The notes beneath the pieces were generated by a model, which worked only from the letters and a program-made list of their open reading frames with translations, ran no database searches and was not told the origin of the DNA. From NCBI RefSeq assembly GCF_022227765.1, contig NZ_JAJMLZ010000003.1, positions 248,001-312,000 on the forward strand: a DNA stretch of 64,000 nucleotides, read 5' to 3'. Of the stretch, positions 1 through 64,000 are shown one piece after another. The DNA is from Ectothiorhodospira shaposhnikovii (lineage in GTDB: Bacteria; Pseudomonadota; Gammaproteobacteria; Ectothiorhodospirales; Ectothiorhodospiraceae). Numbering within the stretch: the stretch's first letter is position 1; each line of letters begins with the position of its first letter. The position numbers and the translations under genes are program-made.

Positions 1-2645
1 ATCGTCTGGCCGTCACCCTGCGCCGTCAGTTTCCGGTGGCCCTGATCGACGAGTTTCAGGATACGGATCCGGTGCAGTACCGCATCTTCGAGCGGGTCTA
101 CGACCTGGCGGCGGGCACGCCGGATGCCGGGCTGTTCCTGATCGGTGATCCCAAGCAGTCCATCTATGCCTTTCGCGGCGCCGACATCCATACCTACCTC
201 AAGGCTCGCCTGGCCACCCGGGGGCGTCATTACACCCTGGGTGTCAATTATCGTTCCACCGAGGCGGCGGTGGCCGGTTTCAACCGGCTGTTTGCCCTGG
301 GAGAACGGGAGCATCCCCGGGGGGCGTTCCTGTTCCGGCCCGACCGGACCGCGGACAATCCGGTGCCCTTCCTGCCGGTCCGGGCCCGTGGTCGCGACAC
401 GCGCCTGCAGGTGCAGGGCCAACCCCTGCCGGCCCTGACCCTGTGGCATCTGGAGGGCGATGACACCCTGGGCAGACAGGCCTACATGGATACCATGGCG
501 GTACGCTGTGCCGGGGCGATGGCGGACCTGCTGGCGGCCGGTCGCACCGGCGGGGCGGGTTTCACCCACCCCGCCGACCCGGACAATCCCGGTTTCACCC
601 CCCTCAAACCCCGGGACATGGCGGTGCTGGTTCGGGACCGGGGCGAGGCCAACCTGATCCAGGCGGCCCTGCGTGCCCATCAGATCCGCAGTGTCTATCT
701 CTCCGACCGGGAGTCGGTCTATCTCAGCCCGGAGGCGGGCGACCTGCTGCGCTGGTTGCGGGCCTGCGCGGAGCCGGAATCCGACCGTCTGCTGCGGGCG
801 GCCCTGGCCACCCCGCTGCTGGACCTGTCCCTGACGGAACTGGACGCCCTCAACCAGGATGAACTGCATTGGGAACGCCGGGTGGAACAGTTCCGCGGCT
901 ACCGCCGGTACTGGCGCAGCCAGGGCGTGCTGCCCATGCTGCGGCACCTGATGCATGACTTCGAGCTGCCCCGGCGCCTGTTCAGTCAGCCCTTCGGCGA
1001 ACGCCGGCTCACCAACCTGCTGCACCTGAGCGAGCTGCTGCAAGCGGCCGCCACGGAGCTGGAGGGAGAGCATGCCCTGATCCGCCATCTGGTGGAGCAC
1101 CGGCAGGCGGACCGGCAGGCCGCTGAAGAGCAGATCCTGCGCCTGGAAAGTGACGAGGATCTGGTGAAGGTGGTCACCATCCACAAGTCCAAGGGGTTGC
1201 AGTATCCCCTGGTGTTCCTGCCCTTCATTGCCGGTTACCGGCCCGGCAACGGCGGCAAGCCGCCCCTGATCTACCGGGACGGTTCGGGGCGACGGGTGGT
1301 CAGTTTCACGCCCTCCCCGGAGGACCTTGAGCGGGCCGACGAGGCCCGTCTGGCGGAGGATGTGCGTCTGCTCTATGTGGCGGTGACCCGGGCCTGTCAT
1401 GCTTGTTGGCTGGGGGTGGCGCCGGTCAAGGATCGCAGCCGGGACGGTGGTTTTCATCGCAGCGCCCTGGGCAGCCTGCTCGGGGGCGGCAAGCCCGTCG
1501 CGCCGGCCGAACTGCGTGCCCGGCTGGAAGCCCTGCGGGCCGATGATCTGCTGCCCACGGATATGTCATCGGTGCAGGCGCCGCCCATTGATGAGGTGAT
1601 CCGGATCATGCCCGCCCCACCGGTGCCGGTGATTGCACCGGGCCTTCCGGAGCGGGCGCCGGTCACGGCGGGCATTCGCCCGGCCCGGCGGCCCCTGCGC
1701 CCGGCCCGGGAACATTGGTGGATCGCCAGTTACAGTGCATTAAGGCTCGTCGGCCAGGACCATCCGGTGCCGCGCCCCGATCCGGAGTCGGCCCAGGAGG
1801 AGCGTCTGCGGGAGGCCGTCGACGAGGCCGGATCCCCCCCTGCCGCGCCACCGGCCCGGAATGGCGCGGATACCCCGACGCAATCCCCATCCCCGGTGGT
1901 CGCGCCACCGGCGGATTTCCCCCGGGGTCCCGAGCCCGGCACCTTCCTCCACGGCCTCCTGGAGTGGATGGCCCGCACCGGCTTCGAGACCCTGGCCCGG
2001 GACCCGGCACCGCTGAGGGAACTGGTGGCCCGGCGCTGTCATCACCGGGGCTGGGAGCGCTGGATCGATCCGATTGACCAGTGGTTGCGGGATCTGCTGC
2101 GGCTCCCCCTGCAATGGGAGCCGGGCGGTGCGCCCCTGGTCCTGGGGCAACTGGCCCACTGTCAGGCGGAAATGGATTTCTGGTTCCAGGCCGGGCAGGT
2201 GGACACCCGGAGCCTGGACCGGCTGGTGACCCGTCATACCCTGGACGGCCGCCCTCGGCCGGCCCTGCTGCCGGATACCCTCAACGGCATGATGAAGGGT
2301 TTCATCGACCTGGTGTTCGAACACCAGGGGCGCTATTACGTGGCGGACTACAAGTCCAATTGGCTGGGGGATACGGCCGGCGCCCATGGCCCCGAAGCCC
2401 TGGCCGGCGCGGTGGCCGCCCGACGTTACGATCTCCAGTACAGCCTTTATTGTCTGGCGCTGCACCGGCTGCTGCGGGCGCGGTTGCCGGACTATGACTA
2501 CGAACGGCACATGGGGGGCGCCCTGATCTTCTTCCTGCGCGGGCTGGATGCCGACGGCGGCGGGATTCACTTCGAGCGTCCGGACGCCGGCTTCATGGAC
2601 GCCCTGGACGGCCTCTTTGCCCGGCGGGAGCAGCGATGCCCATGA
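1..2645 (+). CDS. recB: RecB, exodeoxyribonuclease V beta subunit (5' truncated by window edge)
   Basis: C-terminal part of RecB, the 3'-5' helicase and nuclease subunit of RecBCD, which processes double-strand breaks. The frame is open from base 3, so the start lies outside the window. About 880 residues are visible, against roughly 1180 for the family. The helicase motif DEFQDTDPVQ lies at the very start, VVTIHKSKGLQYP and LLYVAVTRA follow, and the C-terminal RecB nuclease motif is present as GFIDLVFEHQGRYYV and ADYKSNWLG, giving the Asp-Asp-Lys metal site. A proline- and alanine-rich linker separates helicase and nuclease. The stop overlaps the recD start by 10 bases, so the two genes are probably translationally coupled. 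recC is presumably upstream, out of view. Confidence 0.96.
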   Translation, partial: RLAVTLRRQFPVALIDEFQDTDPVQYRIFERVYDLAAGTPDAGLFLIGDPKQSIYAFRGADIHTYLKARLATRGRHYTLGVNYRSTEAAVAGFNRLFALGEREHPRGAFLFRPDRTADNPVPFLPVRARGRDTRLQVQGQPLPALTLWHLEGDDTLGRQAYMDTMAVRCAGAMADLLAAGRTGGAGFTHPADPDNPGFTPLKPRDMAVLVRDRGEANLIQAALRAHQIRSVYLSDRESVYLSPEAGDLLRWLRACAEPESDRLLRAALATPLLDLSLTELDALNQDELHWERRVEQFRGYRRYWRSQGVLPMLRHLMHDFELPRRLFSQPFGERRLTNLLHLSELLQAAATELEGEHALIRHLVEHRQADRQAAEEQILRLESDEDLVKVVTIHKSKGLQYPLVFLPFIAGYRPGNGGKPPLIYRDGSGRRVVSFTPSPEDLERADEARLAEDVRLLYVAVTRACHACWLGVAPVKDRSRDGGFHRSALGSLLGGGKPVAPAELRARLEALRADDLLPTDMSSVQAPPIDEVIRIMPAPPVPVIAPGLPERAPVTAGIRPARRPLRPAREHWWIASYSALRLVGQDHPVPRPDPESAQEERLREAVDEAGSPPAAPPARNGADTPTQSPSPVVAPPADFPRGPEPGTFLHGLLEWMARTGFETLARDPAPLRELVARRCHHRGWERWIDPIDQWLRDLLRLPLQWEPGGAPLVLGQLAHCQAEMDFWFQAGQVDTRSLDRLVTRHTLDGRPRPALLPDTLNGMMKGFIDLVFEHQGRYYVADYKSNWLGDTAGAHGPEALAGAVAARRYDLQYSLYCLALHRLLRARLPDYDYERHMGGALIFFLRGLDADGGGIHFERPDAGFMDALDGLFARREQRCP

Positions 2646-4753
2646 CACCGCAGACATTGCTGACCCACTGGCCGTCGTTGCGAACCCTGCTTGATCAGTG
2701 GACCGAACGGGGTTGGCTGCGCCCCCTGGACCGGGCCCTGGCGGTCTTTCTGCACGAACAGGTGCCGGATACCCCGCCGCTGGTGCTGTTGCTGGCGGCC
2801 CTGGCCAGCCACCAGCTGGGGCGTGGGCATGTCTGTCTGGACCTGGCGGCCCTGCTGGCGGACCCGGACCTGAGTCTGTCCCTGCCGCCGGAATCGGACG
2901 ACGGGGTGTTGCCGCCCCCCCGTCCTTCCTGGTGTCTGGCGGGACTGGTGCTGCCGACCCTGTATCAGGCCCTGGCGCAGGTCCCGTCACTGGTGGCGGC
3001 GGGCGCGGGCACCACGCCCCTGGTGCTGGACGGGCAGCGTCTGTATCTGCGGCGCTACTGGCAGTACGAGCAGGGCATCGGGCAAGCCATCGGTGAACGG
3101 CTGGCAATGGGGGAAGGGCTGCGCCAGGCCCTGTCCGGCGAGCGCATGCGTCACTGGCTGGATCGGCTGTTCGGCCCGGTGGGGCCCGATGCCCCCGACT
3201 GGCAGCGTATCGCCTGTGCCCTGGCCGCCGGTGGCGCCTTTGCGGTCATCACCGGCGGGCCGGGCACGGGCAAGACCACCACGGTGGTGCGTCTACTGGC
3301 CCTGCTGCAGGCCCTGCATCTGTCGGGGCAGACGGAGGGCCAGCCCCTGCGCATCCGCATGGCCGCCCCCACGGGCAAGGCGGCTGCCCGGCTCAACAGT
3401 TCCGTGGCCGGCCGGGTGGGGGCGCTGCCCTTGCCGGATGATGACCTGGGTCGGCGTATCCGCGCCGCCATTCCCACCCAGGTCACCACGGTGCACCGGT
3501 TGCTGGGTAGCCGGCCCAACAGTCGCCATTTCCGCCATCATGCCCGCAACCCCCTGCCGGTGGATCTGGTGGTGGTGGACGAGGCCTCCATGATCGATCT
3601 GGAACTGATGAGCCAGCTGGTACAGGCGCTGCCGCCGGAGGCCCGCCTGATCCTGCTGGGGGACAAGGACCAGCTGGCCTCGGTGGAGGCGGGCGCGGTG
3701 CTGGGTGAACTCTGCGACCGGGCCGACGGCGGTCACTACTCATCCAGGATCCGGGACTGGTTGCACGGGGTCAGCGGTGAAGCATTGCCCCCCGCCATGG
3801 TGGATAGCACGGGCCGGCCCCTGGATCAGCACATCATCATGCTCAGACAAAGCCACCGCTTCGGCGCCGACAGTGGCATCGGGCGTCTGGCCAGGGCGGT
3901 CAACGGGGGGGATCCGGCCCAGGTGGCGGCGGTGTGGGACGGTGGGGACCGGCTGCCGGACCTGGCCCGGGTACCGTTGCGCGGTGACGGTGACAAGGCC
4001 CTGGAGCAGGTGTTGATCCAGGGAGGCGGGGATCTGTTCCAGGATGATGGGGCAGGGCAGGGGGAGCGGCCCCGAGGCCATGCCCACTATCTGACCGTGA
4101 TGCGCGACACCGATCCCGGTGACGGTGCCTGTCGCGAAGCGGTGGATGACTGGGCCGGACGCATCCTGGGCGCTCAGGCCGAATTTCAGTGCCTGTGCGT
4201 AATCCGTGGCGGACCCTGGGGCGTGGAACAGATGAATCATCGCATCGCCCAGGCCCTGGGCAGGGTGGGTCTGCTGGCGCCGGAAGGGGTCTGGTATCCC
4301 GGGCGGCCGGTGATGGTCACCGGCAATGACTACGGCCTGGGGCTGATGAACGGGGACATGGGCGTTGCCCTGTCCATGCCGGATCCGGAAGCCCCGGACG
4401 GCCGGGTATTGCGGGTCGCCTTCCCGGCGGCGGACGGCAGCCCACGGGTGCGCTGGATTCTGCCCAGTCGCCTGGGGCAGGTGGAAACCGTGTTCGCCAT
4501 GACGGTGCACAAATCCCAGGGGTCCGAATTCCGCCACACCGCCCTGGTCCTGCCGGACGCCCCCAGCCCCATCCTGACCCGGGAACTGATCTACACCGCC
4601 ATCACCCGCGCCAGTCGGTGGTTCAGCCTGTTGATGCCCAGGGCGGGCATTCTGGAAGCGGGGGTGAAACGGCGGGTGCTTCGAAGCAGCGGACTCAAGG
4701 GGGCGCTGCTATCCACAAAACCTGTGGAAAACTCTGTGGAAACCATGTCATGA
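2636..4753 (+). CDS. recD: RecD, exodeoxyribonuclease V alpha subunit
   Basis: A 705-residue RecD, the 5'-3' helicase subunit of RecBCD, a superfamily 1B motor. Walker A GGPGTGKTTT is at about residues 207-216, followed by APTGKAAARL, the DEASMID Walker B motif and GDKDQLASVEAG. Near the C-terminus are MTVHKSQGSEF and LIYTAITRA. The N-terminal domain that contacts RecB/RecC is present, so the length is normal or slightly long. The start ATG lies inside the end of recB, and ATGCCCATG offers a second start two codons later. The 3' end carries three DnaA-box-like sequences inside the coding region (see 4709-4743). RecB and RecD adjacent and overlapping is the usual gammaproteobacterial arrangement. 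Confidence 0.96.
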   Translation: MPMTPQTLLTHWPSLRTLLDQWTERGWLRPLDRALAVFLHEQVPDTPPLVLLLAALASHQLGRGHVCLDLAALLADPDLSLSLPPESDDGVLPPPRPSWCLAGLVLPTLYQALAQVPSLVAAGAGTTPLVLDGQRLYLRRYWQYEQGIGQAIGERLAMGEGLRQALSGERMRHWLDRLFGPVGPDAPDWQRIACALAAGGAFAVITGGPGTGKTTTVVRLLALLQALHLSGQTEGQPLRIRMAAPTGKAAARLNSSVAGRVGALPLPDDDLGRRIRAAIPTQVTTVHRLLGSRPNSRHFRHHARNPLPVDLVVVDEASMIDLELMSQLVQALPPEARLILLGDKDQLASVEAGAVLGELCDRADGGHYSSRIRDWLHGVSGEALPPAMVDSTGRPLDQHIIMLRQSHRFGADSGIGRLARAVNGGDPAQVAAVWDGGDRLPDLARVPLRGDGDKALEQVLIQGGGDLFQDDGAGQGERPRGHAHYLTVMRDTDPGDGACREAVDDWAGRILGAQAEFQCLCVIRGGPWGVEQMNHRIAQALGRVGLLAPEGVWYPGRPVMVTGNDYGLGLMNGDMGVALSMPDPEAPDGRVLRVAFPAADGSPRVRWILPSRLGQVETVFAMTVHKSQGSEFRHTALVLPDAPSPILTRELIYTAITRASRWFSLLMPRAGILEAGVKRRVLRSSGLKGALLSTKPVENSVETMS
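4709..4743. other. Cluster of three DnaA-box-like 9-mers at the recD 3' end
   Basis: CTATCCACA at 4709-4717 differs by one base from the TTATCCACA consensus. TGTGGAAAA at 4723-4731 reads TTTTCCACA on the minus strand, one mismatch. TGTGGAAAC at 4735-4743 reads GTTTCCACA, two mismatches. They sit 14 and 12 bases apart inside the last codons of recD. DnaA binding is inference; chance remains plausible because the bases also encode protein. Confidence 0.3.
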
Positions 4754-4862
4754 ACCCGTCAAAACCCCCGTCCGGGCATGGGTTCAAAACAGATTGGCCA
4801 GAAAATGACCAGTGGGAAATTCAAACGACTCAACGGATTAGCATTTCCTCCGCTGTCGGAAA

Positions 4863-4877
4863 TGTCAAGTCTTGACA
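4863..4877. promoter_or_regulatory. 15-base perfect palindrome TGTCAAG-T-CTTGACA
   Basis: Seven-base arms flank a single T in the recD/ferredoxin intergenic gap. Size and symmetry suit a dimeric regulator, but it lies downstream of both flanking genes, so a promoter role is not obvious. No regulator is assigned. Confidence 0.35.
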
Positions 4878-4884
4878 ATGGGTT

Positions 4885-4908
4885 GGCCCCGGTAAAAGCG
4901 CCGGGGCC
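4885..4908 (-). terminator. GC-rich hairpin downstream of the ferredoxin pair
   Basis: GGCCCCGG at 4885-4892 pairs perfectly with CCGGGGCC at 4901-4908 around an eight-base loop, just past the stop of the minus-strand ferredoxin and just past recD. There is no clear T-run on either strand, so it may protect the 3' end or pause polymerase rather than terminate alone. Confidence 0.4.
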
Positions 4909-4922
4909 TGTGCACAATCTCC

Positions 4923-5279
4923 CTAGCTGACGCCGTATTCCACCAGCAGGTCCTCGTCCCTGACGATCATCTGGCAGGCCAGACGCCATTGGGAGGGGAT
5001 GTCGTCCACGGACATCTGCTCGATGTCATCGCTGCTGAGCTTGCCGAGTTGTTGCAGCACCGTCTGTTCCTTGGCGGTCAGCGGGCCACCCTTGGGGGTC
5101 TTCTTGTCCAGGTGGGTGACCTTGATCAGGCAGGTTCCGCATTCGCCATCCTGGCAGTCGAAGTTGATGGGCAGCTTGTTTTCCCGGGCGATCTTCAGGA
5201 TGGTTTCGGTATGGCTACCGGCGACCGCGTACACGGTCTTGTCCTTGTAGTCCGGATGGGTGAAGGTGATGTTGGGCAT
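4923..5279 (-). CDS. 2Fe-2S ferredoxin (first of tandem pair by position)
   Basis: A 118-residue plant-type [2Fe-2S] ferredoxin, a soluble one-electron carrier. The cluster ligands are the three cysteines of DCQDGECGTCLIKV (CxxxxCxxC spacing) and the later cysteine in WRLACQM. A 25-residue insert rich in Lys, Gly and acidic residues (KKTPKGGPLTAKEQ onward) separates the third and fourth cysteines. It follows the other ferredoxin (5319-5603) on the same strand with a gap of about 39 bases, so the two are probably cotranscribed. The GAGGAGAT-like ribosome site upstream supports the start. The electron partner cannot be deduced, because no oxidoreductase or nitrogenase gene is adjacent. Confidence 0.85.
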   Translation of the reverse strand: MPNITFTHPDYKDKTVYAVAGSHTETILKIARENKLPINFDCQDGECGTCLIKVTHLDKKTPKGGPLTAKEQTVLQQLGKLSSDDIEQMSVDDIPSQWRLACQMIVRDEDLLVEYGVS

Positions 5280-5318
5280 GGGTGTGATCTCCTCAAGGTG
5301 ATGAAACTGGATGCCGGA

Positions 5319-5615
<297 letters not shown>

Positions 5616-5639
5616 TCATTGTCGTCATGTCATGGCGAA

Positions 5640-5745
5640 TCACTCGCAGCCGGGTTGAAGCAATATTTGTACCGTGGTCTTTTTGTTGTGTCTTTTTTAT
5701 TATTTTTATTGATTTTCAATAATTTGTGTTTTTTTTAGTGAGCTT
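5640..5745 (-). promoter_or_regulatory. AT-rich upstream block of the ferredoxin pair, with palindrome
   Basis: In a GC-rich chromosome this stretch is strikingly AT-rich, with runs of T on the plus strand. It contains TTATTGA-TTT-TCAATAA at 5706-5722, a perfect seven-base inverted repeat with a three-base spacer. It probably holds the promoter for the ferredoxins, but no convincing -35/-10 pair could be fixed. The half-sites resemble FNR half-sites, yet the spacing is wrong for FNR. Confidence 0.4.
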
Positions 5746-5806
5746 GGGCAAGACCCGGCGTATGTGAGCTTCAAGACAACCCGGATATTTGTCAGTGTTC
5801 TGACCC

Positions 5807-5881
5807 CGTCATTCCCGCGCAGGCGGGAATCCAGTGCCTGTCCAGGACTACGAATTCTGGGCTCCCGCTTTCGCGGGAGTG
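5807..5881. repeat. Dispersed palindromic repeat, two-hairpin form
   Basis: The first hairpin is ATTCCCGC-GCA-GGCGGGAAT (5811-5830). The second is CTCCCGC-TTTC-GCGGGAG (5862-5879). CCAG and CTGG at the inner edges can close a larger stem. The same units recur near 12.6-12.8, 33.6-33.75 and 43.98 kb, always between genes. This is a REP-like family. Confidence 0.75.
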
Positions 5882-5989
5882 GCGAGGGGGGGAGCGACAA
5901 TGGGAAGATGTCGATAGAGTTGCACTGCACAAGACTGTCCATATACGCTCCGGCCCATGTTCCCTCCCCTGTACCGAAGATCCTCCGCC

Positions 5990-7420
5990 ATGTCGCTTGC
6001 CCGTGTCCTGGTATCCCTGTGTCTGTGTGTGTTCATGATGGCGGAGGCGGCGGCCCAGCCGCTGCCGCCCCAGGTGCAGCGACTGCTGGAGCAGTACCGG
6101 GTTCCCGCCGAGGGCATCAGCGTCCTGGTGCAGCCGGTGACGGGGGGCGCCCCGTTGCTGGAACACCGGGTGGATGTGCCGCGCAATCCCGCCTCCGCCA
6201 TCAAGCTGGTGACCACCTATGCAGCCCTGGAAGTGCTGGGTCCGGCCCATACCTGGCAGACGGAAATCCATACCTTTGCCCCGGTGGTCAATGGCACCCT
6301 GCAGGGGGATCTCTACATCCGCGGCGGGGGAGACCCGTTTCTGGTGGCTCAGGAGGTATGGAAGATGGCCGGTGCCCTGCGCCGCACCGGTATCCAGCGC
6401 ATTCAGGGCGACCTGGTCTTCGATCTGAGTCACTTCGACATCCCCCGCGAGGATCCCGGCGCCTTCGACGGCCAGCCCTTCCGGGCCTACAACCAGCCGC
6501 CCCATGCCTTGCTGATGAACTTCAATGCCATCAGCTTCCAGTTCCGTCCGGCCGAAGACGGGCGCTCCGTGCAGGTGGCAGTGGATCCACCACTGGCGGA
6601 TCTGCGCCTGGACAACCGCCTGCGATTGGGTGGACAGTCCTGCGGCACCTTTCCCCAGGGCGTCGGCTTTCATGTGGCCCGGGAACAGCCAGTGCCCCGG
6701 GTACTGTTGGAAGGGGAGTTCCCCAGGGGCTGTGAGGACGTGAGTCTGCTGCGCACCGCCCTGCCGCCGGAAGAATATGCCTACAGTCTGTTCACGGAAC
6801 TGTGGGGGCAGTGGGGGGGCACCCTGGAAGGGGGGTGGCGGCTGGGCCGGATCCCCGATCCCACGTCCCGTCCACGGGTGGTGCACCATTCCCCGCCGCT
6901 GGGGGATCTGATCCGACCGGTGAACAAGCACAGCAACAATGTCATGACCCGTCATATGAAGCTGGCCCTGGGGGCCCACCGGTATGGCGGTCCGGCCACC
7001 CTGGAAAAGGGCTATGCCGCCATTCGGGAGGTTCTGGAACGGGAAGGGATCGACACCCGGGGGCTGGTCATGGACAACGCCGCCGGTCTTTCCCGCACCA
7101 ACCGGATCACGGCCCGCCAGCTGGCGGGGGTGCTCATGGCCGGACGCCGGAGTGCCTACATGCCGGAGTATGTCTCGTCCCTGGCCCTTTCGGGCATGGA
7201 CGGCACCCTGCGTCGCCGCTTCGTGGGCCAGCCCGAGGCCGGGCGGATGCACCTGAAGACCGGTTACATCAATGGTGTGTCTTCCGTGGCCGGGTATGTG
7301 CGCACCGCCGGTGGACGCGATCTGGTGGTGGTGGTCTTGATCAATCATCCCAACGCCCACCGCTGGGCCGGTCTTGAGATCCAGGATGCCCTGCTGCGCT
7401 GGGTGTATCGTCAGGGGTAA
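5990..7420 (+). CDS. dacB: D-alanyl-D-alanine carboxypeptidase/endopeptidase, PBP4 (DacB) type
   Basis: A 476-residue periplasmic class C penicillin-binding protein that trims or cleaves peptidoglycan cross-links. The three active-site motifs are visible: SAIK at residues 69-72 (SxxK nucleophile), SNN at about 315-317 and KTG at 423-425. The ATG at 5990 was chosen because it begins a normal signal peptide (MSLARVLVSLCLCVF, cleavage after AEAAA). An in-frame ATG at 5957 would add eleven residues ahead of it. The family's inserted domain between the first two motifs is present, matching the usual length. The gene is flanked upstream by a palindromic repeat and downstream by a separate small gene, so it is probably monocistronic. 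Confidence 0.92.
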   Translation: MSLARVLVSLCLCVFMMAEAAAQPLPPQVQRLLEQYRVPAEGISVLVQPVTGGAPLLEHRVDVPRNPASAIKLVTTYAALEVLGPAHTWQTEIHTFAPVVNGTLQGDLYIRGGGDPFLVAQEVWKMAGALRRTGIQRIQGDLVFDLSHFDIPREDPGAFDGQPFRAYNQPPHALLMNFNAISFQFRPAEDGRSVQVAVDPPLADLRLDNRLRLGGQSCGTFPQGVGFHVAREQPVPRVLLEGEFPRGCEDVSLLRTALPPEEYAYSLFTELWGQWGGTLEGGWRLGRIPDPTSRPRVVHHSPPLGDLIRPVNKHSNNVMTRHMKLALGAHRYGGPATLEKGYAAIREVLEREGIDTRGLVMDNAAGLSRTNRITARQLAGVLMAGRRSAYMPEYVSSLALSGMDGTLRRRFVGQPEAGRMHLKTGYINGVSSVAGYVRTAGGRDLVVVVLINHPNAHRWAGLEIQDALLRWVYRQG

Positions 7421-7482
7421 TGACACGGTCGTATGAGCCGAGCCTGATATCTACGCCGTTGAAGCTGCGCTACTATCCGGGT

Positions 7483-7500
7483 AACCGGCGGATACCGGTT
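7483..7500. other. Short inverted repeat in the leader of the ComFB-like gene
   Basis: AACCGG-CGGATA-CCGGTT forms a six-base stem 37 bases before the next start codon. There is no T-run. It may be a leader hairpin; nothing identifies a ligand or regulator. Confidence 0.25.
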
Positions 7501-7537
7501 GGCCCCATGCCTGATTGCGTTTCTGGAGGAACTCCCA

Positions 7538-7813
7538 ATGATCGGCGGTATTCAAAACTACTACGAACACTTGGTGTACGACCGTATCCGTCACGTCCTG
7601 CTGGAGTCCGGTGATCCGCTGGATACCGTGCACATGGACGACCTGGCCTGCGTGGCCCTCAATCGCCTGCCGCCCCGTTACCTGAGATTTTCCGTGGATC
7701 TCACCACCCGCCTGACCGACGAGGACTGGGACGTGATCAACCGCCAGGTCAACGAGGCGGTGGACTATGCCTTCCGTACCACTCACCGGCGCCAGGAACT
7801 GCGCGAAACCTGA
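7538..7813 (+). CDS. Late-competence ComFB-family protein
   Basis: A 91-residue protein with the ComFB pattern, beginning NYYEHLVYDRI and continuing through MDDLACVALNRLPPRY to a C-terminal helix with VNEAVDYAF. In Bacillus the family is encoded in the comF operon. In many proteobacteria it appears as a small stand-alone protein, and in several lineages it has been tied to cyclic-dinucleotide sensing. The ATG at 7538 has GGAGGA seven bases upstream, so an upstream in-frame start at 7499 is rejected. It ends ten bases before ygiQ and could share its transcript. Substrate and partner are unknown. Confidence 0.75.
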   Translation: MIGGIQNYYEHLVYDRIRHVLLESGDPLDTVHMDDLACVALNRLPPRYLRFSVDLTTRLTDEDWDVINRQVNEAVDYAFRTTHRRQELRET

Positions 7814-7823
7814 CGATTCCTAG

Positions 7824-10010
7824 ATGACCCCCTCTGCCGTCTTCAGACCGCTTTTTTCCTACCGCCCCTACTGGGCCGCACGCTTCGGCGTCGCGCCCTT
7901 CCTGCCCATGTCCCGGCACGAGATGGATCAGCTGGGCTGGGACAGCTGTGATGTGATTCTGGTGACCGGTGATGCCTATATCGATCATCCCAGCTTCGGG
8001 GTGGCCATCATCGGTCGCCTGCTGGAGGCCCAGGGTTTCCGGGTGGGGGTCATTTCCCAGCCCGACTGGCGTTCCTCTGAGCCTTTTCAGGCCCTGGGCC
8101 GGCCCAATCTGTTCTTCGGCGTGACCGCGGGCAACATGGATTCCATGGTGAACCGCTATACCGCCGACCGCCGCCTGCGCAGCAACGATGCCTACAGCCC
8201 CGACGACGAGGGTGGCCGGCGGCCGGACCGGGCCGTGATCGTCTACAGCCAGCGGGTGCGGGAGGCCTATCGCGACGTGCCCGTCATCATCGGCGGGATC
8301 GAGGCCAGTCTGCGACGGGTGGCCCACTATGACTACTGGTCCGACAAGGTCCGCCGCTCCGTATTGCTGGACTCCCGGGCCGATCTGCTCATCTACGGCA
8401 ATGGGGAGCGTGCCCTGGTGGAGGCGGCCCATCGTATCGCCAGGGGGGAACACCCCAGAGACATGAAGGATCTGCGCGGCACCGCCTTCTTGCTGGATAC
8501 CCCGCCGGGAGACTGGCATGTGCTGGACTCCACTCTGGTGGACCGGCCCGGGCCGGTGCAGCGACATCGGGACCCTTACTGCGAGGAGATTCCGGAGCAG
8601 TGCGGCCCGGGTCAAGCCGTGGCCTGGGGCAAGGCCGCCGGTGCCCAGGTCATTCGCGTCCAGCGGCGTGCCTTGACGGCCCACCCCCGGGAACGGACCG
8701 TCATCCGTCTGCCCGACTGCGACACGGTGCAGGATGACCCGGTGCTCTATGCCCACGCCTCGCGCCTGATCCACCTGGAAACCAATCCGGGCAATGCCCG
8801 TGCCCTGGTGCAGGGACATGGGGACAAGGACCTGTGGATCAATCCGCCGCCGATTCCCCTGAGCACCATCGAGCTGGATCAGCTGTTTGACCTGCCCTTT
8901 GCCCGCGCCCCCCATCCCGCGTATCGGGGGGCGCGCATCCCGGCCTGGGAGATGATCCGGTTCTCGGTGAACATCATGCGTGGCTGCTTCGGCGGCTGTA
9001 CCTTCTGTTCCATCACCGAACATGAGGGGCGCATCATCCAGTCCCGCTCCGAGGACTCCATCGAACGGGAAGTGGACGAGATTCGGGACAAGGTGGAGGG
9101 ATTCACCGGGATCATCTCGGACCTGGGCGGGCCGACGGCCAACATGTACCAGCTCGGATGCAAGGACAAGGCCATCGAAGCCCATTGCCGCCGTCTGTCC
9201 TGCGTGCATCCCCGCATCTGCCGCAATCTGAATACCGATCACGGGCCGCTGATCCGGCTGTATCGTCGTATCCGCCAGCGTCCCGGGGTGAAGAAGGTGC
9301 TGATCGCCTCGGGGTTGCGTTACGACCTGGCCCTGGAGTCGAAGGAATACATCCGCGAACTGGTCACCCACCATGTGGGCGGGTATCTGAAGATCGCTCC
9401 GGAGCATACCCAGCCCGGCCCCCTGTCACGGATGATGAAGCCGGGCATCGAGGTGTACGAGCGGTTTCGGGCGCTGTTCGAGCGCTTCAGCCGGGAGGCG
9501 GGCAAAGAACAGTATCTGGTGCCGTATTTCATCGCCGCCCATCCGGGCACCACCGATGAGGACATGCTGCATCTGGCCCTGTGGCTCAAGCACAACGGCT
9601 TCCGTCTGGATCAGGTCCAGGCCTTTCTGCCGGGTCCCATGGCCCTGGCCACCGCCATGTATCACGCCGAGCGAGACCCGCTCAAGCCGGTGACCCGGGG
9701 CAGTGAACGGGTGTCGACCGCCAAGGGATTGCGTCAGCGCCGGCTGCACAAGGCATTCCTGCGCTACCACGATCCGGAAAACTGGCCACTGTTGCGGGAA
9801 GTCCTGCAGCGCATGGGGCGGGCCGACCTGATCGGCAACGGCAAGCGCCACCTGGTGCCCCGGTTCCAGCCAGCGGGAACCGGAACCACGGGGGAGGGGC
9901 GTCGGCGACCGGTACAGGCCGCCGAGCGCCCCGCGTCGCGGCGCAAGAGTCCCCGCGGTCCGGCACCGGATCGCGGTGCGGTGGCCGGCCGTACCCGCAA
10001 GCGTCGTTAA
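7824..10010 (+). CDS. ygiQ: YgiQ family radical SAM protein
   Basis: A 728-residue YgiQ-type radical S-adenosylmethionine protein. The [4Fe-4S] cysteines are C388-x3-C392-x2-C395 in [11 protein letters not shown]. Ahead of it is a B12-binding-like N-terminal domain ([33 protein letters not shown]). The segment [17 protein letters not shown] is diagnostic of the family, and a Lys/Arg/Pro-rich basic tail ends the protein. The reaction is not established for the family. The ATG at 7824 lies ten bases after the ComFB-like gene. The last four bases overlap the convergent small membrane protein gene. Confidence 0.92.
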
Positions 10011-10192
10011 CGCCCCGCCTTGGGTCCCAGCAGCAGCCAGAGGATGAAGCCGATGACCGGCAACAGTAGCAACAGGACGATCCAGAGCACCTTGGCCCCG
10101 GTGCCCGCACGGCTCTGAATGGTGCTCACGATTGCCCAGATGACGGCGATCAGCAGGATCAGGCCCAAAAGACCGGTGACTTCAAAGCCCAT
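10007..10192 (-). CDS. Small membrane protein, PLDc_N (phospholipase D N-terminal-like) domain
   Basis: A 61-residue protein with two transmembrane helices ([20 protein letters not shown] and [22 protein letters not shown]) and the short linker and LLGPK ending seen in PLDc_N small proteins. The ATG at 10192 is preceded by GGAGG with a five-base gap. An in-frame GTG at 10198 would lie inside the ribosome site. It converges on and overlaps ygiQ by four bases. Function is unknown; this domain is also found in membrane anchors of cardiolipin synthases and sigma-factor-associated proteins. Confidence 0.7.
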
Positions 10193-10351
10193 AAACACCT
10201 CCGTTGCATGGATGGAAAGAGACGTTCCCCTGCCACCATACCCGGACCGTGTTGCTCTGGCCAGACTCCGCCGCCGTTGGCATCATGGCGTTGATGCCGG
10301 TATCCTCGCCGATGACAGGCGTTTGATTCATCAAGCAGCGGAGTCCAGTCC

Positions 10352-10552
10352 ATGCCCTATGTCAACATCAAGATCACCCGTGAAGGCGCCACCCCGGAGC
10401 AGAAGGCCGAGTTGATCCGCGGCGCCACCCAGTTGCTGGTGGATGTGCTGGGCAAGAACCCCAAGACCACGGTGGTGGTCATCGATGAAGTGGACACCGA
10501 CAACTGGGGCATCGGCGGCGAGACCGTGACCGTGCTTCGTCGGCAGGGCTGA
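10352..10552 (+). CDS. 4-oxalocrotonate tautomerase family protein
   Basis: A 66-residue small tautomerase. After Met removal the N-terminal proline (MPYVNIKITREGAT) is the catalytic base typical of the family, and the beta-alpha-beta fold continues through TTVVVIDEVDTDNWGIGG. Such proteins act as hexamers on enol/keto substrates. Length and the DNWGIGG motif match the 4-OT subgroup, but no aromatic catabolic genes are nearby, so the physiological substrate is unknown. It is followed eight bases later by a small membrane protein gene and may be cotranscribed with it. Confidence 0.85.
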   Translation: MPYVNIKITREGATPEQKAELIRGATQLLVDVLGKNPKTTVVVIDEVDTDNWGIGGETVTVLRRQG

Positions 10553-10560
10553 GGTGGATC

Positions 10561-10812
10561 ATGCGGCACCCGTTCAAGCGTTCGGGCAGTGCACCGGGTC
10601 CCGGGGGACGCCGGAAGAAGACCGACATGGGTCTGGTGCTGGTGGGGCTTTTGCTGATCGGCGTGGGCCTGTTCACCCTGCTGGGCGGGGAGATCTGGAT
10701 CAGCCGCCTGACCGTGGGGGAAGGGCAGGGCATCGGCGGAACCGCCGCCCTGGTGGTGGGCGGCATCTTCATCGGCCTGGGGGCCTTCTTCCTCAAGGAA
10801 TCCCGCAAGTAG
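10561..10812 (+). CDS. Hypothetical small membrane protein
   Basis: An 83-residue protein with a basic N-terminus (Arg/Lys/Pro-rich, about 22 residues) and two predicted membrane helices, MGLVLVGLLLIGVGLFTLL and GTAALVVGGIFIGLGAFFL. No family was recognised. It follows the tautomerase gene closely and converges with the ParA gene, ending 14 bases from its stop. Confidence 0.6.
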   Translation: MRHPFKRSGSAPGPGGRRKKTDMGLVLVGLLLIGVGLFTLLGGEIWISRLTVGEGQGIGGTAALVVGGIFIGLGAFFLKESRK

Positions 10813-10825
10813 CGAGTCCGTCGTT

Positions 10826-11608
10826 TCAGGCGTGACCGTTGAGCAGTCGGTACAGGGCCTGATACTCGGCGGTCAACTTGTGGTTGGGCGCCAGATGGAT
10901 CATGGGGCGGGCATGCTGGTGGGATTCACGGATCTTCACCGAGGCCGACAGGTAGGTGGCCAGTACCGGCAGGTTCTCGCTGATCAGTTCGTCCACCAGC
11001 GCCCGAGGTAGGTTGGCGCCGGATTGGAAGTGATTGACGATGATGCCTTCCACCTGCAACCGGTCATTGTGGTCTTCCTGGATCTCCCGCACGTTGTCCA
11101 GCAGCTCGTACAGGGCGCGGCGGGAAAAATCGTCGCAGTCGAAGGGAATCAGGCAGCGTTCCGAGGCGATCAGGGCTGAACGGGTGAAGAAGTTCAATGC
11201 CGGCGGGGTGTCCATGTAGATGCAGTCATAATCCCCGGCGATGGCGTCCAGGGCGTCGCGCAGCTTGTAGATCTTGTAGCGGGACTCCAGCTTGGTTTGC
11301 AGGTTTTCCAGTTCCCGGTTGGCGGGCAGGATGCTCAGGTTCTCGAACGGGGTGGGACTGACGAACTGGGCCAGGGAGGCGGTGCGTCCGGTGAGCCGCA
11401 TCAGGCCCAGGGTGGAGGCAAAGAAGTCCGCCATGGTGTGCTTGCAGGTATCGGCGGCCTGTCCCATCAGGTAATGGCTGGAATTGCCTTGGGGGTCCAG
11501 GTCGATGACCAGCGTCCGCAGGCCGTGACTGGCGCTGATGGCCGCCAGGTTGCAGGTGATGGTGGACTTTCCCACCCCCCCTTTCTGATTGAAGATCACG
11601 CGTCTCAT
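10826..11608 (-). CDS. ParA/Soj-family ATPase
   Basis: A 260-residue MinD/ParA-type ATPase. The deviant Walker A is [16 protein letters not shown] near the N-terminus, the A' motif is [16 protein letters not shown], and the Walker B region is [20 protein letters not shown]. The ATG at 11608 was chosen because GGGAG lies eight bases upstream and it places KGGVGKS at the family position; a 14-residue longer frame exists. No ParB or parS-like neighbour is visible, so it is an orphan. Such orphans position cargo such as chemoreceptors, carboxysomes or flagella in other bacteria. Its cargo here cannot be read from context. Confidence 0.85.
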
Positions 11609-11710
11609 GTACTGCTCCCAACCGGAATGGCGCATGGACAGGGTGTCCATGCCTCAGTTGGTGGGGCAGTTTAGACAAAGGCGCCCCCGGGGTCGAGGAC
11701 TGTCGGACCC

Positions 11711-12544
11711 TCAGTCCGGCTGTCCATGGGACAGCGCCCAGGTCACGGCCCGGCCCCGGCCCTCCTGGATCTGCTCCGGCGTGGCCCGGGATTCCAGCGT
11801 CCGGCGCAGTTCCATCCCCAGTTCGTCGCCCCCCGCCGCCGCCAGATTCGACCACTGGATGGCGGCCACGGGGTCGGCGGTCACGCCCCGACCTTCCGCG
11901 TGCATCATGGCCAGCCAGGCCTGCATGCGGGGGTGACCCTGGTGAGCACCCTCATGGGTGTAGTGGAAGGCCTTGTCGTCATCCGCCGTCACGCCGCCGA
12001 TTCCCTCGATATAGAGTCGTGCCAGGAAATACAGGGCCAGCACTTCACCGGCTTCCATGGCCGGCAATAGCAGGGCCTCCGCTGCCAGGGCGAGATCCGG
12101 ATCGCGTCCTCCGAGGGCGTCGGCGATCCAGATGGAGGCCAGCGCCACCCGGGCGGGCGCATGCCCTTGGTCGATGGCGTATCGAAACCAGTCTTCCGAG
12201 GTTTCCCGGTCCCGTGGGACCAGTTCGCCCCTCAGATGGATCCAGCCCAGATGCATGGCATAGGGCAGGGCGCCCGCACGGGCGGCCTGGCCGTACCAGT
12301 ACACCGCCTGTTCACCGTCGGGTGCCGTTCCGTGACCGTGTTCGAACAGCCATCCCAGGTAGGCCATGGCGGTGGGTGAACCCTGCTCGGCGGCCTGCAT
12401 GAACAGGGCTCTGGCCTGATCATGGGCCGGCGGGTCCTGCGCCAGGTACTGATGGGCCTGTGCCTCTGGATCCGGATCCGGTGCCGGATTTGCCGAAGCG
12501 GCGCTGGTCGACAGCAGCAACAGGGTTAAAAGCAGGATGCGCAT
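11711..12544 (-). CDS. Secreted Sel1-repeat (TPR-like) protein
   Basis: A 277-residue exported protein. The signal peptide is MRILLLTLLLLSTSAASA, cleaved before NPAPDPD. At least four Sel1-like repeats follow, for example AEQGSPTAMAYLGWLFEHGHG, AARAGALPYAMHLGWIHLRG and AHQGHPRMQAWLAMMHAEGRG. These helical repeats mediate protein interaction. The ATG at 12544 was preferred over a frame extending to 12706, because the extension runs through a dispersed repeat and the signal peptide starts at 12544. Role unknown. Confidence 0.78.
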   Translation of the reverse strand: MRILLLTLLLLSTSAASANPAPDPDPEAQAHQYLAQDPPAHDQARALFMQAAEQGSPTAMAYLGWLFEHGHGTAPDGEQAVYWYGQAARAGALPYAMHLGWIHLRGELVPRDRETSEDWFRYAIDQGHAPARVALASIWIADALGGRDPDLALAAEALLLPAMEAGEVLALYFLARLYIEGIGGVTADDDKAFHYTHEGAHQGHPRMQAWLAMMHAEGRGVTADPVAAIQWSNLAAAGGDELGMELRRTLESRATPEQIQEGRGRAVTWALSHGQPD

Positions 12545-12595
12545 GGCGTTCTCTTGAGGGTCTGATAATGTCATTTCGTGCCGGAGTGAAAATCC

Positions 12596-12788
12596 TGGGC
12601 TCCCGCTTTCGCGGGCGCGACGACCCACCGTCGGCGGGAGTGCCGATCCATCATCGGCGGTAGCGCCGACCCGTGAGGGAGCGGCCCTGCCCGCGAGGCC
12701 CGTCATTCCCGCGCAGGCGGGAATCCAGTTTTCGAGCCATTCAGAGAATGGTTTTGCCTCCGGTCATTCCCGCGCAAGCGGGAATCCA
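12596..12788. repeat. Dispersed palindromic repeats filling the Sel1-phoB gap
   Basis: Three units of the family first seen at 5807-5881: CTGGGCTCCCGCTTTCGCGGG at 12596-12616 (split as CTGGGCTCCCGCTT and TCGCGGG), an ATTCCCGC-GCA-GGCGGGAAT unit at 12702-12728, and an ATTCCCGC-GCA-AGCGGGAAT unit at 12763-12788. Shorter CGGCGGGAG- and CGGCGGTAG-type fragments lie between them. The order of the two hairpin types is reversed relative to 5.8 kb. Apart from these repeats the 400-base gap holds only the phoB promoter region. Confidence 0.72.
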
Positions 12789-12875
12789 CTCCTTAACGGA
12801 TTCGTCACTTTAATCCTGCAATGTGTCCGTGGCATGACATCCCGAAAAGGGGGGGCGGTGGCCGCAGTCATTGTA

Positions 12876-12904
12876 ATGTCACCGTCATGTCATAAATTCT
12901 CGTT
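12876..12904 (+). promoter_or_regulatory. Pho-box-like direct repeats upstream of phoB
   Basis: ATGTCAC (12876-12882), four bases, ATGTCAT (12887-12893), then AAAT and a weaker third unit. Seven-base units with a four-base spacer match the PhoB-binding pattern CTGTCAT-N4. The site lies about 40 bases before the phoB start, which suits autoregulation. Confidence 0.6.
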
Positions 12905-12945
12905 GTAATAGCCGCGTCAAAGACAGGCTGAAGGATGATGAACAC

Positions 12946-13638
12946 ATGACCGAGAAGACCATATTGTTGGTCGAGGACGAGCCGGCCATTCGCGAGATGG
13001 TGGGTTTTGCCCTGTCACGGGCCGGATTTCGCATGGTGGAGGCCGGTGATGCCAACGAGGCCCATACCCGATTGGCGGAACGGTTGCCGGATCTGGTGGT
13101 GGTGGACTGGATGCTCCCCGGCACCAGCGGCATTGATCTGGCCCGACGTCTCAAGCGCGAGGAATACACCGCCGAGCTGCCCATCATCATGCTCACCGCC
13201 CGTGGCGAGGAGGACGACAAGGTGGGGGCTCTGGAGGCCGGCGTGGATGACTACATCACCAAGCCGTTTTCCCCCCGGGAGCTGGTGGCCCGAATCAAGG
13301 CGGTATTGCGGCGCAGTATCCCGGAGGAACAGTCCAGACCCATCACCGTGGACGGCCTGACCCTGGACCCTTCCAGTCACCGGGTGACCGTGGACGGTGA
13401 GGCCCTGGAGATGGGACCGACGGAATTTCGCTTGCTTCACTTCTTCATGACCCATCCCGAGCGGGTTTATTCCCGTTCCCAGTTGCTGGACCGGGTCTGG
13501 GGGCGCAATACCTATGTGGAGGAGCGCACGGTGGACGTCCACATCCTGCGCCTGCGCAAGGTGCTGGCCCCGTCCGGCTGCGACCGTTTCGTGCAGACGG
13601 TGCGCGGTGCCGGCTACCGTTTTTCCCTGCAGGCGTAG
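12946..13638 (+). CDS. phoB: Phosphate regulon response regulator PhoB
   Basis: A 230-residue OmpR/PhoB-type regulator. The receiver domain has the acidic pocket ILLVEDE, the phospho-acceptor Asp in [10 protein letters not shown] (about residue 53) and the Lys in [13 protein letters not shown]. The winged-helix DNA-binding domain covers residues 130-228, with the recognition part [14 protein letters not shown] and the ending [10 protein letters not shown]. The residues around WMLPG and [14 protein letters not shown] are PhoB-like, as is pairing with phoR nine bases downstream. A Pho-box-like repeat precedes it. The phosphate ABC transporter genes that often accompany phoBR are absent; a Pit permease follows instead. 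Confidence 0.93.
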
Positions 13639-13647
13639 GCCCGGCCC

Positions 13648-15015
13648 ATGCTCCTGGATTCCCGTTCAGGCAGTCCGTGGAAGGTGGAATTCTGGCGCCT
13701 GTCCGGTTTCATTCTTGCCGGTCTGGTGCTGGGTGCCCTGTTCGGTCACCTGGCCTGGATGCTGGTGCTCGCCTTGTCCGCCTATACGGGCTGGCAGTTG
13801 CGTCAGTTGCACCGTTTCCATCGCTGGATCCAAGTGGGCAAGCGATCCGAGCCGCCCCATGCCAGCGGGGTCTGGGGTGATCTGATCTACGAGCAGTACC
13901 GGCTTTACCAGCGCAACCGGCGGCGCAAGAAGAAGATCGCCAAGCTGCTCAACCGCTTTCATGAGTCCAGTGCCGCCATGCCGGATGCCACGGTGATCCT
14001 GGGTAGCCGCTTCGACATCGAGTGGTTCAACGGCGCCGCCATCAGTCTGCTGGAACTGGAGTCCCCCCGGGATATCGGTCGACGTGTCACTAATTTGCTG
14101 CGTCATCCCGAGTTTGTCCGCTACATGTACTCCGGCGATTACAGCGACGCGGTGGAGTTCCCCCGCGGTCCGGACGAGCGGGTCATGCTCTCTGCCCGCA
14201 TCGTGCCCTACGGTGACAAGCAGTTCCTGCTGTCGGTGCGGGACGTCACCCGTCTGCACATGCTCGAATCCATGCGTCGCGACTTTGTCGCCAATGTCTC
14301 CCATGAGCTGCGCACCCCGCTCACGGTCATCGCCGGTTATCTGGAAGCGCTGGCGGATGAAGACTCTCTGGAGCCGGAGATCCGGCGCTCCCTGCGTTCC
14401 ATGGAGTCCCAGGCGGTTCGCATGCGGCGCATTATCGAGGATCTGCTGACCCTGTCCCGACTGGAGACCCGGGACACCGCGGCCACCGCGCAGTCACCGG
14501 TGAGCGTGCCCGCCCTGATTCACGGCATCGAGGAAGAGGCGCGCATGCTGATCGGGGAGCGGGGGCAGCATCTGACCTTGGAGGTGGACGAGGGTCTCTG
14601 GTTGCGAGGGTCCAATACCGAGCTGCACAGTGCCTTTTCCAACCTGGTCACCAACGCGATCAACTACACGCCCGATGGCGGCACCATCAGCGTGCACTGG
14701 CACGAAGATGAGCATGGCGCCCGTTTCCAGGTCCGGGATACCGGTATCGGCGTCCCTCCCCAGCATGTCCACCGTCTGACGGAGCGCTTCTATCGGGTGG
14801 ATTCGGATCGCAGTCGCAACACCGGCGGCACCGGACTGGGTCTTGCCATCGTCAAGCATGTGCTGCAGCGTCACGGCGCCCGCCTGCAGATCGAGAGCAC
14901 GCCGGGGGAGGGGAGCACCTTCACCTGTCATTTCGGGCGTGACCGGATCGTGCGGCGCGGCAGTGAGGCCGCCCGGGCAGAGCGGGCCAAGGAGGTATCG
15001 GACGGATCAATATGA
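13648..15015 (+). CDS. phoR: Phosphate regulon sensor histidine kinase PhoR
   Basis: A 455-residue membrane histidine kinase. Two N-terminal helices (FILAGLVLGALFGHLAWMLVLAL) are followed by a charged linker (YQRNRRRKKKIAKLL), a PAS domain (about residues 100-195), the H-box FVANVSHELRTPLTVIAGY and the ATPase motifs NLVTNAINYTPDGG, DTGIGVP and GTGLGLAIVKHVL. The absence of a large periplasmic domain, with a PAS domain instead, is characteristic of PhoR. It is read in the same operon as phoB. In the family its activity depends on the phosphate transporter and PhoU. Here a DUF47 PhoU-like protein is the next gene. Confidence 0.92.
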   Translation: MLLDSRSGSPWKVEFWRLSGFILAGLVLGALFGHLAWMLVLALSAYTGWQLRQLHRFHRWIQVGKRSEPPHASGVWGDLIYEQYRLYQRNRRRKKKIAKLLNRFHESSAAMPDATVILGSRFDIEWFNGAAISLLELESPRDIGRRVTNLLRHPEFVRYMYSGDYSDAVEFPRGPDERVMLSARIVPYGDKQFLLSVRDVTRLHMLESMRRDFVANVSHELRTPLTVIAGYLEALADEDSLEPEIRRSLRSMESQAVRMRRIIEDLLTLSRLETRDTAATAQSPVSVPALIHGIEEEARMLIGERGQHLTLEVDEGLWLRGSNTELHSAFSNLVTNAINYTPDGGTISVHWHEDEHGARFQVRDTGIGVPPQHVHRLTERFYRVDSDRSRNTGGTGLGLAIVKHVLQRHGARLQIESTPGEGSTFTCHFGRDRIVRRGSEAARAERAKEVSDGSI

Positions 15016-15062
15016 ATATTTCATGACAGCGATGTGAATGCGGGATCTGAAACTCCCGTCCG

Positions 15063-15080
15063 GCGTCATAATTCCGTTAC
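15063..15080 (+). promoter_or_regulatory. Pho-box-like repeats upstream of the DUF47-pit pair
   Basis: GCGTCAT (15063-15069), AATT, CCGTTAC (15074-15080): two seven-base units four bases apart, each with about two mismatches to CTGTCAT/CTGTCAC. An exact ATGACAG (CTGTCAT on the minus strand) lies at 15023-15029. The position, 30 bases before the ATG at 15110, argues against the longer frame starting at 15038. Confidence 0.45.
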
Positions 15081-15109
15081 AATCGCTGTTTTCCAGGTCT
15101 GGTCACCCC

Positions 15110-15790
15110 ATGCCTCCAAAGAGTTATTTTTTCGATCTGTTCGGTAAGTCACCGGTCCGTCCCCTGCAGCTTCATGCCGAAAAGGTGCAGGCCTGTGTGG
15201 CTGAACTGCCTGCCTTCATGGAGGCGGTCATGGCTCAGGACTGGGAACAGGCCGAAGTCCGGCGCAATCGCATCGCCGAACTGGAACACGAGGCGGACCT
15301 GCTCAAGAAAGATCTGCGTCAGCACCTGCCCAAGGGCATGATGCTGGCCATGTCACGCCGGGACATCCTGGAAACCCTCACCGTCCAGGACGGCATCGCC
15401 AATACCGCCAAGGACATCGCCGGCCTGATCCTGGGCCGCCGGATGACATTCCCCGACAATCTCCACCCCCTGCTGAGGGATTTCCTGAGCCGCTGCTCCG
15501 AGGCGACCCGCAAGGCCTCCCAGGCCGTGCATGAACTGGAAGACCTGGTGGAGACCGGCTTTCGGGGGCATGAAGTGGATGTGATGGAATCCATCCTCAA
15601 GGAGCTCGATACCATCGAGCACGATACCGACCGGATCCAGATCCGGGTCCGTGCCGAACTCTTTGCCATGGAACGGGCCCTGCCGCCGGTGGATGTGATC
15701 TTCATGTACCGGATCATCGACGAGATCGGTGACCTGGCCGACCTGGCACAGCGGGTCGGTAGTCGCCTGCGACTCATGCTGGCCCACTGA
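15110..15790 (+). CDS. DUF47/TIGR00153 family PhoU-like phosphate transport regulator
   Basis: A 226-residue all-helical protein of the DUF47 family, related to PhoU and usually encoded directly before a Pit permease, as here. Visible family segments are RRNRIAELEHEADLLKKDLR, RRDILETLTVQDGIANTAKD and LEDLVETGFRGHEVDVM, plus a C-terminal stretch ending IDEIGDLADLAQRVGSRLRLML. E-x3-D-like metal-binding repeats typical of PhoU are partly visible. The ATG at 15110 gives the usual family length and leaves the Pho-box-like repeats upstream. The predicted role is gating or regulation of the adjacent low-affinity phosphate permease. Confidence 0.87.
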   Translation: MPPKSYFFDLFGKSPVRPLQLHAEKVQACVAELPAFMEAVMAQDWEQAEVRRNRIAELEHEADLLKKDLRQHLPKGMMLAMSRRDILETLTVQDGIANTAKDIAGLILGRRMTFPDNLHPLLRDFLSRCSEATRKASQAVHELEDLVETGFRGHEVDVMESILKELDTIEHDTDRIQIRVRAELFAMERALPPVDVIFMYRIIDEIGDLADLAQRVGSRLRLMLAH

Positions 15791-15824
15791 TCCCCTTCAG
15801 ACCTGCAAAAAAACTGACAATCCT

Positions 15825-17075
15825 ATGGAATACGCGACGCTATTCATCGTCCTGGCGTGCATCTTCGGCTTTTTCATGGCCTGGGGTGTGGGCGCAAACG
15901 ACGTAGCCAATGCCATGGGCACCTCGGTGGGATCCCGTGCCCTGACCATCAAGCAGGCGGTGATCATCGCCGCCATTTTCGAGTTCGCCGGCGCCTGGCT
16001 GGCGGGTGGGGCGGTGACCCAGACCATCCGTTCCGGGATGCTGGACGCCAATCTACTGGCGGGGACACCGGAGATCCTGGTCTTCGGCATGCTGGCGTCC
16101 CTGCTGGCGGCGGGGACCTGGTTGCTGGTGGCCTCCATCTTCGGCTGGCCGGTGTCCACCACCCATTCCATCGTAGGTGCCATCATCGGCTTTGCCATCG
16201 TGGCCATCGGCATGGAAGCGGTGCAATGGGGCAAGGTGGGCGCCATCGCCATCAGTTGGGTCCTGTCGCCGGCCCTGTCGGGAGTGGTCGCCTTCGTCCT
16301 CTTCCGCAGTGTCCAGATCCTGATTCTGGACACACCCAATCCCCTGGACAATGCCAAGCGCTACGTTCCCTACTACATTTTCCTCGCCGCCTTCTTCACC
16401 GCCCTCATCACCCTGCTCAAGGGGCTGACCCATCTGGGGATGGACCTCACCACCTTCCAGAGTTACGGCATCGCCGCCGCCTTTGCCCTGATGACGGCGG
16501 GCCTGGGACTGCTGGCCATCCGCCGCCTGCGTTTCGACCCCGCCGATGACCGGGACTTCCATTTCAGCAACGTGGAAAAGGTCTTCGGCGTCCTGATGCT
16601 GGTGACCGCCTGCGCCATGGCCTTCGCCCATGGTTCCAACGACGTGGCCAATGCCGTCGGTCCGCTGGCGGCGGTGGTCAGCGTGGTGCAGAGCGGGGAA
16701 GTGTCTGTGCATACCCCCATGCCCATGTGGATTCTGCTGCTGGGTGGGGTCGGCATCGTGTTGGGTCTGGTGACCTACGGCCATCGGGTGATCGCCACGG
16801 TGGGCACGGGCATCACCCAACTCACCCCCAGCCGCGGCTTTGCCGCCACCCTGGCGGCGGCCATGACCGTGGTTCTGGCCTCCGGCACCGGGCTGCCCAT
16901 CTCCACCACCCATACCCTGGTGGGTGCCATCCTGGGGGTGGGTCTGGCGCGGGGGATTGCAGCCATCAACCTGAGCGTGGTGCGCGCGATCTTCATGTCC
17001 TGGATCATTACCCTGCCGGCCGGGGCACTGCTGTCCATCCTCTTCTTCTTCATCATCCGGGCTGCTTTCAGCTAG
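15825..17075 (+). CDS. pit: PiT family inorganic phosphate permease
   Basis: A 416-residue integral membrane protein with about ten helices. The two PiT signature repeats are present: GANDVANAMGTSVGSRALT near the N-terminus and HGSNDVANAVGPLAAVV in the second half. Each is followed by a STTHSIVGA/STTHTLVGA motif. These proteins carry metal-phosphate in symport with protons or sodium. The ATG at 15825 begins directly with the first helix; the longer open frame from 15729 overlaps the DUF47 gene. It is cotranscribed with DUF47, and Pho-like repeats upstream suggest phosphate control. A second, longer PiT is encoded at 25746-27377. Confidence 0.93.
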   Translation: MEYATLFIVLACIFGFFMAWGVGANDVANAMGTSVGSRALTIKQAVIIAAIFEFAGAWLAGGAVTQTIRSGMLDANLLAGTPEILVFGMLASLLAAGTWLLVASIFGWPVSTTHSIVGAIIGFAIVAIGMEAVQWGKVGAIAISWVLSPALSGVVAFVLFRSVQILILDTPNPLDNAKRYVPYYIFLAAFFTALITLLKGLTHLGMDLTTFQSYGIAAAFALMTAGLGLLAIRRLRFDPADDRDFHFSNVEKVFGVLMLVTACAMAFAHGSNDVANAVGPLAAVVSVVQSGEVSVHTPMPMWILLLGGVGIVLGLVTYGHRVIATVGTGITQLTPSRGFAATLAAAMTVVLASGTGLPISTTHTLVGAILGVGLARGIAAINLSVVRAIFMSWIITLPAGALLSILFFFIIRAAFS

Positions 17076-17109
17076 GCTGGTCCCAGGCACTTGCAAGGGA
17101 GATCAATCC

Positions 17110-17643
17110 ATGCCGCAGATGAAGACAGGCCATCCGCTTCGCCATCTGGTCCTGGTGCGCCACAGTCAGGCCGGTGATGCCGCCGAGTTTGCCGCCACCG
17201 GCCAGGGGGATCACCTGCGCCCCCTGACGCAAGAGGGTATCAGCCGCATGCGTCGAGCCGCTCGGGGCCTGCACCGTTTGGTGGAAGGGCCGGTGGGCAT
17301 CGTCACCAGCCCCTATAGCCGGGCGGCCCAGACCGCCCAGATTCTGCACGAAGTGTTCCCCGACGCCGAGATCGCGTCCGCGCCGACCCTGATTCCCGAG
17401 GCGGACCCGATGCAGTTCGCCGACTGGGTGCACGAACAGTCCTGCCCGCCGACCCTGCTGGCGGTGGGGCACGAACCCCACTTGTCCCTGCTGGCCGGCT
17501 GGCTGTTGGCCGGGGAGCGGCGATCGCTGGTGCGAATGAAAAAAGGCGGGGTCTGCTGCCTGGACGTGAGCCTGGGCATGCAGCCGGGGCGTGCCACGCT
17601 CCACTGGCTGCTGACCCAGGGGCAGTTGCGCAAGCTGGCCTGA
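17110..17643 (+). CDS. sixA: SixA-type phosphohistidine phosphatase
   Basis: A 177-residue histidine phosphatase. The catalytic RHG-type motif is VRHSQAGDA, with RPLTQEGISRMRRAARGL, the TSPYSRAAQTA segment and the second histidine in AVGHEPHLSLL following. SixA removes phosphate from histidine phosphotransfer proteins. Lying between a phosphate permease and exopolyphosphatase, it extends the phosphate block. GGGAG before the ATG supports the start. It starts 34 bases after pit and is followed by a 97-base gap before ppx. Confidence 0.88.
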   Translation: MPQMKTGHPLRHLVLVRHSQAGDAAEFAATGQGDHLRPLTQEGISRMRRAARGLHRLVEGPVGIVTSPYSRAAQTAQILHEVFPDAEIASAPTLIPEADPMQFADWVHEQSCPPTLLAVGHEPHLSLLAGWLLAGERRSLVRMKKGGVCCLDVSLGMQPGRATLHWLLTQGQLRKLA

Positions 17644-17740
17644 CAGGCTCGCCCGGCTGTTATCCTCCCGACATGTTCCCTTGCTAGACTCGACCCCTTG
17701 AGGGGCGATCATCGAGGCCCCGCAAGAGAGGGAGATTTTC

Positions 17741-19240
17741 ATGTTCCGACGCCGTAAGCCCCCCGAGACCGTCGCCGCCGTCGATCTGGGTTCCAACAGC
17801 TTTCACATGATCGTGGCCCGCGTCCGTGACGGCGAAGTGCACATGCTCGACCGTCTGCGGGAGTCCGTGCGTCTGGCCAGCGGTCTGGACAACCGTGGCT
17901 TCATCGGTCCCGAGGCCGTGACCCGGGCCCTGGACTGTCTGCAGCAGTTCGGCCAGCGGGTACGTGACCTGCCTTTGGGCAGCGTGCGCGCCGTGGGCAC
18001 CAACACCCTGCGCAAGGCACGCAACGCCGAGGAGTTCCTGGAACTGGCCACCCGTGCCCTGGGGCATCCGATCGAAGTGATCGGCGGTCGCGAGGAAGCC
18101 CGCCTGATCTATCTGGGGGTGGCCCACAGCCTGGCGGATGACGGCGGCCGGCGGTTGGTGGTGGACATCGGCGGCGGCAGTACGGAGCTGATTCTGGGGG
18201 AGCGCTTCGAACCCAGTCACACCGAAAGTCTGCACATGGGGTGTGTGAGCATGGGGCGGCTCTATTTTCCCAAGGGCATTATCACCGAAACGGCTTGGCG
18301 TGCGGCCGAGATCGGTGCCCGGTTGGAGCTTCAACCCATCGAGGAAACCTACCGGCGTGTGGGCTGGCAGGAGGCCCTGGGGGCTTCGGGCACCATGCTG
18401 GCGGTGGACAGGATCATGCGGGAGCAGGGGTGGAGCCGGGAGGGCATCACCCTGGAAGGGCTGCACCTGCTGCGTCAAGCCCTGATCAAGGCCGGGGACA
18501 TGGCCAAGGTGGAACTCAAGGGCCTGAGCGAGGAGCGGCGCCCGGTGCTGCCCGGCGGAGTCGTGGTGCTGATTTCGGTCTTCGAGGCCCTGGGCATCGG
18601 GCAGATGCGGGTCTCTGATGGCGCCCTGAGGGAGGGGTTGGTCTATGACCTGTTGGGGCGCATCAGTCATGAGGACGTTCGCACCCGTACCATCGACGGG
18701 ATCATGAAGCGCTTTCAGGTGGAGCCGGATCATGCCCGGCGGGTGGAGCAGACGGCCCTGCGGCTGCTGGATCTGGTGGCGGAGACCTGGGGACTGGATC
18801 AGGACCATGCCGACAGCCTGGCTTGGGCGGCGCGTCTGCATGAGCTGGGGTTGTCCATCTCCCACAGCCAGTTTCACAAGCATGGGGCCTATATGGTGGA
18901 GAATGCGGACCTGTCCGGCTTCACCCTGGAGGGGCAGCGGCGGATCGCCTTGCTGGTGCGTGCCCATCGGCGCAAGTTTCCCGTCAAGCTGTTTGACGAT
19001 CTGCCCATCCTGGAGCGTCGTCCCATGCTGCGTCTGGCCGTGTTGCTGCGTCTGGCGGTATTGCTGCACCGATCCCGCACGGACACGGTGCCGGCCCTGG
19101 ACGGGCTCAAGGCGAAGGATCAGGGTCTCAAGTTGCGGTTTGCCCCGGGTTGGCTGGAGGCCAATCCCCTGACCCGGGCGGATCTGGAGCGGGAGTCAGG
19201 CCACCTCAAGGCCGCCCAATTCAAACTCAAGGTGGAGTGA
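17741..19240 (+). CDS. ppx: Exopolyphosphatase / guanosine pentaphosphatase (Ppx/GppA)
   Basis: A 499-residue ASKHA-fold phosphatase that releases orthophosphate from polyphosphate chain ends or hydrolyses pppGpp. N-terminal motif VDLGSNSFHMIV (about residues 14-25), then GTNTLRKARN, the second phosphate motif VVDIGGGSTELI and the YLGVAHS segment. The C-terminal helical domain has an HD-like core (RLHELGLSISHSQFHKHGAY). The length of about 500 favours Ppx over short forms. It is convergent with ppk, the stops separated by three bases, so synthesis and breakdown genes lie tail to tail. GAGAGGGAG precedes the ATG. Confidence 0.93.
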   Translation: MFRRRKPPETVAAVDLGSNSFHMIVARVRDGEVHMLDRLRESVRLASGLDNRGFIGPEAVTRALDCLQQFGQRVRDLPLGSVRAVGTNTLRKARNAEEFLELATRALGHPIEVIGGREEARLIYLGVAHSLADDGGRRLVVDIGGGSTELILGERFEPSHTESLHMGCVSMGRLYFPKGIITETAWRAAEIGARLELQPIEETYRRVGWQEALGASGTMLAVDRIMREQGWSREGITLEGLHLLRQALIKAGDMAKVELKGLSEERRPVLPGGVVVLISVFEALGIGQMRVSDGALREGLVYDLLGRISHEDVRTRTIDGIMKRFQVEPDHARRVEQTALRLLDLVAETWGLDQDHADSLAWAARLHELGLSISHSQFHKHGAYMVENADLSGFTLEGQRRIALLVRAHRRKFPVKLFDDLPILERRPMLRLAVLLRLAVLLHRSRTDTVPALDGLKAKDQGLKLRFAPGWLEANPLTRADLERESGHLKAAQFKLKVE

Positions 19241-19243
19241 AGC

Positions 19244-21322
19244 TCAGCTGGTGAGCTTGCCGAGCAGTTCATCCTGGGCCGAGCGGGGCTTGTGGTTGGA
19301 GGCCGCCTTCAGACGCCGGTAGCTGCCGTCCTGCTGCAGCGCCCAGGCCTGGGTGTTGTCCGAGATATAGGCCAGCAGGGATTCCTGCAGCACCCGGTCC
19401 CGCAACTCCGGCACCTCCACCGGAAAGGCCACTTCCACCCGGCGGAAGAAATTGCGTGGCATCCAGTCGGCACTGGACAGGAAGATCTCCGGTTCACCGC
19501 CGTTCTGGAAATAGAACACCCGGGAATGCTCCAGAAACCGCCCCATCACCGAGCGTACCCGGATATTGTCCGAAATCCCCGGCACCCCGGGCCGCAGGCA
19601 GCACACCCCACGCACCACCAGGTCAATTCGCACCCCTGCCTGGGAGGCCCGGTACATGGCCTGGATCAGCCTGGGCTCGATCAGGGAATTCATCCGGGCC
19701 AATACCCGGCCGGGCTTGCCCGAGCGCACATGCTCGATCTCCCGCTCGATCCGTTCCAGCATCCCCGAATGCAGGGTGAACGGGGCCTGCAACAGCTTCT
19801 TCAGCTTGGACACCTTGCCCAGGCCCGTCAGCTGCTGGAAAACCTTGTGTACGTCCTCGCCGATCACCTTGTCGGCGGTCAGCAGGCCGTAATCGGTATA
19901 GGCCCGGGCGGTCCCCGCGTGATAGTTGCCGGTACCCAGATGCACATAGCGCCGGATCCGATCCTTTTCCCGGCGCACCACCATGGCCAGCTTGGCGTGG
20001 GTCTTGTAGCCCACCACCCCGTAGGTCACGTGGGCACCGGCATCCTGCAGACGGTTGGCCAGCTGGATATTGGCCTCCTCGTCGAACCGGGCGCGCAACT
20101 CGATCACCACCGTGACCTCCTTGCCCGCCTGGGCGGCCTGCATCAGGATGTCCACCAGTTGGGAACGCACGCCGGTACGGTAGAGGGTCTGCTTGATCGC
20201 CAGCACGTCCGGGTCCCGGGCCGCCTGGCGCATGAATTCCACCACCGGCACGAATGACTGATAGGGATGGTGCAGCAGCACATCCCCGCGCCGGATGGTG
20301 TGGAAGATATCCGCCGACCCGGTCAGGACCGGGGGTAGGGCGGGCACGAAGGAGGGGTACTTGAGATCAGGGCGTTCCACCAGTTCATGCACGGCCATGA
20401 GCCGGTTCAGGTTCACCAGTCCATTGACCTGGTAGAGGTCGTCCGGTCCCAGCTTGAACTGGCGCAGCAGGAACTCCGCCACCTTGGTCGGACAGTTGTC
20501 CGCCACTTCCAGCCGTACCGCTTCGCCGTAATTACGCTGGGGCAGTTCCCCTTCCAGGGCCATCAGCAGGTCGTCGATCTCCTCCTCGTGGACAAACAGA
20601 TCCGAGTTGCGGGTGAGCCGGAACTGGTAGCAGCCGGTGACCGTCATGCCCTGGAACAGCTCGCCCACGTGGGCGTGGAGGATGGAGGATAAAAAGACGA
20701 AATCATAGTCCCCCTTGGCGATTTCCCGGGGCAGGCGGGCCAGGCGAGGCAGGGAGCGCGGGGCCTGGACCACGGCCATGCGGCTTTCCCGACCGAAGGC
20801 ATCCTTGCCTTCCAGGGTGACGATGAAGTTGAGGCTCTTGTTGAGGATGCGCGGGAACGGGTGGGCCGGGTCCAGCCCCAGCGGGGACAGCACCGGCAAC
20901 AGCTCACGGTCGAAGAAATCCTTGACCCAGGCGGCCTGTTCGTCGCTCCAGTGAGTGCGGCGCACGAAGTGGATGTTTTGCTCGGCCAGGGCCGGGATCA
21001 GGATGTCGTTGAGGGTGGCGTATTGATCGTCCACCAGTGTGTGCGCCAGCTGACCCACCCGGGTCAGCTGTTCGGTGGCGCTGAGTCCGTCCGGCCCGGG
21101 AGTGTTCACTCCAAGCTGTAATTGCTGCTTGAGTCCCGCCACCCGGATCTCGAAGAACTCATCCAGATTGGTGGACGAGATGCACAAAAAGCGCAGCCGT
21201 TCCAGCAGCGGGATGGTTTCCTGTTTGGCCAGTTCCAGAACCCGCTGATTGAAGGCCAGCAGGCTCAGCTCACGGTTGAGGTAAAGTTCCGGATTGGTCA
21301 GGTCGATCTCGGTCTCGGTCAT
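19244..21322 (-). CDS. ppk: Polyphosphate kinase 1
   Basis: A 692-residue PPK1, which makes polyphosphate from ATP. The N-terminal domain has LNRELSLLAFNQRVLELA. The catalytic histidine lies in VHLGTGNYHAGTARAYTDY, and the second conserved histidine is in FLEHSRVFYFQNGGEP, followed by FLSSADWMPRN. Length is normal for the family. The ATG at 21322 was preferred over an in-frame GTG two codons upstream. It follows argF by about 20 bases and is therefore probably transcribed from the argD promoter, which is unusual for ppk. It is tail-to-tail with ppx. Confidence 0.95.
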   Translation of the reverse strand: MTETEIDLTNPELYLNRELSLLAFNQRVLELAKQETIPLLERLRFLCISSTNLDEFFEIRVAGLKQQLQLGVNTPGPDGLSATEQLTRVGQLAHTLVDDQYATLNDILIPALAEQNIHFVRRTHWSDEQAAWVKDFFDRELLPVLSPLGLDPAHPFPRILNKSLNFIVTLEGKDAFGRESRMAVVQAPRSLPRLARLPREIAKGDYDFVFLSSILHAHVGELFQGMTVTGCYQFRLTRNSDLFVHEEEIDDLLMALEGELPQRNYGEAVRLEVADNCPTKVAEFLLRQFKLGPDDLYQVNGLVNLNRLMAVHELVERPDLKYPSFVPALPPVLTGSADIFHTIRRGDVLLHHPYQSFVPVVEFMRQAARDPDVLAIKQTLYRTGVRSQLVDILMQAAQAGKEVTVVIELRARFDEEANIQLANRLQDAGAHVTYGVVGYKTHAKLAMVVRREKDRIRRYVHLGTGNYHAGTARAYTDYGLLTADKVIGEDVHKVFQQLTGLGKVSKLKKLLQAPFTLHSGMLERIEREIEHVRSGKPGRVLARMNSLIEPRLIQAMYRASQAGVRIDLVVRGVCCLRPGVPGISDNIRVRSVMGRFLEHSRVFYFQNGGEPEIFLSSADWMPRNFFRRVEVAFPVEVPELRDRVLQESLLAYISDNTQAWALQQDGSYRRLKAASNHKPRSAQDELLGKLTS

Positions 21323-21347
21323 CCGCACAGTCTATCCCATCAGTAAG

Positions 21348-22283
21348 TCATTCCTGTGACAACGCCTGCTGTCTGCCATTGCCCACCAGCAGGAATTCCA
21401 TCAGCGCCTTCTGGGCGTGCAGGCGGTTCTCGGCCTCGTCCCAGACCACGCTTTGCGGGCCTTCCAGTACCTCGGTGGAGACTTCCTCTTCCCGGTGGGC
21501 GGGCAGGCAGTGCATGAACAGGGCATCCGGCGCGGCCCGGGCCATCAGGGCGGCATTGACCTGATAATCCCCGAAGGCCCGACGGCGGGCGGCCTGTTCC
21601 TGTTCCTGCCCCATGCTGGCCCAGACATCGGTGACGATCAGATCGGCCCCTTGTGCTGCTGCCATGGGGTCCCGCACGATGGCGGCGCTGCGGCCGGCGG
21701 CGGCCAGGATCACCGGGTCCGGATCATAGCCTTCCGGAGAGGCAATGCGCAGTTCAAACCCCAGACGCTCGGCGGCGTGGATGTAGCTATGGCACATGTT
21801 GTTGCCATCCCCCACCCATACCACCGTGCGACCGGCAATGTCGCCCCGCAGTTCGAACCAGGTCTGCAGATCCGCCAGCAGCTGGCAGGGGTGTTCCAGG
21901 TCGGTGAGACCATTGATCACGGGCACCCTGGCGTTGGCGGCGAACCGCTCCACCTTCTCATGTTCGAAGGTGCGGATCATGACGATGTCCACCATGCGGG
22001 AGAGGACCCGGGCCGAGTCCTCGATGGGTTCGCCCCGACCCAGCTGGGTATCCTTGGGCGACAGGAAGATGGCATGTCCTCCCAGTTGTTGCATGCCCAC
22101 TTCGAAGGAGACGCGGGTACGGGTGGATGATTTCTCGAAAATCATCGCCAGGGTCTTGCCCTTGAGGGGTTCGTAGGCCTCGCCCTGCCGCAGTTGCGCC
22201 TTCATCTGCATGGCGCGGTGGATCAGGTGACGCAGTTCCTCGGTGGACAGGTCCAGCAAGGACAGAAAGTGACGCACAGCCAT
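21348..22283 (-). CDS. argF: Ornithine carbamoyltransferase
   Basis: A 311-residue anabolic OTCase making citrulline from ornithine and carbamoyl phosphate. The carbamoyl-phosphate loop is [17 protein letters not shown], the second substrate loop [11 protein letters not shown], and the catalytic cysteine is in [12 protein letters not shown]. Ornithine-binding DVWASMGQE is also present. ATGCCCATG at the 5' end gives two starts; the second (22283) is better spaced from GAGGAA. It lies ten bases after the argD stop and upstream of ppk in the same direction. Confidence 0.95.
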
Positions 22284-22293
22284 GGGCATTTCC

Positions 22294-23472
22294 TCAGGCG
22301 GCCTGGGCCGCGAACCGTTCCACCAGGTCAGAGACGATATCCACGATCTGGTCCGCCTCGGGCCGGTCGATGATCAGGGGCGGCAGCAGACGAATGACCC
22401 GCTCCGCGGTGACGTTGATGAGGAGGCCGGCCTCCAGGGCCAGGCCCACCAGCTCGGCGCAGGGACGATCCAGCTCGATGCCCAGCATCAGGCCCTTGCC
22501 GCGGATGTCCCGCACGGCGGGGTGCCGGCCGAGGCGATTCCGGAAGGCCGCCACCAGAGACTGCCCCATGGTGTCGGCATGCGCCAGGAGGGCCTCTTGC
22601 TCCAGGGTGTCCAGCACCGCCAGGGCGGCGCGGCACACCAGGGGATTGCCGCCGAAGGTGGTGCCGTGGGTGCCGGGGGTGAACAGGTCGGCGGCCGCGC
22701 CCGCCGCCAGGGTGGCGCCGATGGGGACACCGTTGCCCAGGCCCTTGGCCAGACTCAGCACATCCGGGGTGATGCCTTCGTGCTGGAAAGCGAACCAGGT
22801 CCCGGTACGGCCGATGCCGGCCTGGATCTCGTCCAGCATCAACAGCCAGCCGGCGCGGTCGCAGAGCGTCCGTAGCCCCTTGAGATACCCTTCCGGGGGA
22901 ATGCGGATGCCGCCTTCGCCGGTGATCGGCTCCACCAGGATGGCCACCACGTCCGGGTGATCCGCCAGGACTTCCACCGCCGCCAGATCACCGTGGGGCA
23001 CGCGGATGAAGCCTTCCACCAGGGGGGCGAAACCTGCCTGAATGCGGGCATTGCCGGTGGCGGTCAGGGTGGCCAGGGTGCGGCCGTGGAAGCTGCCTTC
23101 CATGACGATCACGGTGGGGCGGGCGATGCCCTTGTGATGGCCATGCAGGCGGGCCAGCTTGATGGCGGCCTCGTTGGCCTCGGCGCCGGAATTGCAGAAG
23201 AAGGCCCGATCCATGCCGGCCAGCGCGGTCAGGCGCTCGGCAAGTCGGGTCTGTTGGGGAATCTCGTAGAGATTGGAGGTATGAATGAGTTGTCCAGCCT
23301 GTTCGCACAGGGCTTGGGTCACGGCCGGATGGGCATGACCCAGGCCGCAGACGGCGATGCCGGACAGGGCATCCAGATAGCGCCGGCCCTGATCGTCCCA
23401 CAACCAGGGGCCCTCTCCCCGTACGAAGGCAACGGGTTGGCGCTTGTAGTTCCGCATGAGGGCGTCTGACAT
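22294..23472 (-). CDS. argD: Acetylornithine aminotransferase
   Basis: A 392-residue class III PLP aminotransferase of arginine (and possibly lysine) synthesis. Visible signatures are [44 protein letters not shown] and the PLP lysine in [15 protein letters not shown]. The ATG at 23472 has a strong GGAGGGG ribosome site; an upstream frame to 23529 would run through the leader terminator. It is the first gene of argD-argF-ppk. The promoter and an intrinsic-terminator hairpin in the leader are listed separately. Confidence 0.95.
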
Positions 23473-23496
23473 TCGGCTTGCTCCCCTCCAAAAACG

Positions 23497-23519
23497 AAAA
23501 AAGGCAGCCCATGGCTGCC
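23497..23519 (-). terminator. Intrinsic terminator/attenuator hairpin in the argD leader
   Basis: On the minus strand GGCAGCC-ATG-GGCTGCC is followed directly by six Ts and lies about 25 bases before the argD start, between promoter and ribosome site. An upstream CCGGC could pair with GCCGG overlapping the stem, giving a possible competing structure. The hairpin is seen in sequence; a regulatory role is inferred. Confidence 0.6.
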
Positions 23520-23569
23520 GGCTGTTCACGGGCGCTCGGGGCGCCGGTTAGGTAATGACTGAAACGCCC

Positions 23570-23598
23570 ATCATACGATGCCCTGACGTGGGGCGCAA
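23570..23598 (-). promoter_or_regulatory. Sigma-70-type promoter for argD-argF-ppk
   Basis: TTGCGC (23593-23598) and TATGAT (23570-23575) are 17 bases apart on the minus strand. The predicted start of transcription is about 90 bases before the argD ATG, so the leader includes the hairpin at 23497-23519. Confidence 0.6.
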
Positions 23599-23637
23599 AG
23601 GCCTTGGCGTCGTCATGGATATGGTGAACCCGGAAAG

Positions 23638-23669
23638 CCCGCGCCCACGGAAAGATGCGTGGGCGCGGG
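23638..23669 (-). terminator. Stem-loop downstream of sodB
   Basis: CCCGCGCCCACG pairs perfectly with CGTGGGCGCGGG around an eight-base loop, 43 bases after the sodB stop. The T-tract is weak (CTTTCC), so termination efficiency is uncertain. Confidence 0.55.
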
Positions 23670-23711
23670 CCTGTCCGCGAATGGGGGTTACCGGACTGGT
23701 GTCCTGGTCTT

Positions 23712-24296
23712 TCAGCCGAAGTTGTCGGCGACGAAGTCCCAGTTCACGACATTGAAAAAGCCCTCAATGTACTTGGGCCGGGCATTGCGGTAGTCGATGT
23801 AGTAGGCATGTTCCCACACATCCATGGTCAGCAGCGGGGTTTTGCCGGCCTCGGTGATCGGAGTGGCGGCATTGCTGGTGTTGACGATCTCCAGGCTACC
23901 GTCGGCATTCTTCACCAGCCAGGTCCACCCGGAGCCGAAATTGCCCGCGCCGGCGGCGGCAAACTTCTCCTTGAATTCGGCAAAGGAACCGAAGGCGGTG
24001 TTGATGGCCTCGGCCAGGGCGCCGGTGGGCTCGCCGCCGCCGTTGGGGCTCAGGCAGTTGAAGTAGAACGTGTGGTTCCAGACCTGGGCGGCATTGTTGA
24101 AGATGCCGCCGGCAGGGGCCTTTTTGACGATCTCTTCCAGGGACAGGCTTTCGAACTCGGTGCCGGTGATCAGCTTGTTCAGGTTGGTGACATAGGTCGC
24201 ATGGTGCTTGTCGTGGTGGAACTCCAGGGTCTCGGCGGAGACGTGGGGTTCCAGGGCGTCCTTGGCGTAGGGCAGTTCAGGCAGTTGGTGCGTCAT
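23712..24296 (-). CDS. sodB: Superoxide dismutase (Fe type)
   Basis: A 194-residue cytosolic Fe/Mn SOD. Metal ligands are visible in [27 protein letters not shown] and [24 protein letters not shown] and the Gln in [11 protein letters not shown] fit the iron subgroup. There is no signal peptide, and length is normal. AAGGAGAA precedes the ATG. It has its own promoter candidate (24351-24380) and a stem-loop after the stop, so it is probably monocistronic and separate from argD. Confidence 0.95.
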
Positions 24297-24350
24297 GGCG
24301 ATGTTCTCCTTGTGACTGCCTCGGGCAGTTCATGTTTTGGAAAGAGTCTA

Positions 24351-24380
24351 AACATAGGGCACAACCAGGGTACAATGCAA
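24351..24380 (-). promoter_or_regulatory. Candidate sodB promoter and nearby inverted repeat
   Basis: TTGCAT (24375-24380) and TATGTT (24351-24356) are 18 bases apart on the minus strand, about 55 bases before the sodB start. An inverted repeat GCAAAC-cttgacc-GTTTGC (24377-24395) overlaps the -35 and could be an operator. Confidence 0.4.
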
Positions 24381-24519
24381 ACCTTGACCGTTTGCGTCGG
24401 GTCATGCAAGCCCGGGTCGGCACAGGCAAGATCCAGACCGTACATCGGGCCACCACAGACGGGGCCGGTCCCGCTAGAATAGCCCCTTTGATTCACTCAT
24501 CAGGAGCTTGTTCGGCCAC

Positions 24520-24888
24520 ATGTCAGGTTTGAATGCACCGCATCCATGTCGCATCTACGGCATCAGGAACTGCGACACCATGAAGAAGGCCCTGGTCTGG
24601 CTGGACAATGCCGGAATCGCCCATGAATTCGTCGATTACAAGAAAGCCGGTGTCGTTGCCGACAGACTGCCGCATTGGTGTCGCCAGGCGGGCTGGGAAA
24701 CGTTGATCAATCGTCGCGGCCTCACCTGGCGCCGCCTGGACGAGATGGAGCGGGAAGGTCTGGACGAGACTCGGGCCCGTGAACTGATGACACGGCATCC
24801 CACCCTGATCAAGCGACCGGTGCTGGAATGCGGGGAGACGGTTCTGGTGGGATTTGATGCCGAACGGTATCGGGAGGTTTTGTCGTGA
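24520..24888 (+). CDS. yffB: ArsC/Spx-like thioredoxin-fold protein (YffB type)
   Basis: A 122-residue protein of the glutaredoxin-coupled arsenate-reductase-like family. The N-terminal motif YGIRNCDTMKKALVWLD has a single active-site Cys and no CxxC. The central WETLINRRGLTWRRLDEME and C-terminal TLIKRPVLECGETVLVGFD segments match YffB proteins, which bind glutathione and are not proven arsenate reducers. The ATG at 24520 is preceded by AGGAG thirteen bases upstream; an in-frame TTG at 24508 would be too close. It overlaps hslO by four bases and is coupled to it. Confidence 0.82.
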   Translation: MSGLNAPHPCRIYGIRNCDTMKKALVWLDNAGIAHEFVDYKKAGVVADRLPHWCRQAGWETLINRRGLTWRRLDEMEREGLDETRARELMTRHPTLIKRPVLECGETVLVGFDAERYREVLS

Positions 24889-25742
24889 GCCTTGATGTAT
24901 TGCAGCGTTTCCTGCTGGACGATCTGGACATCCGGGGGGCGGTCGTCCGCTTGGGGCCGGTATGGCGGCGGATCATCGCCGATCGCCACTATCCGGAGCC
25001 GGTGAACCGGTTGCTGGGCGAGATGTGCGTCACCTCCCTGTTCGTCACCGAAGCCCTCAAACAGCCCGGCCGTGTGACGTTCCAGGTCCGTGGTACCGGG
25101 CCGGTCTCCCTGCTGGTGGTGGACTGTGACGAGCGCCTCAACCTGCGTGCCCTGGCCCAGTCCGGCGATGACATCGAGCAAGGTACGGCCCGCACGCTGC
25201 TGGGAGACGGTCAGCTGGTGCTGTCCCTGGACTTGCCCAGCATGCGTCAGCCCTGGCAGAGCGTGGTGCCGTTGGAGGGGGAGGGCATCGGTGACATCTT
25301 CGAACATTACCTGAGCCTCTCCGAACAGTTGCCTTCAAGACTGTTCCTGGCGGCCACCGCCGAAGGGGCGGCGGGCCTGTTCCTGCAGAAACTGCCCGCC
25401 GCGGACACCCGTGACCCCGACGGTTGGAACCGTGTCGAGCAATTGGCCGCCACGGTGACCGACGACGAACTCATCAGTCTGGCCCCGGATGCGCTGCTTT
25501 CCCGCCTTTTCCCGGAAGAGGTGGTCCGTATCTTCGATGCCCGCACAGTGATTCACGAGACCCCCGAGGACTGGGACAAGGTGCGCGCCATGCTGCGTTC
25601 CCTGGGACGGGAGGAAGTGGAGTCGGTGTTGCAGGAGCAGGGCGCCGTGATCGTCCGGGACGACCTGGCCAACCGGGAATATCGGTTGGATCGGGACGCC
25701 ATCGCGGCCATCTTCGATGAGGCACCGCCCACGCTGCATTAA
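24885..25742 (+). CDS. hslO: Hsp33-family chaperone lacking the redox-switch cysteines
   Basis: A 285-residue Hsp33 homologue, in E. coli a chaperone switched on by oxidation of a C-terminal CxC/CxxC zinc centre. The N-terminal core (VTSLFVTEALKQPGRVTFQVRGTGPVSLLVVDCDERL, given here in two stretches: VTSLFVTEALKQPG and PVSLLVVDCDERL) and the middle GDGQLVLSLD segment are conserved. The C-terminal domain aligns with the zinc domain but has T226 and E228 where CxC should be, and D259 and A262 where CxxC should be. Only two cysteines remain, both in the core. The GTG start overlaps the yffB stop. Zinc binding and the classical redox switch should be impossible, so the protein is either constitutively active or controlled otherwise. 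Confidence 0.88.
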   Translation: MSLDVLQRFLLDDLDIRGAVVRLGPVWRRIIADRHYPEPVNRLLGEMCVTSLFVTEALKQPGRVTFQVRGTGPVSLLVVDCDERLNLRALAQSGDDIEQGTARTLLGDGQLVLSLDLPSMRQPWQSVVPLEGEGIGDIFEHYLSLSEQLPSRLFLAATAEGAAGLFLQKLPAADTRDPDGWNRVEQLAATVTDDELISLAPDALLSRLFPEEVVRIFDARTVIHETPEDWDKVRAMLRSLGREEVESVLQEQGAVIVRDDLANREYRLDRDAIAAIFDEAPPTLH

Positions 25743-25745
25743 GCC

Positions 25746-27377
25746 TTAGAGCATGTACCCTCGAATGGTGAAGAACAGGAACGCCGCAATCAGGGCCGTC
25801 GAGGGGACGGTGATCACCCAGGCGGCGACAATCCGGATCACCAGGGACCGCTTGACCAACTCCTTGCGATAAAGCTTGCGAATGCGCTTTCTTTCCCGCT
25901 TCGAGATGACGGTGGCCTCGGTTCGCGCCCGGTTCTTCGCCTTGAGTGCTTTGAGCATGATGCCGCGCTCGCGGATGTCGGCTGCCTTGAATGCGCGCAT
26001 GAAGCGGTCGAGGGATTCCCGTTCCTCGTCCGCATGGTGTTCCCGTATCTCTGCAAGGATCTTGTCGTAGTTTGTTTTCAGGTACTCGCGCAGGAAACCG
26101 ACCCCCATGACCGCACCAACGGCCACGTGCGTCGTACTCACGGGGAGACCGAGTTCGCTGGCAATCAATACGGTGATGGTCGCGGACATCGCAATGCAGT
26201 AGGCCCTCATCTGGTCCATTTCGGTGATTTCGCTGCCGATCGTGCGGATGACGCGGGCACCGAACAGCCACAGACCCACCGCCAGGCCCAGCGCCCCGAT
26301 CACCATCACCCAGAGCGGGATGGGGGCCGCCTGGGTGATTTCCGCGCCACCGGTACGGGTGACCTCGACGATGGCGGCCAACGGACCAATCGCGTTGGCG
26401 ACGTCGTTGGATCCATGGGCAAAACTCAGCATGGCGGCGGCAAAAATGAGCGGAATGTTGAATAGTCGGTTCACCCCCGTCTTGCTGTTTTCCACTTCTC
26501 CGATGCGAGTCAGCAGCGCCTTGACCAGTGCATAGGTCAGGAGTGCGACAACCATCCCGACGATCACCGCCGTGTGCAGATCCACTTTCATGATCCGGCT
26601 GAAGCCCTTGAGCATCATGTAGACGCCGAAGACGCCGCCCATGAATGCCACCAGCACCGGCACCCAGCGCATGGCGGCCGCATTCAGATCGGACTGGTAA
26701 GTGATGGTTCGCTTGATGACATACAGAAGGAAAGCGGCAATCCCCGCGCCCATCATGGGCGAGATGACCCAACTCATCACGATACGACCGATCACATCCC
26801 AGTTGGCGATGGCAAAGCCCGCCGCGGCGATGCCGGCACCGGCCACGGCACCCACGATGGAATGCGTGGTCGATACCGGAGCCCCCATGGCGGTGGCAAT
26901 GTTGATCCAGATGGCGGCCGCAAGCAGTGCCGCCATCATCACCCAGAGGAACGTGTCCGGGTTGGCGATCATTTCCGGATCGATGATGCCGCTGCGGATG
27001 GTGTTCACCACCTCGCCACCCGCAATGATGGCGCCCATTGCCTCGAACACGCCGGCGATGGCTAGCGCCCCGAGCAAGGTGATCGCGCCGGAACCCACCG
27101 CGGGACCTACGTTGTTGGCGACATCGTTGGCGCCGATGTTCATCGCCATGTAAGCCCCGATGATCGCGGCGAACACGACAAAACCCGCGCCGGCGGCTTC
27201 ACCCAGCGTCAGCTTGGCATAGACCGCGACTCCGATCAGGAAGAGGATGGCAATGCCAAAGCTGATCGATCTTCCCAGTCCGGATTCTCCGGCATGCTTG
27301 CTTCCGTCTTGCCCACCGACGAGGGGTGGCTGCAAGCCGCCGTCCCCGGTGCCGTTCGCTGATGAAGTGTTGGCCAT
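25746..27377 (-). CDS. PiT family inorganic phosphate transporter, long form
   Basis: A 543-residue membrane protein with both PiT signatures (GANDVANNVGPAVGSGAIT and HGSNDVANAIGPLAAIVEV) and the paired STTHSIVGA/STTHVAVGA motifs. Compared with 15825-17075 it has an N-terminal Gly/Ser-rich tail of about 35 residues. A charged cytoplasmic insert near the C-terminus (DEERESLDRFMRAFKAADIR and ISKRERKRIRKLYRKE) precedes the last helix. It is longer than most bacterial Pit proteins and has no DUF47 partner. It converges with hslO, four bases apart, and is divergent from the protease gene. The substrate could be phosphate or sulfate-like oxyanions; the family assignment is firm. Confidence 0.88.
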   Translation of the reverse strand: MANTSSANGTGDGGLQPPLVGGQDGSKHAGESGLGRSISFGIAILFLIGVAVYAKLTLGEAAGAGFVVFAAIIGAYMAMNIGANDVANNVGPAVGSGAITLLGALAIAGVFEAMGAIIAGGEVVNTIRSGIIDPEMIANPDTFLWVMMAALLAAAIWINIATAMGAPVSTTHSIVGAVAGAGIAAAGFAIANWDVIGRIVMSWVISPMMGAGIAAFLLYVIKRTITYQSDLNAAAMRWVPVLVAFMGGVFGVYMMLKGFSRIMKVDLHTAVIVGMVVALLTYALVKALLTRIGEVENSKTGVNRLFNIPLIFAAAMLSFAHGSNDVANAIGPLAAIVEVTRTGGAEITQAAPIPLWVMVIGALGLAVGLWLFGARVIRTIGSEITEMDQMRAYCIAMSATITVLIASELGLPVSTTHVAVGAVMGVGFLREYLKTNYDKILAEIREHHADEERESLDRFMRAFKAADIRERGIMLKALKAKNRARTEATVISKRERKRIRKLYRKELVKRSLVIRIVAAWVITVPSTALIAAFLFFTIRGYML

Positions 27378-27503
27378 GCTCGGATCTCCCCATGCCTTTG
27401 CTGTTTTCCGTCGACGCCGCTCGGCGACGCCCTTGCATCAAGGTGGCACTTTGTAACGGGATTGTTATCCTTTTGGCAACTTCCATCCGTGAGCAGGGCC
27501 GTC

Positions 27504-28028
27504 ATGAACAACGATCAATCCGCACGTCGTGCCGGCTGGATCATGCTGGCGTTGTTCTGGATGCTGGTCTTGGCGACCGGCACGTGGTTCTACCATGGGG
27601 TGCTGGAGCGACAGCACAATCCCAATCTGCACCTGCTTGGTGATGCCGGTGAGCACGGTGCGGGCATCGTCCTGCACCGGAACCGGTCAGGACACTACCT
27701 CGCCACCGGGCGGATCAATGGCGAGCCGGTGCATTTCCTGTTGGATACCGGCGCCACCTATGTGGCCGTGCCCGCCTCCCTGGCGGAGCAGTTGGGTTTG
27801 CAATCCACCGGCAGGGCTTGGTTCGAGACCGCGAATGGCCGCGTCCAGGGCGATCTTACCGTGCTGGATGAGGTACGCCTTGGGGATGTCGTGGTACACC
27901 GGGTCCGGGCCGTCATCATGCCGGACATGAGCGGCGACAGGGCGCTTCTGGGGATGAGCTTTCTGAATCATTTCGACATTCGCGTCCGCGACGGGCGCAT
28001 GGAACTCTCGCCCCCTGGAAGTCTTTGA
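27504..28028 (+). CDS. Membrane-anchored retropepsin-like aspartic protease (clan AA)
   Basis: A 174-residue protein with one N-terminal membrane helix (GWIMLALFWMLVLATGTWFY) and a periplasmic single-domain aspartic protease. The active-site triplet is FLLDTGATYVAVP, followed by the flap region ANGRVQGDLTVLDEVRLGDV and ALLGMSFLNHFDIRVRDGRM, the pattern of the bacterial TIGR02281 group. Such enzymes act as dimers. The ATG at 27504 gives a clean anchor, while a longer frame begins at 27462. Substrate unknown. Confidence 0.83.
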   Translation: MNNDQSARRAGWIMLALFWMLVLATGTWFYHGVLERQHNPNLHLLGDAGEHGAGIVLHRNRSGHYLATGRINGEPVHFLLDTGATYVAVPASLAEQLGLQSTGRAWFETANGRVQGDLTVLDEVRLGDVVVHRVRAVIMPDMSGDRALLGMSFLNHFDIRVRDGRMELSPPGSL

Positions 28029-28086
28029 CCGGGTGCGCAAGAGAGATTGAGCACCGAGGCTCGGGCCGCGGGAGTATGCTGTCCCC

Positions 28087-28872
28087 ATGAGGATGCACTG
28101 GCGCACGGGTCTTCTGCTGGGAGTGGGGTTTCTGGTCGTGACGGGCTTTCTCGCCCTGCCACCCATCCCGCAGCCCGAGAGCTACCATGATTTCGCGGCC
28201 GACAGGACCTGGCTGGGTATCCCGAACTTCCCTGACGTGGCCTCCAATCTGGCCTTTGTGGTGGTGGGCGTACTGGGAGTGATCTGGGTGGGCCGTCATC
28301 CTCACCGGTTCCGCGAGGCGCGACAGTCCTGGCCCTATCTGGCCTTTTTCAGCGCCGTGATACTGGTGGGCATCGGCTCGGGTTACTACCACTGGGCCCC
28401 GGACCATGGGCGGCTTTTCTGGGACCGTCTGGCCATGAGCCTGGCTTTCATGGCCATCCTGGCCGCCATCATGTCGGATCGGCTCGCTGATCAGCGGATC
28501 ATGGTGGTTCTGCCGGTGTTGCTCGTGTTCGGTGCCATGGGCGCCATCCACTGGTACTGGACCGAACTTCAGGGAGCCGGGGATCTGCGCCTCTACATGC
28601 TCACCCAGGCCCTGCCTCTGGTCCTGGGGATGTTGCTGGTGCTGCTCCATCCCGGCGCCTACACCCGCGACGCGGATCTGCTGGTGGCAGCCGGTTGGTA
28701 TCTGCTGGCACTGGCTGCCGACAGGCTCGACCATCCCATCCATGAGCTCACCGGTGGAGTCCTGAGTGGCCACACCCTCAAGCACCTCCTGGCCGCCCTG
28801 AGTGTGTACTGGGTCCTGCGCATGCTGCGTCGCCGTCGGTGGCGCCCCTTTCGTCCAGCTCCGGATCAATGA
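28087..28872 (+). CDS. Ceramidase-like (CREST superfamily) membrane hydrolase
   Basis: A 261-residue, seven-helix membrane protein. Motifs of the alkaline ceramidase/CREST superfamily are visible: SGYYHWAPDHGRLFWDRLAM (Ser-x3-His and Asp-Arg) and the C-terminal HTLKH zinc-ligand pair. An N-terminal helix, a periplasmic loop with SYHDFAADR and an asparagine-rich turn (NFPDVASNLAFV) also fit. The predicted activity is zinc-dependent amide hydrolysis of a lipid; the bacterial substrate is unknown. It begins 58 bases after the protease gene, and both could be on one transcript. Confidence 0.72.
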   Translation: MRMHWRTGLLLGVGFLVVTGFLALPPIPQPESYHDFAADRTWLGIPNFPDVASNLAFVVVGVLGVIWVGRHPHRFREARQSWPYLAFFSAVILVGIGSGYYHWAPDHGRLFWDRLAMSLAFMAILAAIMSDRLADQRIMVVLPVLLVFGAMGAIHWYWTELQGAGDLRLYMLTQALPLVLGMLLVLLHPGAYTRDADLLVAAGWYLLALAADRLDHPIHELTGGVLSGHTLKHLLAALSVYWVLRMLRRRRWRPFRPAPDQ

Positions 28873-28958
28873 TGATGCTGTTCGAAAGGCATTGGGCCTG
28901 CCGTTGGCATCAAGTTTTTCAGAAGTAGGGCCAGGGCAGGGTGGAAACCTCAGGGGCT

Positions 28959-28997
28959 GGTGTACGATTGACCCGGTACACCCCTATCCACTGATAG
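28959..28997 (+). promoter_or_regulatory. Inverted repeat overlapping a candidate promoter of the DUF456 gene
   Basis: GGTGTAC (28959-28965) and GTACACC (28976-28982) form perfect seven-base arms ten bases apart. TTGACC (28968-28973) lies inside the loop and TGATAG (28992-28997) follows 18 bases later. An operator overlapping a promoter is a reasonable reading; the repressor is unknown. Confidence 0.4.
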
Positions 28998-29004
28998 CCT
29001 CCCC

Positions 29005-29484
29005 ATGCTTGCCATTACCTGGTTCCTTGCCGTTCTGCTCATCATTCTGGGGCTTGTGGGACTTGTCCTGCCGGCGTTGCCGGGTCCGTTGCTCTTGTTT
29101 GCCGGTTTGTGGACCGCGGCCTGGGCGGAGGGGTTCGCCCACGTGGGTACGAAAACCTTGATCGTGCTGGGTCTGCTCGCGGCCCTGGCCTTTCTGGCGG
29201 ACTTTGTGGCAGGTGCCTTCGGTGCCCGGCGCTATGGGGCATCCGGCCGCTCCATCCTCGGAGCCACCCTGGGAGCCGTGGTGGGGATGTTTTTTGGACT
29301 CATCGGTTTGTTGCTGGGTCCGTTTCTGGGTGCCGTGTTGGGTGAGCTGTCGGCCCGTCGCGACTTGGTGGCCGCTGGGCGTGCCGGTTGGGGGGCCACC
29401 CTTGGGCTGATATTGGGTACCGCCGCCAAGCTGGCTCTGGGCATTACCATGGTGGCGTTGTTTTTGGCAGTGCGGTTCTTATAG
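29005..29484 (+). CDS. DUF456 family membrane protein
   Basis: A 159-residue protein with four or five hydrophobic segments rich in Gly and Leu. Family features include the N-terminal LVLPALPGPLLLFAGLW, the central FGARRYGASGRSILGATLGAVVGMF and the glycine-zipper repeat GLIGLLLGPFLGAVLGEL. The length is normal for DUF456, whose function is not known; glycine-zipper packing suggests oligomeric membrane structure. It is read alone and converges on cysA with a 29-base gap. Confidence 0.8.
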   Translation: MLAITWFLAVLLIILGLVGLVLPALPGPLLLFAGLWTAAWAEGFAHVGTKTLIVLGLLAALAFLADFVAGAFGARRYGASGRSILGATLGAVVGMFFGLIGLLLGPFLGAVLGELSARRDLVAAGRAGWGATLGLILGTAAKLALGITMVALFLAVRFL

Positions 29485-29513
29485 GGATGGCGGCCCACCC
29501 GACAGGCCCGCAA

Positions 29514-30593
29514 TCAGCCGGTGGCCCGCGTGCCGTTGTCCATAAAGACGCGGCTGTTGAGGGGCCGCACCCAGGTGTCCGAGCCCCGGGACAAGCCCAG
29601 GGACCTGAGCCGGCTCTTGGGCAGCTCGGCGTGGATCAGGTCCTTGCCGCCCGCCACCTTGAGTTCGAGGCGGGCAGTTGGCCCGACCACCGTGATGCCT
29701 TCGATCACGGCCGCCAGTGCGCCTTGTGCGCTGCCGTCCGGCAGGATCTCGATGTCGTGGGGACGGACATAGGCCAGTCCGTGGCCTTGCGGCTGATCTT
29801 CCGGTGTTGAAGTGGGCAGGGCCAGATCGCCGATGCGGGCCTGTCCGTCCTGGACCCGGGCGTGGAACAGGTTGACCTGGCCCAGGAAGCTGAACACGAA
29901 GGGATTGGCGGGGTGATCGTAGACTTCCTCGGGGGTGCCTTCCTGTTCCACCCGGCCCTGGTTCATCACCACGATCCGGTCCGATACCTCCAGAGCCTCT
30001 TCCTGGTCATGGGTGACGAACACACTGGTGAGATGGATCTCGTCGTGGAGGCGGCGAAGCCAGCGCCGCAGTTCGGCGCGCACCTTGGCGTCCAGTGCGC
30101 CGAAGGGTTCATCCAGCAGCAGCACCTTGGGTTCCACCGCCAGGGCGCGGGCCAGGGCGATGCGCTGCCGCTGTCCGCCGGAGAGCTGGGAGGGAAGGCG
30201 GTTGGCGGTCCAGTCCAGCTGTACCAGTTCCAGCAGGCGCATGACCCGTGTCCGGATCTCGGCCTTGCCGGGTCGCAGACGCCGGGGTTTGACGGTGAGG
30301 CCGTAGGCCACGTTGTCGAACACGGTCATGTGCTTGAACAGGGCGTAATGCTGGAACACGAAGCCGACGCCCCGCCGACTGACGTGGACATCGGTGGCAT
30401 CCTCGCCATGGAAACGGATGCGTCCCGAGTCGGGAAATTCCAGGCCGGCGATGATGCGCAGCAGGGTGGTCTTGCCGGATCCGGAGGGACCCAGCAGGGC
30501 GGTGAGCTGACCCTCGGGAAGGGACAGGCTGACGTCGTCCACGGCCACGAAATGGCCGTAGCGCTTGTTGATGTGTTCGATTTCAATGCTCAT
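29514..30593 (-). CDS. cysA: Sulfate/thiosulfate ABC transporter ATP-binding protein
   Basis: A 359-residue ATPase of the sulfate importer. Walker [12 protein letters not shown], signature [16 protein letters not shown], Walker [13 protein letters not shown] and H-loop [15 protein letters not shown] are all intact. The C-terminal regulatory (TOBE-like) domain with [10 protein letters not shown] is CysA-type. The ATG at 30593 starts the canonical [13 protein letters not shown]. An in-frame GTG at 30644 would overlap cysW by four bases and add 17 residues. It is the last gene of sbp-cysT-cysW-cysA. Confidence 0.94.
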
Positions 30594-30640
30594 GGGCTGT
30601 CCGCGGGATGTGGTCTGTCTGAAAGTGAAAAGGGTCGGGG

Positions 30641-31528
30641 TCACGCTGCTGCCTGGTGGCGTTGGCGTTCGTCACGCCACTCCACCAGGCTCTTCACGGC
30701 GATGGTGACGATGGCCAGCCCCGCCAGCAGGGAAGACACGGCAAAGGCGGCGGTGAACAGATACTCGTTGTAGAGCACCTCGATGTGCAGGGGCATGGTG
30801 TTGGTCTCGCCGCGGATGCGTCCGGAAACGATGGCGACGGCACCGAATTCCCCCATGGCCCTTGCGTTACACAGGATCACCCCGTAGATCACCCCCCATT
30901 TGATGTTGGGCAGGGTGACGCGCCAGAAGGTCTGCCAGCCGTTGGCGCCCAGGGTGAGGGAGGATTCCTCCTCCTCCTTGCCCTGTTGCTGCATGAGGGG
31001 GATCAGTTCCCGGGCCACGAAAGGCATTGTGCCGAAGGCGATGACGATGATGATCCCCGGCACGGCGAAGATGATGCGCAGGTCATGTTCCGCCAGCCAG
31101 GGACCCAGCCAGCCCTGACTGCCCAGCAGGATGACGAAGATCAGGCCCACCACCACCGGGGAGATGGCAAAGGGCAGATCGATCAGCGTGATCAGCACGG
31201 ATTTGCCGCGGAACTCGAACTTGGCAATGGCCCAGGCGGCCATGACGCCGAACGCCAGGTTGAGCGGCACCACGATGGCCACCACCAGCAGGGTGAGGCG
31301 GATGGCGGCCAGGGCATCCGGTTCGGTGATGGCGGCGTACCAGACCTGCAGACCCTGCTCGAAGGCGCCGTACAGCACCACGGCCAGGGGCAGGACCAGA
31401 AACAGGCCCAGAAAGGTCAGGGCGATGCCGATGAGCAGGCGGCGGATCCAGGCCGGCTCTTCCGTGGCCCGTTGCCAGGCGGGGGCCTCGGAAGACAGTG
31501 GGGGAATGGGGGAGGCAAGGCTACTCAT
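30641..31528 (-). CDS. cysW: Sulfate ABC transporter permease CysW
   Basis: A 295-residue inner-membrane permease with six helices. The EAA-type coupling loop is [20 protein letters not shown], and [20 protein letters not shown] is specific for CysW. GGAGAG lies before the ATG. It pairs with CysT as a heterodimer driven by CysA and is in the middle of the sulfate operon. Confidence 0.94.
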
Positions 31529-31546
31529 GGGATCTCTCCGGCGGGG

Positions 31547-32380
31547 TCAGCGGCGGGTGTGGCGGGCGGTCCACCACTGCAGGGCATTGATCAGCAGCAG
31601 CAGTACGAAGGCGGCCAGCAGCATCACGGTGCCGATGGCGGCCGCGCCGGGATAGTCGTACTGCTCGGCCTTAGCCACGATCAGCAGCGGCGTGATCTCG
31701 GTGCGAAACGGCAGATTGCCGGCGATGAAGATCACCGAGCCGTACTCTCCCAGGGCCCGGGCGAAGGCCAGGGCAAAGCCGGTGAGCAGGGCGGGCAGCA
31801 GGGCCGGCAGGATCACCCGCCGCAGGGTGGTCAGGCGGTTTGCGCCCAGAATGGCGGAGGCCTCTTCCAGTTCCCGGTCCAGGTCTTCCAGTACCGGCTG
31901 CACGGTACGCACCACGAAGGGCAGGCCGATGTAGGTGAGGGCCACCACCACGCCCAGCTGGGTATAGGCCACGCGCAGACCCAGGATCTCCAGGTATTGC
32001 CCCACCCAGCCGGTGGAGGCGTACAGGGTGACCAGGGCGATGCCGGCCACGGCGGTGGGCATGGCAAAGGGCAGATCCACCAGGGCGTCGATCACCCGCT
32101 TGCCGAAGAACCGGTAGCGCACCAGCACCCAGGCGACGATGGCGCCGAACACCAGGTTCAACAGGGCGGCGATCAGCGAGGCGCCGAAGGACAGCTTGTA
32201 GGAGGCCACCACCTGCCGGTGGCTGACGGCCTGCCAGAAATCCGCCCAGCTCATCTGGGCGGTATACAGCAGGAAGGCGCCGATGGGGATCAGCAGGATC
32301 AGTCCCAGGTAAAACAGGGTGAAACCCAGGGTGATCCCGAACCCGGGAATCACGCTGGGTTGTCGCAAGGCCAGTGTCAT
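31547..32380 (-). CDS. cysT: Sulfate ABC transporter permease CysT (CysU)
   Basis: A 277-residue permease, partner of CysW. The coupling loop is EASAILGANRLTTLRRVILP, and ALGEYGSVIFIAGNLPFRTEI is the CysT-type ending. An N-terminal helix and five further helices are clear. GTGATG at the 5' end offers two starts; the ATG at 32380 has GGAG about ten bases upstream. It lies 93 bases after sbp, with stem-loops between the two. Confidence 0.94.
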   Translation of the reverse strand: MTLALRQPSVIPGFGITLGFTLFYLGLILLIPIGAFLLYTAQMSWADFWQAVSHRQVVASYKLSFGASLIAALLNLVFGAIVAWVLVRYRFFGKRVIDALVDLPFAMPTAVAGIALVTLYASTGWVGQYLEILGLRVAYTQLGVVVALTYIGLPFVVRTVQPVLEDLDRELEEASAILGANRLTTLRRVILPALLPALLTGFALAFARALGEYGSVIFIAGNLPFRTEITPLLIVAKAEQYDYPGAAAIGTVMLLAAFVLLLLINALQWWTARHTRR

Positions 32381-32457
32381 CACTCACGCTCCATGAGATA
32401 AGGTTTGATCGGATCCCATCGCCCATCAGTGGGCCGGTCCCCGCGTGGGAGCCGACC

Positions 32458-32473
32458 CACCGGCGAACCGGTG
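32458..32473 (-). other. UUCG-capped hairpin directly after the sbp stop codon
   Basis: On the minus strand CACCGG-TTCG-CCGGTG forms a six-base stem with a UUCG tetraloop, abutting the sbp stop. A second, larger imperfect stem follows (GTGGGTCGG with CCGGCCCAC). There is no T-run. It most likely stabilises sbp mRNA or limits read-through into cysT. Confidence 0.5.
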
Positions 32474-33496
32474 TCAGTGGATCTCGGCCAGAATGCGGTC
32501 GAACACCCCGCCGTCGTTGAAATGGGTGTCCTGGGCATTGCGCCAGCCGCCGAACCAGTCATCCACGGTGTGCAGCTTCACTTCGGGGAAACGGTCGGAG
32601 AACTCCGCCAGGATCCCGGGATTGGAGGGGCGGTAATAGTGTTTGCCCGCCAGCCGCTGGGCCGTCTCGCCATACAGGAACTCCAGGTAGGCCTGGGCGG
32701 GTTCGCGGGTGCCCTTGCGGTCCACGTTGCGATCCACCACGGTCACCGGCGGTTCGGCCAGGATGCTCACCGATGGCACCACGATTTCGTACTGACCCCG
32801 ACCCAGCTGTTCCACGGCGAGGAAGGCCTCGTTCTCCCAGGCGATGAAGACATCGCCGATGCGCCGCTGCACGAAGGTGTTGGTGGCGCCGCGGGCCGCG
32901 GGATCCAGCACCGGCACATTGGCGTAGATGTCGCGTACGAATTCGTAGGCCTTCGCCTCATCGCCATACTTTTCCAGGGCATACCCCCAGGCCGCCAGGT
33001 AATTCCAGCGGGCGCCGCCGGAGGTTTTGGGGTTGGGGGTGATCACCTGGACGTCCTTGCGCACCAGGTCATCCCAGTCGCGGATGTTCTTGGGATTTCC
33101 GGCCCGCACCAGCAGGACGATGGTGGAGGTATAGGGAGAACTGTTTTGCGGCAGGCGGGTTTGCCAGTCTTCGGGGATGAGTTGGGCCCGGTCGTGCAGG
33201 GCATCCACGTCGTAGGCCAGGGCCAGGGTCACCACGTCGGCATCCAGGCCGTCGATCACCGAGCGGGCCTGGGACCCGGAGCCGCCGTGGGACATGCGCA
33301 CGGTGACCCGCTGACCTGTTTCGGCCTCCCAGTGGGCGGCGAAGGCGTTGTTGTATTCCCGATAGAACTCCCGGGTGGGGTCATACGAGACATTCAGCAA
33401 GGTGACAGCCTGCTGGGCCAGGGCACCTCCTGACAGCCCCAGTGCCAGGGCGGTGACGCCGGAGAGGGCGAGGCGGGAAAAACGGGATCTGGGCAT
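32474..33496 (-). CDS. sbp: Periplasmic sulfate-binding protein
   Basis: A 340-residue solute-binding protein. A signal peptide of about 27 residues ends at GGALAQQ. Family motifs are [41 protein letters not shown] (quoted here as [12 protein letters not shown] and [10 protein letters not shown]), [18 protein letters not shown] and the C-terminal [11 protein letters not shown]. The binding-site Ser/Gly pattern is that of Sbp/CysP. It heads the sbp-cysT-cysW-cysA operon and is followed by hairpins, which would raise its level relative to the membrane subunits. The leader upstream contains dispersed repeats. Confidence 0.93.
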
Positions 33497-33606
33497 GATG
33501 AAAGGACTCCGTCAGTGTTGCTATGGGTTGGGAAACATTGAATCCGTCGTCTTCCGTCATCCCTGCATAAGGAGGCCGTGACGGAATTTTCAGCCTGTGC
33601 AACTGG

Positions 33607-33752
33607 TGGATTCCCGCTTTCGCGGGAATGACGCACAGTCAGGAACCTGTCGTGGTTGTCCTTGCTGCGGTCTGCCGCTTTCGCGGGAATGATGCAGTGC
33701 GGAACCCGTCTCGGTTGCCTTTGCTGCGGCCTGCCGCTTGGGCGGGAACGAC
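33607..33752. repeat. Three dispersed palindromic repeat units upstream of sbp
   Basis: ATTCCCGC-TTTC-GCGGGAAT at 33610-33629 is intact. Two further units, CCGCTTTCGCGGGAATGATG (33674-33693) and CCGCTTGGGCGGGAACGAC (about 33732-33750), have lost part of the left arm. They recur about every 60 bases, separated by related AACC(C/T)GTC-GGTT-CCTTGCTGCGG(T/C)CTG spacers, so the array probably grew by tandem duplication. Confidence 0.65.
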
Positions 33753-33759
33753 GGATTCA

Positions 33760-33962
33760 GGCTCCCTGGAATATTTCTTTTTTTTCTATCAATGAGAGAT
33801 TGCTTGCACTTAATTGAATATCAAAAGGCGTGCCAATTGAATAAATCCACTGATAACAATGTTTTATCGCTATCAATCAGCGGTTCGATAGAAAAGGTTG
33901 TTTTATAAAGCGATTTTTTGGTGATATAAAACGATTGATCTTTTTATTTGGTGAGAATCCTG
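33760..33962. other. AT-rich intergenic segment before the sigma-54 activator
   Basis: About 200 bases of strongly AT-rich DNA in a GC-rich setting. It contains repeated TATCAAT/ATTGATC elements, for example CGCTATCAATCAGCG and CGATTGATC, and near-repeats of GTTTTAT-n-GCGAT. It probably includes the promoter of the activator gene. No sigma-54 -24/-12 element was found. Confidence 0.4.
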
Positions 33963-35507
33963 ATGGAATCCTTGTTGCTGACTGTTTGGCACGAAGTGGC
34001 CTCCCACGAACCCATCGCTCCCAGGCTGGAACGCTTGCGGGATTCCCTGCGGTTGCAAGTGCCGATACGCCAGTTGCAGTTGTTCCAGCTTCAGGATGAG
34101 CATCGCCTGACCCAAGTGGCCTGTGCGATCGAGGGCTCGACGAACGGCACCCTGCCGACTCTGGAAATCCCGGGGGTTGGGGAGTGGTGCCGCACCGGAG
34201 ACATGCTGGAGCTGGGGGGAGTGGGAAGGTCGTCTTCCATGGAACGCGCCTTCGCGGCCTTGCACGACGGGGTGGCGCTGATCTGCCCCCTGAGGATTGA
34301 GGACCAGCCCGTGGGCGTGCTGCTGGTGGTACCGGAGTCCCGGAGTGGCCTCGCCCCGGAACAGCGTGAGTGGCTGGAAGCCTTGGCCCTGCCCATGGCG
34401 GTGATCCTGGAGCGGCATCTGGAGGCCCGCAAACGGGATGCTCTGGAGCGAGCCGTCCGGGCGGATCAGCAGGCCCTGGAACAGCGGCTGGGCGGGCGCA
34501 CGGACGATGGGCGTATCGTCGGGGCCGAGGGGGATTTAAGACCCGTCATGGAGCGGGTCATGCTGGTGGCGGATGCCGATCTGTCGGTTTTGTTGCTGGG
34601 CGAGACGGGGTCGGGCAAGGAGGTCATCGCCAGGGCCATTCATGAAGGTTCCCGGCGATGCGGGGCCCCGTTTGTTCGTGTCAATTGCGGTGCGATCCCG
34701 GCGGAGCTGATCGACTCCGAACTGTTCGGCCACGAGCGCGGCAGTTTCACCGGCGCGGTATCCCGGCGGCAGGGGTGGTTCGAGCGGGCGGATGGGGGCA
34801 CCCTGTTCCTGGACGAGATCGGTGAACTGACCCATGCTGCCCAGGTGAGACTGCTTCGCGTGCTGCAGGAGGGGGTGATCCAGCGGGTAGGTGGTCACGA
34901 CGCGGTGCCGGTGGATGTGCGCATTGTGGCGGCCACGCACCGGGATCTGGCCGCCATGGTGGCGGTCGGGAGCTTCCGAGAAGATCTCTGGTATCGGGTG
35001 GCGGGTTTCCCCATCCATATCCCCCCTCTGCGCCACCGTCCCAATGACCTGCCCGCCCTGGCGGAGCACATGGCCTGGCGTTCTGCCCAGCGTCTGGGGC
35101 TGCCGCTGGTACTTCCCACCGCGGAGGACCTGCGCCTGCTGGCGGCCTACGAATGGCCCGGGAACGTGCGGGAGCTGGCGGCAGTGTTTGATCGCGCGGT
35201 GGTGCTGGGACAGGGCAAGCGGCTGGCACTCACCTCGGCCCTGGGGCAGTCCTTGCCGGGGGGGAACATGGTGGCGCCGCGTCCGACAGAATCCGGCCCG
35301 GGAGCGGGCGGACAGACATTCCCCACTCTGGAGCAGGTACAGCGAGCCCATATCGAGGCCGCCCTGGTCCGCACGCGGGGACGTATCTCCGGCCCAGCGG
35401 GGGCCGCAAACCTTCTGGGTCTCAACCCGAACACCCTGCGCTCGAAGATGCGCAAGCTGAAGGTACGCCGGACGGTCCTGGCTATCATGGAGCGCGATTC
35501 GGCTTGA
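33963..35507 (+). CDS. Sigma-54-dependent transcriptional activator, GAF-AAA+-Fis type
   Basis: A 514-residue bacterial enhancer-binding protein. The N-terminal GAF-like sensor covers about residues 10-160. In the AAA+ domain, Walker A is GETGSGKE (213-220), the sigma-54 loop reads GSFTGA (260-265) rather than GAFTGA, Walker B is GGTLFLDEIGEL, and REDLWYRVAGFPIHIPPL follows. The C-terminal Fis-type helix-turn-helix is GPAGAANLLGLNPNTLRSKM. The domain order resembles FhlA/NorR. The ATG at 33963 has GGTGAG eight bases upstream; TTG and GTG starts exist slightly earlier. It is convergent with the P-type ATPase operon, nine bases between stops. The ligand is unknown. Confidence 0.88.
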   Translation: MESLLLTVWHEVASHEPIAPRLERLRDSLRLQVPIRQLQLFQLQDEHRLTQVACAIEGSTNGTLPTLEIPGVGEWCRTGDMLELGGVGRSSSMERAFAALHDGVALICPLRIEDQPVGVLLVVPESRSGLAPEQREWLEALALPMAVILERHLEARKRDALERAVRADQQALEQRLGGRTDDGRIVGAEGDLRPVMERVMLVADADLSVLLLGETGSGKEVIARAIHEGSRRCGAPFVRVNCGAIPAELIDSELFGHERGSFTGAVSRRQGWFERADGGTLFLDEIGELTHAAQVRLLRVLQEGVIQRVGGHDAVPVDVRIVAATHRDLAAMVAVGSFREDLWYRVAGFPIHIPPLRHRPNDLPALAEHMAWRSAQRLGLPLVLPTAEDLRLLAAYEWPGNVRELAAVFDRAVVLGQGKRLALTSALGQSLPGGNMVAPRPTESGPGAGGQTFPTLEQVQRAHIEAALVRTRGRISGPAGAANLLGLNPNTLRSKMRKLKVRRTVLAIMERDSA

Positions 35508-35516
35508 TAAGGTTGA

Positions 35517-38003
35517 CTACTGGCATGATCTCGCTCTGTTTTCGTGTCGGTGGACTCCAATACAGACAAGCACTGCGGCCAGGGCCCCCCCTGCCATGGC
35601 GATCAACCAGTCGTCCCAATGCAGTGGATGCAAATGCAAGATCTCGCGAAGGATCGGTGTGTGAATGAATGTCGCCGCCAGGGCCGGGGATCCCACCACC
35701 AGTGACCACGCCATGATCCCGCGCATGTTGCTCAAGGCGGCGGTGATCCCGGCGCCGGCCATGATCAGTGCGAGCAGGGCCATGGTCCTGGCATGGTCCA
35801 CGGCATGATCGGCACCCAGGCTACGGATATAAGTGCCCAGTACCAGGAGCGTCACGACACTCCCCACCATCACGATGGTCCACCATTGCCGGTTGTCGAA
35901 GAACCGCTCCCGGATTCCCTTGGACGGTGGCGGTCCGAGGGGACGATGCGAATACAGGTTCTGAAACACCAGTAGCGCCGTGGGATGAATGATCAGTTCC
36001 AGCCACACGATGTGGATCGGCAGATAGAGGAGGGGATAGCCCAGCAGGGGGATCAGGGCGGCGGTGGCGACCAGTGGAATATGGATCATGAGCAGGTACT
36101 GAAAGCTCAGTTGAAGGTTGGTGAACAGCTGTCGCCCCTCGCTGATCGCACCCACGATACTGCGGAAGTTGTCGTCCATCAGCACCAGAGAGGCGACCTC
36201 GCGCGCACTCCGGGTACCGCGCTCGCCCATGGCGATGCCGACATCGGCGGCCTGCAGGGCCGGCACATCGTTGATGCCGTCGCCGGTGACCGCGACGATT
36301 TCCCCTGCCGCCTGCAGCCCGCGAACCAGTGCGAGTTTCTGTGCCGGGACCGCCCGGGCAATCACGTCAAGGTCTTGCGGTGTGAGGTCCTGGCCCTGGC
36401 CCGTGCGCTGCGCCAGTTCGTCACCCGTGATCAGGCGCGGCGCGCCTTCCCCCAATCCGATCTCGCGGGCAATGGCCAGCGCGGTATGGGGATGGTCGCC
36501 GGTGACCATGATGATGTGGATGCCGGCTGCCCGGCACGCCTGTACCGCTTCGCACACCCCGTCGCGCACCGGATCCTCGAAGGCCAGCAGACCGGTGAAC
36601 GTCAGTCCCCGGTCCGGTTCGTCGCCCTTCCATTGTTCGGCGTCGAGCATGCCCCGTGCGCAGGCGATCAGCTTGTGTCCCGAGCCGGCGTATTCGTTCA
36701 CCCGGTCCATCCAGTGGTGCCTGACATCGGCGGACAGCGCGCAGAGGTCCAGCACCACTTCGGGCGCGCCCTTGACCGCAACCACCAGGCCCCCCGCCTG
36801 TTCCCGGACGCTCGTCTCGCGGCGCCGAGTCTCGGTGAAGGGAAACAGGGCGCGCGGGGAGACGCCCGGCCATGCCGGCGCAAGGGCAAGCACTGCTTCG
36901 TCCATGGGGTCGCCGCTGTCCGGGCGGGAGGCGGCGGCCGCGGTCTCCAGGAGCCGGGTTTCGGAAACCTCCGCGGCAGGCTCCAGGTGCGTCAGTTGCA
37001 GGCGCCCCTCGGTGAGGGTGCCCGTCTTGTCCGAGCAGATACAGGTCACGCGACCGATGTTCTCCACGACCACCGCCCTGCGCACCAGAGCGCGGCGCCG
37101 TGCCAGGCGATAGACCCCGGCGCCCAGGAAAATGGCGAGCACCACGGGAAACTCCTCCGGCAAGGCAGCGATCGCGAGCGTCAGGGCGCTGAGCAGGGCG
37201 TCGAGCAGGCCATGTCCCTGATGGTAACGTAGCCAGGCCAGCGTCAGGCAGATCGCACCTGAGACGATCACCAGCGTCTGAACGAGGCGACCGACCGCAT
37301 GCTGCAAGGGGGTGAGTGGGTGCGCGCCGGCAATTGCCGAACGGACAATTTCACCATAGAGGGTTTCGGCACCGGTGAAGACGACCCGTAGTTCCGCGGA
37401 CCCGGTCAGCACCCGTGTTCCGGCAAGCCCCCAGTGGTGATCCTCCACCGGCGTTTGCGCACCGACGGTCGGCGGTACGGCCAGTGCCTGCTTGCGCACC
37501 GGGTAGGCCTCCCCAGTCAGGGTGGATTCGTCCACTTGCAGTGCGTCGCAGTGCATCAGCAGGCCGTCGGCCGGGAACGAGTCCCCGGAACGGACCATCA
37601 CGCGATCACCCGGCACGATCTCCTCGGCGGGCAGGGTCCGTTCCTCGCCATCGCGCCACACGCGGGCTTGTACCGCGAGCCGACCGCTCAGGCCCTGTAC
37701 CGATGCCTGAGTACGCCGGTGCAGCCAGACATCCATCCCCATCAGGGGGATGAGGGCCAGCAACAGGACCACTGCCTCGATCGGTTGACCGACGATCCAG
37801 AAGAGCGCGCTGGTGGCCATCAGAAACCACAGCATGGGGTCGTGCAGTGTGTCGCGCAGGGTGAGGGTCCAGGCCCGGCCTGTTGCGGGAATGATCGTGT
37901 TTGCGCCGTATCGGTGAAGCCGCGACGCCGCCTCCGGCCCGCTGAGTCCTTCCAGCGTATCATGGCCTCCTTCCAGCCGTGCCCACGGGACATTGCGACG
38001 CAT
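35517..38003 (-). CDS. Cation-transporting P-type ATPase (P2-like)
   Basis: An 828-residue P-type ATPase. The actuator motif TLTGEAYPV is at about 161-169, the membrane motif PEEFP at 282-286, the phosphorylated Asp in CSDKTGTL (D325), and the hinge motif is VTGDGINDVPALQAADVGIAMG. Six C-terminal helices follow. PEEFP in place of PEGLP makes the ion specificity uncertain: Ca2+, Mn2+, Na+ or H+ are all possible. It is the distal gene of a minus-strand run (glycosyltransferase remnant, acyltransferase fusion, mgtA, this gene), 42 bases after mgtA. Confidence 0.85.
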   Translation of the reverse strand: MRRNVPWARLEGGHDTLEGLSGPEAASRLHRYGANTIIPATGRAWTLTLRDTLHDPMLWFLMATSALFWIVGQPIEAVVLLLALIPLMGMDVWLHRRTQASVQGLSGRLAVQARVWRDGEERTLPAEEIVPGDRVMVRSGDSFPADGLLMHCDALQVDESTLTGEAYPVRKQALAVPPTVGAQTPVEDHHWGLAGTRVLTGSAELRVVFTGAETLYGEIVRSAIAGAHPLTPLQHAVGRLVQTLVIVSGAICLTLAWLRYHQGHGLLDALLSALTLAIAALPEEFPVVLAIFLGAGVYRLARRRALVRRAVVVENIGRVTCICSDKTGTLTEGRLQLTHLEPAAEVSETRLLETAAAASRPDSGDPMDEAVLALAPAWPGVSPRALFPFTETRRRETSVREQAGGLVVAVKGAPEVVLDLCALSADVRHHWMDRVNEYAGSGHKLIACARGMLDAEQWKGDEPDRGLTFTGLLAFEDPVRDGVCEAVQACRAAGIHIIMVTGDHPHTALAIAREIGLGEGAPRLITGDELAQRTGQGQDLTPQDLDVIARAVPAQKLALVRGLQAAGEIVAVTGDGINDVPALQAADVGIAMGERGTRSAREVASLVLMDDNFRSIVGAISEGRQLFTNLQLSFQYLLMIHIPLVATAALIPLLGYPLLYLPIHIVWLELIIHPTALLVFQNLYSHRPLGPPPSKGIRERFFDNRQWWTIVMVGSVVTLLVLGTYIRSLGADHAVDHARTMALLALIMAGAGITAALSNMRGIMAWSLVVGSPALAATFIHTPILREILHLHPLHWDDWLIAMAGGALAAVLVCIGVHRHENRARSCQ

Positions 38004-38045
38004 TTTTGGACCCCCTGGTTCCCGGTTCTGAGTATATGCAGTGAC

Positions 38046-40592
38046 TTACCGAAAGAAGATCCATCGCTTGGCGGCCTCGGTCGCCACGATATAGCCGGCA
38101 CACACCAGCAGCATCGTGGCAAGGATCAGGCCGGGTAAGGGAACGAACCCGAACAGGGCGGCGACGGGACCCAGGTAGGGGATGGTCAGTGCGGCCAGGA
38201 ACACGAACACCGTGGTACCGAGCAATACCCGGGACGGGGGGCTGCGCCAGGCGGCCAGCCGTGTGCGCAGTACCATCACCACGGCCAGTTCGGTGATCAG
38301 TGAGACGACGAACCAGGCGGTGTGGAAGGTTGACTCGCCCGCCTCGAACACCTTCAGCAGGATCATGAAGGTGATCAGGTCGAAGATCGTGCTGACCGAC
38401 CCGAACATCAGCATGAAGCGCCGCAGTCGACGCATGTCCCAGTGTTGCGGCCGTTCCATGTCCACGGCGTCCACCCGGTCGGTCGAGATCGCCACCGAGG
38501 GGAGGTCCGACAGGAAGTTGTTGAGCAGGATCTGCTTGGCAAGCAGGGGCAGGAACGGCAACAGGGGCGTGATGAGCGCCATGCTCAGCATGTTGCCGAA
38601 ATTGGCACTGGTGGTGATGCCGATGTACTTGAGCGTGTTGGTGAACGTGCGCCGTCCCTCCATGACGCCCTGGCGCAGAACCTTCAGGTCCGGTTCAAGC
38701 AGGATCACGTCGGCACTTTCGCGGGCCACGTCCACCGCGCCCTCCACCGAGATGCCCACGTCCGCCGCATGCAGGGCGGGGGCGTCGTTGATACCATCTC
38801 CCAGATAGGCCACGCTGTGTCCGGTGTGTTGCAGGGCCCTGACAATGCGTTCCTTTTGCTGGGGATCCACTTCCACGAACAGATCCACTGCCCGGGCCTG
38901 TTGCCACAGGGCTTCGTCCCTCATGCCGGCGAGTTCCGCACCGGTGATCATGGTCTTGCTCGGCAGCCGGAGGCTGTCGGCCAAGTGGGCGGTCACATGG
39001 CGGTTGTCGCCGGTGATCACCTTCACCTGTATGCCTAGGGAAGCCAGGGTTTCAAGGGTCTCGGCGGCATCGGTCCGGGGCGGGTCGAGAAACAGCAAAA
39101 ACCCGCGGAGGGTCATGTCCTTCTCGTCGTCCCGGGTGTAGCGGGGGCGCGCCGTCACCAAGCGGGTTGCCAGCGCGAGTACGCGATAACCCTCGGTTCC
39201 CCGGGCTTCGAACCAGGCTATCAGCCGGGTCCGTTCCGCCACATTCAGGGGATGCGGGATGCCGTCCCGGGAAATCGTGGTGCAGATGTCCAGGATGTTG
39301 GCAAAAGCGCCCTTGGTGACGATCAGGTGGCGCGAGGGTGAGTCGTCGTCGGTGATGACGACGGTCAGGCGGCGGCGAGAGAAGTCGTAGGGGATCTCGT
39401 CGATCTTGCGATGAGATTCGATCGGGGGAGGGGCGTCGGCGCAGGCCTTTAGGATGGCGGCATCAAGAGGATTGTCGATGCCGGTTTCCAGGGCTGCGTT
39501 GAGATAGGCCAGCCGGCGCACTTCTCGTGACGGACGCCCCGCGTGGTCAACGGCTTCGCTCAGGGTGATCACGCCTTGTGTGAGGGTGCCGGTCTTGTCG
39601 GTACAGAGCACATCGATATTGCCCAGATTCTCGATGGATTCCAGGTGCCGGACGATGACGCCGCGACGGGACATGGCCCGGGCACCGTGGGACAGAGTGA
39701 CGGTGATGATGGCGGGCAGCAGTTCCGGCGTGATGCCCACGGCCAGTGCCACGGCGAACAGCAGGGACTCGATGGCGGGACGTTCCAGCAGGTGGTTGAC
39801 TGTCATGACGAACACCACCATGACGATCATGATGCGTACCAGCACAAAGCCGAAATGGCGCACGCCCCGGGAAAATGCGGTTTCGGGGGGTCGTTCGGCA
39901 AGGCGCTCGGCGATGGCGCCGAAGGCCGTGTCGGCCCCGGTCCGGGTGACGAGCATCCGCGCCGTGCCGCTGCGCACCGAACTGCCTAGATACGCACAGT
40001 TCGTGCGTTGTGCGAGCGGCGTCAGCGCGGCGGTGATTCCCGGTCGCTTCTCCACGGGAAAGGATTCACCCGTGAGGCCGGCTTCGGCCACGAGAAAATC
40101 CCTTGCCTCCAGAATGACTCCATCCGCCGGTACGAGATTGCCCGCGGACAGGAGTACCACGTCGCCGGGCACCACGCGGTCCACGGGCACGGTCAGGGCC
40201 TGGCCGTCGCGCAGGACCTGTGTGGTCAGGGCCAGCCGCTGGCGTAGCGTGGCAAGCGCCGTCGATGCCCGAAATTCCTGGATGAATCCAAGCAGTGCGC
40301 TGCCCAGCACGATGGCCAGGATGATCGCCGCCTCCACCCAGTCGTGGACCAGCAGGGACACCAGGGCGCCAAAGGCCAGGATCAGGATCAGTGGACTGCG
40401 AAACTGCCGGGCAAAGATCCGCCAGGCGGACGGTGTGCTGTCCCGGCTCAGGGGATGCTGGAGGGTCCGGTCCATCCGCTCCGCCGCCACCTCCGGGGAC
40501 AGCCCCTGCCAGGAACTGCCGAATTCCCGGAACAGCTGTCCGATCTCCCGGCTCCAGTAGGCGTCTTCTTCATCTGGCGGATGGCGTGCCAT
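38046..40592 (-). CDS. mgtA: Magnesium-importing P-type ATPase, MgtA type
   Basis: An 848-residue P3B ATPase. The actuator loop is AGLTGESFPVEK (about 171-182), the transmembrane signature GITPELLPAIITVTL contains the TPELLP that marks MgtA/MgtB, the phosphorylated Asp is in CTDKTGTLTQG (D332), and the hinge is YLGDGINDAPALHAADVGISV. The PSVAISTDRVD segment near the C-terminus is also typical of the family. It is somewhat shorter than E. coli MgtA. GTGATG at the 5' end; the ATG at 40592 was chosen. No magnesium-sensing leader is recognisable, since only about 12 bases separate it from the upstream gene. Confidence 0.9.
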   Translation of the reverse strand: MARHPPDEEDAYWSREIGQLFREFGSSWQGLSPEVAAERMDRTLQHPLSRDSTPSAWRIFARQFRSPLILILAFGALVSLLVHDWVEAAIILAIVLGSALLGFIQEFRASTALATLRQRLALTTQVLRDGQALTVPVDRVVPGDVVLLSAGNLVPADGVILEARDFLVAEAGLTGESFPVEKRPGITAALTPLAQRTNCAYLGSSVRSGTARMLVTRTGADTAFGAIAERLAERPPETAFSRGVRHFGFVLVRIMIVMVVFVMTVNHLLERPAIESLLFAVALAVGITPELLPAIITVTLSHGARAMSRRGVIVRHLESIENLGNIDVLCTDKTGTLTQGVITLSEAVDHAGRPSREVRRLAYLNAALETGIDNPLDAAILKACADAPPPIESHRKIDEIPYDFSRRRLTVVITDDDSPSRHLIVTKGAFANILDICTTISRDGIPHPLNVAERTRLIAWFEARGTEGYRVLALATRLVTARPRYTRDDEKDMTLRGFLLFLDPPRTDAAETLETLASLGIQVKVITGDNRHVTAHLADSLRLPSKTMITGAELAGMRDEALWQQARAVDLFVEVDPQQKERIVRALQHTGHSVAYLGDGINDAPALHAADVGISVEGAVDVARESADVILLEPDLKVLRQGVMEGRRTFTNTLKYIGITTSANFGNMLSMALITPLLPFLPLLAKQILLNNFLSDLPSVAISTDRVDAVDMERPQHWDMRRLRRFMLMFGSVSTIFDLITFMILLKVFEAGESTFHTAWFVVSLITELAVVMVLRTRLAAWRSPPSRVLLGTTVFVFLAALTIPYLGPVAALFGFVPLPGLILATMLLVCAGYIVATEAAKRWIFFR

Positions 40593-40607
40593 CACGTTCC
40601 CCGAAGG

Positions 40608-42311
40608 TCAGGCAAGAGCCCGCCGCACGAACCACAGGCCGGGCAGCATGGGCAGCCAGAGTGTCAGGCCACGCAGTAGGATCGTGGCCGTGAGCGCGGC
40701 CTCCAGCGGAACGCCAAGCAGGTTCAGCATGACCAGGCAGGTGGCCTCAAAGGTGCCAAGACCCAGGGGTACCAGCCCTAGGGTGGCGGCGATGGAGGCC
40801 ATCACGAAACTCGGCAGGGCGACCCAGAACGAGACTTCCAGCCCGATGGCGTGCAGCAGGACCCACAGGGTGGCAGCATCCAGGACGAAGATGGCGATCT
40901 GAAACAGTGTGACCCGGACCATGAGCAGCGGACTGCGGACAAGGTCGAGAGGGACGTGGACCGCGTCGTCAAGGAGGCGCTTGATGCGGGGCCAGCGGGA
41001 CAGAAAGGACGGCAGCATGCGATCCCCCCGCAGCTGCAGCCCGATGGCTCCCGCGGGGATGAGCAAGGCCACCAGCGCGAACAGACCCGTCAGCGCCATC
41101 ACCCACGGTTCCAGGGCATGGTAGTGCCACATAAGGATCAGGCTGGTCACGGCCATCAGCAGGAAGGCGAGGTAATAGCTGACCAGGCCCAGGAGCAGTA
41201 CCGCCATGCATGGTGCCATAGGGATGCCCCGGCGGTGCAATGCCGCAACGAGAAACCCGGTACCGCTGGCACCACCGCTTGGCAGCGCCTGGTCCGAGAA
41301 CAGCTTCGCCACTCCGAGGGGCACGAGCGTGCCGAGACGAATGTGAACATGGGCGCCCCGAAAAGCCTGGTGCCAGATGCCCGCGACCAGGACATAGGTC
41401 AGCAGCTGGAGGGCCAGGGCGATCAGCAGCCAGCGCGGCCTGGCGTTTTGCGCCAGTTCCAGGAAGGCTTCCAGTTCACTCAGGTGGGTGCCGACGGCGA
41501 TGATGCCCGCGATGAGGGCCAAGCCGATGAACCAGGATTGCAGGGCATGGGCAGTGAAGTGGGGTGGGCGCGAGACGTTGTTCCGCTCTTCGTCGGCCAT
41601 CGGTGTCAGCAGGGGTGGAGGCTCGGCCATGGTGTGCGCCGCTCGACCGACCTGTTGTGCCGCGGTGCGATGCGCGGCTTCGAGGGCGCTACTGATTCGT
41701 GTCTCCCAGTCCCTGATCCCGGGGCCGCCGAGCCCAGTGGGGACATGGATCGGCTCGCCGAAAATGAGTGCCACACGGGTGAACGGGACCGGCAGGCTCA
41801 TGTGGTCCCAGCGTCGCCATGCCGTCCATTGGTGTCGTCCGACGGTGGCCGCTGGAATGATGACGAAGGCCAGGTCGGATGCCAGCCTGACCGCTCCCGA
41901 CTTGACCCTGCGCGCCGGGCCGAGGGGGCCATCGGCGGCCAGGGCAATGGCCTTGCCGGCGGTCACGGCAATCTGCCGGAGTGCCTGTGCCGAGGTGTGG
42001 TTATTGCCGGGCAGGATCATGCCCTGATAGCCGAACCGACGACAGATCTCCATGATGATCCGGCCCCGGAGTGAATCGCTGGTGAGAATCGCGGCCTTGT
42101 GTCCGCGCAGCAGCGGAAACAGCGGCAGATACCCGCCATGCCAGAACACCAGCAATACCCGACGGTCGTCGGCGAGCAGCTTGCTCAGCGGCTCCAGTCC
42201 CCGGGTTTCCAGGCGCCAGGTGGCGCCCAGCAGACGCAGCAGCGTGGCAATCAGCAGGCCGAGCAGATGGACCGCGGTGTCGGATGGGGGAGAGAGGCAC
42301 GATCGTTTCAT
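40608..42311 (-). CDS. Fusion: DUF374-type acyltransferase plus LPG-synthase-like flippase domain
   Basis: A 567-residue two-part protein. Residues about 20-225 form a lysophospholipid acyltransferase-like (DUF374) domain, with VFWHGGYLPLFPLL and ALAADGPLGPARRVKSGAV. After a Pro/Glu-rich linker, residues about 255-567 are a multi-helix domain like the membrane part of lysylphosphatidylglycerol synthase (UPF0104), including PSGGASGTGFLVAALHRRG and GLVPLGLGTFEATCLVML. The two parts are usually separate proteins. The start overlaps the upstream glycosyltransferase remnant by four bases (ATGA). A role in making and moving a modified membrane lipid is inference. Confidence 0.78.
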   Translation of the reverse strand: MKRSCLSPPSDTAVHLLGLLIATLLRLLGATWRLETRGLEPLSKLLADDRRVLLVFWHGGYLPLFPLLRGHKAAILTSDSLRGRIIMEICRRFGYQGMILPGNNHTSAQALRQIAVTAGKAIALAADGPLGPARRVKSGAVRLASDLAFVIIPAATVGRHQWTAWRRWDHMSLPVPFTRVALIFGEPIHVPTGLGGPGIRDWETRISSALEAAHRTAAQQVGRAAHTMAEPPPLLTPMADEERNNVSRPPHFTAHALQSWFIGLALIAGIIAVGTHLSELEAFLELAQNARPRWLLIALALQLLTYVLVAGIWHQAFRGAHVHIRLGTLVPLGVAKLFSDQALPSGGASGTGFLVAALHRRGIPMAPCMAVLLLGLVSYYLAFLLMAVTSLILMWHYHALEPWVMALTGLFALVALLIPAGAIGLQLRGDRMLPSFLSRWPRIKRLLDDAVHVPLDLVRSPLLMVRVTLFQIAIFVLDAATLWVLLHAIGLEVSFWVALPSFVMASIAATLGLVPLGLGTFEATCLVMLNLLGVPLEAALTATILLRGLTLWLPMLPGLWFVRRALA

Positions 42312-42559
42312 GGATTGCGCGTCGGCATGGTCGCTGCGTCGCCGAGCGCCTGGGCTAGGGAGAAATCGCTGCCGTGAAAGTGCCTCAGCACCGGTACCCG
42401 AAGTACATCCGGCTCGTCGGCCGGCATGTGGTCAAAGGCCGGGGCGACGATCAGCACGCGATGTCCCTGCCGGCGCAGCCCCGTGCACAGGGTCTGCACG
42501 CTGCGGGCGACGCCGCCTACATGGGGTGTATAGGTATTGGTGAACATCAGGACGTTCAC
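42308..42559 (-). pseudogene. N-terminal remnant of a GT4-family glycosyltransferase
   Basis: An 83-codon frame beginning with the N-terminal Rossmann strand of group 4 glycosyltransferases (MFTNTYTPHVGGVARSVQTL, then RRQGHRVLIVAPAF) and extending to a segment like the start of the second half (VLRVPVLRHFHGSDFSLAQ). Full-length enzymes have about 350-400 residues, so the donor-binding domain is absent. The GTG start has AAGGGGGT just upstream. The frame ends by ATGA overlap with the acyltransferase fusion, so translation coupling survives. It may be decayed, or kept as a short translated leader. Confidence 0.65.
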
Positions 42560-42712
42560 AGCACCCCCTTGTGCTGCTTGAACGCACGCCGATATGTGCC
42601 CTTCTGATATTAGTCCATGCATCACGCAAGTTGAGGGGTTGGGCGGTGATCGGGGTGTTCGCGACGCCTTGGCAGGTTGTCGCGGGTTGCGTCATGCTGG
42701 GCTGAGGGAGGA

Positions 42713-43108
42713 TCAGGGTTGATGGCTGAGTCTGATCCTCTGGCCGGCCTCCGGCGCCACCGGAAGCCAGGTACCGAACCGGGCGGAGTACGCCTGGCGG
42801 TTTTTGCGCATAGGGTAGGCGTCGGCTTCGGCCAGCAGATGGCCGTCCTGGGCTAATACCTCGATGTGGATGGTTCCGGGAATGGCGCCGCGGCGGTGGA
42901 TATCATGGGCGATGGTCCCTCTGACCTGCAGACCTTGTTCGTATTGCATGACCCGGACGGGGCCGAACCTATAATCGGTTGAGTCGATGGTCTCGACTTC
43001 GAGTGTGCTTTGCGTGATCTGTTCGGGTAGCAGGCTACATGCCGGTGCCAGCGCCGAGAGGCCGAGGGCCAGCAGGATGGGTAACAACAACCGGTGTCTG
43101 TCTTGCAT
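42713..43108 (-). CDS. Putative lipoprotein, unknown function
   Basis: A 131-residue exported protein with a hydrophobic signal (LLLPILLALGLSALAPAC). The Cys at about residue 24 is a plausible lipobox, though the preceding APA is not ideal. The mature part is beta-rich with an isolated domain (QGLQVRGTIAHDI, GTIHIEVLAQDGHLL). No family was recognised. It lies 48 bases after the exported protein gene at 43156-43440, on the same strand, at the end of the PepSY cluster. Confidence 0.55.
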   Translation of the reverse strand: MQDRHRLLLPILLALGLSALAPACSLLPEQITQSTLEVETIDSTDYRFGPVRVMQYEQGLQVRGTIAHDIHRRGAIPGTIHIEVLAQDGHLLAEADAYPMRKNRQAYSARFGTWLPVAPEAGQRIRLSHQP

Positions 43109-43155
43109 GTTGATCTACCTTTTCGGGGATGAATGGGTTGGATGAAAAACGGGAC

Positions 43156-43440
43156 CTAGAGCCTTCCCTGGTCCAGGACGGGAACCCGCCAGTGGTGGAT
43201 GCCGCTGCCGGAAAAATCCCTGCCGAGGTCGGTCAGCAGGGTTTGGAGTGTTTCGGGGGGCAGGTGGATCAGGAACATGGTCCTTGACGTGTATCCCGAC
43301 ACCTGCTCGGCCAGTGTCATAGGGCCGCCGCTATCACCTGACCCAGTGTGGTCGGCGCTTGTCGCCGTACTCGCCAGCACAAGGCACAGGGGAAGCAGCA
43401 CGTTCAGGGACACTCGTTTGAAGCTGGGATGCGTTTTCAT
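43156..43440 (-). CDS. Small exported protein, unknown function
   Basis: A 94-residue protein with a signal peptide (VSLNVLLPLCLVLASTATSA) and a mature part of about 65 residues containing SRTMFLIHLPPETLQTLL. No family was recognised. The ATG at 43440 is only about 7 bases from the predicted -10 of box A (43447-43479), so the mRNA may be leaderless, or translation may start at an internal GTG (KRVSLNV). It is probably controlled by the nearby response regulator and is read together with the lipoprotein gene. Confidence 0.55.
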   Translation of the reverse strand: MKTHPSFKRVSLNVLLPLCLVLASTATSADHTGSGDSGGPMTLAEQVSGYTSRTMFLIHLPPETLQTLLTDLGRDFSGSGIHHWRVPVLDQGRL

Positions 43441-43446
43441 GGCCAC

Positions 43447-43479
43447 AGCGTAGGCTCGCAAGCTTAAATCAACCTTAAA
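43447..43479 (-). promoter_or_regulatory. Box A: PmrA/QseB-like direct repeat with -10 hexamer
   Basis: On the minus strand TTTAAG-GTTGA-TTTAAG (43463-43479) is followed exactly 10 bases later by TACGCT (43447-43452). The same layout occurs at boxes B and C. The pattern matches the YTTAAK-N5-YTTAAK sites of PmrA/QseB-type regulators. Confidence 0.6.
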
Positions 43480-43554
43480 GGACAGCCGGCTGCTTCCCGG
43501 TGCCAGCGGACCATCCGGCTTTTCCGGCCGGGTGGGTGCGGTTGGAAGGATTTT

Positions 43555-43869
43555 TCAGTGCATGCCGGAGTCATGTCGCAACAGGCGTCCGTCTTCCGCG
43601 TCCACGGTCATCCGGTGCAGGACACCATCGACGCCGAGCGTCTTGATCCTGTAGACGTATCGCCCCTGTTCACGCTCCAGGTGGGATTCGATGATCTGTC
43701 CGTAGGCGGTCTTTCCGGATGCTTTGAGTACATGGTCCATGGGCTGGATCCGGTGGTCTGCCTGGAGCTGAACTACTTCCAGGGGATCAATGGTTTCCGC
43801 CGTCAGCCCCACCGCAGGGATTAGCAGGGCCGCAAGCAGGGCAAGGGGGATGGTTTTCAAGGTTTTCAT
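43555..43869 (-). CDS. PepSY-domain periplasmic protein
   Basis: A 104-residue exported protein with a signal peptide (TIPLALLAALLIPAVGLTA) and a PepSY-like domain (MDHVLKASGKTAYGQIIESH, then REQGRYVYRIKTLGVDGVLHR and DAEDGRLLRHDS). It is paralogous to 46827-47138, sharing the order hydrophobic signal, EILRL/VVQLQ helix, E-x-E-x-GRYVYxIK core. PepSY proteins may act as inhibitors or sensors in the periplasm. It follows cytochrome b561 by 168 bases, a gap that contains a dispersed repeat unit. Confidence 0.75.
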   Translation of the reverse strand: MKTLKTIPLALLAALLIPAVGLTAETIDPLEVVQLQADHRIQPMDHVLKASGKTAYGQIIESHLEREQGRYVYRIKTLGVDGVLHRMTVDAEDGRLLRHDSGMH

Positions 43870-43981
43870 GGCGGGTACTCCTAGGGATCAACCTCAACCG
43901 GTAAATGTGTCGATCAGGATTGTGCTTCGCAGGCTCGGTGTCAGGTACGGAAGGCGGGAGTCCGGGGTTTTCAGTCTGTGA

Positions 43982-44006
43982 CTGGATTCCCGCTTTCGCA
44001 GGGACG
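43982..44006. repeat. Single degenerate palindromic repeat unit
   Basis: CTGGATTCCCGC-TTTC-GCAGGGACGAC resembles the ATTCCCGC...GCGGGAAT family with changes in the right arm. It sits between cytochrome b561 and the downstream PepSY gene. Confidence 0.5.
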
Positions 44007-44037
44007 ACAGGGATGGCGAGCGCAACGTCCGAAGGGC

Positions 44038-44610
44038 CTATTCAGAGCGTCTCTTGCGGCCGGTGATCATGGCGCGCACCAGATTCTCCTTCTGGGCCAG
44101 GCTGCCTAGCAGCACACCGATGAGATGGATCAGCACCAGGCCCAGGGTGAAGTTGGCAAGGAACTCGTGGATCTCCTCCACCGCTTCCGCCGCGCCGTGG
44201 CCGGCGCCGGCCATAAGTCCGGCCAGGGGGCCCGCCGATTCCTCGGCTCCCAGGGTGGCCATGCCGCTGACGGCGAGGCCGATGAGGCTGATGAACATCA
44301 GCACATACACCCAGCCCGCCAGGGGGTTGTGACCCCGGTGGTATTCGGGTTGTCCCCGCAGCAGTCCGCGCACGTGGGCCATGACCTCGCCGGGAGGCCG
44401 CACGAAGTCCCGGAAACGGGCGTGAGTGCCGCCGATGAACCCCCAGGGAATGCGGGCCAGGACCAGTAACAGGACCGCGTAGCCGGCCAGGGTGTGTACG
44501 TCCATGAGGTCGTCGCCGACCACGTAGGCGGTGATGAAGGCACCGGCCAGACCCCAATGGAAGATGCGCAGTACGGGGTCCCAGACCGGGATCTGATGGG
44601 GGGTGTTCAT
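44038..44610 (-). CDS. Cytochrome b561-family membrane protein
   Basis: A 190-residue di-heme b-type cytochrome with four membrane helices. Candidate heme ligands are the histidines in RIFHWGLAGAF, MDVHTLAGY, EEIHEFLANF and LVLIHLIGVLLGS. The VLRIFHW start and the helix spacing fit the Ni/Fe-hydrogenase-cytochrome/b561 family (PF01292). It is likely to pass electrons from quinol to a periplasmic acceptor, possibly a c-type cytochrome that is not encoded nearby. The ATG at 44610 lies 53 bases from box B and downstream of the response regulator. The longer open frame reaching into that gene is not real. Confidence 0.85.
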   Translation of the reverse strand: MNTPHQIPVWDPVLRIFHWGLAGAFITAYVVGDDLMDVHTLAGYAVLLLVLARIPWGFIGGTHARFRDFVRPPGEVMAHVRGLLRGQPEYHRGHNPLAGWVYVLMFISLIGLAVSGMATLGAEESAGPLAGLMAGAGHGAAEAVEEIHEFLANFTLGLVLIHLIGVLLGSLAQKENLVRAMITGRKRRSE

Positions 44611-44646
44611 GGTGTTGCTGCCCTCATGTTGTGTGGAGATGGGGGC

Positions 44647-44679
44647 AGTGTGACGCGGCAAGCTTAATCCACGCTTAAT
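44647..44679 (-). promoter_or_regulatory. Box B: PmrA/QseB-like repeat upstream of cytochrome b561
   Basis: ATTAAG-CGTGG-ATTAAG (44663-44679, minus strand), then ten bases, then CACACT (44647-44652). The box overlaps the last codons of the response regulator gene. It shares with boxes A and C the CTT just after the second half-site. Confidence 0.6.
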
Positions 44680-45361
44680 TCTTCTCCCGTTCCGGACGGG
44701 GAGGGGGCGACCGCAGATAATAGCCCTGGCCGCGACGGGTCTGGATGAGATCCGGGCCCAGTTTCTCCCGCAGCCGGGAGATGTACACCTCCAGTACGTT
44801 GCTGTCCCGTTCGCTCTCGTATTCGTACAGATGCTCCGCCAGCCGGGTCTTGGACAGCACCTGGTCGGGATGACGCAGGAAGTAGCGCAGCAACTTGAAT
44901 TCGGTGGCGGTGAGGGGCAACTCGTCGGGGCCGTCCACCAGCACCTGACGCTGCTCGTCCAAGCGCCAGGGACCCAGTCGCAGGGTGGTGTCCCGTACCG
45001 GCGCCGAGCGGCGCAGCAGGGCCTGGATACGGGCCAGCAGCTCTTCCACATGAAAGGGCTTGCCCAGGTAGTCATCGGCCCCTTGTCGCAGTCCTTCCAC
45101 CCGCTCTCGCCAGCTGTTGCGGGCAGTCAGGATCAGCACCGGGGTGGTGATGCCGGTCTCGCGCCAAGCGGCCAACACCGCCATGCCCGGTAGGTCGGGC
45201 AGCCCCAGATCCAGCACGATCAGGTCATAGGGTTCCGTTTCTCCCAGATGCCGGCCGTCCACGCCGTTCAGGGCCAGGTCCACCGCCAGCCCTTCCCGTT
45301 GCAGGCGCCGCTGCAGGCGCGACCCCAGTTCCACATCATCTTCAACGATCAGGATTCTCAT
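44675..45361 (-). CDS. OmpR-family response regulator (QseB/PmrA-like)
   Basis: A 228-residue regulator. The receiver has ILIVEDDVELG, the phospho-acceptor Asp in LIVLDLGLPDLPG and Lys in DDYLGKPFHVEEL. The winged helix covers about residues 125-220 with SNVLEVYISRLREKLG and the ending TRRGQGYYL. NVLEVYISRLR is typical of the QseB/PmrA/PhoP subgroup, which binds TTAAG-type direct repeats like boxes A-C. TTG-ATG at the 5' end; the ATG at 45361 was taken. It overlaps the kinase gene by 20 bases. Confidence 0.88.
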   Translation of the reverse strand: MRILIVEDDVELGSRLQRRLQREGLAVDLALNGVDGRHLGETEPYDLIVLDLGLPDLPGMAVLAAWRETGITTPVLILTARNSWRERVEGLRQGADDYLGKPFHVEELLARIQALLRRSAPVRDTTLRLGPWRLDEQRQVLVDGPDELPLTATEFKLLRYFLRHPDQVLSKTRLAEHLYEYESERDSNVLEVYISRLREKLGPDLIQTRRGQGYYLRSPPPRPEREKN

Positions 45362-46730
45362 CAAACTGTTCCCGTAGTGTGTTCGGGGCGGGGCTTGAGG
45401 ATGACGGGACCGGGAGGGGCAGGGTCACGTTGACCCGCAGCCCGCCCAGGTCGGGGGAGGCGTCGTAAGTGATTCGGCCCTCGTACTGGTCCACTACGTC
45501 CTGCACGATGCCCAGACCCAGTCCATGTCCGTCCCCCCGTTCGTCCAGAGGGCGGCCCGGGCGCCCCAGCAGCGGTATGTCCTCCGGGGAAATGCCGGGG
45601 CCGTCATCCTCAATGATCGCCTGCAGGGTGTGTTCACGGGTCGGGCTCACTCTCACCCGGACCCGGGAGGTTGCCCAGCGACAGGCGTTGTCCAGCAGAT
45701 TGCCGAACATCTCCAGCATGTCTTCTCCATCCAGCGGCCAGGTGCCGGTGGTCACTTGCAGTTGCATCGTCACCCGGTGACGGTGGAGACGGTCCAGGGC
45801 CTCCACCAGGTCGGTCAGTTCCTTGCGGGCGTCAAAGCCGGCCCCGGGATGTCCCCGGCCGGCCAGACTGGCGCGACGCATCTCCCGTTCCACGGTTTCG
45901 TGCATGGCGCGCAGCTGCCGCCGGAGGGTCCAGGCGGTGTCTTCATCGCCACGGGCCGAGAGTTCGTCCGCCAGTTGGGAGAGCACGGCCAGGGGGGTCT
46001 TCAGGGCATGGCTGACGTTGCCCAGCGCCCGGCGGCTGCGGGTCAGGCGCAGGCCGTGGTGACGGATGAGCCGGTTGACGGCCTCCAGCATGGGGGTGAT
46101 CTCCCGGGGCGCGGGCAGGTTCACCGGTACCGCCTCGCCGGTCTCCAGTCGGCGGCAGGCGTCCACCGCCGCGTCCAGGGGGCGCAATGCGCGCTGGATC
46201 ACCAGAAATTGCAGCAGCAGGGCCAGCCCCAGAGCCGCCAGGGTCATGGCCATGAAACGCCCTTCCAGTTCGTCCACGGCGGTCTGCATGGGCCCCAGCT
46301 CCTGGGCAACCGAGATCACCACGGCCTCGCCGTCGATGCGATAGCCGCGGCTGAGCACCAGCAAGGCCTGACCCGCGGGCCCCTCCATGCGGGTGAGCCA
46401 CTGCTCGCCTTCCGGTACCGGGGGAGATGCCAGGTCTTCGTCCCAGAGGGAGCGGGAGCGCACCACCGTGTGGGGGGACTGAATCCGGAAATAGTGCCCG
46501 GAGAGCGGGGTGCTGTAGATGATGCCCAGGGTGCGGTTGAAGGCGGCAGGCCCTTCCTCGCTGTCCAGCAGGTGTACGTACAGGGTATCGGCGTCATGTT
46601 CCAGCCGGTCCACCAGATAGCCGTCCACCAGGACTCGGGACAGGGTCTTCAGACCCAGCCCCTGGGCCGCCAGCAGGGCCAGCAGGCAGAGGGCGGCCAG
46701 CAGGCTCAAGCGGAATTTGAGGGAGTTCAT
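45342..46730 (-). CDS. Sensor histidine kinase, PhoQ/QseC-like
   Basis: A 462-residue membrane kinase. The N-terminal helix is LSLLAALCLLALLAAQGLGL, followed by a periplasmic sensor domain (about 30-165), a second helix (MTLAALGLALLLQFLVI), HAMP, the H-box GNVSHALKTPLAVLSQL, then NLLDNACRWATS, DDGPGISPEDIPLLG and GLGLGIVQDVVDQ. NVSHALKTPL is characteristic of PhoQ-like kinases. The periplasmic domain has ESLLDS- and VVRSRSLWDED-like segments without an obvious acidic metal patch. It is transcribed before the regulator, and a strong terminator precedes it, so expression probably depends on read-through from the PepSY gene or on its own weak promoter. Confidence 0.88.
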   Translation of the reverse strand: MNSLKFRLSLLAALCLLALLAAQGLGLKTLSRVLVDGYLVDRLEHDADTLYVHLLDSEEGPAAFNRTLGIIYSTPLSGHYFRIQSPHTVVRSRSLWDEDLASPPVPEGEQWLTRMEGPAGQALLVLSRGYRIDGEAVVISVAQELGPMQTAVDELEGRFMAMTLAALGLALLLQFLVIQRALRPLDAAVDACRRLETGEAVPVNLPAPREITPMLEAVNRLIRHHGLRLTRSRRALGNVSHALKTPLAVLSQLADELSARGDEDTAWTLRRQLRAMHETVEREMRRASLAGRGHPGAGFDARKELTDLVEALDRLHRHRVTMQLQVTTGTWPLDGEDMLEMFGNLLDNACRWATSRVRVRVSPTREHTLQAIIEDDGPGISPEDIPLLGRPGRPLDERGDGHGLGLGIVQDVVDQYEGRITYDASPDLGGLRVNVTLPLPVPSSSSPAPNTLREQFDENPDR

Positions 46731-46742
46731 TGCCTTGTGCTC

Positions 46743-46778
46743 AAAAAGACGGTGCGCCCGTCCATGGACGGGCGCACC
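46743..46778 (-). terminator. Intrinsic terminator between PepSY gene and kinase gene
   Basis: GGTGCGCCCGTCC and GGACGGGCGCACC form a 13-base perfect stem with a two-base loop (46751-46778). On the minus strand the sequence GTCTTTTTG follows. It should sharply reduce transcription from box C into the kinase-regulator pair. Confidence 0.75.
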
Positions 46779-46826
46779 GGGACCGGGACAGCCGCCGGGA
46801 CTTCAAGTGCCGTGTCCGGATCCTGC

Positions 46827-47138
46827 TCAGCGGTCTCGTTCACGCTTGATCAGACTGGCGTCGCCGGCATTGAGATAGAGCTTGTGACGTACCCCGTCGG
46901 CATCGAGGATCTTGAGTTCGTACACGTAACGGCCGTCTTCCCGTTCCAGTTCGGCCTCAATGAACTGCCCCGGCACGATCCCGGCGGCCTGTCTGAGTAC
47001 CTCCTCCATGGGCATGATCTCCCCGGCGGCCCGCAGGCGCAGGATCTCGTTGTGCTCCATGCGGTCCCCGGCCAGGCTCAGCCCGGGGGCAAGCAGGGCA
47101 AGGCAAAGAAACGGTGTGGTCAATGATCGGATATGCAT
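46827..47138 (-). CDS. PepSY-domain periplasmic protein
   Basis: A 103-residue exported protein with a signal peptide (TTPFLCLALLAPGLSLAGD) and a PepSY domain (NEILRLRAAGEIMPMEEVL, then REDGRYVYELKILDADGVRHK). It is the first gene downstream of box C. Similar small PepSY proteins are often encoded beside a QseBC/PmrAB-type two-component system and cytochrome b561, as here. It may feed back on the sensor kinase, which is inference. A strong terminator follows. Confidence 0.78.
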   Translation of the reverse strand: MHIRSLTTPFLCLALLAPGLSLAGDRMEHNEILRLRAAGEIMPMEEVLRQAAGIVPGQFIEAELEREDGRYVYELKILDADGVRHKLYLNAGDASLIKRERDR

Positions 47139-47171
47139 GGGCGTGCGCCTCTGGCTGTGGATGTGGAGGGC

Positions 47172-47204
47172 AGTGTGCCACCGTAAGCTTAAATCAAGCT
47201 GAAT
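47172..47204 (-). promoter_or_regulatory. Box C: PmrA/QseB-like repeat upstream of the first PepSY gene
   Basis: ATTCAG-CTTGA-TTTAAG (47188-47204, minus strand; one half-site has a mismatch), ten bases, then CACACT (47172-47177). The start codon follows 34 bases after the -10. This suggests autogenous control of the cluster. Confidence 0.58.
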
Positions 47205-47321
47205 TCGAGCTGACGATTCCGGTCATCGATGCCCTTGACCCGTTTTCAACAATTGCCGAAGTGGCGATTTGGTGTCAGATTGAAGGCCCGCTGCCGCGCA
47301 GTCCTTCAACGAGGGTAAGAC

Positions 47322-48062
47322 ATGAACGCCAGCAAGATATTGGACCAGTTGATTCGGCAGGCCGGTGGTCAGTCAGGCGGCGCTCGGCAAGGTGCGGGAG
47401 GCATGGATCTCAAGGGTGTGCTGGATAGCCTTTCCCGTCAATTGGGTAGCGGAGAGGGATCTGCCCAGCAGGGCAGCGGTGGTCTGGGCCTGGATATGAA
47501 AAGCGTGCTGGGTGGTGGTGCGCTGGGACTGCTGTTGGGTTCCAAACGCGGTCGCAAGCTCGGTGGCAAGGCACTGAAGTACGGTGCGCTTGCCGGCGTG
47601 GGCGCGTTGGCCTGGAAGGCGTGGCAGAACACGCAAGGGTCAAATCAGGTGTCTTCCATAGGCGGAGAGCCAGTGGAACGCCTGTCCGGGCCGGCGCGGG
47701 AGCATCGAAGCCTTGAGCTCTTGCAGGCGATGATCATGGCGGCCCGTGCCGACGGTCATATCGATGATCAGGAACGTGCGTTGATCACTGAACAGATTGA
47801 TGCGCTAGGGGCGGATCAGGAACTGCACGCCTGGGTTGAGCGCCAGCTCTCCGCGCCCTTGGATGCCCGGGCGTTGGCGGCCCGGGTTGACTCACCCCAA
47901 GCGGCACGTGAGATGTATCTGGTCAGCGTGGCAATCGTGGATGAGCAAAATCCGATGGAGCGGGCCTGGCTCGATCAGCTGGCCCAGGCTCTTGCGTTGC
48001 CCAAGGATGTTGCCGATGAACTGGAGCGGCTCGGGCGCGACCAGGTCGCGGGGACATCCTGA
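47322..48062 (+). CDS. DUF533 (YebE-like) protein with TerB-like C-terminal domain
   Basis: A 246-residue protein. The N-terminal half is low complexity, rich in Gly, Gln and Ser, with two repeated MDLKGVLDSL/LDMKSVLGGG motifs and a hydrophobic glycine-rich segment (GGGALGLLLGSKRGRKLGG and GALAGVGALAWKAW). The C-terminal half is a helical TerB-like domain (LQAMIMAARADGHIDDQERA, MYLVSVAIVDEQNPMERAWL). The order matches E. coli YebE/DUF533, an inner membrane protein of unknown function induced by envelope stress. It is divergent from the PepSY operon. The 128-base gap before the PII-like gene means it may not belong to that operon. Confidence 0.82.
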   Translation: MNASKILDQLIRQAGGQSGGARQGAGGMDLKGVLDSLSRQLGSGEGSAQQGSGGLGLDMKSVLGGGALGLLLGSKRGRKLGGKALKYGALAGVGALAWKAWQNTQGSNQVSSIGGEPVERLSGPAREHRSLELLQAMIMAARADGHIDDQERALITEQIDALGADQELHAWVERQLSAPLDARALAARVDSPQAAREMYLVSVAIVDEQNPMERAWLDQLAQALALPKDVADELERLGRDQVAGTS

Positions 48063-48190
48063 GCGCGTCACTGGATCCCATACGCCCCTATCATGCACGG
48101 TTGGTCCCTCGCGCGTTCTAGGTAAAGGAAAAACGACCGGGTGGTTATGCTATCTTCGTTCCAGGTTCAAAAAGCGGTGGAGACTGGGCC

Positions 48191-48559
48191 TTGGAGGCGA
48201 AACTGCTGGTGGCCGTGGTGGCGGACGAGCTTGAGGAGGCGGCACGGGAAATTGCCCGGGAGGAGGGTGCTCGCGGGATGACGCTGATCTCCGCGCGTGG
48301 CCTGAATTTCCCGGAACACATCACCTTCTTCGGTCTGACCTACTACGGTATCGAGACGGTCCTGGTGGCGTTGCTGGACGAAGCCACGGCGATCCGGATC
48401 GCGGAGCGGATGAACATTGAATTGAAGCTGCTGGAACCGTTCAAGGGTCTTGCCTTCTGCCTCCCGGTGGAAGGTGTCGGCGGGATCGACATCGAGGCGC
48501 TGCATCGCCACATCATCGAACTCGGCCCGGTTGACCGCCTGGAAGACAGCCCTCGCTGA
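48191..48559 (+). CDS. PII-like small regulatory protein (upstream copy)
   Basis: A 122-residue protein with the beta-alpha-beta pattern of PII proteins (LLVAVVADELEEAAREIARE, GARGMTLISARG, TFFGLTYYGIETVLVALLDE, GLAFCLPVEGVGGID). Compared with GlnB the T-loop is shortened: the TELYRGAEY stretch, including the uridylylated Tyr, is missing and GLNFPEHITFFGLTY takes its place. The TTG start fits because it aligns with the ATG of the second copy (50116) and has GGTGGAG upstream, the same ribosome site seen before that copy. It lies 42 bases before the DUF1538 gene. A regulatory subunit of that transporter is the obvious guess. Confidence 0.72.
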   Translation: MEAKLLVAVVADELEEAAREIAREEGARGMTLISARGLNFPEHITFFGLTYYGIETVLVALLDEATAIRIAERMNIELKLLEPFKGLAFCLPVEGVGGIDIEALHRHIIELGPVDRLEDSPR

Positions 48560-48601
48560 AGCCTGCCCCATCCTCTCCCTTCACCAGACAAAGCCACGCC
48601 C

Positions 48602-50119
48602 GTGAACCAACTCAGGGAATTCCTGCACTTACTGAACCATGCGTTCCGAAATCTGCTGCCGATCATCCTGGTGGTCGGCATCTTTCAGTTCCTGATCATC
48701 CGTCAGGTCCCGGACCAGTGGTTGCCCATGGCCATCGGTCTGCTGGTGGTCGTGCTGGGTGTTGCGTTGTTCCTGCAAGGGCTTGAGCTGGGGATTTTTC
48801 CCATTGGCAAGAACCTGTCCAACGAGTTCGCGCGCAAAGGCTCATTGCCGCTCTTGATGATATTCGGCTTTTGTCTGGGGTTTGCCGCCGTGGTGGCGGA
48901 ACCTGCGTTGATCGCGGTCGCAAGTCAGGCGGAGATCATCAGCGAAGGCAGGATCAGTGCGATGATATTGAGGTTGCTTGTCGCGGTATCCGTCGGCCTG
49001 GTGGTGGCACTGGGCGTGGTGCGGATTCTGCTTGGGCACAGTCTGCACTGGTACATGATCATTGGCTATGTCGTGGTGGTGATCGTGACTTTTTTCGCAC
49101 CGGAGGAGATCGTCGGGCTGGCGTATGACTCCGGTGGCGTGACCACGAACATCGTGACCGTGCCACTGATCGCGGCCCTGGGGATCGGCCTGGCGGTATC
49201 GGTGCGCGGTCGCAATCCCCTGATTCACGGTTTCGGACTGGTCGGGCTGGCGGTCATGGTGCCGATGATCTCGGTGCAGATCTACGGGATCATCGTGTAC
49301 AGCTTCGGTGAGGCTCGGGAGGTGACCCAGGGTATTGTGGAAGCGGTGGCGGACCCGGTGGTCACCGAGGTGGTTCAGGAGATCGCCGGCAGCGTGGTAT
49401 TGGGCATGCTGCGCGACCTGATGATCATGTTCCGCGACGTGCTGCCGATCATCGCGGTCGTCCTGATCTTCCAGTATCTGGTGATCCGCAAGCATATTGC
49501 CCATCTGCACAAGGTGATGGGAGGTTTCCTGCTGGTGATCGTCGGCCTCTACGCTTTCGTGGTGGGCCTGAAGATGGGGCTGTTTCCCATCGGCCAGACC
49601 ATGGCCGAGCAGTTGATCGGACTGGACCGCTGGCTCTTCGTATACCTGTTCGCCTTTGCCATCGGTTTCGCTACGACCATGGCCGAACCCGCCCTGATCG
49701 CCATCGGTCAGAAGGCAGAGGAGGCGGCGAAGGGCCAGCTCAACGGCAACGTGATCCGCATCCTGGTCGCGGTGGGTGTCGCGATCGGGATTACCATCGG
49801 GGTGCACCGCATCATTGCCGGCGATTCGATCCACTATTACATCATGGCCGGTTATGCCGTGGTGATCCTGCTGACCTTCCTGTCCCCGAAATACATCGTG
49901 GCACTGGCTTACGATCTGGGTGGCGTGACCACTTCCGAAGTGACCGTGCCGCTGGTGACGGCGCTGGGTATCGGTCTGGCCACGCACATCGAGGGGCGCA
50001 ACGTGATGATCGACGGTTTTGGTCTGATCGCGTTCGCCTCCATCTTTCCCATCATGTCCGTGATGCTCTACGCCATCGCGGTTGAACTCGCCAAGCGGTG
50101 GAGAGAGGCTGAATCATGA
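48602..50119 (+). CDS. Duplicated DUF1538 membrane protein (UmpAB-like antiporter candidate)
   Basis: A 505-residue membrane protein made of two homologous halves, about 1-235 and 265-505. Paired motifs are AEPALIA (99-105 and 361-367), LAYDSGGVTT/LAYDLGGVTT (173 and 435), GIFPIG/GLFPIG and HSLHWYMIIGY/DSIHYYIMAGY. Each half has about six helices. From memory, a DUF1538 pair called UmpAB was reported in a Halomonas species as a two-subunit Na+(Li+,K+)/H+ antiporter; here both are fused. It starts with GTG. It lies between two PII-like genes, overlapping the second by four bases. Transport of ions under nucleotide or metabolite control is inferred. Confidence 0.8.
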   Translation: MNQLREFLHLLNHAFRNLLPIILVVGIFQFLIIRQVPDQWLPMAIGLLVVVLGVALFLQGLELGIFPIGKNLSNEFARKGSLPLLMIFGFCLGFAAVVAEPALIAVASQAEIISEGRISAMILRLLVAVSVGLVVALGVVRILLGHSLHWYMIIGYVVVVIVTFFAPEEIVGLAYDSGGVTTNIVTVPLIAALGIGLAVSVRGRNPLIHGFGLVGLAVMVPMISVQIYGIIVYSFGEAREVTQGIVEAVADPVVTEVVQEIAGSVVLGMLRDLMIMFRDVLPIIAVVLIFQYLVIRKHIAHLHKVMGGFLLVIVGLYAFVVGLKMGLFPIGQTMAEQLIGLDRWLFVYLFAFAIGFATTMAEPALIAIGQKAEEAAKGQLNGNVIRILVAVGVAIGITIGVHRIIAGDSIHYYIMAGYAVVILLTFLSPKYIVALAYDLGGVTTSEVTVPLVTALGIGLATHIEGRNVMIDGFGLIAFASIFPIMSVMLYAIAVELAKRWREAES

Positions 50120-50463
50120 AATTTGCGGTACTTGTCGCGATCATCGCTGATGACCTTGAGGAAAAGGCCATCGACATCGCCAAGAAGGCGGGTGCCGGCG
50201 GAGTGACGATGCTGGATGCCCGCGGGATCGGTGCCAAGGAAAAGAAGACCTTTTTCGGACTCACCTACGAGGGCTCTCAGAGTGTGTTGATCTGCGTGCT
50301 GGAAAAGAAGCTGTCGCTGCGGGTGATGAAGGCACTGACGGCGGAACTCGAACTGGCCAGACACTCCAAGGGGGTGGTCTTCACCGTGCCGTTGGATCAC
50401 ATCGCCGGCATCGACACCCGGCAGCTTGAGAGTTTCGAGGCGCGTATCAAGGACGACATCTGA
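50116..50463 (+). CDS. PII-like small regulatory protein (downstream copy)
   Basis: A 115-residue paralogue of 48191-48559: FAVLVAIIADDLEEKAIDIA, GAGGVTMLDARGIG, TFFGLTYEGSQSVLICVLEK and GVVFTVPLDHIAGID align along the full length. As in the other copy the T-loop is short and lacks the modified tyrosine. The ATG overlaps the DUF1538 stop (ATGA), giving near-equal translation of both. Its C-terminus is a short acidic helix. The two copies differ clearly in sequence, so a heterotrimer or separate signals are possible. Function is inferred from context only. Confidence 0.72.
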   Translation: MKFAVLVAIIADDLEEKAIDIAKKAGAGGVTMLDARGIGAKEKKTFFGLTYEGSQSVLICVLEKKLSLRVMKALTAELELARHSKGVVFTVPLDHIAGIDTRQLESFEARIKDDI

Positions 50464-50520
50464 TCCGTGGCTCGACCGGCATGGTGTTCTGCGGGTGGTG
50501 AATGCAGGAGAAACATAGCG

Positions 50521-51504
50521 ATGAATGCCAGCAAGATAGTGGTGGCCCGTACCCCCGTGCTCTCACTCATCCTGGTTGGGCTGATGATCTACTCCCTCAC
50601 CGTGGCCATGGCGGATGAGGACCGCCCCATCGAACACATTCTTGAGCCACGGGCTATCACGGAGCAGATTCATTACTTTTACGGCTCCCTGGAAAACCGA
50701 ACCCAGGCCAACCAAGGCATGAATAATAATGTGGGTTTCGTGATCACCGACGAGGGGGTGGTACTGATCGATAGCGGTCCCAGTCGCCACGTGGCCCAGC
50801 GCATCGAGCAGGCCGTGGCTGGACTGACCGACCACCCCATTACCCATGTGATCAATCTGGGCAGTCAGGATCACCGCTGGCTGGGCAACGATCACTTCCT
50901 CTCCAGAGGGGCCGAGATCCTGGCACTGGAACGCACCGCCTCCACCCAGGCAGAGTTCGCCCGGCAGCACCTGGAGCGTCTGATGACCACCCTGGGCGCA
51001 GCCGCCATGGCAGGGACCGAGCCGCGTCCCGCTCCGGCGCCCATCCCCGCTGATGATCATGAATTCGAGCTGGGCGGGGTGCGCTTCAAGATGGTTTATG
51101 CCGGCGACGCCCACTTCCCTGGGGATATCCTCCTGCATCTGCCTGATCATGGCGTGGTTTTTGCTGGTGATGTGGTCTATACCGAGCGCATGCTGGGCAT
51201 TCATCCCTGGAGCAATCCGGTGGAACAGCTCAAGGCCTTCGAGACGATGGCTTCCTGGGAGCCGGCAGTGATCGTTCCCGGCCACGGTAAGGCCACCGAT
51301 CTGGCCACGGCGCAGCGGGATACCGGCGATTACCTGGCCATGCTGGTGCGCGAGGTCAAGGAAGGTCTGGTGCACTGGGAGACCCTGGACGAAGTGGTGA
51401 CACGCCTGGCGGACCTGCCGGAATTTCGGCACTTGCGCCATTACGACGATTGGCACCGGATGAACATCAATCGTACCTATCTGTTCATGGAGGTCGGTTT
51501 TTAA
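50521..51504 (+). CDS. Exported metallo-beta-lactamase-fold protein with degenerate metal site
   Basis: A 327-residue protein with an N-terminal hydrophobic signal (PVLSLILVGLMIYSLTVAMA). It resembles SoxH/quinoprotein-relay metallohydrolases: NNVGFVITDEGVVLIDSGPS, VIN-L-GSQDH-RWLGN, the GDAHFPGD segment, FAGDVVYTERMLGIHPW and VPGHGKATD. The normal NTHGHPDH motif is replaced by LGSQDH at residues 113-118: the first two histidines are Leu and Ser, while D117 and H118 remain. Two of the three zinc-1 ligands are therefore missing and a zinc-2-type site may persist. The ATG at 50521 has AGGAG upstream. It may be a binding protein, not a hydrolase. Confidence 0.75.
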   Translation: MNASKIVVARTPVLSLILVGLMIYSLTVAMADEDRPIEHILEPRAITEQIHYFYGSLENRTQANQGMNNNVGFVITDEGVVLIDSGPSRHVAQRIEQAVAGLTDHPITHVINLGSQDHRWLGNDHFLSRGAEILALERTASTQAEFARQHLERLMTTLGAAAMAGTEPRPAPAPIPADDHEFELGGVRFKMVYAGDAHFPGDILLHLPDHGVVFAGDVVYTERMLGIHPWSNPVEQLKAFETMASWEPAVIVPGHGKATDLATAQRDTGDYLAMLVREVKEGLVHWETLDEVVTRLADLPEFRHLRHYDDWHRMNINRTYLFMEVGF

Positions 51505-51515
51505 AGCCTCGGGCG

Positions 51516-51567
51516 TTTCATGCGATCTATACATTCGCTTGCCCGCATATATGAAATGGCGTATTCT
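51516..51567 (+). promoter_or_regulatory. Promoter and inverted repeat upstream of arsD
   Basis: TTGCCC (51539-51544) and TATTCT (51562-51567) are 17 bases apart. The arms TTTCATGCG (51516-51524) and CGCATATATGAAA (51544-51556) form an imperfect inverted repeat across the -35, a likely operator. ArsR is not encoded in the window. Confidence 0.5.
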
Positions 51568-51603
51568 CTGGCCGTGTTGTCATCCACGACGAGGGACTCA
51601 CCC

Positions 51604-51930
51604 ATGACCGAGATCACCGTATTCGATCCCCCCCAGTGCTGTGCCAGCGGCGTTTGCGGACCCAGCGTGGACCCAAAGCTCTCCAGACTGGCGGGCGACC
51701 TGGCCTGGCTGCGTCAGTCCGGGGTGACCGTGACTCGCTACAACCTGGCCCAGCAACCGGGGGCCTTCGTGGAGAACGCCGCCATCCAGGCCATTCTGGA
51801 GAAGGACGGCGAGGACGCCCTGCCGGTATTTCTGGTGGACGGAGAAGTGAAGAGTCAGGGCGTATACCCGGATCGGGAGCAACTGGCCCAATGGACCGGG
51901 CTGGAGACGGAATGCGGCAAGAGCGCATGA
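51604..51930 (+). CDS. arsD: ArsD arsenic metallochaperone
   Basis: A 108-residue thioredoxin-fold chaperone that carries As(III)/Sb(III) to ArsA. The trivalent arsenic site is Cys12, Cys13 and Cys18 in DPPQCCASGVCGPSVDP, all intact. The later segments LAWLRQSGVTVTRYNL and LPVFLVDGEV are family-typical. The ATG at 51604 starts MTEITVFD as in other ArsD proteins, while a frame extending to 51520 runs through the promoter. It overlaps arsA by four bases (ATGA), so chaperone and pump ATPase are coupled. Confidence 0.93.
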   Translation: MTEITVFDPPQCCASGVCGPSVDPKLSRLAGDLAWLRQSGVTVTRYNLAQQPGAFVENAAIQAILEKDGEDALPVFLVDGEVKSQGVYPDREQLAQWTGLETECGKSA

Positions 51931-53639
51931 ATTTCCTCCACCCCCCCACCCGACATCTCTTCTTCACCGGCAAGGGCGGCGTGGGCAAGACCTCACTGGC
52001 CTGTGCCAGTGCCCTGGCCCTGGCGGAACAGGGCAAAAAGGTCCTGCTCATCTCCACCGACCCGGCTTCCAACGTGGATGAAGTGCTGGAGACCCCACTC
52101 TCCGATTCACCGACCCCCATCCCGGCGGTTCCCGGCCTCCAGGCCCTGAACATCGATCCGGAAAAAGCCGCTGCCGCCTATCGCGAACGGGTGGTAGGCC
52201 CTTACCGGGGCAAGCTCCCGGAGGCGGTGGTGAACAGTATGGAGGAACAGCTCTCCGGTGCCTGTACCATGGAGATTGCCGCATTCGATGCCTTCGCCGC
52301 GCTATTGGGCGATGCCCAATCCACCCGGGACTTCGATCATCTGATCTTCGATACCGCGCCCACGGGGCATACCCTGCGCCTCCTGTCCTTGCCCAGTGCC
52401 TGGACGGGATATATCGAAACCAACACCTCCGGCACCTCCTGTCTGGGTCCCCTGGAGGGACTGACCAACCAGAAGGCGATCTATGCCCAGGCCGTGGATA
52501 GCCTGGGAGACGGCAAGCGCACCACACTCATTCTCGTGAGCCGCCCCGAAGCGGCGGCCCTTAAGGAAGCGGCCCGTTCCAGTGGAGAACTGCGGGAGTT
52601 GGGCGTGACCAACCAGCATCTGGTGGTGAATGGTCTGTTTCAGGCAGTGGATGCGGAAGATCCGGTGGCCCGGGCCCTGGAGGCACGGGGGCGCCGGGCT
52701 CTGACGCACATGCCTGCGTCGCTCCGGGATCTGCCTCGAAGCGAACGCCCGCTACGTGGACGCCCCCCCATGGGCCTGGAAGGCATGCGTATTCTTCTGG
52801 CGGAGGCGGAACCCCCGCTCGAAGCCACTGAATCGGTTCAGGCACCCGAAGGTGAGACCTTCGAGACCCTGGTGGAGTCCCTGGGTCGCCGCGGCCATGG
52901 CGCCATCATGACCATGGGCAAGGGCGGCGTGGGCAAGACCACCCTGGCGGCCCGTATCGCGGTGACCCTGGCCCGTCACGGCCACAAGGTCCACCTGACC
53001 ACCACGGACCCGGCAGCCCATGTGGAGGCTGCCGTGGGCGAGATCCCCGAAGGCATGACCATCGGGCGGGTGGACCCGGCCCTGGAGACCCGGCGTTATC
53101 GGGAAGAGGTCATGGCCTCCGCCGGCAAGGGTCTGGATGAGGAGGGGCGCCGGTTGCTGGAAGAGGACCTGCGTTCTCCCTGCACCGAGGAAATCGCCGT
53201 CTTCCAGGCTTTTGCCAGGACCGTCGATCAGGCCCGGGATCAGTTTGTGGTCCTGGACACGGCTCCCACCGGTCACACCATCCTGCTGCTGGATGCCGCG
53301 CAGGCCTACCACCGGGAGTTGGGGCGCCAGAGTCAGGGTGTGCCCGAAGCGGTGGAACAGTTGTTGCCCCGGTTGCGGGATCCAGCCTTTACCCATGTGG
53401 TGATCTGCGCCCTGCCCGAAGCCACTCCCGTGCATGAAGCGGCGGCCTTACAGGCCGATCTGCGTCGAGCCGGTATCGAACCCGCCGGCTGGATCGTCAA
53501 TCAGGCACTGAGCCCGTTGAAGGTGAGCGATCCCATCCTGCGAGCACGTCAGGCCGCCGAGGGTCGATGGCTCCGGGAAATCCTTGAGCAGCATCACCGA
53601 AGACTCGTCGTGGAACCCTGGAGCGAGATCCACGACTGA
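51927..53639 (+). CDS. arsA: ArsA arsenite efflux pump ATPase, duplicated
   Basis: A 570-residue two-domain ATPase that drives an ArsB/Acr3 membrane pump. Walker A occurs twice, GKGGVGKT at 15-22 and again in MGKGGVGKTTLAARIA in the second half. The DTAP signal-transduction motif appears twice (FDTAPTGHTLRLL and LDTAPTGHTILLL). Metal-site cysteines are seen in SGACTMEIAAF, SGTSCLGPLEG and SPCTEEIAVF, matching Cys113, Cys172 and Cys422 of the plasmid R773 enzyme. The ATG overlaps the arsD stop. No pump gene (arsB or acr3) lies in the window, so the partner must be elsewhere or lost. Confidence 0.94.
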   Translation: MNFLHPPTRHLFFTGKGGVGKTSLACASALALAEQGKKVLLISTDPASNVDEVLETPLSDSPTPIPAVPGLQALNIDPEKAAAAYRERVVGPYRGKLPEAVVNSMEEQLSGACTMEIAAFDAFAALLGDAQSTRDFDHLIFDTAPTGHTLRLLSLPSAWTGYIETNTSGTSCLGPLEGLTNQKAIYAQAVDSLGDGKRTTLILVSRPEAAALKEAARSSGELRELGVTNQHLVVNGLFQAVDAEDPVARALEARGRRALTHMPASLRDLPRSERPLRGRPPMGLEGMRILLAEAEPPLEATESVQAPEGETFETLVESLGRRGHGAIMTMGKGGVGKTTLAARIAVTLARHGHKVHLTTTDPAAHVEAAVGEIPEGMTIGRVDPALETRRYREEVMASAGKGLDEEGRRLLEEDLRSPCTEEIAVFQAFARTVDQARDQFVVLDTAPTGHTILLLDAAQAYHRELGRQSQGVPEAVEQLLPRLRDPAFTHVVICALPEATPVHEAAALQADLRRAGIEPAGWIVNQALSPLKVSDPILRARQAAEGRWLREILEQHHRRLVVEPWSEIHD

Positions 53640-53710
53640 TCATACAGAGATTTGAGCATCATTCGTCGAGGCGCCAACCCGGCTCCCGATCACTGAAGGG
53701 CCTGTCAACG

Positions 53711-54193
53711 ATGAACATCCTTTTCCTGTGCACCGGTAATTCCTGCCGCTCCATCCTCGCCGAGGCCACCTTCAATGCCCTGGCTCCACAGGGTTGGCGA
53801 GCCATGAGCGCCGGCAGCCAGCCCACCGGGACCGTGCATCCCCGTTCCCTGGCTTTGCTGGAGCGGGAGGGTATCCCGACCGAGGGGCTTCGCAGCAAGT
53901 CCTGGGAAGATCTGCCGGAAACGCCGGATGTGGTGATCACCGTCTGTGCCGGCGCGGCCGGAGAGACCTGCCCGGTATACCTGGGATCGGCCCTGCGTAC
54001 CCACTGGGGTGTGGACGATCCGGCCAAGGCCACCGGCACGGAGGAGGACATCAACGCCGCGTTCGAGCAGGCTTACCGCATCCTGAGGCATCGGATCAAG
54101 GCCTTTCTGGCCCTGAGCCAAGATAATCAGCTGGCAAGTGATCAAGAGGCCTTCAAGGCCGCGTTGGATCAGATAGGGCGGCAAAAACCCTGA
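53711..54193 (+). CDS. arsC: Arsenate reductase ArsC, low-molecular-weight phosphatase type
   Basis: A 160-residue cytosolic enzyme that reduces As(V) to As(III). The P-loop is FLCTGNSCRSILAE, with nucleophile Cys7 and Arg13. Cys79 and Cys87 in TVCAGAAGETCPVY fit the resolving pair of thioredoxin-linked ArsC. HWGVDDPAKATG carries the conserved general-acid Asp. The C-terminal extension (LALSQDNQLASDQEAFKAAL) is a helix beyond the usual end. It follows arsA by 71 bases. The gene ends where the remnant zone begins. Confidence 0.92.
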   Translation: MNILFLCTGNSCRSILAEATFNALAPQGWRAMSAGSQPTGTVHPRSLALLEREGIPTEGLRSKSWEDLPETPDVVITVCAGAAGETCPVYLGSALRTHWGVDDPAKATGTEEDINAAFEQAYRILRHRIKAFLALSQDNQLASDQEAFKAALDQIGRQKP

Positions 54194-54299
54194 ACACTCC
54201 GGGGGGAGTCCTGCCCCCAGATGACTTCGGGTACCTGCTGGTGGGTGAAGCTGGCCTTCCACGAAGGGGCCGACCTGATCGAACCGGCTTGAAAGCCGC

Positions 54300-54602
54300 T
54301 TCGAAACGCTCCCGGGCAAAGTGGTCCAGGGCCCGGACCGCCGCCAGATACTGGTCAAATCGGGACGATTGGAACTTGGGATCGGACTGGCGCAGGTCGT
54401 CGCCGTCGAAGCGTGTGTCGGGTCCCATGCGACCGCTGAGCAGGCCCCGGCAGAGTGCGCCATAAGCCAGGATCGTGATGCCGTTTTCCCGGCAGTAGGG
54501 CAGGACATCCGCTTCGATGCCCCGTTCGAAGAGGTTATAGGGTGGCTGGCAGGCGTGTAGGGGACCGATGTCGCGGAAGGTGTCCATCTGCGCGGGACTG
54601 AA
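54300..54602 (-). pseudogene. Aldo/keto reductase remnant
   Basis: An internal piece of about 100 codons of an aldo/keto reductase: FSPAQMDTFRDIGPLHACQP, then PYNLFERGIEADVLPYCREN, GITILAYGALCRGLLSGRM and FDQYLAAVRALDHFARERF. The normal N-terminal half (with the catalytic Tyr/Lys) and the C-terminal cofactor helix are absent. Upstream bases keep KLKSD-DEIQAL-like codons in another frame. The fragment lies on the opposite strand to the ars genes and is surrounded by other remnants. Confidence 0.7.
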
Positions 54603-54717
54603 CGCGCAGGGCCTGTATCTCGTCATCGGACTTGAGCTTGTCCCAGGAGACTTCATCAATGGCATGCATCCTGACCTGGCATCTGGTGAGCCGGATTTCC
54701 GGCCATGGAGATGCCCG

Positions 54718-55072
54718 CTACAGGGTGATGAGAATGCCGCCAGCGGCCAGGATGATCACCACTGCCCAGGCGGGCAGTTTCCAGACGCTGAGCAAGAGAA
54801 AGCCTGTGAGCGCCAGGGCAAACTCCTGGGGACCCAGGATGGCGCTGGTGAAGACCGGGTGATAAAGGGCAGCCCCCAGGATGCCGACGACAGCCGCATT
54901 GGCACCGCGCATCAGTCCCAGCGCGAAGCCCACCTGGCTGCTGGCCGGCCCCAAACTCAGTGCGAAAGTAGCTCAGGTGGGCGATGGGCCCACCAAAGGA
55001 AGTCAATCCCAGCAGCAGAAAGGCGCTGAAGACTTCTCTGACGCGACCGCCAGCACGTGGTGAATCAATCAT
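54718..55072 (-). pseudogene. chrA: Chromate transporter (ChrA) remnant with frameshift and internal deletion
   Basis: Two pieces in different frames. The N-terminal piece (from the ATG at 55072) reads VREVFSAFLLLGLTSFGGPI and AHLSYFRTEF, typical of the ChrA first helix. The C-terminal piece (54718-54954) reads GPASSQVGFALGLMRGANAA, then LYHPVFTSAILGPQEFALAL and LLSVWKLPAWAVVIILA. About 270 residues of the middle are missing compared with a 390-450 residue ChrA. Confidence 0.8.
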
Positions 55073-55161
55073 TGCTCGGACTCCTTGTCGCCCTGGGGGG
55101 AGCGCCAGTTTCGTCATTCATGGCTTCCCCACTGGCAGTCGCAGGATCCCATTGCCACACG

Positions 55162-55428
55162 TCACCTGGCGGTGGGCACTGGTGGCCGGGATCCCTGGCT
55201 CCAACGCACCGCAGTTGAATATGCAAGTAGTGGTTTTGTCGTCAGGCCGGGCTCGCTCCTCCAAGTGATGACTCGCCAGGTGATCGAGAAAATGTACTGC
55301 CTGAAGTCTCCGCCGCCGATGGAGTTCATGACCCAGTCGTCGCGGTGAGGTATTTCCTCGGCCATGGCGGGAGAGATCAGTGCGATGCACGCGGCCGAAG
55401 CCGCCAGAGTTGCAGTGAACGAGCGCAT
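55162..55428 (-). pseudogene. Exported protein fragment, unknown
   Basis: An 88-codon frame with a convincing signal peptide (MRSFTATLAASAACIALISPAMA) and about 25 plausible residues (EEIPHRDDWVMNSIGGGDFR). After these the sequence turns Arg/Trp/Ser-rich and non-protein-like, as if frame-shifted or clipped. No family was recognised. The 55429-55685 stretch downstream of it toward the RND genes shows an open minus-strand tail (GDGVQALKAFHHGEWEVFNT) that may be part of another lost gene. Confidence 0.4.
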
Positions 55429-55685
55429 AGAATCTCAATTTTTGGCAGAGTAAACAATGGGTTGCTTGCACCCTCCAGTATGATCTTTACACTCCCGAAG
55501 CTAGTAGACATGGATGTTTTGGTCAAGTCGTAGCAGATACGGATGTGTGTTGAAGACTTCCCACTCACCATGATGGAAGGCTTTCAGTGCCTGGACTCCA
55601 TCGCCGGTCCCCACCCCCCATTCAGGCTGCGTCGCGGCCCTGACTTCGGTACCATCGAAGAGACAGCCGACTCCCCGATGCCTCC

Positions 55686-56759
55686 ATGTCCCTCATGTCC
55701 CCTCGGCTTTGCAGCCGCTTGATCCTCCTCCTCCTCTCGGCTGCTGCCCTCTGGCTGACTGCCTGCGGCGAGACGAATCAAGGAAATAACGCCGAAGAGG
55801 CCGAACGTGGTGTCCCGGTAGCAGCCGCCGAGGTCCGGCCCCGGGATCTGTCGCGTAGCCTCACCCTTTCCGCCACCATTGAACCGCGGGTCGTCATCCG
55901 CCTGGCCAGCCGCACTCAGGGCACCATCGACCATGTGCATGTGGAGGCGGGTGACCGGGTGGAACGGGGTGATCTGCTGCTGGAACTGGACCTCTCCGAA
56001 CATCGGGCCGAGCTGGCCCGTGCCCGGGCCCAGGAAGAAGAGGCCCAGCTGGAATACAACCGCAGCCAGCAACTGCGTGGCGAGGGTGTGGTCAGTGATG
56101 CCGATTTCCAGCGGGCTCGGGTCGCCCTGCAGATCCATCGCAGCCAGCGTCAGCTCTGGGAGACCCGCATCGCCTACGGTCGGGTGATGGCCCCGCGGGG
56201 TGCCGTGATCACCGACCGCTTTGTGGAACCCGGTGAGACGGTGGAGGCCCAGGACACCCTGTTTGAGCTGGCGGCCTTGGATGAGTTGGTCATGCGCCCC
56301 GGCGTTTCCGAGAGGGACGTGGTGCACCTGGAAGTGGGTCAGAGCCTGCCCATCACCCTGGATGCCCTGCCCGATGAGACCCTGGAGGGGCGTATCCGGC
56401 GCATCTTCCCCATGGCCCAGCCCGGCAGCCGCCTGGTGACCGTGGAGGTGGCACTGCCCGCCGATGCCACCGGGCGGGGTGTGCGCCCCGGTTTTCTCGG
56501 GCGCATTGCCACCCGGGTGGATGCCCGCCCCGAGGCCCTGGCTGTCCCGGCTGCGGCCGTCGGCGAGGATGACGAGGGGCGCTATGTGTATCTGATTCGC
56601 GATGAGCGCCTGGAACGTCGCACCATCGACATCGGCGTGAGTCGGGGCCAGTGGACCGAGGTGCTGGAGGGCCTGGAGGATGGTGATGTGATCCTGGCCA
56701 CCAATCCCATCGACATGAGTGACGGCACCCGCGTGCGCATCGTCGGGTGGCGGGGATGA
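55686..56759 (+). CDS. RND efflux periplasmic adaptor (membrane fusion) lipoprotein
   Basis: A 357-residue HlyD/AcrA-type adaptor. The signal ends in a lipobox, LWLTACGE, so it is a lipoprotein. Barrel-sandwich half-motifs are ASRTQGTIDHVHVEAGDRVE and GAVITDRFVEPGETVEAQDT. Between them is a short alpha-hairpin (ELARARAQEEEAQLEYNRSQ). The C-terminal AVPAAAVGEDDEGRYVYLI and LEDGDVILATNP segments are usual. It links the inner-membrane pump (next gene, ATGA overlap) to an outer-membrane channel, which is not encoded nearby. The substrate is unknown. Confidence 0.9.
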   Translation: MSLMSPRLCSRLILLLLSAAALWLTACGETNQGNNAEEAERGVPVAAAEVRPRDLSRSLTLSATIEPRVVIRLASRTQGTIDHVHVEAGDRVERGDLLLELDLSEHRAELARARAQEEEAQLEYNRSQQLRGEGVVSDADFQRARVALQIHRSQRQLWETRIAYGRVMAPRGAVITDRFVEPGETVEAQDTLFELAALDELVMRPGVSERDVVHLEVGQSLPITLDALPDETLEGRIRRIFPMAQPGSRLVTVEVALPADATGRGVRPGFLGRIATRVDARPEALAVPAAAVGEDDEGRYVYLIRDERLERRTIDIGVSRGQWTEVLEGLEDGDVILATNPIDMSDGTRVRIVGWRG

Positions 56760-59700
56760 ATCTGTCCCATCTGTCCATCCGCCGGCCGGTCGGCACCCTG
56801 GCCCTGGCCTCGGTGGTGTTCGTGCTGGGCCTGTTCTTCGTGGACCGACTGCCCATCGACCTGTTGCCCAATATTGAATATCCCCATATCCGTGTGACGG
56901 TGAACCACCCGGGCGTGGCCCCGGAGGTGATGGAGGCGCAGGTTACCCGGGTGCTGGAGCGCAACCTGGCGGCCACCGAGAACCTCACCCGCATCTACAG
57001 CCGGGCCTCGGAGGGGCGCACCAACGTCAACCTGCTGTTCGAATACGGCACCAACCTGGACCTGGCCCTGCAGGACGCCTCCCGGTATCTGGAACTGGCC
57101 CGCACCCAGTTGCCACCGGATATCGAGCCCCCCCGACTGTACAAGTTCGACCCCTCTCAGGATCCGGTCTGGCAGGCGGGTTTCAGTTCCACGGTGCGCT
57201 CCGAGGTGGAGGTGCGCGACTGGGTGGAGCATCGCCTGGCGCCGCAGTTGCTGGCCATTCATGGCGTGTCCGGCGTCGAAGCCGCCGGGGGCATGGTGCG
57301 GGAGATGGAGGTGATTGTCGACCAGGTGCGATTGCGATCCTATGGCCTGACCATGAAGGATCTCATCGACACCCTGGAGGCGGAGAACGTGGATATCGCC
57401 GCCGGCTGGGTGACTGGCGAGCGCTTTGATGTGATGGCCAAGACGGATGGGCTGTTCACCTCGGTGGCGGACATCGAGAACGTCCTCATCGATCTGCCGG
57501 GGGATACCAGTCAGCGTATCCGCCTGTCGGATGTGGCCAGCGTGCGGGACGGGCATCGGGAGCAACGGCTGTTCGTGCGCCTCAATGGCACGCCGGCGGC
57601 GCAGATCTCCGTGTTCAAGCTGCCCGAGGCCAATACGGTGGAGGTGGTGGATCAGGTGCAGGCCACCCTGGCGCGCCTGGAACGGTCCGGTTACATCCCC
57701 GAGGACATCGCCTACCAGGCGACCACCGATCCGGCCTTCTTCATTCGCGGCGCCATCGGCAGTGTGGCCACGGCGGCCATCCTGGGCGGGGTGCTGGCCA
57801 TGCTCATGGTACTGCTGTTCCTGGGGAGCCTGCGCAAGGGGTTCGTGATCGGGTTGTCCATCCCCATCGCCATTATGGCGGCTTTTGCCCTGATGGGGGC
57901 CAGCGGCCTCACGCTCAACATCATCAGCCTGGGTGGGCTGGCCCTGGGGGTCGGCCTGCTGGTGGACAATGCCATCGTCATGCTGGAGAACATCTACCGG
58001 CATCGGGAGCAGTTGGGCAAGTCCTCCCGGGAATCGGCCCTGGATGGCTCCCGCGAGGTGGTCTCGGCCATGACTGCCTCCACCCTCACCAACCTGGCGG
58101 CGGTGCTCCCCTTCCTGCTCATCACGGGCATCGCGGCACTGATCTTCAGGGACCTGATCCTCACCATCGCCTTTGCCATCATCGCCACCCTGGCCGCCGC
58201 CCTGACCCTGGTGCCGATGCTGGCGGCCCTGCTGGGTGAGGTGCGATTCGCGAGCGGTCTGGAGCACAGCCGTCCACTGCGTGCCTTCAATCGAGGAATC
58301 GGCCACCTGCGGCGTGGCTATCGACGCCTCCTGCCCCGGGTATTGCGTTGGCGCTGGGCCGTGGTGGGGCTGGCCGGCGTGGCCCTGGTGGGGGCCTGGC
58401 TGGTTTCCACGCAGCTGGGAAATGAGTTTCTGCCCCAGGTGGATGACGGCAACGTGAGCGTGCGCATGGTGTTACCGCCGGGGACCCCGCCTCAGGAGAC
58501 CGATGCGGCGGTGCGCCAGATCGAGCAGCGTCTGCAGGGTCTGCCCCATGTGGAAACGGTGTTCAGCATGGTGGGGGGGCATCTGAGCGGGGGCATCATC
58601 AACGAGCGACCCGGCACCGCCAACCTGCGTGTGCAGCTCACGCCTGCCAGGGACCGCCCCGGTACGTCGGCGGGTGAGTGGGTGGCCGATGCCCAGCAGG
58701 CACTGGATGAGCTGGATCTGCCGGGGGCCCGCATCAGTGTGCGGCCCCCCTCGATTCCCGGGCTGCGATTCGGCACGGGTGACGCGGATCTGGAGGTGGG
58801 TATCGTCGGCGAGGATCTGGATCAGTTGCAGCGACTGGCGGGAGAGGTGAGCGCACGGCTGGAGGGAATCGCAGGTCTGGAAGGCGTGGAGGTGGGTCGC
58901 GAGGACCGCAGCCCGCTGCTGCGGATCATCGTCGATCGGGAGCGGGCGGCGGACCTGGGACTGCGTGTCTCGGAAGTCGGCGGGGCCATTCGCGACGCCG
59001 TGGACGGCGCCGTTCCCACGCGGTTTCTCACCCAGAATCAGGAGTACGATGTGCGCGTGCGCCTGCCCCGGGAGAGGGTGGCCGACACCGAGGCCCTGGG
59101 GGGCATGCTGCTGTTCCGCCAGGGGGGTGAACCGGTGCTCCTGCGCGATGTGGCCCGGTTTGAACTGGGCGAGGGGCCGGCCCATATCGAGCGGGAAAAC
59201 CAGAGCCGCATCGCCCGGGTGAACGGGGACATCAACACGGCGGTGGCGGACACCGGCACCATCATGGCGCAGGTGGAGGAACGCCTGGCGGATCTGGAAC
59301 TGCCGGATGATTACAGCCTGATCTTCTCGGGCCAGTGGGAGACCATCCAGGAAACCCAGCGGGAGTTGCTGACCGTGGTATTGCTGGCGGTCTTTCTGGT
59401 GTTCGTGGTGCTGGCGGTGCAGTACGAGCGCCTGAGCAATCCCCTGGTGATCCTGTCGGCGGCGCCCCTGTCGCTGGTGGGGGTGGTGAGCATATTGTGG
59501 CTCACGCAGACGCCCCTGTCGGCGCCGGTGATGATTGGTGTGGTGCTGCTGATCGGCATCGTGGTGAACAACGCCATCCTTTTGGTGGAGTACATCGAGA
59601 TCGGTCGACGGGTGCAGGGCCTGGGGTTGGCCCGTGCCGTGGTGCGCGCCGGCAGCGTCCGCCTGCGGCCCATCCTGATGACCACATCGACCACCGTGCT

Positions 59701-59920
59701 GGGCATGACACCGCTGGCCACCGGCATGGGTTCGGGCACGGAGATCATGCAGCCCCTGGCCCTGACCGTGATCGGGGGGCTGCTGGTGTCCATGTTGCTG
59801 ACGTTGCTTGTGGTGCCGTGCCTGTATCTGATCCTGGGAGGGGCTGCGCAGGGGATGAAACGGATGCTGATGGGGCACTCCGCCCCCTCATCCCCTGGTC
59901 TCTCCACTACCGCAGGATGA
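56756..59920 (+). CDS. RND-family efflux permease (AcrB/MdtB-like)
   Basis: A 1054-residue inner-membrane pump with twelve helices and two large periplasmic loops. The N-terminus SIRRPVGTLALASVVFVLGL and the TM4 motif GLLVDNAIVMLENIYRHRE are typical; one of the two usual Asp residues is Asn (VDNAIV instead of VDDAIV). TM10-12 has VQYERLSNPLVILSAAPLSL, IGIVVNNAILLVEYIE and STTVLGMTPLATGMG. Proton relay residues in TM10 cannot be fixed by eye. The ATG at 56756 overlaps the adaptor stop. The gene ends 14 bases into the convergent universal stress gene. Confidence 0.93.
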   Translation: MNLSHLSIRRPVGTLALASVVFVLGLFFVDRLPIDLLPNIEYPHIRVTVNHPGVAPEVMEAQVTRVLERNLAATENLTRIYSRASEGRTNVNLLFEYGTNLDLALQDASRYLELARTQLPPDIEPPRLYKFDPSQDPVWQAGFSSTVRSEVEVRDWVEHRLAPQLLAIHGVSGVEAAGGMVREMEVIVDQVRLRSYGLTMKDLIDTLEAENVDIAAGWVTGERFDVMAKTDGLFTSVADIENVLIDLPGDTSQRIRLSDVASVRDGHREQRLFVRLNGTPAAQISVFKLPEANTVEVVDQVQATLARLERSGYIPEDIAYQATTDPAFFIRGAIGSVATAAILGGVLAMLMVLLFLGSLRKGFVIGLSIPIAIMAAFALMGASGLTLNIISLGGLALGVGLLVDNAIVMLENIYRHREQLGKSSRESALDGSREVVSAMTASTLTNLAAVLPFLLITGIAALIFRDLILTIAFAIIATLAAALTLVPMLAALLGEVRFASGLEHSRPLRAFNRGIGHLRRGYRRLLPRVLRWRWAVVGLAGVALVGAWLVSTQLGNEFLPQVDDGNVSVRMVLPPGTPPQETDAAVRQIEQRLQGLPHVETVFSMVGGHLSGGIINERPGTANLRVQLTPARDRPGTSAGEWVADAQQALDELDLPGARISVRPPSIPGLRFGTGDADLEVGIVGEDLDQLQRLAGEVSARLEGIAGLEGVEVGREDRSPLLRIIVDRERAADLGLRVSEVGGAIRDAVDGAVPTRFLTQNQEYDVRVRLPRERVADTEALGGMLLFRQGGEPVLLRDVARFELGEGPAHIERENQSRIARVNGDINTAVADTGTIMAQVEERLADLELPDDYSLIFSGQWETIQETQRELLTVVLLAVFLVFVVLAVQYERLSNPLVILSAAPLSLVGVVSILWLTQTPLSAPVMIGVVLLIGIVVNNAILLVEYIEIGRRVQGLGLARAVVRAGSVRLRPILMTTSTTVLGMTPLATGMGSGTEIMQPLALTVIGGLLVSMLLTLLVVPCLYLILGGAAQGMKRMLMGHSAPSSPGLSTTAG

Positions 59921-60758
59921 TCAACGGAATCGGCGACCGCATGATCATGTTGGTGGTGGTGCTCCCCACAAACCAGCGCCGTAGCCGGGAGTGGCCGTAG
60001 GCCCCCATGGCCAGCAGATGGATGTCGTGTTCCTGGCGGTAGGCGCAGACCGCTTCAGCCACATCACCGGTGCGGATCTGTGCGCGTACATCGAAGCCAT
60101 TTTGAGCCAGCATGCCGCGGGCGTTGTCCAGGCGTGAGCGGTTTTCCTGATTGTCGTCGCCCACCATCAGAATATGGGCCTCCAGTCCCTTGAGCAGGGG
60201 GCTCTCAGAGACTTTTTCCACCACGGTATGCGCCGTGGCGCTGCCATCGTAGGCGATCAGGAAACGCTCCGGCTCCCGGTATTCCAGAGGGGCCACCAGC
60301 ACGCCGCGCTTCAGGGTGCGGATGATGCTCTCCAGGTGGCTCCCCACATGCTGTTTGAGCATGTCGCCATCCTTGCCCTGCTTGCCCACCACGACCAGAC
60401 GAGCCTCCTCCTGGATATTGTCCAGGGCTGCGGTGACGCCATCATTGCGCAGCAGGCTGCCAGGGTCGTCGACGCCATTGGCGCGAACCCGTTCCAGCGC
60501 ATCGGACAGGATGGCGCGCCCCTGTTCCCGCAGCAGCTTGCCGCGCTGCTCCTCGGCCTCCACCATCTGCTCCAGCAGGGCCTCCCGACTCCCCAGGCTG
60601 AGGTTGCCGCTCAGGTCCCGCTTGGCGTCCGCATGAGGGTTGTGGATCACATGCAGCAGGGTGAGTGGCGAGTTCATGCGCCGGCTCGCCCAGGCGGCGT
60701 AATCACACACGGACAACGACGAGCGCGAGCCATCGATACAGGCAATGACCTTGTTCAT
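59907..60758 (-). CDS. Tandem universal stress protein (UspA family)
   Basis: A 283-residue protein with two Usp domains. Domain 1 has VIACIDGSRSSLSVCDYAAW. Domain 2 has LIAYDGSATAHTVVEKV and the ATP-binding signature MGAYGHSRLRRWFVGSTTTN near the C-terminus; the matching motif in domain 1 is degenerate (VVGKQGKDGDMLKQHVGSHL). GGAGG lies eight bases before the ATG at 60758, so longer frames are rejected. It is downstream of the SulP transporter gene in the same direction with a 19-base gap, suggesting cotranscription. Confidence 0.9.
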   Translation of the reverse strand: MNKVIACIDGSRSSLSVCDYAAWASRRMNSPLTLLHVIHNPHADAKRDLSGNLSLGSREALLEQMVEAEEQRGKLLREQGRAILSDALERVRANGVDDPGSLLRNDGVTAALDNIQEEARLVVVGKQGKDGDMLKQHVGSHLESIIRTLKRGVLVAPLEYREPERFLIAYDGSATAHTVVEKVSESPLLKGLEAHILMVGDDNQENRSRLDNARGMLAQNGFDVRAQIRTGDVAEAVCAYRQEHDIHLLAMGAYGHSRLRRWFVGSTTTNMIMRSPIPLIILR

Positions 60759-60777
60759 AGGGGCATCCTCCAGCAGG

Positions 60778-62271
60778 TTAGTGGCCCATGAGCCGGTCAG
60801 CGGCATCGGCCTTGTCGTGTGCGGCGTGACGGTCGACGATGGTGGCGGTGGCCTCATTCATGCCAATGATCTCCACCTCGACACCCTCACGGCGGAAGTT
60901 GATGACCACGCGGTCAAGGGCGGCCACGGAACTGATGTCCCAAAAGTGTGCCCGGGACAGATCAATGGTCACCTTATCCAGATCCTCCCGGAAATTGAAC
61001 GCTTGCATGAACTTCTCCGTGGAGGCGAAGAAGACCTGCCCATACACGCGATAGGTGCGGTGCAGGGTGTGTTCATCCGGGCGGGTGTCGGTGTCGGCGC
61101 CCACGAACATGAACTGGCTGACCTTGTTGGCGAAGAACAGGGCTGCCAGCAACACGCCCGACAGCACGCCCAGGGCCAGGTTATGGGTGAACACGGTGAC
61201 CGCCACGGTGGTGATCATGACGATGTTGGTGCTCAGCGGGTGGCGCTTCATGTTCTTGATGGAGGTCCAGCTGAAGGTGCCGATGGACACCATGATCATC
61301 ACCGCCACCAGCGCGGCCATGGGGATGATGCCCAGGATTGGGCTGAGAAACACCACCATGATGAGCAGATAGATGCCCGCCATGAAGGTGGATAACCGCC
61401 CCCGGCCACCGGATTTGATGTTGATGACTGATTGCCCGATCATCGCGCAGCCCGCCATACCGCCGAAGCTGCCGGCGACGATATTCGAGATGCCCTGGCC
61501 CTTACACTCGCGGTTCTTGTCGGTGCGGGTGTCGGTGAGGTCATCGACGATGTTCTGGGTCATCATGGACTCGAGCAGGCCCACCACGGTCAGTGCCAGA
61601 GCGTAGGGCAGGATGATCCACAGGGTTTCCAGGTTCAGCGGGATGTCCGGCCAGAGGAAGACAGGCAGGGTGTCGGGCAGTTCGCCCATGTCGCTGACCG
61701 TGCGGATGTCCAGATTCAGCAGCCAGGCCAGCAGGGTGAGTACCACAATGGTCACCAGGGGCGAGGGGATGGAACGGGTCAGGTAGGGGAACAGATAGAT
61801 GATGGCCAGCCCCAGGGCAGTCATGGCGTACACATGCCAGGTGACCCCGGTGAGTTCGGGGAGTTGCGCCAGGAAGATCATGATGGCCAGTGCGTTGACG
61901 AATCCTGTCATCACCGAGTTGGAGATGAAGCGCATGTAGCGACCCACCTGCAGATAACCTGCGATGATCTGCAGTATGCCAGTCAATATGGTAGCGGCCA
62001 GCAGGTATTCCAGCCCATGTTCCTTCACCAGGGTGATCATGAGCAGGGCCATGGCCGCGGTGGCCGCCGAGATCATGCCGGGTCGGCCGCCGGTGAAAGC
62101 GATGACGACCGCGATGCAGAACGAGGCGTACAGACCCACCTTGGGGTCCACACCCGCAATGATGGAAAAGGCAATGGCTTCCGGGATCAGGGCCAGGGCA
62201 ACCACCAGGCCAGAGAGCATGTCACCGCGTATATTGGAAAACCATTCCTGCTTGATGCGGGTGAGGTTCAT
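60778..62271 (-). CDS. SulP family anion transporter with STAS domain
   Basis: A 497-residue membrane protein with 10-12 helices in the SulP pattern: [40 protein letters not shown] and [20 protein letters not shown], plus the [20 protein letters not shown] segment with conserved Gly. The C-terminal cytosolic STAS domain (about 385-490) has [20 protein letters not shown]. The family carries sulfate, bicarbonate or related anions. The coupling of a SulP to a Usp protein is seen in several proteobacteria, and BicA-type sodium/bicarbonate symport is one possible role. The sulfate ABC system elsewhere in the window makes a pure sulfate role less needed. Confidence 0.9.
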
Positions 62272-62678
62272 GGATGATGTCCTGTCATTGCGAATTCGTT
62301 GTCGGCCGGGCCCGGATCATTGCCAAATGACGTCACGCGGCCCCGTCTGTAATGGTCGGGGCCACGAAGTACGCGGTTGAAACGGTTTTGTCAGGGCGTT
62401 TCTGCGAGGGGGCGTTGCCCGGGCGTGGCCGGGATCCAGTGTTCCAGCGACGGTCCTCAGGGAGTGCCGTGGGGAGGCCAATGAAAAAGGGGCAGGAGTC
62501 TACACGACGGGCAGGTCTTTGGCCAGCTTGTCAAGCCTTGCACTCAGCTGAATGAGGATAAGGATACACTAAGCTTTCGTCCTGCCTTACCCCATCCACT
62601 TTCGGATAATTCATTGTCCATGATTGGCTGGATCAAGATTGTGGTTTCACACCGGTGAGCGTTCACGCCGCCCTCAAG
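62272..62678. other. Gene-free gap between sulP and the activase gene
   Basis: About 400 bases without a convincing reading frame. It should contain divergent promoters for sulP (minus) and the activase (plus). A TACACT -10-like hexamer occurs near 62565, and an A/T-richer stretch runs to about 62640, but no -35 could be paired with confidence. No repeat of the dispersed family was seen here. Confidence 0.4.
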
Positions 62679-64000
62679 ATGAACCACAATTGGAGCATGT
62701 CGCGAAAAGATTCGACCAGGCTGTACATCGACGCTGGCGTCAGCCAGGTCAGGGCGGTGTTGTACGTCCAGGGTTCAGCAGCGCGTGAATGGCAGCTGGA
62801 GACCGGTCACCATCTGCCCAGACAGGTACGCGAGAGTGGACTGCAGGACGCGAGTCAACGGGCTGCGGTGCGCCTCACGGGAAAACTCGCCGAGCCGGTG
62901 CGCCAATTGCTGGGATGCGGCTCCGCCGTCCTGCCCGCCGCCGCCTTGTGGGCAGCCCTGCGAGCGCGCCAGCAGCGTGACCACGCCGGGCAGCGGATGG
63001 GTCTTCTGGAGATCTCCGCTTCCGGCTACCTGGCTCTCAGTTTGGACCTTGATGGTGGCGCCGGGGACGCCGGGCTGGTGACGCACCCACGCTGTGGTGC
63101 CGGCTCGGGCACCAACCTCAGCCGTGTTCTGCAAAAACTGGATGTCCCCGCACAAGACGTGGATACGGTGCTTGCCGAGTATCTGGGCGAGACGGGCCGG
63201 GAGCGGCGCATGGCCCTGCCGGTGCGAGCCGACCGTTGTGGTGTGTTCGGGGCGTCGGCCACCATCTCCGACAAGAACCAGGGTATCCCTGTGGCCCATG
63301 CCCTGGCGGTCACACTCAAATCCGAGGTCAACAAGGCCTGTCGACGGCTGCCCCTGCCCGTGGACCGGGTGCTGCTGAGTGGCGGTCTGTTCCGATGGGC
63401 CTTTGCCCGGGATTGCGCCCGGGATGCCCTCGGCGACGCCGGTGTGCGCCATATCACCCACCTCCCTGACGCCAACCTGGCCCTGGAAGGTCTGCGGGCC
63501 CTGGATGAATCGGAACCGGACCCGATGATCCCGTCAGCACCGCCCGATCCCGTGAGGCTGGCCTTCGACTACCCGGCCTTTCACACCCTGGAAGCGCAAC
63601 TCCAGGAACGACAACAGTTGCATCGCCAGCCGGTAACGGCCCTGGATCCACAAGGCTGGCCCCCGGGTCATCCGGTGAACATCGGCCTGGACGTGGGCTC
63701 CACCATGGCCAAGATGGTGGTCAGGGCCGCCGACGATGGCCGCCTGCTGCACGCCGCGTCGCAGAGCAATGCTGGCGAGACCATCGCCACATTGAAGGCC
63801 CTGTTCACCGCCCTGTGCGACGCCGGTCACCGTGAACTCAACGTGGGGCGCATCGGCATCACCGGCAGTGCCCGCTACCAGGTACGCGAAGCCCTCACCC
63901 GGCTCTACCCGACGCTGGATGGACGGGTCACGGTGATGGTGGAAAATTATGCCCACGCACGGGGCTCCCTGGAGGCCGCTCGCGAGCACGTGCGCCATCT
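62679..64000 (+). CDS. Large BadF/HgdC-type activase (2-hydroxyacyl-CoA dehydratase activator), 3' end outside window
   Basis: An open frame that runs off the window; 440 codons are visible. It begins with a degenerate ASKHA unit (RLYIDAGVSQVRAVLYVQG) carrying HPRCGAGSGTNLSRVLQKL, similar to the Cys-Gly loop of HgdC activators. A second, canonical ASKHA unit starts near residue 334 (NIGLDVGSTMAKMVV). Two activase units in one chain match the large BadF/DUF2229/HgdB-like proteins of proteobacteria, whose reaction is not known. The ATG at 62679 is used; another in-frame ATG lies at 62697. The gene stands apart from sulP by a 400-base gap. A [4Fe-4S] cluster bridging a dimer is known for HgdC, but its presence here is unproven. 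Confidence 0.75.
   Translation, partial: MNHNWSMSRKDSTRLYIDAGVSQVRAVLYVQGSAAREWQLETGHHLPRQVRESGLQDASQRAAVRLTGKLAEPVRQLLGCGSAVLPAAALWAALRARQQRDHAGQRMGLLEISASGYLALSLDLDGGAGDAGLVTHPRCGAGSGTNLSRVLQKLDVPAQDVDTVLAEYLGETGRERRMALPVRADRCGVFGASATISDKNQGIPVAHALAVTLKSEVNKACRRLPLPVDRVLLSGGLFRWAFARDCARDALGDAGVRHITHLPDANLALEGLRALDESEPDPMIPSAPPDPVRLAFDYPAFHTLEAQLQERQQLHRQPVTALDPQGWPPGHPVNIGLDVGSTMAKMVVRAADDGRLLHAASQSNAGETIATLKALFTALCDAGHRELNVGRIGITGSARYQVREALTRLYPTLDGRVTVMVENYAHARGSLEAAREHVRH

Follow-up and report, generated by a model that had tools for sequence, protein, structure and literature searches.

The window, by which we mean the whole stretch of 64,000 nucleotides that was analysed, was found to carry three consecutive genes on the plus strand in which a fused double DUF1538 membrane protein lies between two PII-like proteins, PII1 and PII2 (Table 1). 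This arrangement had been described in an earlier, sequence-only reading and is real: all three ORFs were recovered at the positions reported there, the middle one was matched twice by the Pfam DUF1538 profile, and the flanking genes are indeed paralogous, PII1 and PII2 aligning at 37% identity and falling in one tree group. Within the tree PII1 clusters with other upstream PII-like genes and with three solo copies. At the level of coding sequence purifying selection was shown to act on the cassette genes, with dN/dS values against the relative G321 of 0.18, 0.07, and 0.10 for PII1, DUF1538, and PII2, respectively.

Table 1. Position and basis of the features identified at the DUF1538 locus.
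Feature	Position	Strand	Basis
Ribosome site of PII1, AGCGGTGGAGA	48173..48183	+	11-mer, not conserved
PII1 (PII-like; 122 aa from a TTG start), T-loop type FPEHITFFGLTY	48191..48559	+	ORF; Pfam P-II (PF00543) 17.1 bits (cut-off of 25 not reached)
Membrane protein of two fused DUF1538 domains (UmpA-like first, UmpB-like second), 505 aa from a GTG start	48602..50119	+	Pfam DUF1538 (PF07556) in two stretches, 440.9 bits, cut-off 22.6
DUF1538 domain 1 (UmpA-like)	48662..49294	+	E100-P101 near-invariant, D176 invariant, before GGVTT motif
DUF1538 domain 2 (UmpB-like)	49448..50077	+	E362-P363 and D438 invariant, before GGVTT motif
Ribosome site of PII2, AGCGGTGGAGA, within DUF1538 coding end	50094..50104	+	11-mer, not conserved
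ATGA stop/start overlap, DUF1538/PII2	50116..50119	+	Window sequence
PII2 (PII-like; 115 aa), the partner conserved downstream of DUF1538, T-loop type KKTFFGLTYEGSQ	50116..50463	+	Pfam P-II (PF00543) 33.7 bits, above cut-off 25

The ATGA overlap noted earlier at the junction of DUF1538 and PII2 is present and its spacing is kept among relatives, being -4 nt at 72 of 77 DUF1538-to-PII junctions; the two genes are probably translationally coupled through it. Matching ribosome sites had also been proposed, and AGCGGTGGAGA does precede both PII genes of the window, where it occurs exactly twice (0.05 copies expected), but in the 13 relatives with the sandwich order the 11-mer itself precedes none of the 26 PII genes. 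As GGAG lies within 30 nt of 18 of those 26 genes, the identity of the two sites is regarded as coincidental and local, the underlying ribosome sites being ordinary. Predicted promoters and terminators were similar in number to those obtained from shuffled sequences.

Against the NCBIfam equivalog models the fused protein scored 446.4 for UmpA (cut-off 490) and 395.7 for UmpB (cut-off 500), with each half matching nearly the whole of the UmpA or UmpB model. A Nitrincola pair, in the order PII-UmpA-UmpB-PII-CBS, scored 500.4 for UmpB, just above the cut-off, and 417.6 for UmpA, below it. The predicted structure of the DUF1538 protein (pLDDT 82.3) gave no PDB match at E ≤ 0.001 (best 0.022, TM 0.2) and its fold was consequently used for no inference on substrate. 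UmpAB of Halomonas zhaodongensis is reported to be a hetero-dimeric Na+(Li+,K+)/H+ antiporter; expressed by itself, umpAB reportedly rescued an antiporter-deficient E. coli strain, and antiport of Na+, Li+, and K+ was measured in vesicles, with an optimum at pH 9 (PMC5484666). The earlier reading's premise that DUF1538 pairs are cation/proton antiporters is supported in so far as the family includes this antiporter. A predictor of growth pH also reportedly lists DUF1538 in its top-20 table (PMC13255231).

Both PII-like proteins depart from the canonical type. Their T-loop is five residues shorter than that of the two canonical GlnB/GlnK copies encoded elsewhere in the genome, and the alignment column of Tyr51 holds a Gly, in agreement with the earlier claim that the loop is shortened and the modified Tyr missing. 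The further claim that these proteins cannot be controlled like GlnB stands as regards uridylylation at Tyr51, which is excluded by the absence of the residue. A Tyr is found two columns from this position in PII1 and PII2, replaced by Phe in 13 and by Cys in one of 77 PII2-type rows. The columns of Gln39, Lys58, Lys90, Arg101, and Arg103, which we take to form the phosphate, Mg, and 2-oxoglutarate site, hold K, gap, V, G, and D in PII2 and P, gap, L, G, and D in PII1; the Gly27, Thr29, Gly35, and Gly89 positions are retained. PII2 was predicted to adopt a PII fold (pLDDT 78.8, with the T-loop partly below 50) whose best matches were CPII and TTHA0516 (E 1.5e-6) and SbtB (E 1.6e-6), in a search that separates PII types poorly, classical GlnK following at 4.8e-6 among 274 PDB matches at E ≤ 0.001. 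A sequence-profile search of solved chains ranked 9p1x and TTHA0516 best, then classical P-II, with SbtB at 0.023 and no CPII entry among the matches listed. PII2 has no cysteine in its C-terminal part, and only one of the 77 PII2-type rows has one in the last 30 residues; a C-terminal redox cysteine loop is a reported feature of SbtB (PMC10991534).

A PII gene lies downstream at 75 of 77 fused DUF1538 loci, the commonest order being DUF1538-PII-CBS. The exceptions are one locus with neither PII nor CBS partner (L032) and one with both genes upstream (L042). The sequence-only reading had named co-occurrence of the genes as a test of its central idea, a dedicated PII-like partner, and the idea passes this test; the PII-DUF1538-PII sandwich, however, was seen at only 13 of 78 loci and does not define the cassette. 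In a wider survey of 38 regions from 35 genera, 34 of 40 units had PII downstream of DUF1538, comprising 23 of 29 split, 4 of 4 fused, and 7 of 7 long fused units; one of the six split units lacking it (L133) has PII upstream, and CBS is missing from 20 of the 40. All nine plasmid records, six of them from Clostridia, have PII after DUF1538, and the cassette was also found in Halomonas. Among 299 genomes (PII threshold E 1e-9) both families were present in 110, PII only in 5, DUF1538 only in 6, and neither in 178, the PII-only class becoming 30 at E 0.001. Two genomes of the window's own genus (G299 and G306) lack matches to the DUF1538 protein and likewise to the PII-like proteins. Such counts are not independent trials, since relatives share ancestry. 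The DUF1538-PII linkage spans several DUF1538 architectures and two phyla, and the window cassette is a variant of this widespread cassette.

The fused cassette usually has a CBS-pair gene as well (72 of 75 fused DUF1538-PII cassettes), which had no place in the earlier reading. Two PII units occur in several forms: as the sandwich, as two successive PII genes following a long DUF1538 protein, and, in Clostridia, as one protein with two fused PII domains.

In the genome of the window the CBS-pair gene lies on another contig, C1, at a native locus which has lost its DUF1538 gene and kept an orphan PII together with CBS. The order DUF1538b-PII1-DUF1538a-PII2-CBS is seen in relatives, and PII1 may originally have been paired with a second DUF1538 gene and have persisted once that gene was lost. 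A solo PII at C4 in the same genome, with no DUF1538 adjoining, is followed after 56 nt by a K+/H+ antiporter gene. A wider rule placing this PII group beside cation/proton antiporters was dropped, as such a neighbor was found at only 3 of the 13 solo or tandem loci examined.

The reading that we favor, and hold to be reasonably probable, is that the locus encodes a DUF1538/UmpAB-family cation/proton antiporter together with dedicated short-T-loop PII-like regulators, which would detect adenine nucleotides and gate its activity. By analogy with UmpAB, the fused protein would exchange Na+ or K+ against H+. The PII-like proteins would assemble as trimers binding an adenine nucleotide with few phosphates, AMP or ADP being likelier ligands than Mg-ATP with 2-oxoglutarate. 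Docking would be through the short FFGLT T-loop onto the antiporter's cytoplasmic side, and the docked protein would restrain transport under the wrong energy charge or ion state. Since umpAB by itself suffices for activity in E. coli, the PII partner would be a modulator and not a needed subunit. The CBS-pair protein encoded beside the orphan PII would act in trans.

Whether cations are the main substrate bears on an alternative that we judge rather unlikely, namely that the DUF1538 protein chiefly moves another solute, such as bicarbonate or another anion with Na+, with the PII-like proteins acting on it as SbtB does on SbtA. The top fold matches of PII2, CPII and SbtB, have entry titles linked to bicarbonate or carbon, the DUF1538 fold gives no substrate, and many relatives in the 80-locus list are named as genera whose metabolism we take to be sulfur-based or phototrophic. 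The cassettes on Clostridia plasmids and in Halomonas fit this poorly, however, as do the reported rescue of E. coli and the Na+, Li+, and K+ antiport of UmpAB in vesicles (PMC5484666). It is less probable still that the PII-like proteins share no more than expression with the transporter and have enzymes or other transporters as their targets. PII proteins are reported to have several possible targets (PMC10710835), solo or tandem copies lacking an adjoining DUF1538 gene occur at C4 and elsewhere, and the orphan PII at C1 survives without a transporter gene; against this stand the strong co-occurrence across the 299 genomes, the start-stop overlap of the two genes, and their joint absence from the two genomes of the same genus.

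c-di-AMP had been listed among the candidate ligands, and a system resembling PstA/DarA with the CBS protein DarB would accommodate both partner types, since the B. subtilis receptors consisting solely of a c-di-AMP-binding domain are reported to be one PII-like and one CBS-pair protein (PMC7900238). Of the 28 genomes tested from other classes, 14 gave a strong diadenylate cyclase match, but the window's own genome (99.96% complete) and seven others of its class gave none (0 of 8). With no match to this enzyme (DAC domain) in the own genome c-di-AMP is unlikely as the signal; the nearest solved CBS sequence is moreover CBS-CP12, with no DarB-named entry among the 32 matches listed, and we consider such a system very improbable. 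An ordinary, uridylylated nitrogen-type PII (GlnB/GlnK) sensing 2-oxoglutarate is scarcely credible: PII2 does exceed the Pfam P-II cut-off, but Tyr51 and the five ligand-site residues are all altered and the genome has its two canonical copies elsewhere.

A broader proposal, which we regard as possible but doubtful, is that UmpAB-type antiporters nearly always come with an adenylate sensor of the PII type, that several lineages place two different PII domains on one pseudo-two-fold transporter, and that this hetero-PII sensor, often with a CBS-pair protein, links Na+/H+ exchange by a non-trimeric transporter to the cellular energy state. The pairing of DUF1538 with PII across very different bacteria suggests that some cells tune their salt and pH balance by a dedicated PII-type sensor. 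If true, UmpAB-type antiporters would gain a dedicated sensor, the reach of PII control would extend from the uptake of nitrogen and carbon to the balance of sodium, potassium, and pH, and the question would be raised of whether the adenylate state switches Na+/H+ exchange in haloalkaliphiles. No PII partner of DUF1538 was found described in the literature searched, outside which lay most subscription papers and all preprints; a Borrelia membrane protein reported with a PII-like domain belongs to a different family.

Among known systems, UmpAB of H. zhaodongensis (NF041627/NF041628) shares the two DUF1538 domains in A-B order, whereas the window protein is one fused chain scoring below both NCBI cut-offs. 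The text of the UmpAB paper contains neither "P-II" nor "nitrogen," and gives umpB as the last of four ORFs reported on the cloned insert (PMC5484666). DarA/PstA with DarB of Bacillota likewise combines a PII-like protein with a stand-alone CBS pair (PMC7900238), but the window host lacks a diadenylate cyclase match and genes of the present PII family are linked to a probable antiporter. GlnK is reported to block AmtB in a T-loop model (PMC10710835), and the AmtB-GlnK pair also links a PII gene to a transporter gene; here Tyr51 is absent, the T-loop is five residues shorter, and the transporter is not Amt. SbtA-SbtB and CPII, in which PII-like proteins serve inorganic carbon transport, share the PII-like fold and a membrane transporter as partner; AMP-bound SbtB is reported to inhibit SbtA (PMC10710835). 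PII2 differs in lacking the C-terminal cysteine loop of SbtB, in its distinct FFGLT T-loop, and in its weak sequence similarity to SbtB, and the transporter is DUF1538, often accompanied by a CBS gene. The linkage of a PII gene to a transporter gene, a trait of PII-controlled transporters, is present in the DUF1538-PII cassette, but unlike AmtB and SbtA, trimers to which their PII proteins bind directly, the DUF1538 target would under the broader proposal above not be a trimer.

The fused double-DUF1538 gene of the window lies between two PII-like genes, PII1 and PII2. The top NCBIfam models for its product were those of the antiporter subunits UmpA (446.4, cut-off 490) and UmpB (395.7, cut-off 500), each with near-full model coverage; as both scores fall under their cut-offs, the protein is a fused homologue rather than a certified orthologue. 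A genome search returned no further DUF1538 match in the window's own genome, which has two canonical PII genes and two additional PII-like genes, on its contigs C1 and C4.

Genes of the PII-DUF1538-PII cassette and their Pfam scores
Feature	Position	Strand	Pfam match
PII1	48191-48559	+	P-II 17.1 bits, below cut-off of 25
Fused protein, two DUF1538 domains, 505 aa	48602-50119	+	DUF1538 440.9 bits, cut-off 22.6
PII2	50116-50463	+	P-II 33.7 bits, cut-off 25

The sequence-only reading had noted matching ribosome sites ahead of both PII genes and an ATGA overlap at the second junction. The overlap does join the end of the DUF1538 gene to the start of PII2, and its -4 nt spacing recurs in 72 of 77 junctions (one of them between a second DUF1538 gene, DUF1538b, and PII1). 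The 11-mer is present twice in the window (0.05 expected), but in the 13 relatives with the same three-gene sandwich it precedes none of the 26 PII genes; the conserved trait is the overlap, not the 11-mer.

Scanning species genomes yielded 223 confirmed relatives; the locus counts rest on the best 80 of them. Among these, the fused gene has a PII gene downstream in 75 of the 77 loci with room for it, the exceptions being L042, where PII and CBS-pair genes lie upstream instead, and L032, which has neither. A CBS-pair gene (CBS) was found within 1100 nt downstream in 72/75 loci (exceptions L009, L032, and L042), with Pfam confirming CBS on four of them. The sandwich, with a PII gene at most 200 nt upstream, occurs in only 13 of 78 loci (two extra upstream matches, in L060 and L061, were assigned to a neighbouring cassette); it is not the general form, and that of the window is a derived minority arrangement.

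DUF1538 was detected in 116 of 299 genomes drawn evenly from the phylum, with PII inside the fetched flank at 29 of the 30 top-scoring loci. A set of 38 regions, representing 35 of the 37 positive genera (that of the window was treated apart and one weak-match genus left out), has PII downstream in 34 of 40 DUF1538 units (split UmpA-UmpB 23/29, fused 4/4, long fused 7/7) and CBS in 20/40, including 0/7 of the long fused. With PII matches taken at E 1e-9, 110 of the 299 genomes had both genes, 5 PII-like only, 6 DUF1538 only and 178 neither; the corresponding counts were 90, 5, 26, and 178 at E 1e-20 and 113, 30, 3, and 153 at E 0.001, and because the genomes share ancestry no meaning is attached to Fisher values for this co-occurrence. 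Two of nine other members of the window's genus gave neither a DUF1538 nor a PII-like match.

Relatives of the DUF1538 protein were found in 9 of 72,556 plasmid records, all with a PII gene directly after DUF1538 (seven annotated, two unannotated and identified by our own profile). Six of the nine are from Clostridia; in five of these (L251, L252, L253, L255, and L256) the PII gene comprises two tandem PII domains by our profile, the first weak in L252, while a Pfam P-II scan of three of the five recognised both domains only in L253. The PII protein of the sixth was judged on length only. The first DUF1538 gene of a Chelativorans plasmid (L250:2118-2390) is annotated at only 90 codons and is perhaps shortened. 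The conserved co-occurrence anticipated from the window was thus borne out for the downstream gene, and the linkage gives good support to a dedicated, widely conserved PII-like partner for this family of cation/proton antiporters.

The antiporter assignment considered in the sequence-only reading agrees with the literature, as the family includes Halomonas UmpAB, which is reported to form a hetero-dimer, to carry out Na+(Li+,K+)/H+ antiport with an optimum at pH 9 and to be active in E. coli when umpAB alone is present (PMC5484666). A growth-pH predictor also has DUF1538 in its top-20 table (PMC13255231). Across an alignment of 33 sequences, 32 of them relatives with as little as 23% identity, no change occurs at D176, E362-P363, or D438 and almost none at E100-P101. 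The predicted structure (pLDDT 82.3) has interrupted helices at the EP and GGVTT motifs of each half, which makes these plausible candidate ion sites; the model had no significant PDB match (best E 0.022, TM 0.2).

In comparison with GlnB/GlnK of the same genome, the T-loop of the PII-like proteins is five residues shorter and has Gly in the Tyr51 column, confirming the earlier description of a shortened loop without the modifiable Tyr. Gly27, Thr29, Gly35, and Gly89 are kept in both proteins and Gln39, Lys58, Lys90, Arg101, and Arg103, which in canonical GlnB/GlnK belong to the phosphate, Mg and 2-oxoglutarate site, are lost; Gly37 is kept in PII2 and is Asn in PII1. Of 106 PII rows, six copies of the window's own genes, eight divergent rows and one truncated row were left out; a KxFFG core (K44, F46, F47, G48) is invariant in 77/77 PII2-type rows, and PEH (P41, E42, H43) precedes it in 14/14 PII1-type rows. 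The best fold matches of the PII2 model (pLDDT 78.8, under 50 in part of the loop) were CPII, TTHA0516, and SbtB (E 1.5e-6 to 1.6e-6, TM ~0.6), with classical GlnK so close behind (E 4.8e-6) that fold alone does not fix the PII subtype. A sequence-profile comparison placed 9p1x and TTHA0516 nearest among solved chains, then classical P-II, with SbtB at 0.023. In a tree to be read with care (few columns, unsettled bootstrap), PII1 and three solo copies form one group (99/95) and PII2 falls in an adjacent one (98/91).

The order DUF1538b-PII1-DUF1538a-PII2-CBS, DUF1538a being the fused gene of the sandwich, was found in L211 and in L033, which judging by length is probably the contig of L213; DUF1538b is inverted in L209 and L066, and L201, at a contig end, carries the fifth copy. 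Given this order and the single clade formed by the five DUF1538b proteins (100/100), PII1 may have been paired with another antiporter gene, since lost from the window genome; alternatively, DUF1538b may have been inserted later. The window's DUF1538 copy shares 96% identity with the Ectothiorhodospira magna copy, beside which neither PII1 nor CBS is present, and 91% with that of comparison genome G321, where the order is PII1-DUF1538-PII2-CBS. Nucleotide similarity switches partner at the cassette edges, from 95% to genome G300 in the left flank to 83% to G321 across the cassette (48140-50463) and back to 93-96% to G300, there on a different contig, in the right flank; this change of partner points to horizontal gain of the cassette. 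The region 50521-53639 is native flank outside it and carries a metallo-beta-lactamase-fold gene (nearest models SoxH-related quinoprotein-relay hydrolases, with sub-threshold scores), followed by arsD and a gene for a double ArsA-type ATPase.

The native locus, mazG-nadC-DUF1538-PII-CBS-MCP (names by Pfam), is present in 5 of 7 other genus members with DUF1538. On contig C1 (L005:1413-1486, L216) the native DUF1538 gene is deleted save its last ~25 codons, with PII and CBS intact. dN/dS of these orphans against G300 was 0.03 for PII and 0.07 for CBS, although much of the divergence may predate the deletion; for the window's own genes, values against G321 were 0.18 for PII1, 0.07 for DUF1538 and 0.10 for PII2.

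Several variant orders were observed. A Nitrincola pair (L060) has PII-UmpA-UmpB-PII-CBS, its UmpB (500.4) just over the NCBI cut-off and its UmpA (417.6) under. Long DUF1538 fusions (595-608 aa ORFs) in L137 and L150 are followed by two tandem PII genes, without CBS; L158 resembles them by eye, Pfam giving no match in its second small protein. L133 (minus strand) has two antiporters in one gene run, fused DUF1538-PII-CBS-PII-UmpA-UmpB. Paired PII-like genes away from DUF1538 genes occur in one genus of the family (L222-L227), and a similar pair at L218 has its first gene within the PII1 group and its second unplaced. On contig C4, the segment L217:3683-5901 holds the solo PII-like gene and, 56 nt downstream of it, a gene matching the K+/H+ antiporter model NF003715 at 763.6 bits; such a neighbour was found at only 3/13 solo or tandem PII loci.

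The PII-CBS gene pair of the cassette recalls DarA/DarB (PMC7900238). c-di-AMP, one of the ligands that the sequence-only reading listed for binding tests, is unlikely, as none of eight tested genomes of the class, the window's own included, had a diadenylate cyclase match; among 28 genomes of other classes, 14 had strong and 3 weak matches. With this result, and with CBS-CP12 as the nearest solved sequence to the CBS protein, AMP, ADP or ATP is the favoured signal. We infer that transport by the DUF1538 protein is under PII-like control, the nearest mechanism being that of SbtA-SbtB, in which SbtB with bound AMP is described as locking SbtA (PMC10710835).
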